This document shows positions 1 through 64,000 of a stretch of 64,000 nt of DNA, in pieces. The notes beneath the pieces were generated by a model that was not told the DNA's origin, searched no databases, and worked only from the letters and a program-made list of their open reading frames with translations. This DNA comes from Yersinia bercovieri ATCC 43970 (GTDB lineage Bacteria > Pseudomonadota > Gammaproteobacteria > Enterobacterales > Enterobacteriaceae), in NCBI RefSeq assembly GCF_013282745.1, contig NZ_CP054044.1:3596001-3660000 (forward strand), read 5' to 3'. The position numbers were made by a program, and so were the translations under genes. Numbering within the stretch: position 1 is the first letter of the stretch; each line of letters begins with the position of its first letter.

Positions 1-681
1 GCCGATTATCTGGTGGATAAATCTATCTGGCTAATTGGCGGCGACGGCTGGGCCTATGACATCGGTTTTGGCGGCCTTGACCACGTGCTGAGCCTGACAG
101 AAAACGTCAATGTGCTGGTGCTGGACACCCAATGCTACTCCAACACCGGCGGTCAGCAATCCAAAGCCACGCCACTGGGCGCTGTCACTAAATTTGGTGA
201 GCATGGAAAACGCAAGGCGCGCAAAGATTTAGGCGTCAGCATGATGATGTACGGCCATGTTTATGTGGCACAGATCTCCCTCGGCGCACAGCTCAATCAA
301 ACGGTGAAAGCCATTCAGGAAGCGGAAGCCTACCCCGGCCCATCACTGATTATCGCCTACAGTCCTTGTGAGGAGCACGGCTACGATCTGGCCTACAGCC
401 ATGATCAGATGAAACAATTAACCGCCACCGGTTTCTGGCCGCTATATCGTTTCGATCCGCGCCGCACAGCAGAGGGTAAAGCCGCCCTGGCGCTGGACTC
501 TCGCCCACCGAGCAGCGACCTGACTACCACGCTGCTTAAGGAGCAACGCTTCCGCCGACTCAATACCCAAGAGCCAGAGGTTGCCGCGCAGCTGTATGCC
601 GCCGCCGAGGAAGACCTAAAAAGACGCTATGATTTCCTGAGCTTGCTGGCTGGCAAAGCAGAGATAGCGCCAACCGAGTGA
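1..681 (+). CDS. nifJ: Pyruvate:ferredoxin (flavodoxin) oxidoreductase, C-terminal part
   Basis: Only the last 226 codons are present; the reading frame is open to the left edge. The enzyme converts pyruvate and CoA to acetyl-CoA and CO2 and passes electrons to flavodoxin or ferredoxin. The piece is the thiamine pyrophosphate-binding domain, with GGDGWAYDIG near the start and the SNTGGQQSK stretch that closes the TPP/Mg site, followed by the family's usual C-terminal tail. In E. coli the orthologue is ydbK. An intrinsic terminator follows the stop codon, so it ends its transcription unit. Family assignment is firm; whether it serves flavodoxin or ferredoxin cannot be read here. Confidence 0.93.
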   Translation, partial: ADYLVDKSIWLIGGDGWAYDIGFGGLDHVLSLTENVNVLVLDTQCYSNTGGQQSKATPLGAVTKFGEHGKRKARKDLGVSMMMYGHVYVAQISLGAQLNQTVKAIQEAEAYPGPSLIIAYSPCEEHGYDLAYSHDQMKQLTATGFWPLYRFDPRRTAEGKAALALDSRPPSSDLTTTLLKEQRFRRLNTQEPEVAAQLYAAAEEDLKRRYDFLSLLAGKAEIAPTE

Positions 682-704
682 TAAGTTAATCCGCAAAAAT
701 AACC

Positions 705-734
705 AGCCAGTCAGCTTTCACTGACTGGCTTTTT
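705..734 (+). terminator. Intrinsic terminator after nifJ
   Basis: A perfect 10-bp stem, AGCCAGTCAG (705-714) with CTGACTGGCT (721-730), has a 6-nt loop and is followed by a short T run. It sits 23 nt after the nifJ stop. It also separates nifJ from the convergent beta-glucoside operon. Confidence 0.85.
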
Positions 735-763
735 AGTGACGGAAAACTATTACTAATTAAAGA

Positions 764-4164
<3,401 letters not shown>

Positions 4165-4243
4165 TCAATTAAATTAATAACCGATTGAATCCATTTATTT
4201 CTATGGATAAAGTGTTTAAATTAGTTTTCTACTAATAAATTGT

Positions 4244-5077
4244 TTAGATTGATTTTCTCACATGCTCAATATGGATAGAGAGAAACATCATTTCGTCATC
4301 TGTTAATGCTCGCCCATAGTCATGCTCAATAAATTTATCTATCTTTTTCGCACAAGCATAAGAGACAGCATACTTTTCTGCCACAATATCATGTAGCGAG
4401 TTATCATTGGTGGCAACATAGGTGTTGCTTAATAATCGATGTGAAAAGAATTTTAAGTGAGTTACAAAACGCTGAAAGTTAATTGACTCTTCTTCATATT
4501 CAATATTGAAGTGATATTTGACGATATTTAAAATATCCTGAATAACTTTTGACACATTTTCTATGTCAGGCATGGTGCCATCTTTTTGCGAGTTTAATAG
4601 GTGTAGAGCAATAAACCCCGCTTCATCCTCTGCCAACTCGATATTGAGTTTCTGCTTAATATTAGCCAATGCAGATACGCCAATAATAAACTCATTGCGG
4701 TAAAGGCGCTTGATATCCCAAAGCAGCATATTTCTGACATGAACGCCCTGCTTTGTCCGTTCAATAGCAAAACTTATATGATCAAGCAAGGAGGCATAAA
4801 CACTTTTATGAATTTTTCTATCTAACCGAGTCGTGGCTTGTTTGACAATTTCCAGCACGATATCAAACAACGCCTCAGGAACATCCTGAAAAGCATCATT
4901 TGCCTTACCAAAGCTATTTTCTTCATCAAGACGAAATATCTTTTGAATGCAGGCATCATCGACAAGGTCACTGCTCTTTTTATTGAATCCGACACCTTTG
5001 CCAATAACAACGCACTCTTTCCCACTAAAATCGTGCGCGACAACAACATTGTTATTCAGAACTCTTTGTATTCGCAT
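4244..5077 (-). CDS. bglG: BglG/LicT-family transcriptional antiterminator
   Basis: A 277-residue RNA-binding antiterminator. The N-terminal CAT domain (about residues 1-60, beginning MRIQRVLNNNVV) binds the antiterminator RNA. Two PRD domains follow (about 65-170 and 172-277), with the histidines that PTS proteins phosphorylate, such as LLDHISFA in PRD1 and the SIHIEH segment near the end of PRD2. It is the first gene of the operon, and a RAT site overlapping a terminator lies directly upstream. The predicted mechanism is relief of termination when beta-glucosides are being transported. Confidence 0.93.
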   Translation of the reverse strand: MRIQRVLNNNVVVAHDFSGKECVVIGKGVGFNKKSSDLVDDACIQKIFRLDEENSFGKANDAFQDVPEALFDIVLEIVKQATTRLDRKIHKSVYASLLDHISFAIERTKQGVHVRNMLLWDIKRLYRNEFIIGVSALANIKQKLNIELAEDEAGFIALHLLNSQKDGTMPDIENVSKVIQDILNIVKYHFNIEYEEESINFQRFVTHLKFFSHRLLSNTYVATNDNSLHDIVAEKYAVSYACAKKIDKFIEHDYGRALTDDEMMFLSIHIEHVRKSI

Positions 5078-5086
5078 ATTCCACCC

Positions 5087-5135
5087 AAAAAAAAAGGCAA
5101 AACTTAAAAGAGTTCATTCTCTTTTAGGTTTTGCC
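5087..5135 (-). terminator. Leader terminator controlled by BglG
   Basis: Read on the minus strand, two 17-nt arms (5135-5119 and 5112-5096) pair with one mismatch around a 6-nt loop and are followed by nine U residues (5095-5087). The hairpin ends only 10 nt before the bglG start, so by default it would stop transcription of the operon. Confidence 0.92.
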
Positions 5136-5157
5136 TGCTCTGACACAGTAACAATCC
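5127..5157 (-). promoter_or_regulatory. Ribonucleic antiterminator (RAT) site
   Basis: The minus strand reads GGATTGTTACTG, a 7-nt centre, then GCAGGCAAAACC. This closely matches the E. coli bgl RAT consensus from memory. Its 3' half forms the 5' arm of the leader terminator, so the two RNA structures exclude each other. That is the known logic of BglG-type control. Confidence 0.9.
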
Positions 5158-5371
5158 GTTGAATGCACTACATCATAAAGAGTGAGTTGTGGCAAGTTAC
5201 GATAATAATTCGTCCCTCTTTTGTGAGCCATTTCACAACCCATATGGCAGAACTCGCCACCGGCGCAAACAACCGCAGCACTGCGCCCTAGATGAAAACA
5301 GTAATATATATGCCTGTTGAATGATAAACTTATGCCATAGCAACAATGCCCTGCCATGCCCCTAACTGAAT

Positions 5372-6328
5372 ATGAGTCACGAACAAATGCAAGATAAACA
5401 AGTGGTTAATCAAAAAATTCAATACGATTTGAACAAATTACAAAAACGTTTGCGCCGTAATGTCGGTCAGGCGATTGCTGATTTTAATATGATTGAAGAG
5501 GGTGACCGGGTGATGGTCTGCCTTTCTGGGGGCAAAGACAGCTATACCATGCTGGATATTTTGCAAAGCCTGCAAAAAAGCGCACCAATCAACTTCACCT
5601 TGATCGCCGTTAATCTGGATCAGAAACAGCCGGGCTTCCCGGAAGATATCCTGCCGGCTTATCTGGATAAACAGGGGGTGGAATATAAGATTGTGGAAGA
5701 GAATACCTACGGGATTGTGAAAGAGATTATTCCCGAAGGAAAAACCACCTGCTCACTCTGCTCTCGCCTGCGCCGTGGAATTTTGTACCGCACCGCCACT
5801 GAGTTAGGGGCGACCAAGATAGCTTTGGGTCATCATCGTGATGATATTCTGCAAACGCTGTTCCTGAATATGTTCTATGGCGGGAAGCTGAAAGGTATGC
5901 CACCTAAATTGATGAGCGACGACGGTAAACATATCGTCATTCGCCCACTGGCCTACTGCCGTGAGAAAGATATTGAGCGGTTTGCCGTGGCAAGAGAGTA
6001 TCCGATTATTCCTTGTAACTTATGTGGTTCGCAGCCTAACCTGCAACGTCAGGTGATCAAAGATATGTTACGTGACTGGGATAAGCAGTATCCGGGTCGG
6101 ATCGAAACGATGTTTAGCGCCATGCAAAATGTGGTGCCATCACACTTGAATGACCATAAATTGTTTGATTTTAAAGCTATTACCCACGACAGCGAAGTGG
6201 TTGATGGCGGTGATCTGGCGTTTGATCGCGAGGAGCTACCACTGCAACCGGTAGGCTGGCAACCGGAAAGTGATGAAGAAAATGAAAATCAGCCGCTGGT
6301 ACGCCTCGACGTGGTAGAAATCAAATAA
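5372..6328 (+). CDS. ttcA: tRNA 2-thiocytidine biosynthesis protein TtcA
   Basis: A cytoplasmic ATP-dependent tRNA thiolase of 318 residues that makes 2-thiocytidine at position 32 of some tRNAs. The PP-loop SGGKDS is at residues 52-57. Two CxxC pairs, C127/C130 (CSLC) and C215/C218 (CNLC), fit the family's iron-sulfur cluster and sulfur-transfer cysteines. The length agrees with the family and the ATG begins [10 protein letters not shown]. It is followed by its own hairpin terminator and then by fnrS on the opposite strand, the same neighbourhood as in E. coli. Confidence 0.96.
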
Positions 6329-6341
6329 ACTCCAGCAACAA

Positions 6342-6385
6342 TCGCCTTATTCAGTTTCGTGTTTGGGATGAGGCGAGTTTTGTTT
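6342..6385 (+). terminator. Hairpin terminator after ttcA
   Basis: TCGCCTTAT (6342-6350) pairs with ATGAGGCGA (6368-6376), with one G-U, followed by GTTTTGTTTG. The loop is long (17 nt), so it is moderately convincing. Confidence 0.6.
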
Positions 6386-6422
6386 GTCTGAGTCAGTCGA
6401 CTGTTTTAGCTCAAAAAAACAT

Positions 6423-6547
6423 AAAAAAAATGCCGATGTTGAGACAACATCGGCATCGTAACAATTATGTGCTATGCAGTAATTCAAAAATAAAAGTATT
6501 ACAAATATGGAGCGCAACGCCCATCGCTTGACGTTGCATTCACCTGC
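6423..6547 (-). ncRNA. fnrS: FnrS small regulatory RNA
   Basis: On the minus strand, the segment starting at 6547 with GCAGGTGAATGCAACG and continuing GTCAAGCGATGGGCG, TTGCGCTCCATATT reproduces the E. coli FnrS 5' half as I remember it. The GAATTACTGCATAGCAC segment is also kept. It ends in a perfect 10-bp hairpin (6455-6446 with 6440-6431) and eight U residues. Length is about 124 nt, as in E. coli, where fnrS also lies beside zntB. FnrS is an Hfq-dependent anaerobic repressor of aerobic metabolism mRNAs including sodB. The linker between the 5' stem and the conserved 3' part differs from E. coli. Confidence 0.93.
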
Positions 6548-6553
6548 AAAGTG

Positions 6554-6595
6554 ATAATGCCTGAGTCATCACCCTCAAATCTTGATATGGCTCAA
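6554..6595 (-). promoter_or_regulatory. FNR-activated promoter of fnrS
   Basis: The positions 6582-6595 read TTGATATGGCTCAA, nine of ten matches to the FNR consensus TTGAT-N4-ATCAA. The centre (6588.5) is 41.5 bp upstream of the predicted start at 6547, the classic class II activator position. A -10 element CATTAT lies at 6559-6554. Confidence 0.85.
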
Positions 6596-6652
6596 TTTTG
6601 CAGTGATTAACCCCTGCCTGCGCCACTCTTTTACGCCACCTATCACTGCTAC

Positions 6653-7636
6653 TTAGAGCCATTTACTGTGCTTTAACCACCAGGCAACAGCCAAGACTAA
6701 AAGCACCAACATCATGCAAAATGTCGCAAAACCAAAAGCGTCGGTGTTACCGGGGATCCCCCCCAGGTTGACCCCAAACAAGCCGGTTAAGAAAGTGGTT
6801 GGTAAAAATACCATAGCCAGCAGCGACATAGTGTAAGTTCGCCGATTCATTGCATCCGCCATTAATGAACTAATTTCATCGGACAGCACCGCAGTCCTCG
6901 CGATGCTAGAGTCTAAATCCTCTAGACCACGCCCCAAGCGCTCTGAGATCTCCTGCATACGACGCCGATCATCATCATTCATCCACGGCAGCCGCTCACT
7001 GGCGAGCCGTGAGAAGACATCCCGCTGGGGTGCCATGTAGCGACGCAAGACAATCAACTGCTTACGCAACAGGGCCATTTGCCCACGCTGCGGGATTTTC
7101 TGTTCCAGTAAATCATCTTCAAGATCAATAATTTTATCGTGCAAATCTTCAATAAATTCGCTGGTATGGTCAGTCAGACCATCCACAATCTCCACCAGCC
7201 AATTGCCACTGTTTGTCGGGCCTGTGCCACTTTGCAAATCATTCAACACATCATCAATGGAGTAAACTTTGCGATGACGGGTTGAGACAATCAATTTATC
7301 CGTCATATAGACGCGGATAGTGACTAGCTGATCGGGGCGAGCATCATTATTAAAATTGATACCCCGCAGGGTTACCATAGTGCCATCGCCTAAGCGGGTA
7401 ACCTTGGGGCGCACACTCTCACCGGCCAGTCCGTCACGCACCACCTCTGGCAGCAGTGGGGTGTTTTGCAGCCAGGCGGCACTTGCCGGGTGAGTGTAAT
7501 CCAGATGCAACCAGCAAGGTTGCTCCGCAGTAGCGAGCGCATCAGGGCTAATTGACGTCACACCCCCCTTACCGTCCAACTGATAAGCATAAACTGCATC
7601 AGAGATTTGCAGTGCTTTCCCTTCGACTACATCCAC
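6653..7636 (-). CDS. zntB: Zinc transporter ZntB, CorA family
   Basis: A 327-residue CorA-type inner-membrane metal transporter that moves zinc. There is a large soluble N-terminal domain, a long helical region (about 170-260), and two C-terminal membrane segments. The CorA-family GVN motif is present in [11 protein letters not shown] before the last helix. The start was placed at the GTG at 7636 because GAGGAT lies just upstream and it gives the family's usual 327 residues. An in-frame ATG 33 nt further upstream would add 11 unconserved residues. The fnrS promoter begins just after its stop. Confidence 0.92.
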
Positions 7637-7827
7637 AACACTATCCTCAATTCGGCATTTATCATGCAATTAGCTCAGTGTAGCGCTAGCTACCTGATCT
7701 TTAAAGGTGATGTACTCGGATAACGAATGACTAAGAATATGTAATGTTAAAGATCACGAGAGAGTAGATATTTTGATGTACAATTCGCCCCAACGGATGA
7801 CAGTCATAGATTAAAGGAATATTGATT

Positions 7828-8016
7828 ATGGAAATCAGTATCATAACATTAATGAAAGCATTGATTGGTGGCGCGGGTGCGGGGTTTGCTATGACGGGTT
7901 GCTTATCTTTCTTCATACCCGCATTAACTGTTACAGCATCCTTTGCACTCACATTTGCCGCTCTGGGGAGCGCAATAACTGCAGGGATTTATCTGAAAAA
8001 TGGCTTGGTAACCTGA
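7828..8016 (+). CDS. Small hydrophobic protein, unknown function
   Basis: A 62-residue frame with a good ribosome site (AAAGGA, 9 nt before the ATG). An in-frame TTG at 7822 is less likely. The product is almost wholly hydrophobic, with a glycine/alanine-rich helix (LIGGAGAGFAMTGCLSFF) and a second one (ALTVTASFALTFAALGSAITAGIYL), so it is probably a two-segment inner-membrane protein. I do not recognise the family. Its stop overlaps the start region of a second hydrophobic frame, which suggests a pair. The pair lies where E. coli has no equivalent between zntB and mppA. Confidence 0.6.
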   Translation: MEISIITLMKALIGGAGAGFAMTGCLSFFIPALTVTASFALTFAALGSAITAGIYLKNGLVT

Positions 8017-8017
8017 T

Positions 8018-8368
8018 TTGGGTCAGTTCTCTTCTCACTGGTACTCGCCGCAAACCACCGATGAGCTAACAAGGTTCTACTGCATCATCTGTATCTCTTA
8101 TATGGCAGTTCATATTGTTTGGGATTGTCTTTCAAAAAAGACACCACCATTCGCATTAGAGAACCTGCAATATAAACTGAACGAATTATATGCATCATCG
8201 ACTTTTGCGACCAGCGCATTTTTCTTTTTGATGCTTTTCGATATACAAAATCCATTGAGATCTTCAGATGCATTTATCTTTCCTTTGATCATCGCGTCTC
8301 TTACAGGATTTATGATCTCCATAGCAGCCATTGTACCTAAGCAATCCGAACATAAAACTGCGAAATAA
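8018..8368 (+). CDS. Putative membrane protein, unknown function
   Basis: A 116-residue frame beginning at a TTG one base after the previous stop, so translational coupling is possible. An ATG at 8102 would give a shorter product of 88 residues. Three hydrophobic stretches are visible: FYCIICISYMAVHIVW, FATSAFFFLMLF and the segment around FPLIIASLTGFMISIAAIV. The base composition is A+T-rich compared with neighbours, a possible sign of acquisition. I do not recognise the product. It could be an independent gene or the remnant of a longer one joined to the upstream frame. Confidence 0.45.
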   Translation: MGQFSSHWYSPQTTDELTRFYCIICISYMAVHIVWDCLSKKTPPFALENLQYKLNELYASSTFATSAFFFLMLFDIQNPLRSSDAFIFPLIIASLTGFMISIAAIVPKQSEHKTAK

Positions 8369-8408
8369 ATTTCATCTATTAATTATTTAATGTAGTTAAA
8401 ATGCTAAA

Positions 8409-8428
8409 CCGCCGATAGATACCGGCGG
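8409..8428 (-). terminator. Probable terminator after mppA
   Basis: On the minus strand CCGCCG and CGGCGG pair around an 8-nt loop, followed by TTTAGCATTTT. It lies about 40 nt beyond the mppA stop. The T run is interrupted. Confidence 0.5.
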
Positions 8429-8469
8429 CTGACTTATTTTCACATCACAGCAGATCAACAAAATGATAT

Positions 8470-10086
8470 TTAGTGCTTGATAATGTACAGGCTGTGGCTA
8501 TATGCAACATCTTCCGGGTTGGTAATGGGGTAACCTTTCACCCATGGCTTAATTAAGCGCCCATTGGTAAATTGATATATTGGCGCTATCGGCACCTGCT
8601 CCGCAATAATCTGCTCGGCCTTATTATAATCATCATTTAATAATTTGGGATTCGTCTCGCGGCCCGCTTCATTTAGCAGGCGGTCATAATCCGCACTCTT
8701 AAATTTGGCAATATTCCCACTGTGCATTGACGTCAGTAGTGACAGGAAGGTTGATGGTTCATTGTAGTCGCCCACCCATGATGCTCGCACCACATCAAAA
8801 TTACCGGTATTGCGACTATCAATATAAGTCTTCCACTCCTGGTTAATCATCTGCACATCCACACCCAATGTTTTCTTCCACATCGACGCTATGGCAATGG
8901 CTAATTTCTGATTGTTGTCAGATGTATTGTACAGCAATGATAATTTTAGCGGTTTATCCGGGCCATAACCCGCAGCATGGAGCAGCGCCTTGGCTTGCGC
9001 ATCCAATTCATCCTGATCTTGTTGCTGCAATATATTCGCCACCGGGTGGTAATTGGCGGTGACATCAGGGGTAAAGTGATAAGCGGGCTTCTCACCGGTG
9101 CCCAGAACCTTTTCAGCGATAATCTTACGATCGATGGCGTAAGATAATGCTTTGCGTACCCGAACATCATTGGTCGGCGCACGCTGGGTATTAAAGGCGT
9201 AATAATAAGTCCCTAGCTGATCCGGCGTATAAACTTGACCCGGAATATCTTTTAACAGTTTCTGATATAAATTCTTCGGGAAAGACTCTGTAATATCGAT
9301 ATCCCCCGCCTGATAACGTTTAGTGGCATTCGCTTCCTGATTGATTGGAATAAAGGTCACTTTAGTCAAGACAGTATGAGCATGGTCCCAATAGTGTTCA
9401 TTCGGCACCAAAACTAATTTCTCATTGACCACGCGGTCTTGTAATTTAAATGCGCCGTTTCCAACCAGATTACCGACTTTCGTCCAGTCACTGCCGTACT
9501 TCTCAACAATGGTTTGCGGTACTGGGAATAGACTAAAATTAGCCGTCAAACTGGGGAAATAAGGTACCGGCCGGATAAGCTTAACTTTTAAGGTGTGATC
9601 ATTCACGGCACTCACCCCTAAACTTTTTGGTGGCATTTTTCCGGCAATGATTTGTTGGGCATTTTCTACGCCAGCCAGTTCAGCAAACCAGGCAAAAGGA
9701 GATAAACTTTTAGGGTCAACTAAACGACGCCAGCTATAGACAAAGTCTTGCGCCGTCACCGGATCGCCATTAGACCATTTCGCGTCTTTACGGAGCGTAA
9801 AGATGTAAGTTTGATTATCGGTGGTTTGCCAGTTGGTGGCGACGCCTGGAATAATTTCACCCTGCGCATTCTGGTTAACCAACCCTTCGAACAGATCCCG
9901 ATCGACCTGCGCCTCTATCAACCCGACGGCTTTCATTGGGTCAAGGGACGCCGGTTCATCTTTAAGGTGACGAACAATTTCTTGTTTCTCGGCCAGTACC
10001 GTGCCGGCAGGGAGGTCAGCGGCACTTGCCGTGCCCAATATTGAGCCAACCCATGCGGCACACAATGCATAACGGAAATAGCGCAT
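8470..10086 (-). CDS. mppA: Periplasmic murein tripeptide / oligopeptide-binding protein MppA
   Basis: A 538-residue periplasmic solute-binding protein of the OppA family. Residues 1-22 form a signal peptide ending TASA. The family signature EPASLDPMKAVG follows, then the long two-lobed peptide-binding fold (SBP family 5). In E. coli MppA binds L-Ala-D-Glu-meso-DAP and feeds it to the Opp permease. Placement beside mpaA and ycjG, which process the same peptide, supports MppA over OppA. No permease genes accompany it. The ribosome site is AAAAGG. Confidence 0.88.
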   Translation of the reverse strand: MRYFRYALCAAWVGSILGTASAADLPAGTVLAEKQEIVRHLKDEPASLDPMKAVGLIEAQVDRDLFEGLVNQNAQGEIIPGVATNWQTTDNQTYIFTLRKDAKWSNGDPVTAQDFVYSWRRLVDPKSLSPFAWFAELAGVENAQQIIAGKMPPKSLGVSAVNDHTLKVKLIRPVPYFPSLTANFSLFPVPQTIVEKYGSDWTKVGNLVGNGAFKLQDRVVNEKLVLVPNEHYWDHAHTVLTKVTFIPINQEANATKRYQAGDIDITESFPKNLYQKLLKDIPGQVYTPDQLGTYYYAFNTQRAPTNDVRVRKALSYAIDRKIIAEKVLGTGEKPAYHFTPDVTANYHPVANILQQQDQDELDAQAKALLHAAGYGPDKPLKLSLLYNTSDNNQKLAIAIASMWKKTLGVDVQMINQEWKTYIDSRNTGNFDVVRASWVGDYNEPSTFLSLLTSMHSGNIAKFKSADYDRLLNEAGRETNPKLLNDDYNKAEQIIAEQVPIAPIYQFTNGRLIKPWVKGYPITNPEDVAYSHSLYIIKH

Positions 10087-10115
10087 AATTGATAACCTTT
10101 TCGTTGTTGTTCCAT

Positions 10116-10180
10116 GTCAGCGAGTTGTTGTTCTTTGTCAGCGATTCGTTCTTTGTCAGCGATTCGTTCTTTGCCAGCGA
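10116..10180. repeat. Short tandem repeat upstream of mppA
   Basis: Two identical 18-bp units (10137-10154 and 10155-10172, each GTCAGCGATTCGTTCTTT) are flanked by a degenerate 21-bp copy at 10116 and a partial copy beginning GCCAGCGA. The array lies in the 348-bp region between mppA and mpaA, in what would be the mppA leader. Apart from the array I see nothing clear in that region. Confidence 0.85.
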
Positions 10181-10434
10181 AAAAAAAAGCCGAATAAACA
10201 TAAACTAGCAGATTAGATGCCAGAGTAACCATGGGAAAATAAAAAATAGTGCGTGCAAAGAGGCCTGGAATACCACCTGACCCCAACAGCGCTATCAGCA
10301 ACTGCATTTCGCCCGCTTTTTACCTAATCGCTGTTTTATCTGGCAGAAAATAACTTATCTTATTGATTCAAAGTAATAATGTTAGATGCTATGTTTAACG
10401 GCAATATTTATGTTTCGCGATAACAGGAAGTATT

Positions 10435-11142
10435 ATGAGTCAACATCGGCCTCGCTCAGCGCGCGGAAATCTGGTCACCTTAGGCCAGCCCTATGGCAAA
10501 TCTCTGCTGGGCGCACCGCTGCACTACTTCCCCGCCCCCCACTCAGCCGAAAAGCCTGGGCTGATTATCGCCGGAACCCATGGTGATGAGAGCGCCGCTA
10601 TTGTTGCGCTCTCCTGTGCGCTACGCACTATCTCGCCGGAACAGCAGCGTCACCACGTGGTGCTGGCAGTCAATCCGGATGGTTGTCAATTGGGACTCCG
10701 GGCGAATGCCAATGGGGTTGATCTGAATCGTAATTTTCCCGCCGAAAACTGGCAGACAGGGGAGACGGTCTATCGCTGGAACAGTGTGGCTGATGCGCGA
10801 GATGTGCTGTTATCGGCAGGCGAACAGGCGGGATCTGAGCCGGAAACCCAGGCTTTATGTGCATTAATTACCCAGTTGGCACCGCGTTGGGTCGTTTCAT
10901 TCCATGAACCGCTGGCCTGCATTGAGGATCCTGATAGCTCTGCGCTGGGTGCGCGGCTGGCGGCCAATTTTAACTTGCCGCTGGTTACCAGTGTGGGTTA
11001 CGCCACACCCGGCTCTTTTGGCAGTTGGTGCGCAGATCGCCACTTGCCTTGTATCACCGCAGAATTACCGCCAATCTCAGCGGATGCCGCCAGTGAGTGT
11101 TATCTGGCGGCATTAATTGATCTATTGACGCTGGCTGATTAG
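10435..11142 (+). CDS. mpaA: Murein tripeptide amidase MpaA
   Basis: A cytoplasmic zinc carboxypeptidase (M14 family, 235 residues) that removes meso-DAP from L-Ala-gamma-D-Glu-DAP during peptidoglycan recycling. Zinc ligands fit H49 and E52 in GTHGDE and H157 in SFHEP. The general base fits E210 in CITAELPP. The substrate-binding motifs NPDG and DLNRNFP are also present. The stop codon overlaps the 3' end of the convergent ycjG by four bases. The dipeptide product is the substrate of the epimerase encoded by that neighbour. Confidence 0.93.
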   Translation: MSQHRPRSARGNLVTLGQPYGKSLLGAPLHYFPAPHSAEKPGLIIAGTHGDESAAIVALSCALRTISPEQQRHHVVLAVNPDGCQLGLRANANGVDLNRNFPAENWQTGETVYRWNSVADARDVLLSAGEQAGSEPETQALCALITQLAPRWVVSFHEPLACIEDPDSSALGARLAANFNLPLVTSVGYATPGSFGSWCADRHLPCITAELPPISADAASECYLAALIDLLTLAD

Positions 11143-12110
11143 GCCGACAGATCAATCGCCCCGGTTGAGAAGCGCAGCCCGCCCTCAACATCCTGCGCCA
11201 ACCACGTGGGGCCGTCCAAATCAACAAAGCGGGCGCCCGGTGCCAAAGGCAATGCGGCCCGAATGGCGCGGGAAGTGCACAGCATGCAACCGAGCATAAT
11301 GGCAAATCCCAGTGATTTCGCCTGCTCGGCTAACAGCAATGCCTCGGTTAACCCACCACTTTTATCCAGCTTAATATTGACCATATCATAGCGGCCAACC
11401 AGACTGGCTAAATCGGCTCGCGTGTGGCAGCTCTCATCAGCGCAAATGGGTAACGGATGAATAAAATTCTGCAAACAGTCATCCTGGCCCGCAGGCAATG
11501 GCTGCTCAAGCATGGCGACGCCTAAATCAGCCAGTAGCTGGCAACGGGCCGCCAACCCTTCTGTTTGCCACGACTCATTAGCATCGACGATTAACGTCAC
11601 TTCAGGCGCAGCACTGCGGATCGCCACCAACCGCTCGGCAATGAGATGGTCATCAAGTTTGATTTTCAGTAGGTTGGCCCCCTGGCGCGCCAATGCGCTG
11701 GCACTGTACGCCATGGTTTCTGGCGCACCAATGCTCACCGTCTGGGCCATCGCAATATGAGCAACCGGCGCTATCTGGCTTAGGTGCCATAAACTTTGTT
11801 GCTGCTGCAAACACTCCAGTTGCCATAGCGCACAATCCACCGCGTTCCTGGCCGCCCCAGCAGGTAAAAGCTGCTGTAACGCGCCTCGTGAAGCCCCCTC
11901 TTCTATGGCGCTTACCACCAAGGCAAGCTGGGCCATCACCGAAGATTCACTTTCGCCATAATGGGGATATGGCGTACATTCGCCAAAGGCTAGGATGCCA
12001 TTCTCTTCAATTTCGACCACCACCACTTTCGCCTCTGTACGACTGCCACGGGAAATAACAAACGCAGAGTGTAGAGGCCAGGCCTCAGGGTAGAAACGCA
12101 TCGTTCTCAA
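11139..12110 (-). CDS. ycjG: L-Ala-D/L-Glu epimerase
   Basis: An enolase-superfamily enzyme of 323 residues that interconverts L-Ala-D-Glu and L-Ala-L-Glu, so that murein dipeptides can be degraded. Visible elements are the catalytic lysine region LLKIKLDD, the metal-binding segments VDANES, LEQPLP and ADESCH, and the second catalytic lysine in NIKLDKSGG. The start MRTMRFYPEAWPLH aligns with the E. coli protein. It converges on mpaA with overlapping 3' ends, and together with mppA forms a recycling cluster. It is also called aycA in some annotations. Confidence 0.92.
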   Translation of the reverse strand: MRTMRFYPEAWPLHSAFVISRGSRTEAKVVVVEIEENGILAFGECTPYPHYGESESSVMAQLALVVSAIEEGASRGALQQLLPAGAARNAVDCALWQLECLQQQQSLWHLSQIAPVAHIAMAQTVSIGAPETMAYSASALARQGANLLKIKLDDHLIAERLVAIRSAAPEVTLIVDANESWQTEGLAARCQLLADLGVAMLEQPLPAGQDDCLQNFIHPLPICADESCHTRADLASLVGRYDMVNIKLDKSGGLTEALLLAEQAKSLGFAIMLGCMLCTSRAIRAALPLAPGARFVDLDGPTWLAQDVEGGLRFSTGAIDLSA

Positions 12111-12263
12111 TTATGGCTCCTTGGCAATATTCGGACTTTGGCGACCGATGTTAGAATCTAACCTAAACAAAATCTCCGGTATTTGGCAAATTTCTCATAT
12201 CCAAGCTGCCATTGTTACCTTAAACTGAACTTCGTGTTACACATCTGTAAAAGGGAGCAAATA

Positions 12264-12767
12264 ATGACACAAACCGTACATTTTCAAGGCAATCCAGTGA
12301 CCGTCGCCGGTCAATTGCCGCAAGTGGGCGATAAAGCGAAAGACTTTACTTTGGTAGCGAAAGATTTATCTGACGTGGCCCTGAGCAACTTCGTTGGCAA
12401 ACGTAAAGTCCTGAATATCTTCCCAAGCATTGATACTGGTGTTTGTGCTGCATCGGTACGTAAATTCAATCAACTGGCAGGCGAACTTGAGAACACTGTA
12501 GTTCTTTGCATCTCCTCAGACTTGCCATTTGCCCAATCACGTTTTTGCGGTGCTGAAGGTCTGAGCAACGTCACTACACTGTCAACTTTGCGTGGCGCTG
12601 ACTTCAAACAAGCTTACGGTGTGGCTATTACTGAAGGCCCATTGGCAGGTTTGACTGCCCGTGCTGTGGTGGTTCTGGATGGTCAGGACAACGTTATCTA
12701 CAGTGAGTTGGTTAATGAGATCACCACTGAACCAAACTATGATGCCGCACTGGCAGCACTGAAATAA
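12264..12767 (+). CDS. tpx: Thiol peroxidase Tpx
   Basis: A 167-residue atypical 2-Cys peroxiredoxin that reduces lipid and hydrogen peroxides using thioredoxin. The peroxidatic cysteine is C61 in [10 protein letters not shown] and the resolving cysteine is C95 in SRFCGAEG; C82 is also conserved. The ATG at 12264 was chosen because AAGGGAG lies 7 nt upstream and the product begins [12 protein letters not shown]. Upstream in-frame codons would add residues not found in the family. A strong terminator follows. Confidence 0.97.
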
Positions 12768-12808
12768 GTCGATAACTCTCGGTTTGAATCAAACCGGAGT
12801 GTGGATTC

Positions 12809-12845
12809 AAAACGGCTGTCCCTTTGGGGTTCAGCCGTTTTTTTA
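12809..12845 (+). terminator. Intrinsic terminator after tpx
   Basis: AAAACGGCTG (12809-12818) pairs with CAGCCGTTTT (12832-12841), followed by more T. The A run on the left means it could also serve the convergent tyrR transcript. Confidence 0.85.
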
Positions 12846-12878
12846 TGAAAATCTCATCACAGACAACTTATCTGTGAC

Positions 12879-14456
12879 TTACTCCTCTTCACTCTCATCA
12901 CTCACCGGCCGTTTACTGCTTAAGCCATATTCGCGTAACTTATTGGCAATCGCGGTGTGGGAAACACCCAGCCGCTTAGCCAGTTTCCGCGTGCTCGGAT
13001 AGTTGCGATAAAGCCGGGTCAGCACCGAACGTTCGAACCGTTTGCTGATATCATCCAGCGAACCATCCAGCACTTCATCCCCCAGCGCGGCTTCAACTTC
13101 AAATTCCGGCAGAGTAATATCTTGTGGTCGCAGCTCTGAACCCTCTAACTGGGTCAAGGCGCGATAGATGGCATTTTTCAGTTGCCGCACATTACCCGGC
13201 CAGCCATAGTTGGTCAGGAAACTGCTGAGCTCCGGGGCCAGTTTTGGCCGAGGAACACCCTGTTCATCGGAGAAACGAGCAACAAATAGCGCCGTCAGCG
13301 GCATGATATCGGCCTGACGCTCACGTAATGGCGGCAAAGTGATAGTCAGCACATTGAGGCGATAATAGAGATCCTCACGGAACTCACCGCGCTGTACCAA
13401 CTCCACTAAATTCTTTTGCGTGGCGCAAATCACCCGCACATCGACATGCACCTCATGCTCCTCACCAACCCGGCGGAAAGTGCCATCATTGAGGAAGCGC
13501 AACAGTTTGATCTGCATGCGAGGCGACATTTCGCCGATTTCGTCCAGCAGCACCGAGCCACCATTTGCCTGCTCAAAAAAGCCTTTTTTGCCTTCAATGG
13601 CATTGGGGTAAGCCCCGGCGGCATAACCGAACAGTTCGCTTTCCACCACGTCGTCTGGCAATGAAGCGCAGTTAAGCCCGAGAAAAGGCATTTTTCCGCG
13701 TGGACTGCGCAGATGACAGGCGCGCGCCAAGAGATCCTTCCCGGTGCCGGTATCCCCCACCAACAACAGTGGCGCATCCAACATGGCTAACTTGCGAGCT
13801 TGATCAAGCACCTGACGCATTTTAGTGCTGGTCGCGACTATCTGCTTAAATTCAGTATCGTCGTTAACCGATAGGATTTGCAGTTGCTGCCCCATGCGGG
13901 CGGTAGATTTTAGCATCACTACCGCGCCAACAGTCTGATTTTTCTGATTCTCGTCTTCGAGCTGGATGGGGGTGATCTCCATCAGATAATCCTGATTATT
14001 GATCAACACACGTTCGGTATGAGGTGCTGTTTCTCCCCCCTCAAACCAGCGGGCAAAGTTATAGCCACCCAGGAGGCTGCCCGCAGTTTTGTGGCGGATT
14101 TTCTCCTCATTGAGGGAGAACAGATCACGGGCCGCCGGGTTGGCTAGCTCAAGATTGCCCTTTAAATCGATAGAGAAGACCGGCTCAGGCATCGACTCGA
14201 GCAGTGCGCGCAGTGAGCGGTGCTCTCGCTCTGATGGCATAAAGGAGACGGTGCGGACATCAGTTACACCATCAATGCGGCGAATATCCATCATTAATGC
14301 GCTAAATACGCTGAAATCTAGTTGAGAGAAGTTCAGGTAGATGCGACCAATTGGATCAATTTCGATCCCCCGTAAATCAATGCTGCGTAAAACCAAGAGA
14401 TCAAGTAACTCTCTGGTAAGACCGATTCGGTCTTCGCAAAAAACTTCCAAGCGCAT
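12879..14456 (-). CDS. tyrR: Aromatic amino acid regulator TyrR
   Basis: A 525-residue regulator of aromatic amino acid biosynthesis and transport. Domain order is an ACT domain (about 1-75), a PAS domain (about 78-190), a AAA+ domain (Walker A GDTGTGK at 234-240, Walker B around 301-309) and a C-terminal Fis-type helix-turn-helix (TRKLAKRLGVSHTAIANKLREYGLS). The start at 14456 gives MRLEVFCEDR as in E. coli; the longer upstream frame is not conserved. Where sigma-54 activators have GAFTGA this protein reads GAYPNA (281-286), agreeing with TyrR acting at sigma-70 promoters. Confidence 0.96.
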   Translation of the reverse strand: MRLEVFCEDRIGLTRELLDLLVLRSIDLRGIEIDPIGRIYLNFSQLDFSVFSALMMDIRRIDGVTDVRTVSFMPSEREHRSLRALLESMPEPVFSIDLKGNLELANPAARDLFSLNEEKIRHKTAGSLLGGYNFARWFEGGETAPHTERVLINNQDYLMEITPIQLEDENQKNQTVGAVVMLKSTARMGQQLQILSVNDDTEFKQIVATSTKMRQVLDQARKLAMLDAPLLLVGDTGTGKDLLARACHLRSPRGKMPFLGLNCASLPDDVVESELFGYAAGAYPNAIEGKKGFFEQANGGSVLLDEIGEMSPRMQIKLLRFLNDGTFRRVGEEHEVHVDVRVICATQKNLVELVQRGEFREDLYYRLNVLTITLPPLRERQADIMPLTALFVARFSDEQGVPRPKLAPELSSFLTNYGWPGNVRQLKNAIYRALTQLEGSELRPQDITLPEFEVEAALGDEVLDGSLDDISKRFERSVLTRLYRNYPSTRKLAKRLGVSHTAIANKLREYGLSSKRPVSDESEEE

Positions 14457-14534
14457 CAGTATCGACCTTATATATGGCAGGTGCGGAATTCTGGCTATGA
14501 TAATACCCTGTCCCCCCTTGCTGATGAAGCAGTC

Positions 14535-14552
14535 TGTCAGCAAAAGTTGACA
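14535..14552 (-). promoter_or_regulatory. Candidate TYR box upstream of tyrR
   Basis: TGTCAG-N6-TTGACA is an 18-bp palindrome that keeps the TGT...ACA ends of the TYR box consensus TGTAAA-N6-TTTACA. It lies about 80 bp upstream of the tyrR start, and tyrR is autoregulated in E. coli. The match is imperfect. Confidence 0.45.
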
Positions 14553-14717
14553 GAAATCGGCTTTTTGCTGTTTTTTTTTACGCCCTCAGCACACTAAGGA
14601 AAGATCATCAACCCTTAACGCCGCCATATATAACGTCATATTATTATTTATATGAATAATTCAGAATAATATAATGGCTGGATGTGTCAACTTCCCTCGT
14701 CAAGGTCAAGTGACACT

Positions 14718-14757
14718 TTGCTTTATCTCGGCCAGTTGGCTATAGTAGATGTAGCCA
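14718..14757 (+). promoter_or_regulatory. Promoter and operator of the Xre-RES module
   Basis: TTGCTT (14718-14723) and TATAGT (14741-14746) are 17 bp apart. An inverted repeat TGGCTA-N9-TAGCCA (14737-14757) covers the -10 and the expected transcription start. This is the layout of an autorepressed toxin-antitoxin promoter. Confidence 0.7.
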
Positions 14758-14775
14758 CATGACCGAGGAGGTTAT

Positions 14776-15222
14776 ATGAGAGCATATCACCCAACACCTG
14801 CGAGCAAAACTGGCGCACTATGGCGTGAGATTGGTTTGCCCGCCAGCCGTGGCACCGTTTTGGTTGACAGCATTAAGTTGGGGTTTTCTGTTGATGTCAT
14901 CGACAGTATTCACCTTTGGGCCTCCATGCCTAAAGCTGAAATATTACGAGCAACGGGGATCCCCAGCCGTAGTTTGACGCGTAGACGTACCCATGATGGC
15001 CGTTTTACGCCGGAAGAGAGTGAGCGAATTGCACGTTTCGTCCGCGTGATGGATGCGGCAGTCGATCTTTTTGGCGGCGATAAGGGCAAGGCCATCACCT
15101 GGATGTCAACGCCAATTAAGGGGTTGGGGCATCACAGCCCAGACTCTTTACTCGAGACAGAAACCGGCGCATTGGAAGTTTGTGACCTCATTGGGCGGTT
15201 GGAGCACGGCGTATTTTCCTAA
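14776..15222 (+). CDS. Xre/MbcA/ParS-family antitoxin of a RES toxin
   Basis: A 148-residue protein with a central helix-turn-helix-like region (AEILRATGIPSRSLTRRR) and the C-terminal Xre/MbcA/ParS toxin-binding domain (about 95-148, ending CDLIGRLEHGVFS). In RES-Xre modules this protein neutralises the toxin by covering its active site and represses the operon. A strong GAGGAGG ribosome site precedes the ATG. It lies 79 nt upstream of the RES gene, in the usual antitoxin-first order. The pair is inserted between tyrR and ycjF, which are neighbours in E. coli. Confidence 0.88.
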   Translation: MRAYHPTPASKTGALWREIGLPASRGTVLVDSIKLGFSVDVIDSIHLWASMPKAEILRATGIPSRSLTRRRTHDGRFTPEESERIARFVRVMDAAVDLFGGDKGKAITWMSTPIKGLGHHSPDSLLETETGALEVCDLIGRLEHGVFS

Positions 15223-15301
15223 GCTCACGGCCAGCGGGACAGGGATAAGTTTAATTGAGGGATAGTGACGCAATGAAGTTCAACCCCATGGGCCGATATT
15301 T

Positions 15302-15760
15302 ATGATGCTCTATCGCATTGTGATGCGCCGTTATCTTGCATCAACCTGGACCGGCTATGGCGCTGAAATCTATGGTGGGCGCTGGAATCATAAAGGCCAC
15401 GCGGCTCTCTATCTGGCCAGCAGTGTGTCGTTAGCCATGCTGGAAACACTGGTGCATATTCAGGACAGCTCAACCCTCAGCGAATTTGAACTATTTCAAA
15501 TCGAGATTGATGACAGCCATATCATGCTGTTGCAGCGCCCAGATTGGCCCACTGACTGGCGTAGCGACCCCGCACCGGCCACCACCATGGATCTTGGCAC
15601 TGAGTGGCTGGAATCAGCATCCTCAGTTGGATTACTGGTTCCATCCACATTAGTGCCGTCGGAAAACAACATGTTAGTCAATCCGCGCCACAAAGAGTTC
15701 CCACTCTGCTTGAACAGCGTCAAACCCCTGTCGTTCTCCTTTGATCCACGGTTAAAATAG
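15302..15760 (+). CDS. RES-domain NAD+-degrading toxin
   Basis: A 152-residue RES-domain protein. Members of this family phosphorolyse NAD+ and arrest growth unless bound by their Xre partner. Visible conserved elements are the N-terminal arginine in LYRIV, the GGRWN motif that names the family region, the tyrosine in ALYLASS, and the glutamate in MLETLVH. The frame is intact and of normal length, so the module is probably functional. Two adjacent ATG codons offer alternative starts (15302 or 15305). Confidence 0.88.
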   Translation: MMLYRIVMRRYLASTWTGYGAEIYGGRWNHKGHAALYLASSVSLAMLETLVHIQDSSTLSEFELFQIEIDDSHIMLLQRPDWPTDWRSDPAPATTMDLGTEWLESASSVGLLVPSTLVPSENNMLVNPRHKEFPLCLNSVKPLSFSFDPRLK

Positions 15761-15787
15761 TCACTGCTGCGAATCAATGGCGCACCA

Positions 15788-16849
15788 CTATTGGTTAGAT
15801 TTATCTTTTTTCGGCAGCGTATTTTTCAGCTGACTAATCAACTGACGGCGGAAATCACCTAACTTAGGTTTATCCCCCGCCATCCACGGCAAGGGGCGGC
15901 ACAGCTCCATAGCTTTGATACCCAGCCGCGCAGTCAGTAAACCGGCGCCAATCCCTTGCGCCGCACGGGCTGATAACCGCGCTGCCAGATCCTGCGATAA
16001 CCAATCCATGCCAACTTCCCGCACCAGCTCAGAGGCACCGGCAAAGGCGATGTTCAGCAGCACTAACCGGAACAAGCGGATGCGGCTGAAATAGCCCAAC
16101 TCAATGCCATACAGAGCGGCAATACGATTGATCAGTCGAATATTACGCCAGGCGATAAACGCCATATCCACCAGCGCCAATGGGCTGACGGCGATCATAA
16201 GCGCCGATTCGGCAGCATAGCGGCTGATCTCCGCCCGCGCCTGATTATCCAGCGCCGGTTGTACTAATTTTGCATATAACTCAACCACTTCCCGATCGTT
16301 ATGGGTTTCATGTAGCGAAGCTTGCCAGCGCTGGAGTGCCGGATGCCCTTGATCCAGCCCCGCCTGACGTGCCAGTTTTTCACAAAAAGCCCGTCCCTGA
16401 CCGATACCGTGACTGAGCAACAGTTCGCGCGCAATATCGCGCTCTTCCGCCCGTTGGCGTAGGCGATATAAGCGCCGCCACTCGCTCAGCACCGAACCGA
16501 CCCCCGCCAGCACAATCAGCCCACCGGCAGTGGTGGCCCCCAGTGCTATCCAATCTTGCTGTTGCCATGCCTGATTGACCCACTGCACTGACTGGGCAAT
16601 CACACTGACACCAAACAGCGCCAAACCGGCGGTCACCATTTTTCGCCACAGGCTGCGTCTTGGTTTCAGCGCCGCATTGACCAACCCCTCCACTCGCCCC
16701 TCTTCATCTTCAGCATCCAATTCCGGTGCCGCAGGATAGAAGTTCTCAGCGGTTTGCGGATCAAAAGCCTGCGCCGCTTTTAATACTGGCTCATCCAGTG
16801 GCTGCAAGGGCTGTTCAAAATCGATCCGTGGCTTTAAAGGCTCGCTCAT
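15788..16849 (-). CDS. ycjF: YcjF family inner-membrane protein (DUF697)
   Basis: A 353-residue membrane protein with an acidic cytoplasmic N-terminus (about 1-65), two hydrophobic segments near 70-125 ([16 protein letters not shown] and the one after [11 protein letters not shown]), and the conserved DUF697 region in the C-terminal half with a further hydrophobic stretch ([18 protein letters not shown]). Biochemical function is not established. Its start overlaps the ycjX stop by four bases and it follows the psp genes in the same direction, as in E. coli, where ycjXF are expressed with the phage-shock response. Confidence 0.92.
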
Positions 16850-18243
16850 CGCAATTTATCTCCCAATAAGAACTCCATCACAGCATCCAGCCGAATATGG
16901 GGTAGTGGGCTATCGACATTCACCGCTTGCGGGCGGAACTCATCAAAATGGAACCCCTGCTGCTGCCAGAATGCAGGCCCCGGCAAACGGGCAGGTACAT
17001 CGCCGGGAAAGACCGTCAGTGGTGTACCATCAATCAGGCGATGACCGCGCAATGCCGGTATTTTTTGCCCATGATGATCGACAATCCCGCTTTCGGTTGC
17101 CTGTACCGAGGCCAGGCCGACACAATCCATGCTGATCCCTTCAAAAGCGGCATTTTGCCACGCCTCCTGCACCAGTTGCTGTAGCAACGAGACCAGATTT
17201 GCGTGCTGATCTGCCGTGACATGGTCTGCTTTGGTGGCCGCAAACATCAGCTTATCAATACACGGCGAGAATAGGCGACGAAATAGCGTGCGCTTTCCGT
17301 AATGGAAACTCTGCATTAATTGTGTCAGCGCCAAACGCATATCGTTAAACGCCTGTGGCCCGCTGTTCAACGGTTGCAGACAATCGACCAACACGATTTG
17401 CCGATCAAAACGAACAAAGTGCTCTTTGTAAAAACCTTTGACCACCGAGTTGCAGTAGTAGTTAAAACGGGTGCGCAACATGCCAAGATTGGAGTGCTTA
17501 TCCGCCTGAGCCAGCCGCGACTCGCCAGCTCCATTGACATCTGGCCACGGGAAAAACTGCAATGCGGGCGCACCCGCCATGTCACCGGGCAATACAAAGC
17601 GCCCCGGCTGAATAAAGTGCAGCCCCTCACTCTTACAGCGAATCAGATAATCGGTATACGCCTGCGCAATCGCCGCCAGCTGATTTTCATCAGCGGGTGC
17701 CAGCGGATCACACTGTTGGCACAGTGTCAGCCAGGGCTTGGCCCACTCGGCACGATCCCCCTGTAATAAGCCCGCCATTTGGCGCGACCAGCTGAGGTAA
17801 TCCTGCTCCAGCATAGGTAAATCAAGCAACCATTCACCCGGATAATCGACAATTTCCAAATACAGCGTCGAGGTCTCTTTAAAATGGCGCAACAGCGAAT
17901 CGCCGGAACGAAAACGCAGTGCTAAACGGATCTCACTGACACCGCGTGTCGGCGTCGGCCAGTTCGGTGGGGTGCCGTACAACGAAGCCAGCCCTTCATC
18001 ATAGGTAAAGCGCTGGATCCCCAGATCACGCTGTGGCACGCGCTTTACACCCAGTAGCCGCTCTTCACGCACCGCAGAAAACAGCGGCAAACGCGCACCA
18101 CTGTGAATATGAAGTAATTGATTCACCAAAGAGGTGATAAAGGCGGTTTTACCGCTGCGGCTTAGGCCGGTTACTGCTAATCGGAGATGGCGATCCATCC
18201 CACGGTTAACCAATGAGCTGATCTCATTTTGCAGTCGTTTCAT
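16846..18243 (-). CDS. ycjX: YcjX family P-loop protein (DUF463)
   Basis: A predicted cytoplasmic GTPase-like protein of 465 residues. The P-loop [10 protein letters not shown] lies near residue 30 and [13 protein letters not shown] resembles the family's switch region. The start was placed at 18243 ([10 protein letters not shown]) because AAGGAG lies 8 nt upstream and the E. coli protein starts there; the frame extends five codons further. It overlaps the end of pspD by 20 nt, which indicates co-transcription and probable translational coupling. Role in envelope stress is inferred from context. Confidence 0.93.
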
Positions 18244-18463
18244 GCTTCTCCTTGGCAAATTGGCCCGCAGTTGCCGTCATGGCACGTTTTAACATCGGTT
18301 CCAGCAGCAGTAGCAGCAACCAGCGCAGCGGCTTACGGCTGACATTTTTGACTATCAAGCCAGCGGCACCGGCCGGACCATAGGTCAATGCGACAGTAAA
18401 AACAATCTTAATCAATCTGGTTAATACTACACCTGCACGTCTACGGGCGGAATTATTGTTCAT
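18224..18463 (-). CDS. pspD: Phage shock protein D
   Basis: A small 79-residue protein with hydrophobic segments (LIKIVFTVALTYGPAGAAGL and LRWLLLLLLEPML), thought to be a peripheral or integral inner-membrane member of the phage-shock operon. Its function is poorly defined even in E. coli. It lies 44 nt after pspC and overlaps ycjX. The identification rests on position in the pspA-B-C-D order and the size. Confidence 0.88.
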   Translation of the reverse strand: MNNNSARRRAGVVLTRLIKIVFTVALTYGPAGAAGLIVKNVSRKPLRWLLLLLLEPMLKRAMTATAGQFAKEKHETTAK

Positions 18464-18507
18464 CTATTGCCCTCCGGCAGGGATGGATATTGCACAGCAG
18501 GCCAGTA

Positions 18508-18882
18508 TTACAACTGGCGGAAACGGCTCTCGACCACGAAGGTTTCCGAGGTCACATAGCGCTCCACCTGCCGTAAGCGCTGCTCTCCTGCACCCAGTTC
18601 ATACTCGAGCTGATCCAGTAGTTGCCGGGGTGTCGCTGCACGACCTTCACTAAAACTGGCGGCAGGTGCCGGTTCCAGCATAAATGTCAGCACGATATAG
18701 GCCGCGATAGTGAAGACGAACAGGCCAAAAAACAGGGATAACACCACCATCACCCGAATCAATCGCACCGGAATATCAAAATAGTGCGCCAATCCGGCAC
18801 ACACCCCTTTGATCATGCCCTCTTCGGGCACCCGATAGAGTTTTTTGCTGCCTAAGCCACTGTTTTTAAAAGTGTCGCCCAT
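18508..18882 (-). CDS. pspC: Phage shock protein C
   Basis: A 124-residue inner-membrane sensor. The PspC domain (about 14-72) begins LYRVPEEGMIKGVCAGLAHYF and contains the hydrophobic segment ending in IAAYIVLTFMLEP. The cytosolic or periplasmic tail (about 75-124) is the leucine-zipper-like region. With PspB it senses envelope damage and draws PspA away from PspF; in Yersinia it is needed to survive secretin mislocalisation. Its ATG overlaps the pspB stop by one base. Confidence 0.95.
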   Translation of the reverse strand: MGDTFKNSGLGSKKLYRVPEEGMIKGVCAGLAHYFDIPVRLIRVMVVLSLFFGLFVFTIAAYIVLTFMLEPAPAASFSEGRAATPRQLLDQLEYELGAGEQRLRQVERYVTSETFVVESRFRQL

Positions 18883-19109
18883 TATGACTGCCTCCAGTTT
18901 GGATGTTGTGCATCAAGGATCTCTTCCAGTGTCTGGATCCGCTCACGCATCCGGCGAGCATCGTCGGTCAACTGTGACAGGCGCTGCATATCCTGCTGGC
19001 TGAGTTGAGCGCCACTTTGCTGGCGATTGCTGTAGTGCAGCCATAACCAGATCGGTGCCACAAATAGCACAAAGATGGTCAGTGGTATGGCAAGAAACAG
19101 GATACTCAT
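18882..19109 (-). CDS. pspB: Phage shock protein B
   Basis: A 75-residue inner-membrane protein with one N-terminal transmembrane helix (ILFLAIPLTIFVLFVAPIWL) and a cytoplasmic coiled coil rich in Q, R and L. It partners PspC in sensing. The stop and pspC start share a base, so translation is likely coupled. Confidence 0.95.
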   Translation of the reverse strand: MSILFLAIPLTIFVLFVAPIWLWLHYSNRQQSGAQLSQQDMQRLSQLTDDARRMRERIQTLEEILDAQHPNWRQS

Positions 19110-19157
19110 TGGTTCCCCTTAATCATCTGCGCGGATAGCCGCATTTTCATTATGACA

Positions 19158-19179
19158 GGCCATCTGAGTTCTGATGGCC
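19158..19179 (-). other. Intercistronic hairpin between pspA and pspB
   Basis: GGCCATC (19158-19164) and GATGGCC (19173-19179) pair around 8 nt in the 99-nt gap between pspA and pspB. There is no T run. It may protect the pspA message end or lower downstream expression, which would fit the high PspA output known in related bacteria. Confidence 0.55.
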
Positions 19180-19208
19180 CGTTTAGCGTAGTAGAGTCGC
19201 ACGACACA

Positions 19209-19874
19209 TTACTCGGCTGAATTCATTTTCGCTTTCAACGCAGCCAACTGGTTATTGATTTCATCATCGACTTTCAGTTCAGCAAATTGCTGATCCAGCG
19301 ACTTCTGTTTGCCAACGCCCACGGTTTCAGCTTCCGCTTCCATGTGGTCAATGCGGCGTTCAAACTGCTCAAAACGCGCCATCGCCTCATCCAGTTTCCC
19401 GCTGTCCAGTTGACGACGCACATCACGGGATGATGCTGCCGCCTGATGGCGCAGAGTCAATGCTTGCTGTCTGGCTCGGGTTTCGGTCAGCTTACTTTCC
19501 AGCTCCGTGATCTCATGTTTCATGCGGCTCAGTGTTTCGTCCACTGTGGCCACTTCCCGTGTCAGCGTCTCAATGAGCGCCGCGACTTTTTGCTTTTCAA
19601 TCAGTGCCGCCCGGGCCAAATCTTCCTTATCTTTGCGCAGCGCCAGCTCAGCTTTATCCTGCCACTCCTGCTGCTGGCTTTCGCTGTGATCAATACGGCG
19701 CAGCAACTGCTTTTTCTCCGCTAAAGCACGGGCAGATGTTGAGCGAATTTCAACCAGCGTATCTTCCATCTCCTGAATCATCAGGCGGACTAATTTTTGC
19801 GGGTCTTCCGCTTTATCCAGCAATGTATTGATGTTTGCGTTTACGATATCGGCAAAGCGCGAAAAAATACCCAT
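19209..19874 (-). CDS. pspA: Phage shock protein A
   Basis: A 221-residue peripheral inner-membrane protein of the PspA/IM30/ESCRT-III family. It is a chain of long coiled-coil helices beginning with the amphipathic segment [21 protein letters not shown]. It represses PspF in the resting cell and polymerises at damaged membranes under stress. It is the first gene of the operon and is preceded by a sigma-54 promoter. Length equals that of the E. coli protein within one residue. Confidence 0.97.
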
Positions 19875-19960
19875 AATAGAACTCCTCTTTCACTTGTTAG
19901 CTCTCTGACTTAATGGTGCTCAATGCGACCCTCAGAGAAATATTCATTCACCAAGACAAT

Positions 19961-19977
19961 ATCAAGAGTCGTGCCAA
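19961..19977 (-). promoter_or_regulatory. Sigma-54 promoter of the psp operon
   Basis: On the minus strand the sequence is TTGGCAC, GACTC, TTGAT, matching the -24 (TGGCAC) and -12 (TTGC/T) elements with correct spacing. It is about 87 nt upstream of the pspA start. The A/T-rich DNA between it and pspF would hold the PspF enhancers and an IHF bend. Confidence 0.85.
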
Positions 19978-20030
19978 CTTTTTGTAAAAGTTAATCTACT
20001 GAAAAATAACAAAAAAAATTTTTGCCTATT

Positions 20031-20058
20031 TTGACATAAAATGTAGAGTGATTATATT
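20031..20058 (+). promoter_or_regulatory. Sigma-70 promoter of pspF
   Basis: A perfect -35 TTGACA (20031-20036) and -10 TATATT (20053-20058) are 16 bp apart, with the start codon 25 nt downstream. It lies in the region where PspF would bind for pspA, which fits autorepression of pspF. Confidence 0.82.
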
Positions 20059-20082
20059 AACCAACTATTGGCGAATTTCATC

Positions 20083-21087
20083 ATGAGTGAGCAATTAGAT
20101 AACCTGTTGGGCGAAGCCAACTCTTTTGTTGAAGTGCTGGAGCAAGTTTCTGGGCTGGCAAAACTGAATAAGCCCGTATTGGTGATTGGTGAGCGCGGAA
20201 CCGGCAAAGAGCTGATTGCCCATCGCCTCCACTATCTATCTGAGCGCTGGCAAGGGCCGTTCATCTCCCTGAACTGCGCGGCGCTGAATGAAAATCTACT
20301 TGATTCGGAACTATTTGGCCATGAGGCTGGTGCCTTTACCGGTGCGCAAAAACGCCATCTGGGCCGCTTTGAGCGGGCTGACGGCGGGACACTGTTTTTG
20401 GACGAACTGGCAACCGCGCCCATGCTGGTGCAGGAGAAATTATTGCGGGTCATTGAGTATGGGCATCTGGAGCGGGTTGGCGGGAGCCAGCCGTTGCAGG
20501 TGGATGTGCGGCTGGTGTGTGCCACCAATGACAATTTACCCGCGTTAGCCGCGGCCGGTAAATTTCGCGCCGACTTGCTGGATCGTCTGGCTTTTGATGT
20601 GGTGCAACTGCCGCCGTTACGTGAGCGCCAGCAAGATATTATGCTATTGGCTGAGCATTTTGCTATCCAGATGTGCCGAGAGCTGGGTTTACCGCTTTTT
20701 CCCGGTTTTACGCCGCTGGCGCAAGCGCAATTGCTGGCCTATCACTGGCCGGGCAATGTGCGTGAACTGAAGAATGTGGTGGAGCGCTCGGTGTATCGCC
20801 ATGGCGACAGCATTCAGCCGCTGGATAATATTATTATCAACCCCTTCGCCGCCCGGCAGAGTGCTGATAGTGGTATTGCCGTGGCTCCTGATAGCGAAAC
20901 CTCAAGCCCCCTCCCGGCACTCCCCATCGACCTTAAGCAGTGGCTGCATAACCGTGAGCAGCAGATGTTAAAGCACGCATTAGAGCAGGCGCGATTTAAT
21001 CAGCGCAAGGCGGCGAGTTTACTGGGGCTAACTTATCATCAGTTACGCGGCATGTTGAAAAAACACGCGATCTTAACTGGAGAGTGA
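20083..21087 (+). CDS. pspF: PspF, sigma-54 activator of the psp operon
   Basis: A 334-residue AAA+ enhancer-binding protein without a receiver domain. Walker A is GERGTGKE (about 38-45), the sigma-54 contact loop GAFTGA is intact, Walker B is GGTLFLDE, and the C-terminal Fis-type helix-turn-helix is in AASLLGLTYHQLRGMLKK. PspA holds it inactive. The start at 20083 gives MSEQLDNLLGEANSF as in relatives; a TTG 15 nt upstream is not favoured. It is divergent from pspA. Confidence 0.96.
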   Translation: MSEQLDNLLGEANSFVEVLEQVSGLAKLNKPVLVIGERGTGKELIAHRLHYLSERWQGPFISLNCAALNENLLDSELFGHEAGAFTGAQKRHLGRFERADGGTLFLDELATAPMLVQEKLLRVIEYGHLERVGGSQPLQVDVRLVCATNDNLPALAAAGKFRADLLDRLAFDVVQLPPLRERQQDIMLLAEHFAIQMCRELGLPLFPGFTPLAQAQLLAYHWPGNVRELKNVVERSVYRHGDSIQPLDNIIINPFAARQSADSGIAVAPDSETSSPLPALPIDLKQWLHNREQQMLKHALEQARFNQRKAASLLGLTYHQLRGMLKKHAILTGE

Positions 21088-21151
21088 GTTGGGGAGTGAC
21101 TTGTGGGCGCGAGTGCCGCTAACACCGCTGCCGCGCCAAGAACGCAGGGTA

Positions 21152-21257
21152 AAAAAAAAGCCAGCACCCGAGCTGGCTTAAAAACACTGGAAGCAATGTG
21201 AGCAATGTCGTGCTTTCCTGTCAAAAGCCTAAAACTATTGGCTTTATCCCGAAGAGC
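21152..21257 (-). ncRNA. ryhB: RyhB-family iron-responsive small RNA
   Basis: The minus strand contains the diagnostic RyhB core GAAAGCACGACATTGC followed by TCACATTGCTTCCAGT, then a terminator whose arms AGCCAGC and GCTGGCT enclose a 6-nt loop, with nine U residues. The predicted start is near 21257, giving about 105 nt. The 5' part differs from E. coli but can form a stem (AAAGCC with GGCTTT). Yersinia carry two RyhB copies by published work; this one lies between pspF and sapA. RyhB represses iron-using proteins when iron is low. Confidence 0.95.
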
Positions 21258-21262
21258 AAACG

Positions 21263-21292
21263 AATGATAATAGTTATCAATAGCAGTTGCAA
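21263..21292 (-). promoter_or_regulatory. Fur-regulated promoter of ryhB
   Basis: A -35 TTGCAA (21292-21287) and -10 TATCAT (21269-21264) are 17 bp apart on the minus strand. A Fur box core, GATAAT-A-GTTATC, lies at 21266-21278 within a longer palindrome (21263-21280) covering the -10. Fur with iron would block transcription. Confidence 0.87.
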
Positions 21293-21454
21293 ATGGTTTA
21301 TTGAGAATTTTTCTCATTACCACACTGATTATGATGGAATTATCATCAATTGCTGCAACAACCAGCAGACGGCGCAGTTGTTTTGCTCAATGGATTGGGA
21401 GCGGTGCCAGATTACGGTACACTGAGAGTATTGCTTACTTACTGCGAAGCGTTT

Positions 21455-23107
21455 ATGCGTGCTTTACTCATTTGGATGTTGTCGCTGGCCTGCCTTGCGA
21501 CCCCAGCGCTGGCGCAGTCTGCTCCGGCGGCCTTAGCTGATCAACCGCTGCCAGATATCCGCCAGCGTGGATTTGTCTATTGCGTCAGTGGGATACTAAA
21601 TACCTTTAATCCGCAGATGGCCAGTAGCGGATTAACCATCGATACACTGGCGGCACAACTCTATGACCGCCTGTTGGATGTCGACCCCTACACCTATCGG
21701 CTGATCCCTGAGTTAGCCGAAAGCTGGCAAGTGCTGGATAACGGAGCAACTTACCGCTTTCATTTACGTAAAGATGTGCCGTTCCAGACCACTGATTGGT
21801 TTACCCCCACTCGGATGATGAACGCCGATGACGTGATATTCAGTTTCCAGCGGGTACTTGACTCCCAGCACCCCTACCATGGCGTTAATGGCGGCGAATA
21901 TCCCTATTTCGATAGCCTGCAATTTGCTGACGCGGTGCAGAGTGTCAAAAAGCTGGATGACTACACCGTTGAATTTAAGCTAAAAGCCCCGGATGCCTCA
22001 TTCCTCTGGCATTTGGCGACCCACTATGCACCGGTGCTCTCTGCCGAGTATGCCGATGTGCTGACCCAAAAAGGTCGCCAGGAGCAGATCGACCGCGAAC
22101 CCGTGGGAACAGGCCCCTTCTTGTTAAACGAATATCGGTCTGGGCAATATATCCGCCTGTTCCGTAACAGTGACTACTGGAAAGGCTTACCGCGTATGCC
22201 GCAGGTGGTTATCGATCTGGGGGCCGGTGGCACTGGCCGCTTATCCAAGTTGCTGACCGGTGAGTGTGATGTGTTGGCCTATCCCGCCGCCAGTCAACTG
22301 TCCATTCTGCGCGATGACCCTCGCCTGCGCCTGACCCTGCGCCCAGGGATGAATGTGGCCTATTTGGCGTTCAATACCCGTAAACCGCCGCTCAATGATC
22401 AGCGGGTGCGGCAGGCGATTGCTTTATCGATTAACAACCAACGATTGATGCAATCAATTTATTACGGCACCGCAGAAACTGCCGCCTCTATTTTGCCTCG
22501 TGCATCATGGGCTTATGATAATCAGGCGCAGGTGACCGAATATAATCCGGAAAAAGCCAAAACGATCCTAAAAGAGTTAGGGTTAAGCAAATTGCAGCTC
22601 AATTTGTGGGTGCCGACGGCATCGCAATCCTATAATCCCAGCCCGTTGAAGACCGCAGAGCTGATTCAGGCGGATCTGGCGCAAGTGGGCATCACGGTCA
22701 ATATCGTGCCGGTTGAAGGCCGCTTTCAGGAAGCCCGCCTAATGGAGATGAACCACGATCTGACCCTCTCCGGCTGGTCAACCGACAGTAACGACCCGGA
22801 CAGTTTCTTCCGCCCACTGTTGAGCTGTGCAGCAATTCGTTCGCAAACAAACTATGCTCACTGGTGTGACCCACAGTTTGATGAATTACTGCAAAAAGCA
22901 CTACGCTCTCAGCAACTGTCGTCGCGTATTGAATATTATCAGCAGGCTCAGCGTATTCTGGAGCAGCAACTGCCGCTGCTGCCGTTAGCTTCATCGCTGC
23001 GGCTACAGGCTTACCGTCATGATATCAAAGGGTTGGTATTAAGCCCGTTTGGCAATTCATCTTTTGCTGGCGTGTTCCGTGAGAGCGAAGAGGGCAAAAA
23101 ACCATGA
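21455..23107 (+). CDS. sapA: Periplasmic peptide-binding protein SapA
   Basis: A 550-residue periplasmic solute-binding protein (SBP family 5) of the Sap ABC transporter, linked to antimicrobial peptide resistance. Residues 1-20 are a signal peptide ending PALA. The mature protein begins QSAPAAL and continues with the conserved [14 protein letters not shown]. The start at 21455 was chosen for the signal peptide; the longer upstream frame runs through the ryhB promoter region. It heads an operon in which sapB overlaps by four bases. Confidence 0.94.
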
Positions 23108-24069
23108 TTATCTTCACCTTACGGCGACTATTACTGCTAGTGATAACCCTGTTTATGTTATCACTGGTCAGTTTTAGCCTGAGCTATTTCACCCCTCATG
23201 CGCCGTTAAATGGTGTGGCACTGCTGGATGCCTATCGTTTCTACTTCAGCAGCCTGATTCAGTGGGATTTCGGCGTCTCCAGCATTAACGGTCAACCGAT
23301 TAGCGAGCAGTTACGCGAGGCCTTCCCCGCCACCATGGAGCTATGTGTTCTGGCCTTTTCACTGGCGCTATTTATCGGCATTCCGCTGGGGATAATTGCT
23401 GGCGTGATGCGCGGTAAATGGGCCGATATCGCCATCAGCTCCGTCGCCTTGGTGGGTTTTTCAATCCCGGTGTTCTGGCTGGCGCTGCTGCTTATGCTGT
23501 TCTTTTCGCTGCATTTAGGCTGGCTGCCGGTTTCCGGCCGTTATGATCTATTGTATCAGGTGAAACCGGTCACCGGGCTGGCCTTGGTCGATGCCTGGCT
23601 CTCGCCCTCGCCATATCGTGAAGAGATGATGCTCAGTGCAATTCAGCATATGATCTTGCCCATCACCGCGCTGGCGGTTGCCCCGACCACCGAGGTTATT
23701 CGCCTGATGCGCACCAGTACCGATGATGTGATCGGGCAAAACTACATTAAGGCGGCGGCGACCCGTGGCTTATCCCGTTTCACTATTATTCGTCGCCATG
23801 TGCTGCATAATGCCTTGCCGCCGATCATTCCAAAACTGGGGTTGCAGTTCTCAACCATGCTGACGCTGGCGATGATCACCGAGGTGGTGTTTAACTGGCC
23901 GGGATTGGGTCGTTGGCTGATTAATGCCATTCGTCAGCAAGATTACGCCGCAATATCCGCAGGTGTAATGGTCGTCGGTTCGCTGGTCATCGTCATTAAC
24001 GTGCTGTCCGATATTGTCGGCGCGATGATGACGCCGTTAAAGCATAAGGAGTGGTATGCCCTTCGATAA
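23104..24069 (+). CDS. sapB: Sap ABC transporter permease SapB
   Basis: A 321-residue inner-membrane permease of the DppB/OppB class with about six transmembrane helices. The permease loop that contacts the ATPase is in [27 protein letters not shown]. It overlaps sapA by four bases and sapC by 14. Besides peptides, SapBCDF has been linked to putrescine export in E. coli, so substrate direction is not settled. Confidence 0.95.
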
Positions 24070-24946
24070 TGTCTACCGCGAAAAGAAAATGCCCAGCCCG
24101 TTGCTGTATACCTGGCGGCTTTTCTATGGGGATGCCTTGGCAATGGTCGGTTTCTACGGTGTGCTGGCCTTACTGCTACTCTGCCTGCTGGGCAGCACCC
24201 TCGCCCCCTATGCCCTTGACCAACAGTTTCTCGGCTACCAATTGCTCCCGCCCTCCTGGTCACGCTACGGCAACGTCTCATTCTTCCTCGGCACCGACGA
24301 TCTGGGCCGCGATATTTTAAGCCGCTTATTGGCCGGTGCTGCCTCCACCTATGGCTCCGCGTTGTTGGTGACACTGGCGGCAGCACTGTGTGGTGTGGTT
24401 CTCGGGGTCTTTGCGGGTATCACCCATGGTTTTCGCTCAGCCATTCTTAATCATGTGCTGGATACCTTGCTCTCTATTCCATCACTGCTGTTGGCGATTA
24501 TTGTGGTCGCCTTTGTTGGCCCCAGTTTAGAACATGCAATGTTCGCGGTCTGGCTGGCCCTGTTGCCCCGAATGGTTCGCACCATTTATAGCGCCGTGCA
24601 TGATGAGTTGGATAAAGAGTATGTGATTGCCGCCCGTCTGGATGGCGCATCCACCCCCCATATTCTGGCTTATGCCATCCTCCCCAATATTGCGGCGGTG
24701 TTAGTCACGGAGTTTACCCGCGCCCTGTCGATGGCAATTTTGGATATTGCGGCATTAGGTTTTCTGGATTTGGGGGCGCAACTGCCCTCGCCAGAGTGGG
24801 GAGCTATGCTGGGGGACTCGCTGGATCTGGTCTATGTCGCCCCCTGGACTGTGATGCTACCGGGTGCGGCCATTCTCATTAGCGTGCTGCTGGTGAATCT
24901 ATTAGGTGATGGTATGCGTCGTGCAATTAATGCAGGGGTGGAGTAA
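24056..24946 (+). CDS. sapC: Sap ABC transporter permease SapC
   Basis: A 296-residue inner-membrane permease of the DppC/OppC class with about six transmembrane helices. The N-terminus [15 protein letters not shown] is conserved in SapC. The ATPase-contact loop is in [23 protein letters not shown]. It starts inside the end of sapB and its last base is shared with sapD, showing tight coupling. Confidence 0.95.
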
Positions 24947-25938
24947 TGCCGTTACTTGATATTCGTAACCTCACCATCGAGTTTATGACCTCCGAGGGGA
25001 TGGTGAAAGCGGTTGACCGCATCAGTATTACCCTGACCGAAGGTGAAGTGCGGGGTCTGGTGGGAGAGTCTGGCTCGGGCAAGAGTTTGATTGCCAAGGC
25101 TATCTGCGGCGTCAGTAAAGATAACTGGCGGATCACCGCTGACCGTTTTCGCTTCGATGATATCGATCTACTGCAACTGACGCCACGTCAGCGACGTAAG
25201 GTGATCGGCCATAATATTTCGATGATTTTCCAGGAGCCGCAATCTTGTCTCGACCCCTCAGAAAGCATTGGCCAACAGCTGATCCAGGCCATTCCCGGCT
25301 GGACTTACAAAGGCCGCTGGTGGCAGCGTTTTCATTGGCGCAAACGGCGGGCGATAGAGCTACTGCACCGCGTGGGGATCAAAGACCACAAAGACATTAT
25401 GCGCAGCTACCCCTATGAGCTGACAGAGGGCGAATGCCAGAAGGTGATGATTGCTATCGCTCTGGCGAATCAGCCACGGCTGCTGATTGCCGATGAGCCG
25501 ACCAATGCGATGGAGCCTACCACTCAGGCGCAGATTTTCCGCCTACTGGCGCGGTTGAATCAGAATAACAACACCACAATTTTGCTGATCAGCCATGATT
25601 TACAAATGATGAGTAAGTGGGCCAATCGGGTTAACGTGCTCTATTGCGGTCAAACCGTGGAGAGTGCCGTTTGTGAGGATCTGCTGGCGACCCCCCACCA
25701 CCCTTATACTCAGGCGCTCATTCGCTCGATGCCCGACTTTGGTCGTTCGCTGCCACACAAAAGCCGCCTGAATACATTACCGGGAGCCATTCCGTCGCTG
25801 GAACATTTGCCCATCGGCTGCCGCCTCGGGCCGCGCTGCCCTTATGCGCAGAAAACCTGCATTGAAACTCCGCGCCTGCGCTTGGTCAAAAACCACGCCT
25901 TTGCCTGCCACTTCCCCTTAAATCTGGAGGAGCAATAA
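24946..25938 (+). CDS. sapD: Sap ABC transporter ATPase SapD
   Basis: A 330-residue ATP-binding protein. Walker A is GESGSGKS (about 40-47), Walker [14 protein letters not shown], and the C-terminal oligopeptide-transporter extension has the cysteines of RCPYAQKTC. The usual LSGGQ signature is replaced by LTEGECQ, as is known for SapD. In E. coli SapD supports Trk potassium uptake as well. Confidence 0.95.
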
Positions 25939-26753
25939 TGGCCGAGACACTGCTCGAAGTCCGTAACCTGAGCAAGACCTTCCGCTATCGTACCGGGCTA
26001 TTTCGCCGTCAGCATGTCGAGGCGGTGAAGTCAGTCAGCTTTACCTTACGTGAAGGTCAGACACTGGCGGTCATTGGTGAAAATGGCTCAGGTAAATCCA
26101 CCTTAGCGAAAATGCTATCGGGCATGATTGAGCCTACGGAGGGTGAGCTGCTGATTGACGACCACCGTTTGGTCTATGGTGACTATGGTTACCGCAGTCA
26201 ACGTATCCGCATGATTTTCCAGGACCCGAGCACCTCACTGAACCCGCGTCAGCGCGTCGGGCAACTGCTGGATGCGCCGCTAAAACTGAACACCGATTTG
26301 GATGCCGTCGCCCGCGAGCAGCGCATCTATCAGACTCTGCGGCAGGTGGGGCTACTGCCTGATCACGCGAACTACTACCCTCATATGTTGGCCTCTGGTC
26401 AGAAGCAGCGTATTGCCCTGGCGCGCGCGCTTATTTTGCAGCCGAAAGTGATTGTTGCCGATGAAGCACTGGCCGCACTGGATATGTCCATGCGCTCACA
26501 GATTATTAATCTGATGCTGGAACTTCAGGACAAGCACGGCATAGCTTATATCTATGTTACCCAGCACTTAGGCATGATGAAACATATCAGTGATCAGGTG
26601 ATTGTGATGCATGAGGGCGAAGTGGTGGAGCGCGGTAGTACGGCTGAAGTGCTGGCGTCCCCGCTGCATGATCTGACTAAGCGCCTGATCTCTAGCCATT
26701 TTGGTGAGGCATTAACCGCGGATGCCTGGCGGCGGGATGTGGGTCATTTTTAA
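25938..26753 (+). CDS. sapF: Sap ABC transporter ATPase SapF
   Basis: A 271-residue ATP-binding protein paired with SapD. Walker A is GENGSGKS, the signature is LASGQKQ in place of LSGGQ, and Walker B is VIVADEALAALD. It begins on the last base of the sapD stop and ends the operon. In E. coli fabI follows sapF; here an unrelated gene does. Confidence 0.95.
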   Translation: MAETLLEVRNLSKTFRYRTGLFRRQHVEAVKSVSFTLREGQTLAVIGENGSGKSTLAKMLSGMIEPTEGELLIDDHRLVYGDYGYRSQRIRMIFQDPSTSLNPRQRVGQLLDAPLKLNTDLDAVAREQRIYQTLRQVGLLPDHANYYPHMLASGQKQRIALARALILQPKVIVADEALAALDMSMRSQIINLMLELQDKHGIAYIYVTQHLGMMKHISDQVIVMHEGEVVERGSTAEVLASPLHDLTKRLISSHFGEALTADAWRRDVGHF

Positions 26754-27148
26754 TATTGCCAGTTTTAGTATCCCCCAGTTTTAATACCCCCAGGCGGCTG
26801 GATATCGGCATCCAGCCGCCTGCTATTGCTAGCCGCCTTATCTCTTTAGCCAATTATTGACTAACGTAATATCATTTTTGTTATATATAATAATATGTTA
26901 TTACTTTTAGTTATGGATTATGGCTTAACATTATTTTATCTCGCCAACTCAATCAGCAATGATATCCACTGTGCTCATGCCATAAAACAACAGGATATTT
27001 TGCCGATGTGGATACCTACCCCTTTGCTCTGCTGCCGATCCGCTACCGCCCTTGCCGCCATTTATTTGATCCCGCTAGCTCAACCGGCGCTGTTTAACCC
27101 CCACTCATCCTTAATGCTGGCACGTTGCTGTCTCTAACGGAGGTCATT
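26754..27148. other. Intergenic region after sapF
   Basis: A strong hairpin (AGGCGGCTGGAT at 26792-26803 with ATCCAGCCGCCT at 26810-26821) follows sapF but lacks a T run, so it may be a terminator or an mRNA-protecting structure. The rest is A/T-rich with no convincing gene. An 80-codon frame at 26895 has no ribosome site and no family features. Confidence 0.6.
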
Positions 27149-28369
27149 ATGGTGCACACTCGCCAACCGGATAATGCTCATTGGTATCACGAAACTCAAC
27201 GTAGCGGCACTCTGGAGAGGGTTGTGACGCAAGTGAGTGATAGAAGTGACGGCGTCACAAAAGCTGATATGAGTCACTCGCACAACAGCGAACACCATGC
27301 TGAACCAGGTATTTTCCTGCTCGGGGTAGACGACGGAATTCCCGCCGCACTCGCGGAGAGCTTACAGCGCCATGCCGGCGTTTTATCTGCCTCAGATGCC
27401 CTCTATCAGCTGCTCTTCCCGCCAATTGTCGAGCTAAACCACGAAAATCGCCTTTCACTGTATGACCGCTTAAGTAGCGCATTAACTGTCGCACAGGTGA
27501 CGGGGGTTCAGCGGCTATGCAGCCACTATGCCGAGCGGCTTACCCCACTCTCCAGCCCGGATGCCTCGCGGGAAAGCAATATGCGGCTGACCCAGATAAC
27601 CCAATATGCTCGCCAGCTCGCCAGTCAGCCGACGTTGATCGACCAACATGCACTACAGCAACTGTCTGAGGTTGGGTTAACCACAGCCGATATCATTGTT
27701 TTATCACAGATTATTGGTTTTGTTGGCTATCAAGCCCGAGTGGTGGCCGGACTTTCTGCCTTAGCCGGTTATCCCACCGTTATGCTTCCTGGTTTCCCAC
27801 GGATGGAAGATGCCAGTGCAGATTTAATTCCGGCAACAGTACCGCAATGGCAAGGCTGGCTGCCGTCGTTGACCGCAAATGATGACAGCGCCACTGAGTC
27901 ATCGTCAGATGAAACGCCGATCACCTTACATGATCTGCTGGAACGCAACTCCCAAAGTTTGCCCGCCTACCGAGAGATAACTCAGCAGTCAGCGCCGCCG
28001 CAGATACCCGCAGATTGGCTCGCACTGGTGGCGCTGGTTTCAGCGCGCATCAATGGCAGCATTTACTGCCAGGCTCAGCATAAGCAGCAGTTAGCCATCT
28101 ATGCATCAATCAATGACTCATTGATAATCAGCGCATTAATCACTGGGGTGGATAGCGCACTGGCAATTGAGCCAACTGAGCAGATGACCCACTCGCTGAT
28201 TGATCTCTCCGCTCAATTAACCCGGTCACCGGAATGTTTTAGCCATCAATCTATTCATCCGCTACTCGCTCTGGGGGTCAATTATCACCAATTACTGGGG
28301 ATTATCATCACCACCGCCAGCGCTGGCTGGACCAACCGTTTACGCCAAGCTTTGGGGCAGACAGTTTAA
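27149..28369 (+). CDS. AhpD/CMD-like peroxidase-related protein
   Basis: A 406-residue protein that looks like two fused AhpD-type carboxymuconolactone decarboxylase folds: a first copy near residues 70-220 (VIGFVGYQARVVAGLSAL-like helix) and a second near 270-380 (ALVALVSARINGSIYCQAQH). The second keeps C307 and H311 but the other thiol of the usual CxxC is serine, and the first has no cysteine there. It resembles the CMD domain proteins of the Avi_7170 type, whose role is unknown. The ATG at 27149 has AACGGAGG 5 nt upstream. No partner oxidoreductase gene is adjacent. Confidence 0.65.
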   Translation: MVHTRQPDNAHWYHETQRSGTLERVVTQVSDRSDGVTKADMSHSHNSEHHAEPGIFLLGVDDGIPAALAESLQRHAGVLSASDALYQLLFPPIVELNHENRLSLYDRLSSALTVAQVTGVQRLCSHYAERLTPLSSPDASRESNMRLTQITQYARQLASQPTLIDQHALQQLSEVGLTTADIIVLSQIIGFVGYQARVVAGLSALAGYPTVMLPGFPRMEDASADLIPATVPQWQGWLPSLTANDDSATESSSDETPITLHDLLERNSQSLPAYREITQQSAPPQIPADWLALVALVSARINGSIYCQAQHKQQLAIYASINDSLIISALITGVDSALAIEPTEQMTHSLIDLSAQLTRSPECFSHQSIHPLLALGVNYHQLLGIIITTASAGWTNRLRQALGQTV

Positions 28370-28988
28370 GGGCCACTGCCAATGAGTCGCGCTGGAGAAC
28401 AAATAAGCGGGCAAATCATCTGTTGGCAGACTATTTCGGGATATCTGTACCTGAAGGTATTGATATCCCGCGTCGACGCTCTATCGCCCATCAATCAGCC
28501 CCTGTTATGCCAGCCCCCTCCTTTTTCAAGCAAAAAAACTTACACCACCCGCCGATCCTTTCTCAGTTGATCTAATAACCAAGGTGTTTGGCTGATTAAC
28601 ATTTAAGCGCCATTTGGATAATTTCAGATAACTCCCAGTATGCATAATATTGATTTGGTCATTCACATTACGATAACCATTTTCACCATAAATCACATTA
28701 ATAGCAGAATATATCACTAAATAAATTAAGCTCAGCTTTTAATCAAAACAAAAAATCGCCAAATCACCAAAACATAAACGTTAATACTGCATAACATTTG
28801 TAACATGGCGATATTGCACTGCGAGAGAGATATGTAACAGAATATGACAAAAGCCTTGTCTCGTTGACAAAGATAGTGAACATTAACCGCCGCTAAACAT
28901 CTTATAACAACGCAAAAGGATGCCGGTTCACGCATTCACTTTTGTCTCTTCTGTCATTTATGGCAGGGAGTAAAACACAGAGGTCCCA
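28370..28988. other. Long intergenic region upstream of dtpA
   Basis: These 619 bases are A/T-rich. Short frames in both directions lack ribosome sites and recognisable products. The region probably holds the dtpA promoter and regulatory sites; I could not assign any with confidence. Confidence 0.5.
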
Positions 28989-30509
28989 GTGTCAACAGCA
29001 AACAACAGTCAACAACCACCAAGTAGCGAACAACCTGAAAAGATCAGCATGAATGCTTTCAAGCAGCCGAAAGCATTTTACCTGATCTTCTCCATTGAGC
29101 TTTGGGAGCGCTTTGGTTATTACGGCCTGCAAGGGATCATGGCCGTCTATCTGGTAAAAATGCTCGGGATGAGCGAAGCCGACTCCATCACCTTATTCTC
29201 CTCCTTCAGTGCACTGGTCTATGGCTTCGTGGCCATTGGCGGCTGGTTAGGTGATAAAGTTCTCGGGGCAAAACGGGTCATTGTGCTCGGCGCACTGATT
29301 CTGGCGGTGGGTTATGCCATGATTGCCTACTCCGGACATGATATTTTCTGGGTTTATCTGGGCATGGCAACCATTGCGGTCGGTAATGGTTTGTTTAAAG
29401 CTAACCCCTCCTCTCTACTCTCAACCTGCTATAACAAAGACGACCCACGTTTGGACGGTGCATTTACCATGTACTATATGTCCATCAATATCGGTTCGTT
29501 CTTCTCTATGTTGGCAACCCCATGGTTAGCGGCTAGATATGGTTGGAGTGTGGCGTTTTCACTGAGTGTTGTGGGTATGTTGATCACCTTGGTGAACTTC
29601 TGGTTCTGCCGTAAGTGGGTCAAAAACCAGGGTTCTAAACCTGACTTCGCACCCCTGCAGTTTAAAAAATTGCTGCTGGTATTGGTGGGGATTATCGCAC
29701 TGATCACCCTGTCTAACTGGTTGCTGCACAACCAAATTATTGCACGCTGGGCATTAGCACTGATCTCTGTAGGGATTGTTTGTATCTTTGCCAAAGAGAC
29801 ATTCTCACTGCACGGCACCGCTCGTCGTAGAATGATTGTGGCGTTTCTGTTGATGCTGGAAGCGGTGGTGTTCTTCGTGCTCTACAGCCAAATGCCAACA
29901 TCACTGAACTTCTTTGCTATCCATAACGTTGAGCACGCCATCTTCGGTATTGCTTTCGAGCCGGAGCAGTATCAGGCACTGAACCCATTCTGGATCATGG
30001 TTGCTAGCCCCATTTTGGCGGCAGTCTATAACAAGATGGGTGACCGTCTGCCCATGCCACATAAGTTTGCGTTCGGTATGGTGCTCTGCTCCGCCGCCTT
30101 CCTGGTACTGCCATGGGGTGCCAGCATGGCGAATGAACACGGTATTATGTCAGTCAATTGGTTGATCCTGAGCTACGCGCTGCAAAGTGTCGGTGAGTTG
30201 ATGATTTCCGGCTTGGGTCTGGCGATGGTTGCGCAGTTAGTGCCTCAGCGTTTGATGGGCTTCATCATGGGTTCATGGTTCCTGACCACGGCAGCGGCAG
30301 CACTGATCGCCGGTAAAGTGGCCGCATTGACCGCAGTACCCGCTGAAATCAATGACGCCCATGCATCACTGGCAATCTATAGCCATGTGTTTATGCAGAT
30401 TGGTATCGTCACTGCTATCATCGCGATTTTGATGATGCTGACAGCACCAAAACTGTATCGCATGACTTTAGCACCAACAGACAGTAAAAAAGCGGCACCA
30501 GCAGCATAG
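28989..30509 (+). CDS. dtpA: Dipeptide and tripeptide permease DtpA
   Basis: A 506-residue proton-coupled oligopeptide transporter (POT/PTR2 family) with about 14 transmembrane helices in the inner membrane. The proton-coupling motif [13 protein letters not shown] (ExxERFxYYG) is near residue 37. [13 protein letters not shown] and [16 protein letters not shown] are family signatures. The start is GTG with AGAGG upstream, giving MSTANNSQQ as in E. coli MSTANQ. A G/C-rich hairpin follows the stop. Confidence 0.94.
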
Positions 30510-30520
30510 CTGACGGGCTA

Positions 30521-30552
30521 ACGCAATACGCGCTTTCGGGCGCGTTTTGCGT
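30521..30552 (+). terminator. Hairpin after dtpA
   Basis: ACGCAA-TA-CGCGC pairs with GCGCG-TT-TTGCGT around TTTCGG. There is no clear U run after it. It may terminate both dtpA and the convergent VOC gene. Confidence 0.5.
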
Positions 30553-30565
30553 CACTCACTCAAAC

Positions 30566-30922
30566 TCAATTAGCTGACCATACCGCCAACTGATAACCAT
30601 CTGGATCAGTAAAATGGAAACGGCGGCCCCCTGGGAAAGCAAAGATCGGCACTATGATAGTGGCCCCAGCCTGTTCCAGACGTTTTTGTGTCTGTTCAAG
30701 ATTATCTGCATACAGGATCACCAGCGGCCCACCATTGGGCTGAACTACACTTAAGGTGGTGAAGCCGCCCGTCAACCGACCATCAGTAAACTCACAATAC
30801 CCCGGCCCGTAATCGGTAAAACGCCAATTGAAAACCTTGCCATAGAAATCCTTCGATTTAGCAATATCACTCACCGCAAACTCTATGTTGTCGATCCGAC
30901 TATCATTTCCTTGAGTACCCAT
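30566..30922 (-). CDS. VOC-family (glyoxalase/bleomycin resistance-like) protein
   Basis: A 118-residue single-domain vicinal oxygen chelate protein. It shows the two beta-alpha-beta-beta-beta halves: IDNIEFAVSDIAKSKDFYGKVF and the second half ending FTDPDGYQLAVWS. Such proteins bind a metal and small molecules, but the substrate cannot be predicted. It is a lone gene converging on dtpA. Confidence 0.85.
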   Translation of the reverse strand: MGTQGNDSRIDNIEFAVSDIAKSKDFYGKVFNWRFTDYGPGYCEFTDGRLTGGFTTLSVVQPNGGPLVILYADNLEQTQKRLEQAGATIIVPIFAFPGGRRFHFTDPDGYQLAVWSAN

Positions 30923-31130
30923 TACCTGCTCCTGATCTTATTTATTAATTTACTCATTTATTTAACCATTTGTTGAAGCGATAGACACTAGCCATCTGAT
31001 CAATGCTACTGCCGCCACCCCATTTTCGCTCAAAAAACAAACTATACTGATCTTAGGCCGCACAGCGTTAACTGCATCCTAATGATAGATGAAGATGAAA
31101 TGAGTCTGTTATTAGCGGCCAATAGCGGGC

Positions 31131-31141
31131 AAGGAGGTGAT
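31131..31141 (+). promoter_or_regulatory. Full-length Shine-Dalgarno sequence
   Basis: AAGGAGGTGAT is fully complementary to the 3' end of 16S rRNA and ends 2 nt before the ATG of the yohC-like gene. Such an extended match is uncommon and places the start firmly. Confidence 0.8.
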
Positions 31142-31143
31142 AT

Positions 31144-31734
31144 ATGATCAACCATGTTTGGGGGCTTCTAACCCACCCCAGTCAGGAATTGCAGCAAATC
31201 AAACGTGAGGGTGAAAGTGTCCGGCACCTTTATGCCCATCACGTCCTGCTGATGGCCGCCATTCCGGTGGTTTGCGCCTTTATCGGCACCACCCAGGTGG
31301 GCTGGAGCTTTGGTGATGGCCAGGTGATAAAACTGACGCCCTTTACTGCCCTCTATTCCGCCATTATTTTCTATGGGTTAATTCTGGCAGCCGTCGCCTT
31401 GATGGGACGCGTCATTTACTGGATGGCCCGCCGCTATGCCAGCCGCCCGAGCTGGCAAAGTTGCACCCTGTTCGCCGGTTATGCCGCCACGCCGATGTTT
31501 TTAGCCGGCGTCGTCGCCCTCTACCCTATTATCTGGTTATGCTTATTCGTTGGGATTGTCGCCCTATGCTACGCCGGCTACCTGATGTATTTGGGAATAC
31601 CGACCTTCCTGAATATCGATCGCCGGGAAGGGTTTATCTTTTCTGGCTCCACATTCGCCATTGGTGTGCTGGTCTTAGAGTTATTGCTGGGTCTGACAGT
31701 GCTGCTGTGGGGATACGGTTCGCGATTGTTGTAA
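31144..31734 (+). CDS. yohC: YohC-like Yip1-family inner-membrane protein
   Basis: A 196-residue membrane protein with about five hydrophobic helices. The N-terminus INHVWGLLTHPSQEL, the HHVLLMAAIPVVCAFIGTTQ stretch and GYLMYLGIPTFLNI closely match E. coli YohC. Function is unknown. The start is fixed by a perfect Shine-Dalgarno sequence. In E. coli yohC lies elsewhere, so this is a difference in gene order. A hairpin in the following 60 bases (ACCGC/GCGGT with a T-rich loop) may end the transcript. Confidence 0.85.
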   Translation: MINHVWGLLTHPSQELQQIKREGESVRHLYAHHVLLMAAIPVVCAFIGTTQVGWSFGDGQVIKLTPFTALYSAIIFYGLILAAVALMGRVIYWMARRYASRPSWQSCTLFAGYAATPMFLAGVVALYPIIWLCLFVGIVALCYAGYLMYLGIPTFLNIDRREGFIFSGSTFAIGVLVLELLLGLTVLLWGYGSRLL

Positions 31735-31959
31735 TAAAAAACCGGTGCTGCTGCCACCGCTCTCGGTATTTTTTGCCGAGGCGGTGCCTCAGAGCGGAGG
31801 TAGGCTGCATTTATTCGCCCGGTTTGTCATGATTCTCGAGCTTTACAGCTTCTAACAGGCTTTTATCGTGATTAATGTCGCCCAGATCGCAATCTCTTAC
31901 ATCCCCACGCAGGATAAGGTTGTACACTGAGTAGGACTGATGCAAATAAGGCGAAAAAA

Positions 31960-32223
31960 ATGAAAAAGCTGACATTAAAAGAGATGACTGAAATTGAGCA
32001 ACGTGATGTCAAAACGCAACTCGACAGAGCCAGAATAAATTTAGGAAGAGCATTAACCAATTCAGAACAGAATAAAATCAAAGACGAAGCAATAGAAAAA
32101 ATCATGAACGCCCGAGAACAAATCGCCAAGTTAACTCGCGTAGAAAGAAAAACCAAAAAAACTGCACCAAGTACCACCACCTTTAGCTGGTCCGCATCAA
32201 TCAGCACTCGTCCACCACGGTAA
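31960..32223 (+). CDS. yjbD: DUF3811 protein, YjbD-like
   Basis: An 87-residue cytoplasmic protein, mostly helical and charged, starting MKKLTLKEMTEIEQRDVKTQ and ending in a tail TTFSWSASISTRPPR. Both ends match my memory of E. coli YjbD. Function is unknown. AAGG lies upstream of the ATG. A 120-codon open frame on the opposite strand covers the same bases but is hydrophobic by mirror effect and is not favoured. Confidence 0.8.
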   Translation: MKKLTLKEMTEIEQRDVKTQLDRARINLGRALTNSEQNKIKDEAIEKIMNAREQIAKLTRVERKTKKTAPSTTTFSWSASISTRPPR

Positions 32224-32439
32224 TTAATTTCCACTGCTGCATAATCAGTGGCAAAGATAACCTACAGCGGCCAGTATTCACCGCTGTAGGGCAAGGAATC
32301 ACCGCTTGCATAACCACTTATTCCTCAGGTAGTTATCTATTTCCCTCACAATTATCTTACACCGCTAGCTGCATTTTTTTCTCACCTGCCTTAGGATAAG
32401 GAAGCTCGTTTCTTTTAGTGCTCTATTAAGGAGTTTGTG

Positions 32440-33048
32440 ATGAAATTGTTCTATAAACCCAGTGCCTGCTCTTTGTCTCCACATATTGTATTACGTGAAG
32501 CGGGGTTAGACTTCAGTATTGAGAGTGTCGATCTGGCAACCAAAATCACTGAAACGGGTCAAGACTATTTAAGCATCAATCCAAAAGGACAAGTCCCGGC
32601 GCTAATATTGGATGATGGTAGCTTGCTCACCGAAGGGGTTGCTATCGTGCAATATCTGGCAGATAAAGTGCCCGATCGCCAGCTTATCGCCCCTGCCGGC
32701 ACCCTCTCCCGCTATCATGCTATTGAGTGGTTAAATTTCGTGGCGACTGAATTACATAAAGGTTTCAGTCCACTGTTTAACCCGAAAACACCACCAGAGT
32801 ATAAAGTGATCGCCAGCGAGCGGCTGGATAAACAATTCAGCTATGTCGATAGTGTGTTAGCGCATCATGATTATCTGCTAGGGAAAAAATTCAGTGTCGC
32901 CGACGCCTATCTATTTACCGTCACTCGTTGGGCTAACGCGCTGAATATTGAGATTAAGCAACGTAGTCATTTAGATGCCTATATGGCTCGTGTTGCAGAG
33001 CGCCCAGCAGTAAAAGCCGCGCTGGCAGCTGAAGATATCAAGAAATAA
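32440..33048 (+). CDS. gstA: Glutathione S-transferase GstA
   Basis: A 202-residue cytosolic beta-class glutathione transferase. The thioredoxin-like N-domain starts MKLFYKPSACSLSPH with the catalytic C10, and has the cis-proline motif KGQVPALIL; the helical C-domain follows. It conjugates glutathione to electrophiles. The ATG at 32440 was preferred over a GTG three bases upstream on the basis of family alignment. It lies just before pdxY and tyrS, as in E. coli, and is followed by a clean terminator. Confidence 0.95.
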   Translation: MKLFYKPSACSLSPHIVLREAGLDFSIESVDLATKITETGQDYLSINPKGQVPALILDDGSLLTEGVAIVQYLADKVPDRQLIAPAGTLSRYHAIEWLNFVATELHKGFSPLFNPKTPPEYKVIASERLDKQFSYVDSVLAHHDYLLGKKFSVADAYLFTVTRWANALNIEIKQRSHLDAYMARVAERPAVKAALAAEDIKK

Positions 33049-33074
33049 TAGATTAACTGATGAGTTGATTAGAG

Positions 33075-33100
33075 TGCCCCTGCTGTCAGGGGCATTTTTT
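33075..33100 (+). terminator. Intrinsic terminator after gstA
   Basis: TGCCCCTG (33075-33082) and CAGGGGCA (33087-33094) pair around CTGT, followed by six T. Confidence 0.9.
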
Positions 33101-33126
33101 ATCGCGGATAAGCTGATTATAGCGAA

Positions 33127-33993
33127 TTATTGGCCGACTCTAACCGCGCTAAACTGGCAGGTAGGATTAACAATCTCATCTTGTGCCGCCACCACTTGAA
33201 GTTCGTACTCACCCATAGCCTGGGTTTTCAGCATCACTTCATAAACCGCCGCAGTCACGTGTTCCAATGCTTTATCCAGCGCTGCGCCTTTTAGCAGATT
33301 TACCAGTAACAGACCACTGGTTAAATCACCCACGCCGACCGGTTGGCGCGTGCCGAAGTCCACCAGCGGACGGCTAATGTGCCATGCTTCTTCAGCCGTC
33401 ACTAATAACATCTCAAAGCAGTCAGCATGATAACCCGCACGGCTCAAGTGCTTGACCAACACCACTTTTGGCCCTTTGGCACAGAGATCACGGGCCACAT
33501 TGACGGCTTGCTCAACACTCTCAACCCGCACACCGCTGAGTTGCTCCAGCTCAAGCAAGTTAGGCGCAATAATATCACTGGCAGGCAGCGCCTCTTTACA
33601 GAAGAATTCGGCCACGCCAGGTGCCACGATACAACCCTTTTCAGGATGCCCCATCACCGGATCACAAAAATACCAGGCCGCAGGATTGGCTTGTTTTACC
33701 CGCGCAACCGCCGCCAAAATATGGCCACCCTGCTCCGGTGAGCCAATATAACCGCTCAATACCGCATCACAATCTTTGAGCCGATCAATATCGGCGATGC
33801 CCTGGACTATTTCTGTCAGGTGACTGGCAGGCATGACACAACCGGTCCAGTGACCATATTGCGTATGATTTGAGAACTGGACAGTATTTAGCGGCCAAAC
33901 ATTAACCCCCATCCGGCGCATCGGAAATTCAGCGGCACTATTGCCAGCATGGCCAAAAACAACATGTGACTGAATCGAAAGTATATTTTTCAT
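33127..33993 (-). CDS. pdxY: Pyridoxal kinase PdxY
   Basis: A 288-residue cytoplasmic kinase of the ribokinase-like family that phosphorylates pyridoxal in the B6 salvage pathway. The start [21 protein letters not shown] and the C-terminal catalytic motif [11 protein letters not shown] (general base aspartate) are typical. It follows tyrS in the same direction with a 93-nt gap, as in E. coli where tyrS-pdxY are co-transcribed. pdxH is nearby in the same direction. Confidence 0.95.
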
Positions 33994-34086
33994 TGGTACA
34001 GCCTAAAAGTGAGCGACGAAAACGTTAGCAACTAAAATATAAGCAAAAAAATAAGGGACATCTCTGCCCCTTACTCTATTTCACCC

Positions 34087-35361
34087 TTATAACCAACTAA
34101 TCAGGCAATAATGTTTTTTGCCACGACGCAGTAAGGTGTAGCGCCCAAACAGGCGGTCAGCATCCGTAAAGAGGTACTCCGGATCGGCCTGTTTCTCACC
34201 ATTAATCGCCACCGCGTTAGAGTTAATCATGGTGCGCGCCTGGCCGCGAGAGGGAACCAATTCAGCATTCACCAGCGCCTGCTGCAAATCAGCATCGCGG
34301 GTCAACTCAATAGTTGGCATCCCATCTTGTGCTAACTGGGCAAAGTCCGCTTGCGTCATCTCATTCAAATCACCGGAGAACAAGCTGTCAGTAATACGTT
34401 TTGCCGCCGCCAAACCTTCCGCGCCATGCACCATAGCGGTAACATTTTCTGCCAGCACGTATTGGGCGCGCGGGGCTTTGCCGCTGTTTTTGTCCTCCTC
34501 TTCCAGCGCATTTATCTCTTCTAAGCTCATGAAAGTGAAGAATTTCAGGAAGCGGTAAACATCAGCATCGGCGGTATTTATCCAGAACTGGTAGAATTTG
34601 TAAGGGCTGGTTTTCTTTGGATCAAGCCACACTGCGCCGCCTTCGGTTTTACCGAACTTGGTGCCATCAGCTTTAGTGATCAATGGCACGGTCAGACCGT
34701 AAACCTGCTGCTGATGAAGGCGACGGGTTAAATCGATACCCGAGGTAATGTTACCCCACTGATCAGAACCACCGATTTGTAATGCCACGCCGTGGGCTTT
34801 GTTTAGGCAAGCGAAATCATAAGCCTGCAACAAGTTATAGGAGAATTCAGTAAACGAAATGCCGCTATCATCGCGATTCAGGCGCTGCTTAACCGCTTCT
34901 TTATTGATCATCTGATTAACGGAGAAGTGCTTGCCGATATCCCGCAGGAAAGTCAGCACATTCATGCCGCCAAACCAGTCGTAGTTGTTGGCGGCAATGG
35001 CGCTGTTTTCACCACAATCAAAATCGAGGAATGGCGATACCTGACGGCGGATCTTCTCAACCCACTCGTTAACAGTATCTTCGGTGTTGAGTTTGCGCTC
35101 ACTGGCTTTGAAACTCGGGTCACCAATCATGCCGGTGGCGCCACCTACCAATGCCACTGGGCGGTGACCTGCCAACTGGAATCGCTTCAAGCATAACAAC
35201 GGAACCAGATGACCCAAATGCAAGCTGTCCGCGGTAGGATCGAAACCGCAATAGAGTGAAATTGGCCCTTGCGCCAGTCTCTCTGCTAACGCCTCTTCAT
35301 CCGTCACCTGGGCAACGAGGCCCCGCTCTTGCAATTGCTTAATCAGGTTGCTGCTGGTCAT
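34087..35361 (-). CDS. tyrS: Tyrosyl-tRNA synthetase
   Basis: A 424-residue class I aminoacyl-tRNA synthetase that charges tRNA-Tyr. The HIGH-type motif is HLGH (48-51), the KMSKS-type motif is KFGKT, and an S4 RNA-binding domain lies at the C-terminus. The start at 35361 ([14 protein letters not shown]) was chosen because GGAG lies 7 nt upstream and the length then equals E. coli TyrS; an ATG 12 nt upstream includes this ribosome site. Short tandem repeats sit directly before it. Confidence 0.96.
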
Positions 35362-35372
35362 CAATGACTCCA

Positions 35373-35416
35373 TTGTCTTTTACAAAAAATTGTCTTTTAC
35401 AAAAAATGTCTTTTAC
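35373..35416. repeat. Tandem 17-bp repeat in the tyrS leader
   Basis: Two perfect copies of TTGTCTTTTACAAAAAA (35373-35389 and 35390-35406) are followed by a partial copy TGTCTTTTAC (35407-35416). The array ends 12 nt upstream of the tyrS start, so it falls in the 5' leader. Copy number could vary between strains by slippage. Confidence 0.88.
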
Positions 35417-35431
35417 GATGTAAAGATGATT

Positions 35432-35506
35432 TATACCCAAAGAACCTGGCATTGCAGGTAGGCAGCAAGCGAACACCCCTGCGGCTTCAAGTACGAAGGG
35501 TATAGA
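35432..35506. repeat. Short ERIC-like palindromic element
   Basis: An element of about 75 bp bounded by TATACCC and GGGTATA inverted ends lies between tyrS and pdxH. Its inner arms (GCAGGTAGGCAGC and GCGGCTTCAAGTAC types) resemble Enterobacterial Repetitive Intergenic Consensus ends, with the central part missing. Yersinia genomes are known to hold many full and internally deleted ERICs. Confidence 0.6.
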
Positions 35507-35559
35507 ATAAAGCGCCCGCCGCACGAGCGCTAGGCTTAACCACAATTATTTCATCGTGC

Positions 35560-36207
35560 TCAAGGGGCTAAACGGTCAATTTTCCAGCCAGCGGCTTCCC
35601 GTTGATAGATAAAACGGTCATGCAGACGATGTTCGCCGCCTTGCCAGAACTCAACAGAGTCAAATTTAACGCGAAAGCCCCCCCAGAAACTGGGTAATGG
35701 CACATCACCTTGCTGGAATTTCTGTTTTAATTCCAGAAACTTACTTTCCAGTACACCGCGGGCAGAGATGCGAGAGGATTGCTGAGAGACCCAAGCGCCA
35801 ATCTGGCTATCTTTCGGGCGGGAATTAAAATATTTGAGCACTTCAAGGGTGGAAAGCCGCTCGGCTTTACCGAGGAAAATGACCTGTCTGTCCAGCATAT
35901 GCCAGGGGAATAGCAAACTGATATGTGGATTTTCAGCCAATTGCTGCGCTTTGCGGCTACCTAAATTGGTGTAGAACACCATGCCCTGCTCATCATAGTG
36001 CTTCAACAGCACAATGCGCTGATAGGGTTGGCCATTGGCATCCACCGTTGCCACACACATGGCGGTCGGATCAGGCAGTCGAGCCTCACACGCCTGTTTG
36101 AGCCAGCGCTCAAACAGCGCCAGTGGTTGTTCAGTTAAATCACTGCGGCGCAGTCCGCCGCGAATATATTCACGACGTAAATCTGCAACATCAAAATTGT
36201 CAGTCAT
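35560..36207 (-). CDS. pdxH: Pyridoxamine 5'-phosphate oxidase PdxH
   Basis: A 215-residue FMN-dependent enzyme that oxidises pyridoxine or pyridoxamine 5'-phosphate to pyridoxal 5'-phosphate. The start [19 protein letters not shown] is the family's; the frame runs 34 codons further upstream without conservation. FMN and substrate contacts are visible in [24 protein letters not shown] and the C-terminal [13 protein letters not shown]. Its neighbours pdxY and tyrS complete a B6-related group. Confidence 0.95.
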
Positions 36208-36331
36208 ATAAGCTCTGTATCGCGCAGGAAAGCAGTGATGATTATTCTGCCCTTGTGGCACCATAATCACAATCACCCTGAGCCAGTAACCACCTGATGA
36301 CTTGATCAAAACAGTGATTTTATCAACACAG

Positions 36332-36640
36332 TTATTTTATCAACATGCAGTCATCGATAATGATTTTGTCATCGCGCTCAATAAATGCACTATTGCCTTT
36401 TGACCAGAAGGTATAGCGGCCATCACTATATTTAGTGCCGGAAGCGGCGCGCACTTGCCCCAAGGTGAGCTGTTCTCCATCTAGAATCAGGCTGACTTTA
36501 TCGTGTTGGTTATCTTGTTTGACTGTCAGTTGGGTCGTCCCGCATTGATAGTGCAAAGTTTCATTTTTCGGTTGCACCAGGCTACACCCCGCCAGCATTA
36601 ATGCGGCGGTTGTGCAGGTCACAGCCAATAAATATTTCAT
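36332..36640 (-). CDS. mliC: Membrane-bound lysozyme inhibitor MliC
   Basis: A 102-residue outer-membrane lipoprotein that inhibits c-type lysozyme from the host. The signal peptide ends in the lipobox LAGC (C19). The MliC domain contains LHYQCG, the [16 protein letters not shown] inhibitory loop with the conserved serine and tyrosine, and a C-terminal cysteine in DDCMLIK. It sits between pdxH and anmK as in E. coli (ydhA). Confidence 0.92.
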
Positions 36641-36695
36641 GATGTCACCCTCGTTGATTGGCTAAGCTGCCATGTTCAATGGAAGCTTAGCACCC

Positions 36696-37808
36696 TCATC
36701 GTGACGATACAGGATAGACTGCTCCTAAAATGGTCTCGCAACTGGCCCCCGTGACAGAGGGTAAATTGCCTGATTTACCGGATAGTGTCCGAAATGCCAG
36801 CCAGGCAAAGGCCAGCGCTTCCATATCGTCACCACTGACACCAAAGTCATCAGTGACACACACCTCGGTGCCCGGCAGTAAAGCGGACATGCGCGACATC
36901 ACCAGTAGATTGCGCGCCCCGCCGCCACAGACCAGCAACCGCTCACAGCCGCCCGCCAATTGAACTTGTTCAGCAATGGAGAGCGCCGTTAACTCAGCCA
37001 ATGTGGCTTGCACATCTTCAGGTTTGACTCCCGCCACTTTCGCTAACTGTCGGTCTAACCATCCGGCGTTGAAGTATTCACGCCCGGTGCTTTTTGGCGC
37101 GGGCTTGGCAAAATAGGGGTCGCTGTACATTAGCTCAAGCAGTGACTGATTCACCTGCCCCGACAAGGCCCAGGTGGCATCTTTGTCATAAGGTAAGGAT
37201 CTGTTGCGCCAAATCCAGCTATCCATCAGCATGTTGCCCGGCCCGGTATCAAAGCCCCGCACCGGCAAATCGGGCAGCAACATGGATAAATTTGCGATGC
37301 CACCAATGTTCAACACCATGCGCCGCTCGGTGGCATGGGCTAATAGTGCATGATGGAATGCGGGAACCAATGGCGCCCCCTGCCCACCATAAGCCATATC
37401 TCGGCGGCGGAAATCCCCCACGGTGGCAACTTGAGTCAGCGCCGCAATACGGTTGTTGTCACCCAATTGCATGGTAAAGGCTGGCTCACCTAACGGCTCA
37501 TGCCACACGGTTTGTCCGTGGCAACCAATCGCGGTGATATCCTGCGCTGTGAGCCCCTCTTTACTCATCAAAGCCAGCACCGCCTCAGCGAATAGCATCC
37601 CCAACTGGGCATCAAGCTTACCCACGGCTGACAAGGTGGTTGACTGCCCCTGACACATGCCAAGTATCTCTTTTTTCAACTGTTGCGGCATTGGATGGCA
37701 ATAGCTAGCCTGTTGGGCCACCATGCGCTCATCAATGGCTGCCAGCACAACATCAACGCCATCCAGACTGGTTCCTGACATCACCCCAATAAAACGGCCT
37801 GATTTCAT
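36696..37808 (-). CDS. anmK: Anhydro-N-acetylmuramic acid kinase
   Basis: A 370-residue cytoplasmic kinase that opens and phosphorylates 1,6-anhydro-MurNAc in cell wall recycling. It has the ASKHA-type phosphate loop [15 protein letters not shown] at the N-terminus, the GFDTGPGN substrate motif and the [10 protein letters not shown] adenosine motif. Length is normal. It adds to the murein recycling functions encoded earlier in the window. Confidence 0.95.
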
Positions 37809-38252
37809 AGCAATGACCTTATTTCCCCATTGAGGAACAAAATAGCGATAAGACTTTTCTCAAGCCGAATCAGAATAATAAAATTAACACCATGAAAAGA
37901 TATACTTTTTCAAGTGTATACCGCCATAGGCGCATCTCTTAAAGAATGCTTTTTATTTGCAATAAGGGTCACATAAAAGTCACTACTGCTAACACTTTCA
38001 TTTATGGCAGTGATATTTCATACTTTAATAAAGTTAAACCGCCGTTTAATATTGGTTGAAGTATAAGGCGCTAAGCTGCGAACCAATCTAAGGTAGCCGA
38101 AATATTCAGCAAGTGGTCGGAAACAAGTAACTAGTGAAATAAACATTTGAGTAAGCCATACTTTACGCAAAGACTGGGCCGCAATGGACTGGATTTGGGT
38201 ATCCCGCCATACTAAACCGTATAGCGGTTATGCATTTTTAATAGGAGTTTTT
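37809..38252. other. Divergent intergenic region anmK / slyB
   Basis: These 444 bases are A/T-rich and must hold the divergent promoters. I see direct repeats of TTTAATA type near 38020-38060 but no PhoP box that I can support. No gene is evident. Confidence 0.4.
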
Positions 38253-38720
38253 ATGAAAAAGCCATTAATCGCCGTTGCTATTATTGCGGTGACTTTGACC
38301 GGTTGCGCCAATAACAACACACTCTCTGGTGATGTTTTTACCGCATCACAGGCTAAGCAAGTACAAACCGTCACTTACGGCACATTACTCTCTGTTCGCC
38401 CTGTCACCATTCAGGGTGGTGATGATAACAACATTGTCGGCGCTATTGGTGGTGCCGTTCTCGGTGGCTTCCTCGGCAATACTGTAGGTGGTGGTACAGG
38501 TCGTAGTCTGGCAACCGCCGCGGGTGCTGTTGCAGGTGGTATGGCTGGACAAGGTGTTCAGGGGGCAATCAACCGTACTGATGGCGTACAACTTGAAGTG
38601 CGTAAAGACGATGGTACAACCATTCTGGTGGTGCAGAAGCAAGGCCCTACTCGCTTTAGCGTCGGTCAGCGCGTCATGCTCGCCAGCAGCGGTAGCACGG
38701 TGACTGTCAGCCCACGTTAA
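38253..38720 (+). CDS. slyB: Outer-membrane lipoprotein SlyB
   Basis: A 155-residue lipoprotein with a lipobox LTGC (C18) and a glycine-zipper segment (NNIVGAIGGAVLGGFLGNTVGGG to GGMAGQG) that spans or packs in the membrane. The start at 38253 has AGGAG 8 nt upstream and begins the signal peptide; the frame extends 23 codons upstream without meaning. In enteric bacteria slyB belongs to the PhoP regulon and protects outer-membrane proteins under stress. It converges on rovA. Confidence 0.95.
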   Translation: MKKPLIAVAIIAVTLTGCANNNTLSGDVFTASQAKQVQTVTYGTLLSVRPVTIQGGDDNNIVGAIGGAVLGGFLGNTVGGGTGRSLATAAGAVAGGMAGQGVQGAINRTDGVQLEVRKDDGTTILVVQKQGPTRFSVGQRVMLASSGSTVTVSPR

Positions 38721-38750
38721 TACCATTGGGTATTAACCTCGCGGACAAAA

Positions 38751-38783
38751 GTCAGGGTTCATTGCGAACCCTGACTTGCTCTT
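38751..38783. terminator. Bidirectional terminator between slyB and rovA
   Basis: GTCAGGGTTC (38751-38760) and GAACCCTGAC (38766-38775) form a perfect 10-bp stem with a 5-nt loop, between two convergent genes. There are A residues on the left and an interrupted T run on the right. Confidence 0.8.
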
Positions 38784-38833
38784 ACAGTGATACTTTTCTT
38801 TCTGCTGTGAATAAGAGTCTAAAACTTTATAAT

Positions 38834-39277
<444 letters not shown>

Positions 39278-39445
39278 TTATTTAGCGTGCTAGCATAACT
39301 CCCAGAGTCCAGTCTATTTTGGGTAATTAACATTAAAAACACAAATGTATATATACCGTCGATGCTAGGGGAATAGCAATAAATACGGGAAATAGTTTAG
39401 CAGAAATGATGTTTTTTACTAAAATACCCCTTAAGGATTAACCTT

Positions 39446-39682
39446 ATGTATGTATCTATATTCCCCATTAACGCACCACTTACCGACTTGGTGTTAGGTG
39501 CTTCTATCTATTTCCCGCCAATGTTTAAGACAGTCATGCTAGGTTTGGTGTTATAGCTACTGATCCATCATATGCTACGGAATTGGATCTACTCTGGTGA
39601 CATCTGACATCCAATATTAATGGATCTCTCAATTTTTGTCATTTCGGTCACGGTTTCTTTATGGGTCTTAGCCAGTTGGTAA
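39446..39682 (+). pseudogene. ydhI: Broken ydhI (DUF1656 efflux accessory)
   Basis: The frame opened by the ATG at 39446 encodes a YdhI-like protein (NAPLTDLVLGASIYFPPMFK, then HHMLRNWIYSGDI and HPILMDLSIFVIS) over exactly 78 codons, the E. coli length. It is interrupted by TAG at 39554-39556 and TGA at 39605-39607, both in frame. Intact YdhI is a small two-helix inner-membrane protein of a tripartite pump. Homology on both sides of each stop shows these are nonsense mutations, not a different gene. Confidence 0.85.
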
Positions 39683-39688
39683 ATTGAC

Positions 39689-40417
39689 ATGAATCATCAA
39701 TCTCTTAAATATTTCTCCTCAGTCATCGTATTCGCCCTCGCACTCTGTGCTGGTTGGTGGATGTGGAATTATTACATGTAATCGCCCTGAGCTCGTGATG
39801 GTAAAGTCCGGGCAGAATTAGTCAGTATCACCCCGGACGTTTCCGGCAGGCTGGTTAAAATACTAGTTCATGATAACCAATTGGTAAGCTCTGATAGCCT
39901 ATTATTTGTCATTGACCCGCAACCCTATCAGTTAGCACTGGATAATACGCAAGCCGCTGTTGTCCGCGCCCAGAGTGAGTTAGCCAAAGCGAATCATGAA
40001 GCTGAACGCCGCCGCTACTTACCTAAAAATATCATTTCCGGTGCCGATCTCGAGATTGCCAATTTAACCGCTGATAGTATGAAAGCCGCATATCAGGGCG
40101 CAGTGGCAAACCTCGAGCAAGCGAAATGGAATCTCAGCAAAACGCGTATTTATGCCCCTGCCAACGGCTATATCACCAATCTACAAACACGGGTAGGTAA
40201 CTATGCGACAACTGGCACTCCATTAGTAGCGCTAATAGATACCGATTCATTCTATGTAATGGGCTATTTCGAAGAAACCAAACTGAGACACATTAGAGAA
40301 GGTAATGAGGCCAAGATTGTTTTGTATAATGGCAACATTCCTTTACGCGGAGTGGTAGAAAGTATTGGTCGGGCGAGGAGCAGCAAGTGCGCCAGCTTGA
40401 AACTCACTGGCGCATAG
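39689..40417 (+). pseudogene. ydhJ: Broken, truncated ydhJ (HlyD/EmrA membrane fusion protein)
   Basis: From the ATG at 39689 the frame gives an N-terminal membrane anchor (FALALCAGWWMWNYYM), then TAA and, two codons later, TGA where E. coli has Q and W. After that the frame is open again and matches the membrane fusion protein (GRLVKILVHDNQLV, the helical hairpin, FYVMGYFEETKLRHIREG). Similarity stops near residue 228 of about 285, only about 50 bases before ydhF. The 3' end of ydhJ, the ydhK pump component and sodC, present in E. coli, are missing, so a deletion is likely. Confidence 0.85.
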
Positions 40418-40421
40418 AGTC

Positions 40422-41318
40422 TTAAGGCACGTCATAACCGAGGGCCGCACGGCGAATGCGGAACCACTGCTGGCGAGTCATCGTCAGGGAGAGCGCAGCC
40501 CACGCGGCTTTAACGCGCTCTATCTTGCCGGAACCGATGATAGGTAATGGAGCCGATGGCAGGCGCAGGATCCAGGCATAAACCACCTGTTCAATACTTT
40601 CAGCACCTATTTCATCGGCCACCGCCTGCAACTCATCACGTAGCGCCTGGAACTCTGGGTCACTAAACAAACGCCCGCCCCCCAGACAAGACCAGGCCAT
40701 CGGCTTAATGCGCAGCTGTTGGCAAGCATCAAGGGTGCCATCCACAATGGCGGGCTGGTGCAGCGGTGAAATTTCGACCTGATTAGTCACCAGCGAGAAT
40801 GGCAAACGCGATTGCAGCAAACTAAATTGTGCGGGCGTAAAGTTCGACACGCCGAAATGTTTTACCTGGCCGCTTTGGTGTAATTGGGTGAAAGCTTCAG
40901 CCACTTCATCAGCATCCATCAGGGGATCTGGGCGGTGGATCAGCAGCAGATCCAGATAATCAGTATGTAAATGCGTCAGTGACTGCTCAGCGCTTTTGAT
41001 GATGTGTGAGCGATCAGTGATGTAATGCCCCAGCGCATGCTCTGGTTTCGCGGTAGTGGCAATGCCACATTTGCTCACCAGTTCCAGTTGCTGCCGCAAA
41101 GCGGGCTTAAGGCGCAATGCCTGCCCGAATGCCTGCTCACATTGATAACCACCGTAAATATCTGCGTGATCTGTCGTAGTAATGCCCAATTCAATATGCT
41201 GCTCGATAAAGCCCAACAACTGCGCGGGCGTCATCTCCCACTCCATCAAGCGCCAATAACCGCAAATCATGCGAGAAAATTCAGGCCCAAGGGGTGCCAG
41301 TTGAGTACGTGTATCCAT
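40422..41318 (-). CDS. ydhF: YdhF-family aldo/keto reductase
   Basis: A 298-residue TIM-barrel NAD(P)H-dependent oxidoreductase. The AKR signatures include the catalytic aspartate and tyrosine region (TTTDHADIYGGYQCEQAFG), the lysine in VSKCGI, and the C-terminal IIGSGKIERV cofactor motif. Its physiological substrate is unknown. The length equals E. coli YdhF. Its 3' end lies five bases from the broken ydhJ, at a probable deletion junction. Confidence 0.93.
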   Translation of the reverse strand: MDTRTQLAPLGPEFSRMICGYWRLMEWEMTPAQLLGFIEQHIELGITTTDHADIYGGYQCEQAFGQALRLKPALRQQLELVSKCGIATTAKPEHALGHYITDRSHIIKSAEQSLTHLHTDYLDLLLIHRPDPLMDADEVAEAFTQLHQSGQVKHFGVSNFTPAQFSLLQSRLPFSLVTNQVEISPLHQPAIVDGTLDACQQLRIKPMAWSCLGGGRLFSDPEFQALRDELQAVADEIGAESIEQVVYAWILRLPSAPLPIIGSGKIERVKAAWAALSLTMTRQQWFRIRRAALGYDVP

Positions 41319-41468
41319 TATTAGCTACCTCATTTATTAGTATGCCCTTAGCATACACAACCGACAGCAAGGTTAAATCCTCCCTGAGCAACGAATTAAG
41401 GGTCAATTGGGGGTTGAGCGACTCAATAGCCGACTAAATAGCCATAAAGGCTAAAAATGCACGGCTCG

Positions 41469-41708
41469 TTAGAACAGAGAGGGTTGCTCTTGCAGCGGTT
41501 CATCCGGCTGCTTGTTAGCGCGTTGCAAGCGCAGTAGACGTTGGCGACACAGCCGCAGGACATCTCGTTTTTGCGGATCACTCATTTTAATCCAGTTAAA
41601 GCGCTCATCACGGCTGCGCATACAGCCACGACAAAAACCGCGGTCATCTGTTTGGCAGATACCACGGCATGGACTGGGAATGTCGAAAAACTCAAGTTGC
41701 TGAGCTAC
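41469..41708 (-). CDS. ydhL: DUF1289 protein YdhL with no standard start codon
   Basis: The minus-strand frame ending at the TAA at 41469 encodes a 79-residue DUF1289 protein: AQQLEFFDIPSPCRGICQ, GFCRGCMRSRDERFNW, then an arginine-rich end and PSLF. Four cysteines in two CxxxC/CxxC groups suggest metal binding. The codon where E. coli has ATG is GTA (41708-41706), preceded by AGGAGG at four bases. No ATG, GTG or TTG occurs in frame before the TAA upstream; the first ATG is codon 30, inside the domain. It is either translated from a rare start or inactive. Confidence 0.7.
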   Translation of the reverse strand, partial: VAQQLEFFDIPSPCRGICQTDDRGFCRGCMRSRDERFNWIKMSDPQKRDVLRLCRQRLLRLQRANKQPDEPLQEQPSLF

Positions 41709-41849
41709 GCGGCCTCCTGCTACTAAGATACCTAAAGAACTGAGTGTTTCAGCGATATCTTAATTGAAGCCTGCTTCGCCACTGCTGGCAAGCCTCTATT
41801 TTGCCCCGCCGGATAAAACCCGCCAAGCAGTGACGCACACCACAATACC

Positions 41850-41866
41850 GCTAAGGTTATCTTAAG
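41850..41866 (+). promoter_or_regulatory. Candidate PmrA box upstream of eptA
   Basis: GCTAAGGTTATCTTAAG has two TTAAG-like half sites 11 bp apart and matches the Salmonella pmrC box (as remembered) at 12 of 17 positions. It lies about 55 bp upstream of eptA, a PmrA target in related bacteria. Confidence 0.5.
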
Positions 41867-41919
41867 TTTCAATCGATATCATTCATGCAATTAGTGAACT
41901 CTAGGATTCAATTTTCACG

Positions 41920-43557
41920 ATGAATGTTCGATATAAGTTACAGTGTAACAGTCTCGGTTTTATTCTCAGCTGTGCGCTGTTTTTCACTCTCTGCCATAAT
42001 GCGCTATTTATTAGCAAAGCCTGGTCGCTGATCCGTTTTGACAGCAGTGAAAGCTATTTCTTCGCCGCAACCATTCCGCTGGTGATTTTCTGCGCACTCA
42101 ATATCATTTTTAGCCTGTTGGCCGTCCCCTTGCTGCGCAAACCACTGATCATTCTATTTTTATTGGGTGGTGCTGCGGCCAACTACTTTATGTTCAGCTA
42201 TGGTGCCGTGATCGACGCCAATATGATGCAAAACGCCTTTGAGACCAACGCACAGGAAGCCACCGCCCTTTTCACGCCACGTATGGCTCTCTGGCTGCTA
42301 GTGCTCGGTATCACTCCTGCCATCATTATCTGCTTCGTGCGGATTCAGGCAACCCGCCCCTGGTGGTACATGCTGGGGCTACGGGTGGCAAATATTCTGC
42401 TATCGGCGGTCATTATCATGCTGGTGGCGACGCTGTTTTATAAAGATTACGCCTCGCTGATCCGCAACAATAAAAGCATCGTCAAGATGCTAACGCCATC
42501 CAACTTTGTCAGCGGCAGTTTTCAATTTGCCAGGCATAAATATTTCGCCAGCAATATGTCGCTGGTGAGGATTGGTGAAGATGCCCATAAAGGGCCGGTA
42601 ATCAGTGGGCAACAGAAGAGAACTTTGGTGATTTTGGTGGTAGGAGAAACTGCCCGTGCCGAGAACTTCTCCTTAGGTGGCTATGGTCGCGCAACCAACC
42701 CTCGCCTACAAAAACAGGATGTGACCTATTTTAAGAATGCCTCATCCTGCGGCACGGAAACCGCTATTTCCGTGCCGTGCATGTTCTCCAATATGCCGCG
42801 TAAAAACTATGATGCCACACTGGCCAGCCATCAGGAGGGCTTGATGGATATTCTTGCCCGCGCTGGGCTGAATGTTTTGTGGCGTGAAAATGATGGTGGC
42901 TGTAAAGGAGCCTGTGACCGCACTCCCCATCAGGATGTGACACAACTGCAATTAACCACCGACTGCGAGAATGGTGTCTGCTTAGATAACGCGCTGCTCT
43001 ATAAGTTGGATAATTATATCAATGGGCTGCAAGGTGACGGGGTCATCGTATTACACCAAATGGGTAGTCATGGCCCCGCTTATTACCGCCGCTCTACCCC
43101 CGAGTTCCGCCAATTTGCCCCAACCTGCGATAGCAACCAAATTCAGGATTGCACCTCTCAGGAGCTGGTGAATACTTACGATAATTCGATTCTTTATACT
43201 GATGCCATGCTGGATAACACCATTAAATTGCTACAACAGCAGAGTGCCAGATTTAATACCGCACTGGTTTATCTCTCTGATCACGGCGAGTCATTGGGCG
43301 AAAATGGCATGTATCTGCACGGAACACCCTATATGTTCGCCCCTGGTCAGCAAACCCACATTCCTTTCTTAATGTGGTTATCACCTGAATATACAAAAAG
43401 CTATGGCATCGATCGCCAGTGTTTAGCCAAGAGTGCACAACATGATGAAATTTCGCAGGATAATCTCTTCCATACCCTATTGGGCATGATGAATATTCAA
43501 ACCAATGAATATCAATCTGGGATGGATCTGCTGGAGAAGTGCCGCACTCAGGGCTAA
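41920..43557 (+). CDS. eptA: Lipid A phosphoethanolamine transferase EptA
   Basis: A 545-residue inner-membrane enzyme that transfers phosphoethanolamine to lipid A and lowers binding of polymyxin. Five hydrophobic helices fill about residues 10-190. The periplasmic alkaline-phosphatase-like domain follows, with the metal and nucleophile motifs VVGETARAENFSL, SSCGTETAIS (the TET threonine), SDHGESLGENG and YLHGTPY. Several cysteines fit the disulfides of the family. It is not near slyA in E. coli, where the gene follows adiC/yjdC. It has its own terminator. Confidence 0.93.
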   Translation: MNVRYKLQCNSLGFILSCALFFTLCHNALFISKAWSLIRFDSSESYFFAATIPLVIFCALNIIFSLLAVPLLRKPLIILFLLGGAAANYFMFSYGAVIDANMMQNAFETNAQEATALFTPRMALWLLVLGITPAIIICFVRIQATRPWWYMLGLRVANILLSAVIIMLVATLFYKDYASLIRNNKSIVKMLTPSNFVSGSFQFARHKYFASNMSLVRIGEDAHKGPVISGQQKRTLVILVVGETARAENFSLGGYGRATNPRLQKQDVTYFKNASSCGTETAISVPCMFSNMPRKNYDATLASHQEGLMDILARAGLNVLWRENDGGCKGACDRTPHQDVTQLQLTTDCENGVCLDNALLYKLDNYINGLQGDGVIVLHQMGSHGPAYYRRSTPEFRQFAPTCDSNQIQDCTSQELVNTYDNSILYTDAMLDNTIKLLQQQSARFNTALVYLSDHGESLGENGMYLHGTPYMFAPGQQTHIPFLMWLSPEYTKSYGIDRQCLAKSAQHDEISQDNLFHTLLGMMNIQTNEYQSGMDLLEKCRTQG

Positions 43558-43606
43558 CAGATGAGCCAAAAGCACCGATAAATTTTCGGTAGAAAAACAG
43601 ATAGTT

Positions 43607-43639
43607 AATGCCAGTGAAGTTATCCGCTGGCATTTTTTT
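43607..43639 (+). terminator. Intrinsic terminator after eptA
   Basis: AATGCCAG (43607-43614) and CTGGCATT (43627-43634) pair around a 12-nt loop, ending in seven T. It is placed just before the nemR promoter. Confidence 0.85.
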
Positions 43640-43640
43640 A

Positions 43641-43669
43641 TTGACCTAGACCGATCGGTCTATTACGCT
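43641..43669 (+). promoter_or_regulatory. nemR promoter with NemR operator
   Basis: A perfect 16-bp palindrome, TAGACCGATCGGTCTA (43647-43662), fills the spacer between TTGACC (43641-43646) and TACGCT (43664-43669), spaced 17 bp. This is the NemR box position that blocks polymerase. The predicted transcription start falls at or next to the nemR ATG. Confidence 0.85.
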
Positions 43670-43676
43670 CTGCGAC

Positions 43677-44279
43677 ATGAACAAAATACAGCACACACAT
43701 GTAGACACCCGTGATCACCTGCTAGCGACAGGTGAAAGTCTCAGTCTGCGCCTTGGCTTTAACGGCATGGGGCTTAGCCTGCTACTTAGCACCGCGGGTA
43801 TTCCGAAAGGCTCGTTTTATCACTACTTCCGCTCAAAGGAAGTGTTTGGTGAGGCGATGTTACAGCGCTATTTTGATCGTTATGACACGGCAATGGAGAG
43901 TCTGCTGACTGGCTCCCAAGGCGATAAACGTCACCATTTGCTGCACTATTTTGCTCAATCTATTGCTAACTATTGCGGCAGTGAGTGCCACAATGCTTGT
44001 CTGGCGGTTAAACTATCAGCTGAAGTGAGTGATCTATCCGAACCCATGCGCCACGCGCTGGATATCGGCACTGCCCGCGTGATTGGTCGTTTGCAAGATG
44101 CCATCGAAGCCGGTATTGCAGAGGGTTCGCTGCGCACCATGCTCTCCCCGGCCGCCACCGCAGAAACACTCTATGCCTTGTGGCTGGGTGCGGCATTGCG
44201 GGCCAAGGTAAAACGTTCCGTTACCCCGCTGACCTGTGCACTAGAAAGTATCGAATTGATTCTACAGCCGAACCAATAA
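43677..44279 (+). CDS. nemR: TetR-family redox repressor NemR
   Basis: A 200-residue repressor with an N-terminal TetR helix-turn-helix (LLLSTAGIPKGSFYHYFRSKEVFG) and a C-terminal sensing domain. E. coli NemR senses electrophiles and bleach through cysteines; here the one in NACLAVKLSAEV is kept, while the following cysteine of SAEVCDL is serine. It heads nemR-nemA-gloA. No ribosome site is visible before the ATG, in line with a very short or absent leader. Confidence 0.92.
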   Translation: MNKIQHTHVDTRDHLLATGESLSLRLGFNGMGLSLLLSTAGIPKGSFYHYFRSKEVFGEAMLQRYFDRYDTAMESLLTGSQGDKRHHLLHYFAQSIANYCGSECHNACLAVKLSAEVSDLSEPMRHALDIGTARVIGRLQDAIEAGIAEGSLRTMLSPAATAETLYALWLGAALRAKVKRSVTPLTCALESIELILQPNQ

Positions 44280-44360
44280 TCCAATGATTCTGATCGCAAA
44301 CTTTGTGCTTCAGGATTTATCCAGCCAATAGTTGACTGGTCTATTAATATAGGACGCACC

Positions 44361-45458
44361 ATGAAGACTGCTAAACTGTTCTCTCCTTTGAAGGTTGGCG
44401 CGCTCACTTTGCCAAACCGCGTATTTATGGCACCACTGACTCGCTTACGCAGTATTGAGCCAGGTGATATCCCAACCCCTTTAATGGCGGAATATTATCG
44501 TCAACGGGCCAGTGCCGGTTTGATTATCACCGAAGCAACCCAGATCTCTTTCCAGGCAAAAGGCTACGCGGGAGCACCGGGGTTACACACTCAGGAGCAG
44601 TTGAACGCGTGGAAAAAAATCACTCAGGCGGTGCATGAGGAGGGGGGACATATTGCCGTGCAGCTGTGGCATGTTGGACGCATTTCGCACAGTAGCTTGC
44701 AGCCCGGCCAACAAGCGCCAGTAGCGCCTTCAGCTATTGCCGCTGATACCCGCACCACCGTGCGCGATGAAAACGGTGCCTGGGTGCGCGTTCCCTGCTC
44801 CACCCCGCGCGCCTTGGAAACAGAAGAGATCCCGGGCATCATTAATGATTTCCGTCAGGCCACCGCCAATGCGCGCGAAGCGGGTTTTGACTATATCGAA
44901 CTCCATGCCGCCCATGGTTATTTGCTGCATCAATTTATGTCTCCGGCCTCAAATCAGCGTACCGACCAATACGGTGGTAGCATTGAAAACCGTACCCGTC
45001 TGACACTGGAGGTGGTTGACGCCACCGCTGCCCAATGGAGTGCTGAACGTATTGGTATCCGTATCTCCCCATTAGGGCCGTTCAATGGTCTGGATAATGG
45101 TGAAGATCAGGAAGAAGCGGCACTGTATCTGATTGATGAATTGAACAAACGGCATATCGCCTACCTGCACATCTCCGAGCCAGATTGGGCCGGTGGTAAA
45201 CCTTACTCAGAGGCGTTCCGTGATGCGGTTCGTGCGCGCTTCAAAGGGGTTATTATCGGTGCGGGTGCCTATACCGCCGAGAAGGCCGAAGAGTTGATTG
45301 AGAAAGGCTTTATTGATGCGGTAGCTTTTGGTCGCAGCTATATCTCTAACCCAGATTTAGTCGCTCGCCTACAACAGCATGCCCCACTGAATGAGCCTGA
45401 TGGCGAAACATTCTACGGCGGCGGTGCTAAGGGCTACACTGATTACCCAACGCTGTAA
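44361..45458 (+). CDS. nemA: N-ethylmaleimide reductase NemA
   Basis: A 365-residue FMN flavoprotein of the Old Yellow Enzyme family that reduces electrophilic alkenes and nitro compounds with NADPH. Motifs: [13 protein letters not shown] near the N-terminus, [10 protein letters not shown], and the [14 protein letters not shown] substrate histidines, followed by [10 protein letters not shown] at the phosphate site. AGGACG lies upstream of the ATG. It lies 81 nt after nemR and should be induced when NemR is modified. Confidence 0.96.
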
Positions 45459-45633
45459 TGAGTTCTACCTGCTAATCGACTATCTCATCACGGTCAGGCG
45501 ATATCTGGCCGTGATGATTTGCCCCGTTTCATTTCCTGTAACCCATTGAACTGATTTAATTGCCGGGGCTATACTTGAACCTGGTTTCATCACCCTTGCC
45601 CAATAACCAGGCAAAATGTAAACAGAGGATATT

Positions 45634-46041
45634 ATGCGCTTACTCCATACCATGATCCGCGTCGGTGACCTGCAACGCTCCATCGATTTCTACACCAAGG
45701 TATTAGGGATGCGTTTACTGCGTACCAGCGAAAATACCGAGTATAAATACTCGCTGGCGTTCGTCGGTTATAGCGATGAAAGTGAAGGCTCAGTGATTGA
45801 GCTGACCTATAACTGGGGCGTAGAGAGCTACGAGATGGGGAGTGCATTTGGCCATTTGGCGCTGGGTGTGGATGATGTGGCCGCCACTTGCGACCACATT
45901 CGTCAGGCGGGTGGAAAAGTCACCCGTGAAGCCGGCCCGGTCAAAGGCGGTAATACCATCATTGCGTTTGTCGAAGATCCGGACGGCTATAAAATCGAGT
46001 TAATCGAGAATAAGAGCGCCGGACACGGCCTCGGAAACTGA
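45634..46041 (+). CDS. gloA: Lactoylglutathione lyase (glyoxalase I)
   Basis: A 135-residue metalloenzyme that turns the methylglyoxal-glutathione adduct into lactoylglutathione. All four metal ligands are at the E. coli positions: H5, E56, H74 and E122. In E. coli it is co-transcribed with nemRA. A 175-nt gap here may hold a separate promoter. Confidence 0.97.
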
Positions 46042-46151
46042 TTAGCTAACAGGCACCAGCACGGTGCCTTTTTTATCATCGCGATATCCCCCTGCATCCT
46101 GCGCCAAAATTTGACATAATGTGTGCTGAATTCGATGAAGATAAGAAACTG

Positions 46152-46799
46152 ATGGCAGATAAAAGTGACCTTAACGCCCTGAGTGGCCGTTTTCGTGGGT
46201 ATTACCCCGTAGTAATTGATGTTGAAACCGCCGGTTTTAATGCTCAAACCGATGCATTATTAGAAATTGCCGCCGTGACTTTACAGATGAACAAAGAGGG
46301 ATGGTTGCTACCGGATGAAACACTACATTTTCATGTAGAACCCTTTGAAGGTGCCAATCTGCAACCTGAAGCACTGGCATTTAATGGGATTGACCCTACC
46401 AACCCTTTACGTGGTGCAGTGAGTGAACACGATGCCTTACACGCCATTTTTAAAGCGGTGCGTAAAGGGCTAAAAGATCAAGGCTGTAACCGGGCAATCA
46501 TCGTGGCACACAACGCCAATTTCGATCACAGTTTTGTCATGGCTGCGGCTGAGCGGGCGAGTTTAAAACGCAATCCGTTCCATCCATTCGCCACTTTTGA
46601 TACCGCCGCTCTTAGCGGGCTGGTGCTGGGGCAAACCGTGTTGGCAAAAGCCTGCCTGACCGCAGGTATTCCGTTTGATAGCAGCCAGGCGCATTCGGCC
46701 TTGTACGACACCATGCAAACGGCAAAGCTGTTCTGCGAGCTGGTTAATCGTTGGAAGAAATTGGGCGGCTGGCCAATACCGGCGGGAGAGTCCGAGTAA
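46152..46799 (+). CDS. rnt: Ribonuclease T
   Basis: A 215-residue 3'-5' exoribonuclease of the DEDD family that trims tRNAs and other stable RNAs. Exo I is [10 protein letters not shown], Exo II is [10 protein letters not shown], and Exo III has HSALYDT. The start at 46152 ([16 protein letters not shown]) matches the family length; the frame extends 11 codons upstream. A terminator follows and grxD converges. Confidence 0.95.
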
Positions 46800-46838
46800 C
46801 GCGTTTTTTATCAGAAAACGGCATGTTATAAATATGAA

Positions 46839-46864
46839 AAGGTGGCCCGTAAGCCACCTTTTTT
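46839..46864. terminator. Bidirectional terminator between rnt and grxD
   Basis: AAGGTGGC (46839-46846) and GCCACCTT (46853-46860) enclose six bases; T residues follow on the plus strand and, on the minus strand, T residues follow the other side. Confidence 0.85.
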
Positions 46865-46887
46865 GATTCACTGACCACCAGCGCACA

Positions 46888-47238
46888 TTACTCTGCGGCG
46901 GGTTGATCTTCCTGTGAACGGTACTTATCTGCAGTCTCTTTCAGCAGCTGTTGCAATTCACCACGCTGATACATTTCCATCAGAATGTCGCAACCGCCAA
47001 CCAATTCGCCATCTACCCACAGCTGCGGGAATGTTGGCCAGTTGGCATATTTTGGCAGCTCAGCACGAATATCCGGATTTTGCAGGATATCAACATAAGC
47101 AAAGCGTTCGCCACAGGCCGATAGCGCCTGCACAGCCTGAGCAGAGAAACCGCAGTTTGGCAGCTTTGGCGAGCCCTTCATGTACAGCAGGATTGGGTTT
47201 TCTGCTATCTGGCGCTGAATTTTATCAATCGTCGTCAT
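46888..47238 (-). CDS. grxD: Monothiol glutaredoxin GrxD
   Basis: A 116-residue CGFS-type glutaredoxin (catalytic C29) that carries [2Fe-2S] clusters with BolA proteins. The glutathione-binding parts KGSPKLPNCGFS, WPTFPQLWV and GGCDI are present. The start at 47238 has GAGGAAG upstream and matches E. coli; the frame runs five codons further. The protein links to the Suf genes at the right end of the window through iron-sulfur delivery. Confidence 0.95.
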   Translation of the reverse strand: MTTIDKIQRQIAENPILLYMKGSPKLPNCGFSAQAVQALSACGERFAYVDILQNPDIRAELPKYANWPTFPQLWVDGELVGGCDILMEMYQRGELQQLLKETADKYRSQEDQPAAE

Positions 47239-47474
47239 TTCTTGCTTCCTCAAGCCATATCGTGGCTACAATGCTTTTTACTCAATATCATTATTGCGTC
47301 CGCTCTATTGTAGCGACTGTCACCGCTGGAATAAAACGCCATCTTTTGCAGGGACTTTATGCCATCAGCAAAGAGTTAGCTGTCAGCTACAAATATGTGC
47401 ATTGAGAATAACATTTTTGATCCCATCACTTCACTAATATCTTCTTTATCGTGTAGCAGGCGTTTATTTCAATA

Positions 47475-47599
47475 ATACCCTAAGTTATTGAGGCCACAGG
47501 TAGTCTGCCAGCAAACGAATCTCGATACGCTAACTCAAGTCAGTGATTCAGATGAGTGAGTGTCGCTAACAACCCTACGGTTTTAGATACGACGGATAT
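47475..47599. repeat. ERIC-like intergenic palindrome
   Basis: A 125-bp imperfect palindrome lies between grxD and mepH, starting ATACCCTAAGTTATTGAGG and ending ACGGATAT, with a central TCAAGTCAGTGATTCAG-like part recalling the ERIC core. Size and ends fit an ERIC. The remaining bases of this 545-bp gap show no gene. Confidence 0.65.
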
Positions 47600-47783
47600 A
47601 ACTCGTTGACGAATGGTTGATTTAAGTTCGCTGAAAGCATAAATAAGCTACAATTGTGAAGCCATTAACGTTTTCTCACAATATCGATTAGAATCCTGTA
47701 TCTCTTCGCTTTTTTATATCCCGAGTTTCGGCAATACTGTGACTCTTCATATTCATCTCAGGGCTAAGGTTGGTAGCGTTATT

Positions 47784-48680
47784 ATGCGTTTAATTCTTAC
47801 GCTGTTTGTGCTGCTGTTTACCCAACTATTCTTAAATTTGGCGCATGCGTCGCCGCAGGCACAGGTGTCGGCGGAGCAAAAGAGAGGTCAGGTCAGCCAA
47901 GCCAGCCCTGATGATCGTAAAAAGCGAAAAGCTGATAAAAGTACCAAGAAAGCGAAAATTGCCAGCGCTAAAACTGCCACCGGCAAAACCAGCACCAATA
48001 AAACCGCCGTCAGCAGCAATAAAAAGAGCATAGCCAGTAACACAACGAAAGCTCTTAAGAAGAAAGTGCAAGAAATAAGTAAACCCACCATAAAACAACC
48101 CAGCAGTGTTAAAAAAACGAATACTAAAACAGCGGCCAACAAAAAAGTGGCGGCGGTCAAAAAAACAGAAAAAATTGCTTATGGTCGGCATCGAAATAAG
48201 ACTCAAGGTAAAGCTGGCACAGAATTAGTTGCAAATAATAAAATCAAGCTCAGCCCTGCCCATAAAAAGCGCTACCAACATGCGAAGCAAACGGCAATGA
48301 GCAAACTGATGAAACAAGTCGGTAAACCTTATCGTTGGGGCGGCACCTCGCCGAATACTGGTTTTGATTGCAGTGGGCTTATTTATTACGCCTATAAAGA
48401 TGTGATCAGAATAAAAATGCCGCGTACTGCTAACGAGATGTATCATTTACGTGATGCCGCGCCAGTCAAACGTGCTGAATTAGAGAGTGGTGATCTGGTG
48501 TTCTTTAATATTGCCAATCGCGGCGTTGCCGATCATGTCGGTGTCTATTTAGGTAATGGCAAATTTATTCAGTCCCCGCGTACCGGCGAAGAGATCCGCA
48601 TTAGTATGCTGAATAACGACTACTGGCAAGATCACTATGTGGGTGCTCGCCGCGTGGTCACACCTAAAACTATCCGCTAA
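47784..48680 (+). CDS. mepH: Murein DD-endopeptidase MepH (NlpC/P60)
   Basis: A 298-residue periplasmic hydrolase that cleaves peptidoglycan cross-links during growth. A signal peptide (about 1-22, ending LAHAS) is followed by a long lysine/threonine/alanine-rich linker (about 30-165) and the NlpC/P60 domain. The catalytic cysteine is in NTGFDCSGLIYYAY, the histidine in ADHVGVYLG, and the third polar residue near GNGKFIQSPRTG. The start at 47784 was chosen for the signal peptide. The linker makes it longer than E. coli MepH (271). Confidence 0.93.
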   Translation: MRLILTLFVLLFTQLFLNLAHASPQAQVSAEQKRGQVSQASPDDRKKRKADKSTKKAKIASAKTATGKTSTNKTAVSSNKKSIASNTTKALKKKVQEISKPTIKQPSSVKKTNTKTAANKKVAAVKKTEKIAYGRHRNKTQGKAGTELVANNKIKLSPAHKKRYQHAKQTAMSKLMKQVGKPYRWGGTSPNTGFDCSGLIYYAYKDVIRIKMPRTANEMYHLRDAAPVKRAELESGDLVFFNIANRGVADHVGVYLGNGKFIQSPRTGEEIRISMLNNDYWQDHYVGARRVVTPKTIR

Positions 48681-48940
48681 TTCTTCAACTCACAGCCAGC
48701 ACTGCTGTTGGCTGTGAGTACCCCACTCGCCAAACTTCTGTTATCCCCGTGATCTATCTTGGCTAATGCCAATGCCATACTAATACTGTGGTTATAACTG
48801 TCATTTCTGTCGAAAATTGTTAAGATTATACCCACAACAAAAATACAACAATTAAGCTTTTAACCGCTCTTCGCCACATCATGGCCTGCGGCTATTGATG
48901 GGATTTGAGGAGCAAACACCCTGAGCAACCCGAAAGGAGA

Positions 48941-48950
48941 GAGCTATGTC
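48941..48950 (+). promoter_or_regulatory. Predicted RyhB pairing site over the sodB start
   Basis: GAGCTATGTC includes the sodB ATG and can pair with the RyhB segment GACATTGCTC (minus strand 21209-21200) with nine of ten bases matched. In E. coli RyhB blocks sodB translation at the same place. Confidence 0.7.
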
Positions 48951-49524
48951 TTTTGAATTACCGGCATTACCTTATGCACAAAATGCACTGGAACCCCATA
49001 TCTCAGCTGAAACGCTGGAGTACCATTACGGCAAACACCATAATACCTATGTGATTAACCTCAATAATCTGATTAAAGATAGTGAGTTTGCTGACAAGAC
49101 GCTGGAAGAGATAGTAAAAACCTCCAGCGGTGGTCTCTTTAACAATGCGGCCCAAGTCTGGAACCATACTTTCTACTGGCACTGTCTGTCACCAAATGGT
49201 GGTGGTGAGCCGACCGGTAAAGTGGCTGATGCCATTAATCAATCATTTGGTTCTTTTGCTGAATTTAAAGCACAATTTACCGATGCCGCAGTGAAAAACT
49301 TTGGCGCAGGTTGGACTTGGCTGGTTAAAAAAGCCGATGGCACGCTGGCGATTGTGAGTACATCTAATGCGGCAACCCCGCTGACGACCACGGATAAACC
49401 GTTACTGACGGTGGATGTGTGGGAACACGCTTATTATATTGATTACCGCAATGCGCGGCCAAAATATCTGGAAAATTTCTGGGCGCTGGTTAACTGGGCA
49501 TTCGTTGAGAAGAATTTAGCCTGA
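48946..49524 (+). CDS. sodB: Superoxide dismutase [Fe]
   Basis: A 192-residue cytosolic iron superoxide dismutase. Metal ligands are H27 (LEYHYGKHH), the histidine in WNHTFYW, and the aspartate and histidine of [19 protein letters not shown] lies 5 nt before the ATG. Target of RyhB and FnrS in E. coli; both RNAs are encoded in this window. A hairpin terminator follows at 49573-49591. Confidence 0.97.
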
Positions 49525-49572
49525 GAAGGCAATAAGCGCGAGACGATGTGTTAGCACATCAAGCAATAATTA

Positions 49573-49600
49573 AGGGCGGGTAAACCGCCCTACTTTACTA
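49573..49600 (+). terminator. Terminator after sodB
   Basis: AGGGCGG and CCGCCCT pair around GTAAA (49573-49591). The following bases are only partly T-rich. Confidence 0.65.
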
Positions 49601-49621
49601 TTTTACCGGCAAGCGGCTTAA

Positions 49622-49711
49622 TTAATTCATTACCGCCACGAAGCTAAAGGCAATAATCATCGCCAGCGCACCAACAGTCGTAATCAGCGACATTTTCAGA
49701 TTGGTATCCAT
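49622..49711 (-). CDS. ynhF: Small membrane protein YnhF
   Basis: A 29-codon gene on the minus strand. The product, starting MDTNLKMSLITTVG and continuing LAMIIAFSFVAVMN, is one transmembrane helix. GAGGAG stands 6 nt before the ATG. E. coli has a 29-residue single-helix protein, YnhF, starting MSTDLKFSLVTT, in the same place between sodB and purR. The match in length, pattern and position makes the call strong. Function is unknown. Confidence 0.85.
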   Translation of the reverse strand: MDTNLKMSLITTVGALAMIIAFSFVAVMN

Positions 49712-50041
49712 AAAAACTCCTCAGCCGGTCAGTTTGTCGTAGGGAAAAGGCACATAGTTAGTGTGTTAAAATATCTTCCCACAATTCAGAAAAAAAATCT
49801 TGTGCTCATTACGCACTTTATAACTTTGAATACCTCTTTCACTTTTCCTCCAGATCAGCCAAAATTCGCAGTTCATAACTGCATACCGACCAATAACGTC
49901 CAATAAATACTCTCAGACAACCAGCTGATTCCATTTTCCAGCCAATAACATGCTTCTGTCTGAGTGGTTTCGCGTCTGCAGGCAAACGATTAACATAATA
50001 CTTACCTACTGTAACAGGTGAGCTTAGGAGTCATTTTTTTT
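49712..50041. other. Divergent region between ynhF and purR
   Basis: The 330 bases hold the ynhF ribosome site, an A/T-rich stretch and the PUR box at 49980. No further gene is seen. Confidence 0.5.
49980..49995 (+). promoter_or_regulatory. Candidate PUR box upstream of purR
   Basis: AGGCAAACGATTAACA matches the PurR operator pattern ANGCAANCGNTTNCNT at ten of twelve fixed positions. It lies 47 bp before purR, which represses itself in E. coli. Confidence 0.65.
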
Positions 50042-51067
50042 ATGGCAACGATTAAAGATGTGGCCAAACACGCGGGTGTTTCCACCACCACCGTTTCGCA
50101 CGTGATTAACAAAACGCGTTTCGTCGCCGAAAATACTAAGGCTGCCGTGTGGGCGGCCATTAAAGAACTGCATTATTCACCCAGTGCTGTGGCCCGTAGT
50201 TTGAAAGTTAATCACACCAAATCAATTGGTTTACTGGCAACGTCCAGCGAAGCGCCCTATTTTGCTGAAGTGATCGAAGCGGTTGAAAACAGTTGTTATA
50301 GCAAGGGTTACACGCTGATTTTATGTAACTCTCATAATAATCTGGATAAACAGAAAGCCTATCTGGCGATGCTGGCACAAAAGCGTGTTGATGGACTGCT
50401 GGTGATGTGTTCAGAATATCCCGAGCAGTTGCTGGGGATGCTGGAAGATTATCGTAATATCCCGATGGTGGTGATGGATTGGGGGACAGCACGTGGCGAC
50501 TTTACTGACTCGATTATCGATAACGCCTTTGAAGGCGGCTATTTGGCTGGACGTTATCTGATTGAGCGCGGTCATCGAGATATCGGCGCTATTCCCGGCC
50601 AGCTATCCCGTAATACTGGCGGTGGTCGCCATCAGGGCTTTTTGAAAGCCCTGGAGGAGGCCAATATCACGCTGCGTGATGAATGGGTGGTTCAGGGCGA
50701 TTTCGAACCGGAGTCCGGTTATAAAGCCATGCACCAGATTCTGACGCAAAAACATCGCCCGACCGCGGTATTCTGTGGCGGCGATATTATGGCGATGGGT
50801 GCAATATGCGCAGCCGATGAGCTGGGCTTGCGGGTGCCGCAAGATATTTCAGTGATCGGGTATGATAATGTGCGCAACGCGCGCTACTTCTCCCCTGCGC
50901 TGACCACTATTCATCAGCCAAAAGAGCGATTAGGTGAAACCGCTTTTGCGATGTTGCTCGACCGTATTGTCAGCAAGCGCGAAGATCCCCAGACCATTGA
51001 GGTGCACCCGAAACTGGTCGAGCGACGTTCTGTTGCGGATGGCCCGTTCCGCGATTATCGCCGCTAA
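50042..51067 (+). CDS. purR: Purine repressor PurR
   Basis: A 341-residue LacI-family repressor of purine biosynthesis with hypoxanthine or guanine as corepressor. The helix-turn-helix and hinge lie at residues 1-60 ([25 protein letters not shown] in outline, hinge [14 protein letters not shown]), followed by the periplasmic-binding-protein-like domain. The start at 50042 matches E. coli; the frame continues eight codons upstream. The downstream neighbours punR-punC concern purine nucleosides. Confidence 0.96.
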
Positions 51068-51115
51068 CTCTCTTCTGCCGGTAGCAAACTCGGCTACCGG
51101 CACGGTTATTTGCTC

Positions 51116-52060
51116 TCAGTTGCTGGTGTCGTCATGCTGAGTAGCTGATGGGTTGTCATCTTTCAGCCACTCAGCATTTAGCGTGACACTGTCACCCAAA
51201 TACGCCAGCAACCATGCCAGTGCCGGTGAGTGGTTGTTCTGCTCCCACGTCAGGCAGCATGGGCTATCCGGTAGCGGTTCAGCCAAGCTTAGCGCTGCCA
51301 GCCTCCCTTGCGCAATCAGCGGCGAGACCATATGAGCAGGCACCATGCCAACACATAGCCCCGCGCACAGGCAGTCAATCCCCGTCGCCCAGTCCGGTGC
51401 CACCAACCGCTGCTGATTATCTAAGGTCCAGGTGTCCCGTTTCGGCAGGTTGCGCGCGGTATCTTCCAGACAGAGTGCGGGGTAAGGCCGCAACTGATCA
51501 TCGGTCAGTGGCCCGGTTAACCGCGCTAATGGGTGTTCGACACTCACCACACATTGCCAACTTAAAAAGCCCATGTCGCGAAAAACAAACCGCCCTCCGA
51601 CTGGCACCGCACGCGTGGCGCCGATGGCCATTTCAGCCTGCCCGTCCACCAGCGCATCCCAGACGCCATTGAACACCTCATAACGTACCCGTAATTCGAT
51701 ATCAGGAAAATGTCGATAGAAATCCAGAACTAAGCGGCGGCTGCGCTGTGGTTTGACGATTTTATCCACCACGATGGTTAACTCCCCTCGCCAGCCATTC
51801 GCCACTTGTTGGCATTGACGGCGAGTGCCATTCATTTTTTTGATAACATCGCGAGCTTCTTTGATAAAAACGACACCTGCGGCGGTTAATTCTACGTCAC
51901 GATGACGCCGTTCAAACAGCGGCACCGCCAGCCACTCTTCAAGCTGGCGCACGGTATAACTTATCGCCGATGGCACACGGTGCAATTCTTGAGCGGCGGC
52001 ACTGAAGCTACCGGTACGTGCGACCGCGTCAACCACATCCAGCGAGTATTCAGACCACAT
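51116..52060 (-). CDS. punR: LysR-type regulator PunR
   Basis: A 314-residue LysR-family regulator with the N-terminal helix-turn-helix (GSFSAAAQELHRVPSAISYTVRQLE) and a C-terminal effector domain. In E. coli PunR (YdhB) activates the divergent punC exporter gene in response to purine nucleosides. Here it is also divergent from punC with 194 bases between. Confidence 0.93.
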   Translation of the reverse strand: MWSEYSLDVVDAVARTGSFSAAAQELHRVPSAISYTVRQLEEWLAVPLFERRHRDVELTAAGVVFIKEARDVIKKMNGTRRQCQQVANGWRGELTIVVDKIVKPQRSRRLVLDFYRHFPDIELRVRYEVFNGVWDALVDGQAEMAIGATRAVPVGGRFVFRDMGFLSWQCVVSVEHPLARLTGPLTDDQLRPYPALCLEDTARNLPKRDTWTLDNQQRLVAPDWATGIDCLCAGLCVGMVPAHMVSPLIAQGRLAALSLAEPLPDSPCCLTWEQNNHSPALAWLLAYLGDSVTLNAEWLKDDNPSATQHDDTSN

Positions 52061-52254
52061 TATCTTCTGCTCCTGTTGCTCATTTATTCAGACATCAAAT
52101 ATTTTGATAGCATGGCGCAAATATTACCGTTTCACAATCGAATCACTCGCCGGATAGAATGCCCCCGCAATAAAATTGCCTGTAATAATACATTTACAAT
52201 AACAACATATTGACAACAGCAACGCCTGCAACATTTTCACATTGAGAATAAAGA

Positions 52255-53451
52255 ATGAAAACCACCTCTAGCTTCATGTTCTACCTGGCTGGCTTAAGTA
52301 TGCTGGGTTATCTGGCCACCGACATGTATTTGCCCGCCTTTGGCGCAATGCAACAAGAGCTGCAAACCTCCGCCGGTGCCATCAGTGCCAGTCTGAGCAT
52401 CTTCCTCGCCGGTTTCGCTATCGCCCAACTTATCTGGGGGCCGGTATCGGATAAAATAGGTCGTAAACCGGTGCTGTTGGTCGGGTTGGGGTTATTTGCT
52501 ATCGGCTGTCTGGGGATTTTGTGGGTTGAGACTGCCACCCAGTTATTAATCCTGCGTTTTATTCAAGCGGTGGGGGTCTGTTCTGCCGCCGTGAGCTGGC
52601 AAGCCTTAGTGGTGGATCGTTATCGCGACGGTAAAGCCAACCGCGTATTCGCAACTATCATGCCGCTGGTGGCGTTGTCGCCGGCACTGGCACCTTTGCT
52701 GGGTGCCTGGCTGTTAAATCACTTCAGTTGGCGCGCCATTTTTGTCGTTCTGCTGGCCGTTACTCTGCTGCTCCTGATCCCAACGGCGCTGTTGAAAGAG
52801 CGGAAAAAATCCGCGACTGATAGAGCCGATCAAAGTAGGGCTAGGATCAGTTTCTACCAGTTATTGAAATCGCCACAGTTTAGCGGCAACGTGATGATGT
52901 TCGCCGCATGTAGTGCCGGATTTTTCGCTTGGTTAACCGGTTCACCTTTTATTTTGGGCGACATGGGATATGGCCCGAACGTCATCGGTTTAAGTTATGT
53001 TCCACAGACATTGGCTTTTCTCTTAGGCGGTTTCGGTTGCCGTAGCGCTCTGACTCGCATCAAAGGAAATACCCTGCTGCCATGGCTGTTGGCGGGGTAT
53101 AGCGCCAGCATGATCGCGCTCTATCTCATCGCAACCTTTACCACTCCGACACTGGTGAGCTTACTTATTCCTTTCTGCATAATGGCGCTTGTGAATGGTG
53201 CCTGCTACCCTATTATCGTAGCGAATGCATTAATGCCTTTTCCGGCGAACACTGGCAAAGCCGCTGCACTGCAAAACACGCTTCAGCTAGGGTTGTGTTT
53301 TGTCGCGAGCATGATGGTGTCCGCTTTTATCAGCCAGGCATTGCTGGCAACAGTGACGGTGATGCTGTCGACGGTTGTGTTAGCACTATTGGGATATGGC
53401 ATTCATTGCTATGCGCTGCGAAAAGATAAAAAGGGAATTAATTTTCAATAG
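52255..53451 (+). CDS. punC: Purine nucleoside exporter PunC (MFS)
   Basis: A 398-residue inner-membrane drug:H+ antiporter-type MFS protein (12 helices, Bcr/CflA subfamily). The MFS signature [16 protein letters not shown] is between helices 2 and 3, and the early DMYLPAF motif is typical of the subfamily. E. coli YdhC is now called PunC. Divergent from punR, its likely activator. Confidence 0.92.
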
Positions 53452-53771
53452 AAATAGTCACTAAGCGGCATAAAAGCCGGGAGCGATTTAGTATTGAGAA
53501 AGCGTCCCGGCAAGCCTATACTCGGTTTAACCGATTACAATACCATTAAAAAAAAGCATTATCTTAAGCACTTTCTGTGCGCGTGGATTGCGTCACATTT
53601 ACTCTTATGGATGAGTTACCCTAAACCAAAACATAATTAGGGTTTCTTCTTAATCTTCCTCTGTCCGTAACGGATATCAGACACCAAGGTCACAACAACC
53701 TAATTGGTATGTCTTCGCGCATATAGATAATTATCGCGGGTCATAAGTCAGAAGAAAGTGATGGAGAAGCT
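53452..53771. other. Region between punC and cfa
   Basis: The 320 bases hold no gene that I can support. The cfa promoters must lie here; in E. coli one depends on sigma-S. I could not identify a certain site. Confidence 0.4.
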
Positions 53772-54923
53772 ATGAGTTCATCCTGTATAGAAGACCAGAG
53801 CATTCAAGAAAATCCGTGGTTCCGCATAGTGCAAGAGATGCTGAACCGGGCTGATATTGAGATCAATGGCTCACGCCCCTTCGACATTCAAGTTAATAAC
53901 CCAGACTTTTTTAAGCGGGTATTACAAGAAGGATCTTTGGGATTAGGTGAGAGTTATATGGACGGTTGGTGGGAGTGCGATCGCTTGGATATCTTTTTCC
54001 AGCGAGTTCTCCGTGCTGGCCTGGAAAATCAACTTCCACACCATCTCAAAGATACTTTACGTATTGCCGCCGCCCGTGTGATCAATTTGCAATCAAAGAA
54101 ACGCGCCTGGATTGTCGGCAAAGAGCATTATGACTTAGGTAATGATCTATTTAGCCTCATGCTCGACCCCAATATGCAATACTCCTGCGGCTACTGGAAA
54201 GAGGCCACGACTCTTGAGCAAGCGCAGGAAAATAAGCTGCAGATGATCTGCGAAAAGCTGCAATTAGCCCCGGGCATGAAACTGCTGGATATCGGTTGTG
54301 GTTGGGGTGGACTTGCCGCTTATGCCGCCCGCCATTACGGGGTCTCAGTCTCAGGGGTGACCATTTCAGCGGAACAGCAAAAATTGGCGCAAGAGCGCTG
54401 CGCAGGTTTGGATGTCACTATCTTGCTGCAAGACTATCGTGATTTAAATGAACAGTTTGATCGTATTGTGTCGGTGGGGATGTTCGAGCATGTGGGGCCA
54501 AAGAATTACCGCACCTATTTTGAGGTGGTAAATCGCAATTTAAAACCTGATGGGTTGTTCTTGCTGCACACCATTGGCGCTAATCGCACTGATCTCAGTA
54601 TTGATCCGTGGATTAATAAATATATCTTCCCAAATGGTTGCCTGCCCTCGGTGAAACATATTGCTCAGGCCAGCGAGCCCTATTTTATCATGGAAGATTG
54701 GCATAATTTCGGCGCAGATTATGACCGAACATTAATGGCCTGGTATGCCCGTTTCCAAGCGGCATGGCCAACTCTGGCGCAGAATTACTCCTCGCGATTT
54801 GAACGGATGTTTAGCTATTATCTGAATGCGTGTGCTGGGGCATTCCGCGCCAGAGACATTCAATTGTGGCAAGTTCTGTTTAGCCCTAATGGCGTAGAGG
54901 GCGGTATTCGGACTCCCCGTTAA
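53772..54923 (+). CDS. cfa: Cyclopropane-fatty-acyl-phospholipid synthase
   Basis: A 383-residue membrane-associated enzyme that adds a methylene from S-adenosylmethionine across the double bond of membrane phospholipids, protecting against acid. The SAM motif is LLDIGCGWGGLAAYAA, the bicarbonate and lipid-binding part includes YDLGNDLF and MQYSCGYW, and the family's conserved cysteine is in YYLNACAGAFRARDIQLWQ. Length as in E. coli within one residue. Confidence 0.96.
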   Translation: MSSSCIEDQSIQENPWFRIVQEMLNRADIEINGSRPFDIQVNNPDFFKRVLQEGSLGLGESYMDGWWECDRLDIFFQRVLRAGLENQLPHHLKDTLRIAAARVINLQSKKRAWIVGKEHYDLGNDLFSLMLDPNMQYSCGYWKEATTLEQAQENKLQMICEKLQLAPGMKLLDIGCGWGGLAAYAARHYGVSVSGVTISAEQQKLAQERCAGLDVTILLQDYRDLNEQFDRIVSVGMFEHVGPKNYRTYFEVVNRNLKPDGLFLLHTIGANRTDLSIDPWINKYIFPNGCLPSVKHIAQASEPYFIMEDWHNFGADYDRTLMAWYARFQAAWPTLAQNYSSRFERMFSYYLNACAGAFRARDIQLWQVLFSPNGVEGGIRTPR

Positions 54924-54955
54924 GAGTGCCGCAATTTAAACATGACTGGTTTGAT

Positions 54956-54990
54956 AGCAGGGGTGCACAGCCCCTGCTTCACTTTTATCC
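54956..54990. terminator. Terminator between cfa and ribE
   Basis: GCAGGGG (54957-54963) and CCCCTGC (54971-54977) pair, extended by A-T, between two convergent genes. The trailing T run is broken. Confidence 0.6.
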
Positions 54991-54993
54991 TAC

Positions 54994-55647
54994 TTACTCA
55001 CGCACTGTTTTTTCCACGGACTCAGTGGCATGGACAATATCGCGCTGCGCCAGTACTCGCTCAACGGTATCCACCACAGCCTGCGTCTGCGGATCTATTT
55101 CGATATTGACCCGATGCCCTAAGCGCTTTTTACCTAGCGTGGTGCGTGCCAGTGTTTCCGGGATCAGATGCACACAAAAACGGTTGCCGACGACTTCACC
55201 GATGGTCAGGCTGATACCATCAATACCGATAAAACCTTTATGTAATATATATTTCATCAAATCAGCGCTGGGCATTCGAAACCAGATCTGACGATTATTT
55301 TCTGATGTATATATTTTGGTTATTTCAGCGGTACAAATAATATGGCCGGACATAAGATGCCCACCAATTTCGTCACTGAATTTAGCTGCGCGCTCCAAAT
55401 TAACCACATCCCCCACCTGAATATCACCCAGGTTAGTGATGCGCAGTGTCTCCTTCATCAAATCAAAGCTAACCCGATGGCCTTCAATCGCAGTGACCGT
55501 CAGGCAACAACCATTGTGGGCAACAGAAGCGCCTAAGGCTAATTCAGGTAGCATCTCAGTTGGCATCTCCACCACATGAGTACGGAAATTAGATTTTTCT
55601 TCGATGGCAACCACCGGCGCGGTGCCTTGAACAATACCGGTAAACAT
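54994..55647 (-). CDS. ribE: Riboflavin synthase alpha chain
   Basis: A 217-residue enzyme (ribC in some E. coli naming) that makes riboflavin from two molecules of dimethylribityllumazine. It consists of two lumazine-binding repeats: [12 protein letters not shown] with NGCCLTV, and GHLMSGH with GISLTIGEV. The length is typical. No FMN riboswitch lies upstream, as in E. coli for this gene. Confidence 0.95.
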
Positions 55648-56013
55648 ACGCCATGCCTCTCATCAGTCAGCGGTAAAAAGAAGTGATCTCTGCGTTGATT
55701 TTGCCTCAGAAGATACGGAAAACCAAACCACTTAGAATAAAAAACTGCATACGCGGTATTTTGCTGATATTTAATGACAAGGATTGCTTAAGCTCGGCGA
55801 GAAGGTACAATCTTTTATACTCGTTTTTCTTGATGTTGTAGGCTTGCTAGTGACTCCCTCTCTCTCTTACCCGAATCACTGAGCGGCGTCAGACCATCGG
55901 GCTATACTTGCTACCTACCTGCAACCCCAAGTATTTTGGATAGATTGTTTCCGTTATTTTATTTAACGCTTATTTAGCGATAAATAGCCTCAATAAATAA
56001 AGAAGGTGCATAC
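55648..56013. other. Divergent region ribE / mdtK
   Basis: The 366 bases hold divergent promoters. A TATACT -10-like box stands at 55816-55821, but no fitting -35 is evident. No gene or riboswitch was found. Confidence 0.4.
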
Positions 56014-57387
56014 GTGCAGAAGTATATAGTAGAGGCGCGTAGCTTATTGGCTCTCGCTATTCCCGTCGTCATCGCGCAACTGTCCCAAACGGCAATGGGC
56101 GTGGTTGATACCATTATGGCCGGCTCTGTTAGTGCAACCGATATGGCTGCGGTGGCCGTGGGGACATCTATCTGGCTACCGGCAATCTTATTCGGTCATG
56201 GTTTACTGCTAGCGCTAACCCCTACGGTTGCCCAACTTAATGGTTCCGGGCGGCGTAACCAGATTGCCCATCAAGTCAGGCAAGGATTTTGGCTGGCGCT
56301 GTGCGTTTCACTGCTCATTATGTTTGTGCTATATAATAGCGACCACGTTATTAAGCAAATGCATAATATTGACCCGATACTGGCGGATAAAGCCGTTGGT
56401 TTCTTACATGCCATTATGTGGGGCGCGCCCGGCTATCTGTTCTTCCAAGTGTTGCGTAATCAGTGCGAAGGATTGTCCAAAACTAAACCGGGGATGGTGA
56501 TAGGTTTTATCGGTTTGCTGGTTAATATTCCGATTAACTATATTTTCATCTACGGTAAATTCGGCGCACCGGCGTTAGGGGGCGTGGGTTGTGGTGTGGC
56601 CACCGGAACCGTCTACTGGGTGATGTTCCTGATGATGCGGTGGTATGTTACCCGCGCTCGCTCGCAGCAAGACATCAAACTGGAGAAAGGGTTTGCAGCA
56701 CCAGACTGGCAAGTGATGAAACGTTTGGGCGGCCTTGGTCTACCCGTTGCGCTGGCGCTGTTTTTCGAAGTGACACTGTTTGCTGTAGTAGCATTACTGG
56801 TTTCGCCACTCGGTATCGTCGCGGTTGCCGGGCACCAGATTGCGCTCAACTTCAGCTCACTGATGTTTATGTTACCCATGTCACTGAGTGTGGCGGCCAC
56901 TATTCGTGTTGGCTTCCGCCTCGGTCAGGGTTCGGTTGATCAAGCAAAGGTCGCGGCTTATACCAGTATTGCTGTCGGTTTGATGCTGGCCTGCATAACT
57001 GCGGTGTTTACGGTTATTTTCCGCGAACATATTGCCCTGCTGTATAACAAAACACCTGAAGTCGTGATGATGGCCTCCCATTTGATGCTGCTAGCGGCGC
57101 TCTATCAGCTCTCTGATGCCATTCAGGTGATCGGCAGCGGTGTATTACGTGGCTATAAAGATACCCGTTCGATCTTCTTTATTACCTTTACAGCTTATTG
57201 GTTGCTGGGGTTACCGAGTGGTTACCTGCTGGGACTGACCGACTATATTGTCCCCGCAATGGGGCCAAGTGGTTTCTGGATAGGCTTCGTTATCGGCTTA
57301 ACCGCTGCGGCGATCTTAATGGCACTGCGCATCCGTTGGTTACAAAAACAACCGACGGCGTTTATCCTGCAAAAAGCAGCACACTAG
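56014..57387 (+). CDS. mdtK: Multidrug efflux protein MdtK (MATE family)
   Basis: A 457-residue sodium- or proton-driven multidrug exporter with 12 membrane helices. MATE motifs occur in [24 protein letters not shown] helix 1 and [15 protein letters not shown] in the second half. The start is GTG at 56014, with AGAAGG upstream, giving the family's [17 protein letters not shown]. Also named norM or ydhE. Confidence 0.95.
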
Positions 57388-57397
57388 GCAAGCCTAG

Positions 57398-57440
57398 CTA
57401 AGTGTTAATCGCTGGAGTCAAACTGGCGATTAATGCTTAG
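57398..57440 (+). other. Hairpin after mdtK
   Basis: Two 15-nt arms (57398-57412 and 57426-57440) pair with two mismatches. No T run follows, so it is either a weak terminator or an mRNA 3' structure. Confidence 0.5.
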
Positions 57441-57604
57441 GTAAAGCGAAAAGATGAGGAAAAAAACAGCGCAATGAGTAAAAGCGCAGCAATTACGTGA
57501 GTTTGCGGTGAATATTGTGTTTTTCTCCTTGCCAGCCGTCGGGCGGATCGTTAATATTCGTCCCCGCTGTCAGCATTGATGGCAGGTAATAAGATTATGG
57601 TATT

Positions 57605-57681
57605 GCGTCCGTAGCTCAGTTGGTTAGAGCACCACCTTGACATGGTGGGGGTCGATGGTTCGAGTCCATTCGGACGCACCA
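57605..57681 (+). tRNA. valV: tRNA-Val (anticodon GAC)
   Basis: A 77-nt cloverleaf: acceptor GCGTCCG with CGGACGC, D-loop AGCTCAGTTGGTTAGAG, anticodon stem-loop CACCTTGACATGGTG with GAC at 57639-57641, T-loop GGTTCGAGTCC, and an encoded CCA end. It is followed 24 nt later by an identical copy, as valV-valW in E. coli. Confidence 0.98.
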
Positions 57682-57705
57682 ATCTTATTATTTGTAGGGT
57701 AATGT

Positions 57706-57782
57706 GCGTCCGTAGCTCAGTTGGTTAGAGCACCACCTTGACATGGTGGGGGTCGATGGTTCGAGTCCATTCGGACGCACCA
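57706..57782 (+). tRNA. valW: tRNA-Val (anticodon GAC), second copy
   Basis: All 77 bases equal those of the first copy, including the encoded CCA. The two are probably one transcript, processed in the 24-nt spacer. Confidence 0.98.
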
Positions 57783-58312
57783 CTCTGCTATTTTCGATGT
57801 TCCCCATATTCCCATATTCCCATTTTACCACCTGACTTCTCAATCCTCACTGATATTCTGTCGCTCTCAATATTCTGTTTTTCATCAATGAATTTGTTAA
57901 AAGTGTTAAAACAAATATCTGTTGCGCAACAAATTAGGCATTACTCTTAGTGTTTGCGCGACTAATCTCCCCTTTTTATAAAAAACGGCAATGAGTTCCT
58001 GTTTTCTATTTCATTTCCCGTTAGTTACCGCTTATAATACGAACCGTCGTTTCAGTTGAATGGTTTCAGCCTCTTGATCTGTAGATACGCTAAAAAAATA
58101 CAACTCACCTATACGCCGTCGTATACCGATCATGCGTTTAGCCTCGTGCTAAAGTTTTCCGCTCAACTTCCACAACTGTCATCTATTCTTAGTAATGTTT
58201 TGCTTCTTGGGCACGTTTCTTTACACCAGACACTAATCAGATCCCCACTCCGTTGCTCGATTAAACGGAATATTCGCTTTTTATCCATCACAACTTGTAG
58301 AAAAAATCCGTC
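57783..58312. other. Region between valW and pykF
   Basis: This 530-bp A/T-rich region holds the pykF promoter and Cra-like site and a long (about 265 nt) predicted leader. No gene is seen. Confidence 0.5.
58033..58068 (+). promoter_or_regulatory. pykF promoter and candidate Cra (FruR) site
   Basis: A consensus -10 TATAAT at 58033-58038 has only a weak -35 (TTCATT, 17 bp upstream). TTGAATGGTTTCAGC (58056-58070) carries the inverted TGAA/TTCA core of Cra sites and lies just downstream of the expected start, suited to repression. Cra represses pykF in E. coli. Confidence 0.6.
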
Positions 58313-59725
58313 ATGAAAAAGACTAAAATTGTTTGTACCATCGGTCCAAAAACCGAATCCGAAGAGATGCTGACGAACCTGCTGAATGCAGGTATGAATG
58401 TTATGCGCTTGAACTTCTCCCACGGTGACTATGCAGAGCATGGTCAACGTATCAAGAATATCCGTGCTGTCATGGCGAAAACTGGCCTGAAAGCGGGTAT
58501 CCTGCTGGACACCAAAGGCCCTGAAATCCGCACCATGAAACTGGAAGGCGGCAAAGATGCGGCTCTGGTTGCAGGTCAGACTTTCACTTTCACCACTGAT
58601 CAAAGCGTGATTGGCAACAATACTATCGTTGCTGTGACCTACCCAGGTTTCGCTGCTGACCTGAAAATCGGCAACACGGTGTTGGTTGACGATGGTTTGA
58701 TCGGCATGGAAGTGACAGAAGTCACTGAAAGCAACGTGGTATGTAAAGTGCTGAACAACGGTGATCTGGGCGAAAACAAAGGCGTTAACCTGCCGGGCGT
58801 CTCTATCCAGTTGCCAGCATTAGCTGAAAAAGATAAAGCTGACCTGATCTTTGGTTGTGAGCAAGGCGTAGACTTCGTTGCGGCATCCTTTATCCGTAAA
58901 CGTTCAGACGTCCTGGAAATCCGCGAACACCTGAAAGCACACGGTGGCGGCCACATCCAAATCATCTCTAAAATCGAAAACCAGGAGGGTCTGAATAATT
59001 TCGACGAAATCCTGGAAGCATCTGACGGCATCATGGTGGCCCGTGGTGACTTGGGTGTTGAGATCCCGGTTGAAGAAGTTATCTTCGCGCAGAAGATGAT
59101 GATTGAAAAATGTAACCGTGCTCGCAAAGTTGTTATCACTGCAACTCAGATGCTCGATTCAATGATCAAAAACCCACGCCCTACCCGTGCAGAAGCTGGC
59201 GACGTTGCTAACGCCATCCTGGACGGTACAGACGCCGTGATGCTGTCTGGTGAAAGTGCTAAGGGTAAGTACCCATTAGAGTCTGTCACCATCATGGCGA
59301 CCATCTGCGAGCGTACAGACCGTATCATGCCTAGCCGCATCGAAACGCTGAACGACAATCGCAAAATGCGTATCACTGAAGCCGTTTGCCGTGGTGCTGT
59401 AGAAACCGCAGAAAAACTGGAAGCAAAAGTGATCGTCGTCGCCACAGGTGGCGGTAAATCGGCCAAATCAGTGCGTAAATACTTCCCAACTGCAACTATT
59501 CTGGCACTGACCACCAATGAAACCACGGCCCGTCAGTTAATTCTGACCAAAGGCGTGATCACTCAACTGGTCAACGAAATTGCTTCAACAGATGATTTCT
59601 ACCGTATCGGTAAAGAAGCGGCGCTGGCCAGCGGTTTGGCACAGAAAGGTGACGTGGTGATCATGGTTTCTGGTGCGTTAGTACCAAGTGGCACCACTAA
59701 TACTTCATCAGTGCACGTGTTATAA
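58313..59725 (+). CDS. pykF: Pyruvate kinase I
   Basis: A 470-residue glycolytic enzyme making pyruvate and ATP from phosphoenolpyruvate, activated by fructose 1,6-bisphosphate. Motifs: [14 protein letters not shown] at the N-terminus, NFSHGDY, the catalytic lysine in [10 protein letters not shown], the metal-binding [12 protein letters not shown], and the C-terminal effector domain. The length equals E. coli PykF. A strong terminator follows. Confidence 0.97.
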
Positions 59726-59756
59726 TCTCAACACGCACAACTGTACGCTAATTAAA

Positions 59757-59789
59757 AACACCGCTTCCAATAGCGGTGTTTTCTTTTTT
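59757..59789 (+). terminator. Intrinsic terminator after pykF
   Basis: AACACCGCT (59757-59765) and AGCGGTGTT (59772-59780) pair around TCCAAT, followed by a run of T with one C. Confidence 0.9.
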
Positions 59790-59995
59790 AAGCGAACCAA
59801 ATAAACTTTCTGAAAAAATCCATTTTATCCTAATCCTGCCAGAGTCATTTCTCAAATAAGACTTATCCCATAGAATCAGGCTGTTTTGTCTCGTTTTTTT
59901 AACTTTTTTTTAAAACAAGATGCTTCTTTGAGCGAACGATCAAAATAAACCCCTCTAACACTAAAAATTTATTCTCTTTCGAAAAAACTTTGTGT

Positions 59996-60282
<287 letters not shown>

Positions 60283-60300
60283 TATTACTTCCTGAATGAA

Positions 60301-60330
60301 AAATGGCGCACATTGTGCGCCATTTTTTTT
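60301..60330 (+). terminator. Intrinsic terminator after lpp
   Basis: AAATGGCGCAC (60301-60311) and GTGCGCCATTT (60315-60325) form a perfect 11-bp stem with a 3-nt loop, followed by more T. Confidence 0.92.
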
Positions 60331-60536
60331 ACCTCGCAAAACCGCCCTGCTCGCTTGCAAGCTACCGAACTGAACCCAACCTACCCTTTAGCGCCAAAAA
60401 CGCCGTAACAAGGCTGTCACGCGCCATAACTGGCACTTAGGCTATTTGTCTCACATCATTGATTAGAATTGATTCAGAAGGGAGTGAAAACTTTACCATG
60501 ACCGACATGCAGCCATGGTAAAGGTGGAGCTGAGAC

Positions 60537-61604
60537 TTAGTTGGCTGCGGAGTAAACCGGGCCTGGCTGAACCAGCTTAGGCGTCGGCTGTTCAGTCGGT
60601 TGCTGCTCTTCGGTCTGCGGTTGAGTCTGCGGCTCGCTCTGAGGCGCTACAGCAGCAGGAGCTTGCTCTGGTGCCGCTGCGCCTACCGTCACAATCACCG
60701 GCATACCAGCACGACGTACAATCGCACTCTGCACCACTTGTGCATCAGTCTGGCTGTCGTCGATAAACTTCTGCAGGCTGCTGCTAATCGCAATTGGCAT
60801 TGTTTGCGGGTCATCACTGTCGACACGAGACAACGGCTGATGAACCTCCACATAACGTTTACCATCCGGCTCTACCGAATATTTGACTGGCTCATTGATG
60901 ATCTGAACGCGAGTGCCTTTAGGTACTGATTTGAACAGCGCTTCAATATCATCAGGACGTAAACGAATGCAACCGGAGCTGACGCGCATACCAATGCCGA
61001 AATTAGCATTAGTACCGTGGATCAGGTACTCACCACCACCGGCGGCCAGGCGCATCGCAAACAGACCCATTGGGTTTTCCGGGCCGGCTGGAACAACAGC
61101 AGGCAAGGTCACACCCTCGGCCAGATAGTGCTTACGGATATTCGCTGTTGGTGTCCAGGTTGGGTTCGGGATCTTTTGGCTGACAGAGGTCGTCATCGTT
61201 GGGGTATTACGCCCTAACTGGCCGATACCGATTGGGTACACTATCACCTTGTTCTGGCCTTTCGGGTAGTAATAAAGGCGCAGTTCCGCCAGGTTGATCA
61301 CGATACCTTCCCGTGGGGTATCAGGTAACAACATCTGGGTTGGGATAGTTAACACTGAACCCGGTAATGGCAGATACGGGTCAGCATCCGGGTTTGCTTC
61401 CAGCATCCCCAATAAGCCGATTTTGTAGTCGGCTGCAATAGCCTCAAGTGGGCGGCCATCGTTTGGCACAATATAGGTGGTATTTTCGCCAATCAGACGG
61501 CTATTGGCTGGCGGTAGAGGATACTCGGTCGCATTGGCAGCAGTGATACTTCCCGCCACGCAAGTTGCGAATAACATACCAATCAAAGTTAATGCACGTT
61601 TCAT
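60537..61604 (-). CDS. ldtE: L,D-transpeptidase LdtE (YnhG)
   Basis: A 355-residue periplasmic enzyme. In E. coli LdtE forms 3-3 cross-links in peptidoglycan. A signal peptide (about 1-25) is followed by a LysM module (about 42-90, TYIVPNDGRPLEAIAADYKIG) and the YkuD catalytic domain, with the histidine in LIHGTNANFGIG and the cysteine in RVSSGCIRL. The C-terminus is a proline/glutamine-rich tail (about 310-355) that E. coli's shorter enzyme has less of. Confidence 0.92.
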   Translation of the reverse strand: MKRALTLIGMLFATCVAGSITAANATEYPLPPANSRLIGENTTYIVPNDGRPLEAIAADYKIGLLGMLEANPDADPYLPLPGSVLTIPTQMLLPDTPREGIVINLAELRLYYYPKGQNKVIVYPIGIGQLGRNTPTMTTSVSQKIPNPTWTPTANIRKHYLAEGVTLPAVVPAGPENPMGLFAMRLAAGGGEYLIHGTNANFGIGMRVSSGCIRLRPDDIEALFKSVPKGTRVQIINEPVKYSVEPDGKRYVEVHQPLSRVDSDDPQTMPIAISSSLQKFIDDSQTDAQVVQSAIVRRAGMPVIVTVGAAAPEQAPAAVAPQSEPQTQPQTEEQQPTEQPTPKLVQPGPVYSAAN

Positions 61605-61647
61605 GCTTAGTTCCTACATCACTTCTTCAAATTCGGTTTACACGGCG

Positions 61648-61757
61648 ATACCCAATAGATTTCAAGTGCAGGAAAGCGGCATCCCGATGCGCTTACGTCA
61701 GTAAGTGATGCGGGTGAACGCAAGTTGCCAACACACCTACAGTTTGAAAGATGAGGG
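61648..61757. repeat. ERIC-like intergenic palindrome
   Basis: An element of about 110 bp bounded by ATACCC and GGGTAT inverted ends. The central CGCTTACGTCAGTAAGTGA, then TGCGGGTGAACGC, matches the ERIC core (CTTAC...GTAAGTGA...GGGTGA). It lies upstream of ldtE, facing sufE across a 384-bp gap otherwise without genes. Confidence 0.75.
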
Positions 61758-61988
61758 TATATCTACGTTAATTTTAGCAGCCAATAATAAGGCCACCATA
61801 TAGTAACAGCCCTTATTATAAAGGCAATTTATATCTCTACAAATCAAGGTGTTACAATGTAATGTATTGTGCTTTATCGGCCATGACTGATGATTTAACT
61901 TGCTGAAATATCACCACTTTAATACTGTGACCCATAACACAGAAATGGTCAGTCAATCATGAATAAAGCACAAAATGTTGACGGGAGG

Positions 61989-62411
61989 TCAGCTAGCCGA
62001 TAAGGCCGCTGCTTTAGCGCGGATCGCGCGGATCATCGCTTCCAGACCTTGCGAGCGCGAAGGTGTCAGGTGCTGACTCAGGGCTAAGTCGGCAAAGAAT
62101 GGACGTACATCCAAACTGACTATCTGCTGTGGGGTTAAACCTTGATAGAGAATAAACACAATGGCAACCAGACCTTTGACAATCGCGGCATCGCTGTCAC
62201 CGGCAAACAGCACTTGCCCCGCCGCAGAGGGGGTCATGGCGATCCACACTTGGCTTTGGCAACCGGATATCAGGTTCTCCGGTTGGCGCTGCTGTTCGGT
62301 TAACGGCGGCAATTGCGCGCCTAACTCAATCACATACAGGTATTTTTCTTCCCAATTCAAACAACGGGAAAAGTTACGAATCAACTTATCTTTATCGGGT
62401 AGACCAGCCAT
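61989..62411 (-). CDS. sufE: Cysteine desulfuration protein SufE
   Basis: A 140-residue sulfur acceptor that takes persulfide from SufS and passes it to SufBCD. The acceptor cysteine is C51 in [10 protein letters not shown]. The start at 62411 ([14 protein letters not shown]) matches the family; the frame is open 26 codons further. It is separated from sufS by 128 nt, more than in E. coli. Confidence 0.95.
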
Positions 62412-62539
62412 CACATGCTTCCTAAATAGATAAAAACACCCTTTGCCCCTGGTGTCACCGGCCTGTTCGCTTGCAGCCTGCAACAACAAGGGCTTTGGGT
62501 ATAACCCCTTTGGCGCGAGCTGTCGCCAACTGTTGAATC

Positions 62540-63760
62540 TTAGCCCAGCAATTTTTCGATACGCTGTAGCCCTGCGACCAAGCGGTCAACTTCCTCACGG
62601 GTGTTATACAGCGCCAGTGAGGCACGGCACATGCTCGGTACTTTGTAGTATGCCATCAGCGGCATAGCACAATGGTGACCGGTTCGAATCGCAATGCCAT
62701 ATTGGTCGAGGAAGCTACCGACATCATACGCGTGGTGCGACCCCAGATTAAAGGCTATCACCCCTGCCCGCGCCGTGGGGCCATAGAGTGTCAGACTCGA
62801 GATTTGGCTCAACTGTTCCAGCGCGTACTGCATCAACGATTGCTCATATTGCTGGATTTGTGCAAGGCCCAACTCATTGACGTAACTAATTGCCGCGCCA
62901 AGCCCCATAATCCCTGCGGTATTTGGAGAACCAGCTTCAAAACGCCAGGGGGCATCAGCAAAAGTGGTGCCTTGGGTCAGGCTCACCGTTTTGATCATCG
63001 AACCGCCCCCTTCCCATGGCGGCATCTGCTGTAACAGTGCACTTTTGCCGTACAGAATACCAATGCCAGACGGCCCGTACAGTTTGTGCCCTGAGAAGAG
63101 ATAAAAATCGCAATCCAGTGCCTGCACATCCACCGCTTGATGCATGACCGCCTGCGCACCATCCACCAGCACCACCAACCCAGCCGCTTTGGCCTGAGCA
63201 ACAATCTCTTGGATCGGATTCACCGTCCCCAGCACATTGGAGACATGGGTTATCGCCAGCAACCGCGTGGTGTCATCAATCAAATCCAGCAGTGCACCGG
63301 GTTTCAGCTCACCGGTTACCGTCAGCGGCCATACGCGAATTTCAACACCGAGATCTTTCGCCACCATCTGCCACGGCACAATATTGGCGTGATGCTCCAT
63401 TTCGGTAATGATAATGCTATCGCCCGCCTGCAGGAAGTGGCGGCCATAGCTGTTTGCCACCAGATTGATGGCCTCGGTGGTGCCTTTAACGAAGACTATC
63501 TCCTCGACAGAGGCGGCATGAATAAAATCAGCCACCTGACTGCGCACCGCTTCCATCTGTTGGGTCGCCTCGGCACTCAGGCTATGAATGCCCCGATGAA
63601 CCGCCGCATAACCCTCACGGTAGAAGTTAAGTTCCCGGTCGATAACCACCTGTGGCTTTTGCGCACTGGCTGCGCTGTCCAGATAGGCCAGCGGTTGCCC
63701 ATTAACCTGACGGCTGAGCAGTGGAAAGTCAGCCCTTACCCGTTCAATAGGAAAACTCAT
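62540..63760 (-). CDS. sufS: Cysteine desulfurase SufS
   Basis: A 406-residue PLP-dependent cysteine desulfurase that mobilises sulfur for iron-sulfur cluster assembly under iron or oxidative stress. The PLP lysine is in [12 protein letters not shown] and the persulfide cysteine is C364 in [11 protein letters not shown]. The ATG overlaps the sufD stop (ATGA), so translation is coupled. Confidence 0.97.
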
Positions 63761-64000
63761 AGCGACTCTCCCGCCAGCCGGTCAGCAATCCGCGCCAGTA
63801 CCACTTTACGGATGGTCTCGCTGTGAATAGCCTCGGTTAACTCTGCGGCAAAGGCAAAAATAATCATCTGCTGCGCATCAGCTTGATTGATGCCACGCGA
63901 TTGCAGGTAGAACAGCTGTTCGGCATCAATGCGCCCCACTGTCGCCCCGTGGCTACATTTCACATCATCGGCGTAGATTTCCAGCTGTGGCTTGGTATCC
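63757..64000 (-). CDS. sufD: SufD, C-terminal part
   Basis: Only the last 80 codons are present, open to the right edge. The part includes [28 protein letters not shown], the SufB/SufD C-terminal signature in outline, and ends RLAGESL. SufD is part of the SufBC2D scaffold. It overlaps sufS by four bases. Confidence 0.95.

Follow-up and report, generated by a model that had tools for sequence, protein, structure and literature searches.

Is the RyhB-like sequence between pspF and sapA in Yersinia bercovieri ATCC 43970 a working member of its family, and is it switched on in the same way as the sibling copy elsewhere in the genome? RyhB is a well-known bacterial small RNA that is made when iron is scarce. 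We analysed the window, a stretch of 64,000 nucleotides in whose positions all window coordinates are given, together with the rest of the genome and the corresponding loci of relatives.

The RyhB copy between pspF and sapA

Positions 21217-21152 of the minus strand scored 86 bits with the Rfam RyhB model (RF00057; E 7.5e-15), for which the gathering score is 55, and the match spanned model positions 1-67 of 67, that is, the whole model. This covariance-model match confirmed the RyhB homologue with a conserved core that an earlier note had read from the letters. The canonical terminator that it had placed on the minus strand was found as well, as an 8-pair stem at 21179-21158 with a T run, and the limits that it had given for the feature, 21152-21292, were correct within a few bases. 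The gene and its neighbours are as follows.

20083..21087, plus strand: pspF, convergent with ryhB; Pfam Sigma54_activat and HTH_8; about 75% DNA match to E. coli pspF
21152..21258, minus strand: RyhB small RNA (RyhB2-type, pspF-sapA lineage); RF00057 match plus inferred 5' end
21158..21179, minus strand: intrinsic terminator stem-loop; 8-pair stem, then T run to 21152
21189..21213, minus strand: conserved RyhB core, the target-pairing region, with two CATTGCT repeats; invariant in 13 aligned Yersinia copies
21218..21258, minus strand: 5' domain, lineage- and genus-specific, with nested hairpin AAAGCC/GGCUUU in the consensus fold of 13 Yersinia copies
21455..23107, plus strand: sapA, divergent from ryhB; Pfam SBP_bac_5; 72.7% DNA match to E. 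coli sapA/sapB

The 5' end near 21258 was derived from the position of the -10 element, and the RNA would then be about 105 nt long. The alignment of 13 Yersinia copies leaves out Y. similis, whose copy lacks 9 nt of the core. Across the 13 copies the terminator stem kept 8/8 pairs, except for one gap, and the consensus fold consisted of a nested 5' hairpin, a core hairpin and the terminator. The 5' domain was similar within Yersinia, where it can fold as a hairpin, and its letters differed between genera. The window RNA folded at -30.2 kcal/mol with a z of -1.31, so that folding energy alone was not unusual and lent the gene no support. A two-sided change was seen in 1/27 pairs among the 13 copies, with a covariation term of only -0.24; the alignment was too conserved for covariation to bear on the pairing.

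The Y. bercovieri genome held two RyhB matches. The second adjoined genes for a GntR-type regulator, a pirin (yhhW) and a yhhY-like acetyltransferase, and no yhhX match was found in the stretch fetched around it. The window copy at pspF-sapA therefore does lie at a location other than the E. coli one, as the earlier note had it, while the second copy sits at gntR-yhhW-yhhY. When the two RNAs were compared, 91 of 113 columns were identical and the differences lay mostly in the 5' part. The diverged 5' domain may direct this RNA to a different set of mRNAs, as the earlier note proposed.

Both the location and the pair have counterparts in print. RNA-seq placed the ryhB of E. amylovora between pspF and sapA on the minus strand, in the arrangement '> < >'; it was listed among the Hfq-regulated sRNAs, and a second RyhB, Hrs15, lies elsewhere in the genome (PMC4070566). 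Neighbours, orientation and Rfam family are the same as for the window ryhB; the reported length is 140 nt, versus about 105 nt inferred here, and the two are likened by position, not by sequence. For Yersinia, RyhB1 is reported to lie in the same context as E. coli ryhB and RyhB2 at a distal one, the two having nearly identical cores (PMC4211561); in Y. pestis, iron deficiency is reported to induce RyhB1 and RyhB2, and Fur to regulate both negatively (PMC4585118). Y. enterocolitica is described as carrying both, and plasmid-borne RyhB1 as lowering fur mRNA (PMC10342277). Accounts differ on which RNA needs Hfq for stability, naming RyhB1 (PMC4211561, PMC4585118) or, in another, RyhB2. Like the genome studied here, those of Y. 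pestis, Y. pseudotuberculosis and Y. enterocolitica have two copies, one placed as in E. coli and the other distal, with reported lengths of 108-110 nt. The letters of the 5' domain vary by species, and we saw no difference in kind between the published RyhB2 and the window copy. The accounts used leave the distal site unnamed, so the match to RyhB2 is by elimination.

E. coli RyhB resembles the window copy in its core, its terminator and the Fur box at its promoter. It differs in its locus (gntR-yhhW-yhhX-ryhB-yhhY, as against pspF-sapA), in its promoter block and 5' domain, and in having no upstream palindrome at a score of at least 13/15. Salmonella resembles Yersinia in having a second RyhB in the genome, the RyhB-2 type. 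Many RyhB copies near neither pspF nor yhhW/yhhX/yhhY had a promoter block of their own, TGATAAAGATTATCTTTCTC..., and these are presumably of the Salmonella RyhB-2 type.

Judged by its sequence, the window gene is a genuine RyhB copy, of a kind and at a chromosomal position already published. By position, and by elimination given that the other copy is the one in the E. coli context, it would correspond to the published 'distal' RyhB2 of Yersinia. We are confident that it is a functional RyhB-family sRNA gene, predicted to be under iron and Fur control and orthologous to Yersinia RyhB2 and to E. amylovora ryhB. On this evidence the distal RyhB of Yersinia and its E. amylovora counterpart appear to share one locus, pspF-sapA, which is found in many genera of the family.

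For Y. bercovieri itself, Fur binding, the iron response, the use of Hfq and the targets are predictions. When iron is sufficient, Fe-Fur would occupy the operator over the -10 element and, probably, the upstream palindrome, and block transcription. When iron is scarce, Fur would leave, and an RNA of about 105 nt would be made that ends at the intrinsic terminator. Through its core, and most likely together with Hfq, this RNA would pair with mRNAs that encode iron-using proteins and reduce their expression, alongside the sibling copy at gntR-yhhW-yhhY.

Promoter, Fur box and upstream palindrome

A sigma-70-like promoter lies at 21293-21264 on the minus strand and can be read as TTTGCA-18-TATCAT or as TTGCAA-17-TATCAT. 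A promoter scan of a 391-bp stretch gave 3 promoter-like sites, versus a shuffle mean of 0.6, two of them being these alternative readings. The control elements are as follows.

21264..21269, minus strand: -10 element TATCAT; promoter scan
21279-21265, minus strand: 7-1-7 core TGATAACTATTATCA of the Fur box; sequence pattern
21266..21284, minus strand: Fur box GCTATTGATAACTATTATC, overlapping the spacer and the -10; 15/19 consensus positions
21288..21293, minus strand: -35 element TTTGCA; promoter scan; TTTACA in 37/45 distinct relatives
21302..21316, minus strand: Fur-like, nearly invariant palindrome TGAGAAAAATTCTCA, with 8 nt between it and the downstream -35; put forward as a second Fur operator

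The Fur box over the -10, which the earlier note had put at 21263-21280, was recovered within a few bases of that place, at 21284-21266, where it matched 15/19 positions of the Fur consensus. A score of 15 was reached at only 2 positions of the whole window, counting both strands; the other is 7824 (+). Across the genome, the pattern ATGAKAANNNTTMTCA was matched at 10 distinct places, the box among them, with 12 strand hits in total, versus 4 for a reversed control pattern. These places adjoined three hemin-receptor-type genes, genes for a ferrichrome/ferrioxamine-type binding protein and a siderophore-interacting protein, both ryhB genes, and a gpmA-type and a nupC-type gene, several of these ORFs being cut at the locus end and scoring under the NCBIfam cut-offs. 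The 15-mer TGATAACTATTATCA recurred at two other of the matched places, beside the siderophore-interacting protein gene and the gpmA-type gene.

Together with the palindrome, these elements make up a promoter block (palindrome - TTTACA/TTTGCA - Fur box - TATCAT) that is present in the window and whose definition was drawn from the pspF-sapA loci themselves, not from the literature. In a 19-bp form with up to 3 mismatches the palindrome occurred once in the window, versus 0.03 expected. At a score of at least 13/15 it was found in 26/27 loci of the pspF-sapA group and in 53/55 named SapA loci with a RyhB core, two sets that overlap in genomes. It was found at that score in 0/62 E. coli-type RyhB loci. 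The grouping was by neighbour genes, apart from three of the 27 loci that have no pspF in their stretch: L073 and L118, which were grouped as near sapA, and L202, which was grouped partly by its promoter block and is to that extent circular for the palindrome count. Of 27 further loci in neither group, 2 reached 14/15, namely L030, which is the same gene of genome G004 as L118, and L078.

For the column counts we took 130 loci and left out 25 without the core and 5 that scored under 12 (L093 and L188 of the pspF-sapA type; L252-L254 of the E. coli type), and the remaining 100 sites comprised 45 distinct ones. The distance from palindrome to -35 was 8 or 9 nt in 44/45 distinct sites. Weaker palindromes outside the pspF-sapA group were seen at L079 (12/15) and L096 (11/15), of the E. 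coli type, and a 14/15 one at the unclassified L078, all at a similar distance upstream of the RyhB core. Because of these palindrome-like copies, the proposed second operator may predate the lineage.

What binds the palindrome? The Fur operator is a 7-1-7 inverted repeat close to TGATAATNATTATCA; a count by eye found TGAGAAAAATTCTCA in agreement with it at 11 of the 14 defined positions. Among the variants, position 12 from C to A in 6/45 and position 4 from G to T in 1/45 both went towards the Fur consensus. The same genome also has a TGAGAA half-site, the half-G form, in AATGAGAATTATTATC, which precedes a ferrioxamine/ferrichrome-type receptor gene. From the direction of the variants, the Fur-type places in the genome and the half-G form, the palindrome at 21302-21316 is most likely a second Fur operator.

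The strongest competitor is a non-Fur regulator, for example an activator near -52, through which this RyhB copy would answer a second signal. Such a regulator would suit the conservation of the palindrome, which exceeds that of the Fur box over the -10; the symmetric form TGAGAANNNTTCTCA, which occurred at a single place in the 4.4-Mb genome, so that other Fur targets here do without that exact form; and the absence of a match at 13/15 or better from 62/62 E. coli-type copies. Yet the geometry is the 7-1-7 pattern of Fur, the departures at positions 12 and 4 lead towards and not away from its consensus, and the half-site is shared with the receptor gene, and we hold this alternative to be unlikely, though still a real contender. 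Two named candidates were rejected: an RcsAB site, since the 6-2-6 spacing of the RcsAB box does not fit, and a Zur site, which was considered because folE2- and CobW-type genes adjoin ryhB in some genera, and whose motif does not fit, while the palindrome keeps its distance to ryhB.

We put forward, tentatively and as a possibility somewhat short of an even call, that two operators control the pspF-sapA RyhB lineage: besides the known Fur box over the -10, a nearly invariant palindrome just upstream of the -35 that is specific to the lineage. If so, this copy and its E. coli-type sibling would have different iron thresholds, or this copy would receive a second input, and the siblings would differ in timing, on top of any difference in targets. 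A conserved second operator at one copy only would then be a testable reason why sibling RyhBs may switch on differently. The palindrome in front of the window ryhB is the new detail, and the rest of the locus is ordinary. The titles and abstract openings returned by our literature searches did not mention a second operator at ryhB, and it may be in print in Deng 2012 or in a paper on how Fur and the RyhBs of Y. pestis regulate each other.

Flanking genes and sapA

The SapA protein of the window had 91-97% amino acid identity to that of named Yersinia, and the DNA around sapA was about 78-86% identical to the named Yersinia loci. One further element belongs to this side of the locus.

21395..21423, plus strand: candidate sapA promoter block TTGGGA-17-TACACT; read by eye, not in the promoter scan

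In 13 Yersinia sequences this candidate block was conserved, and its distance to the sapA ATG was almost constant. It lay more than 100 bp from the Fur box, and the length of the spacer between was very variable among the 13 sequences.

The divergent layout, with a gap of about 197 bp from the inferred RNA start at 21258 to the sapA ATG at 21455, had led the earlier note to suggest that Fur bound in this intergenic region could also affect sapA, that is, repress it. This suggestion fared poorly. Besides the variable spacer within Yersinia, whole genes stand between ryhB and sapA in other genera: those for FolE2, a hexapeptide protein and a CobW-domain protein in the Serratia-type L119 (L119:2755-5429), ORFs resembling the FolE2 and hexapeptide genes in the Serratia-type L120 (L120:1932-3411; named by likeness to L119 alone), and a CobW-domain gene in Rahnella (L157:1575-2828). 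Where genes separate ryhB from sapA, the palindrome, the promoter and the RNA stay together, and the near-constant distance of the palindrome is to the ryhB promoter. Given the variable spacing and the inserted genes, control of sapA by Fur from this site appears unlikely as a general rule, and we regard repression of sapA as highly improbable.

On the other side, about 1.4 kb of extra DNA was seen between pspF and ryhB in a Yersinia locus (L121:1210-2600), with a similar gap in four others (L124, L125, L127, L129), and in Y. proxima the extra stretch held an ORF of 257 aa.

Distribution among relatives and other RNAs

We surveyed 79 genomes over the GTDB family, one per genus except two of Yersinia. 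RyhB matched in 50/79, and in 18/79, with the places set side by side by hand, it lay within about 6 kb of sapA, in all 18 on the opposite strand; pspF was within the fetched stretch in 16/18 of these. Among named SapA loci (the best 80 of 178), 55 of 80 had a RyhB core in the flank, again all opposite to sapA. The whole genome was searched for RyhB in 18 genomes of named SapA loci, 13 of them among the 25 misses. Some misses were copies beyond the flank with pspF adjoining, in Y. nurmii and two Serratia (L201, L206, L207), and the S. marcescens copy (L202), which has the same promoter block, lay where the sapA contig range ends. In 7/18 searched genomes (G084, G085, G087-G091) the sole RyhB match was at an E. 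coli-type locus by its neighbours, and for this reason the pspF-sapA copy appears to have been lost there.

Within the genus Yersinia, RyhB was found in 25/25 genomes, with two matches in 24/25. The remaining genome (G098; 4.0 Mb, 94% complete) had one match, with an E. coli-type promoter (L252), and its pspF-sapA copy seems to be missing. In one assembly of Y. similis, the pspF-sapA copy (L130:2530-2584, minus strand), short of the 9 nt of core noted above, retained one CATTGCT repeat and was counted as a miss because of the shortened core; it still scored above the Rfam cut-off (56.6 bits), with promoter and palindrome present.

Decay may therefore occur in the lineage, as the shortened Y. 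similis orthologue and the one Yersinia genome with a single match illustrate, and the window ryhB could be asked to be another such copy, without function. Its core, terminator, promoter and both operator sequences are intact, however, and the core is invariant in the 13 aligned Yersinia copies, so that we give this idea hardly any credence.

The gene sodB, a RyhB target, also lies in the window. In a crude duplex screen, on energies alone and without an accessibility term, sodB gave -16.9 kcal/mol, and the 10 best of the 57 ORFs of the window gave stronger values. A SodB 5' UTR element (RF02775) matched at 48858-48975 (+) with 118.8 bits, the sodB start being at 48946. Two other RNAs were seen in the window, both on the minus strand: an FnrS-type sRNA (RF01796) at 6428-6547, with 120.8 bits, and an STnc550 match (RF02081) at 49619-49990, with 76.7 bits.
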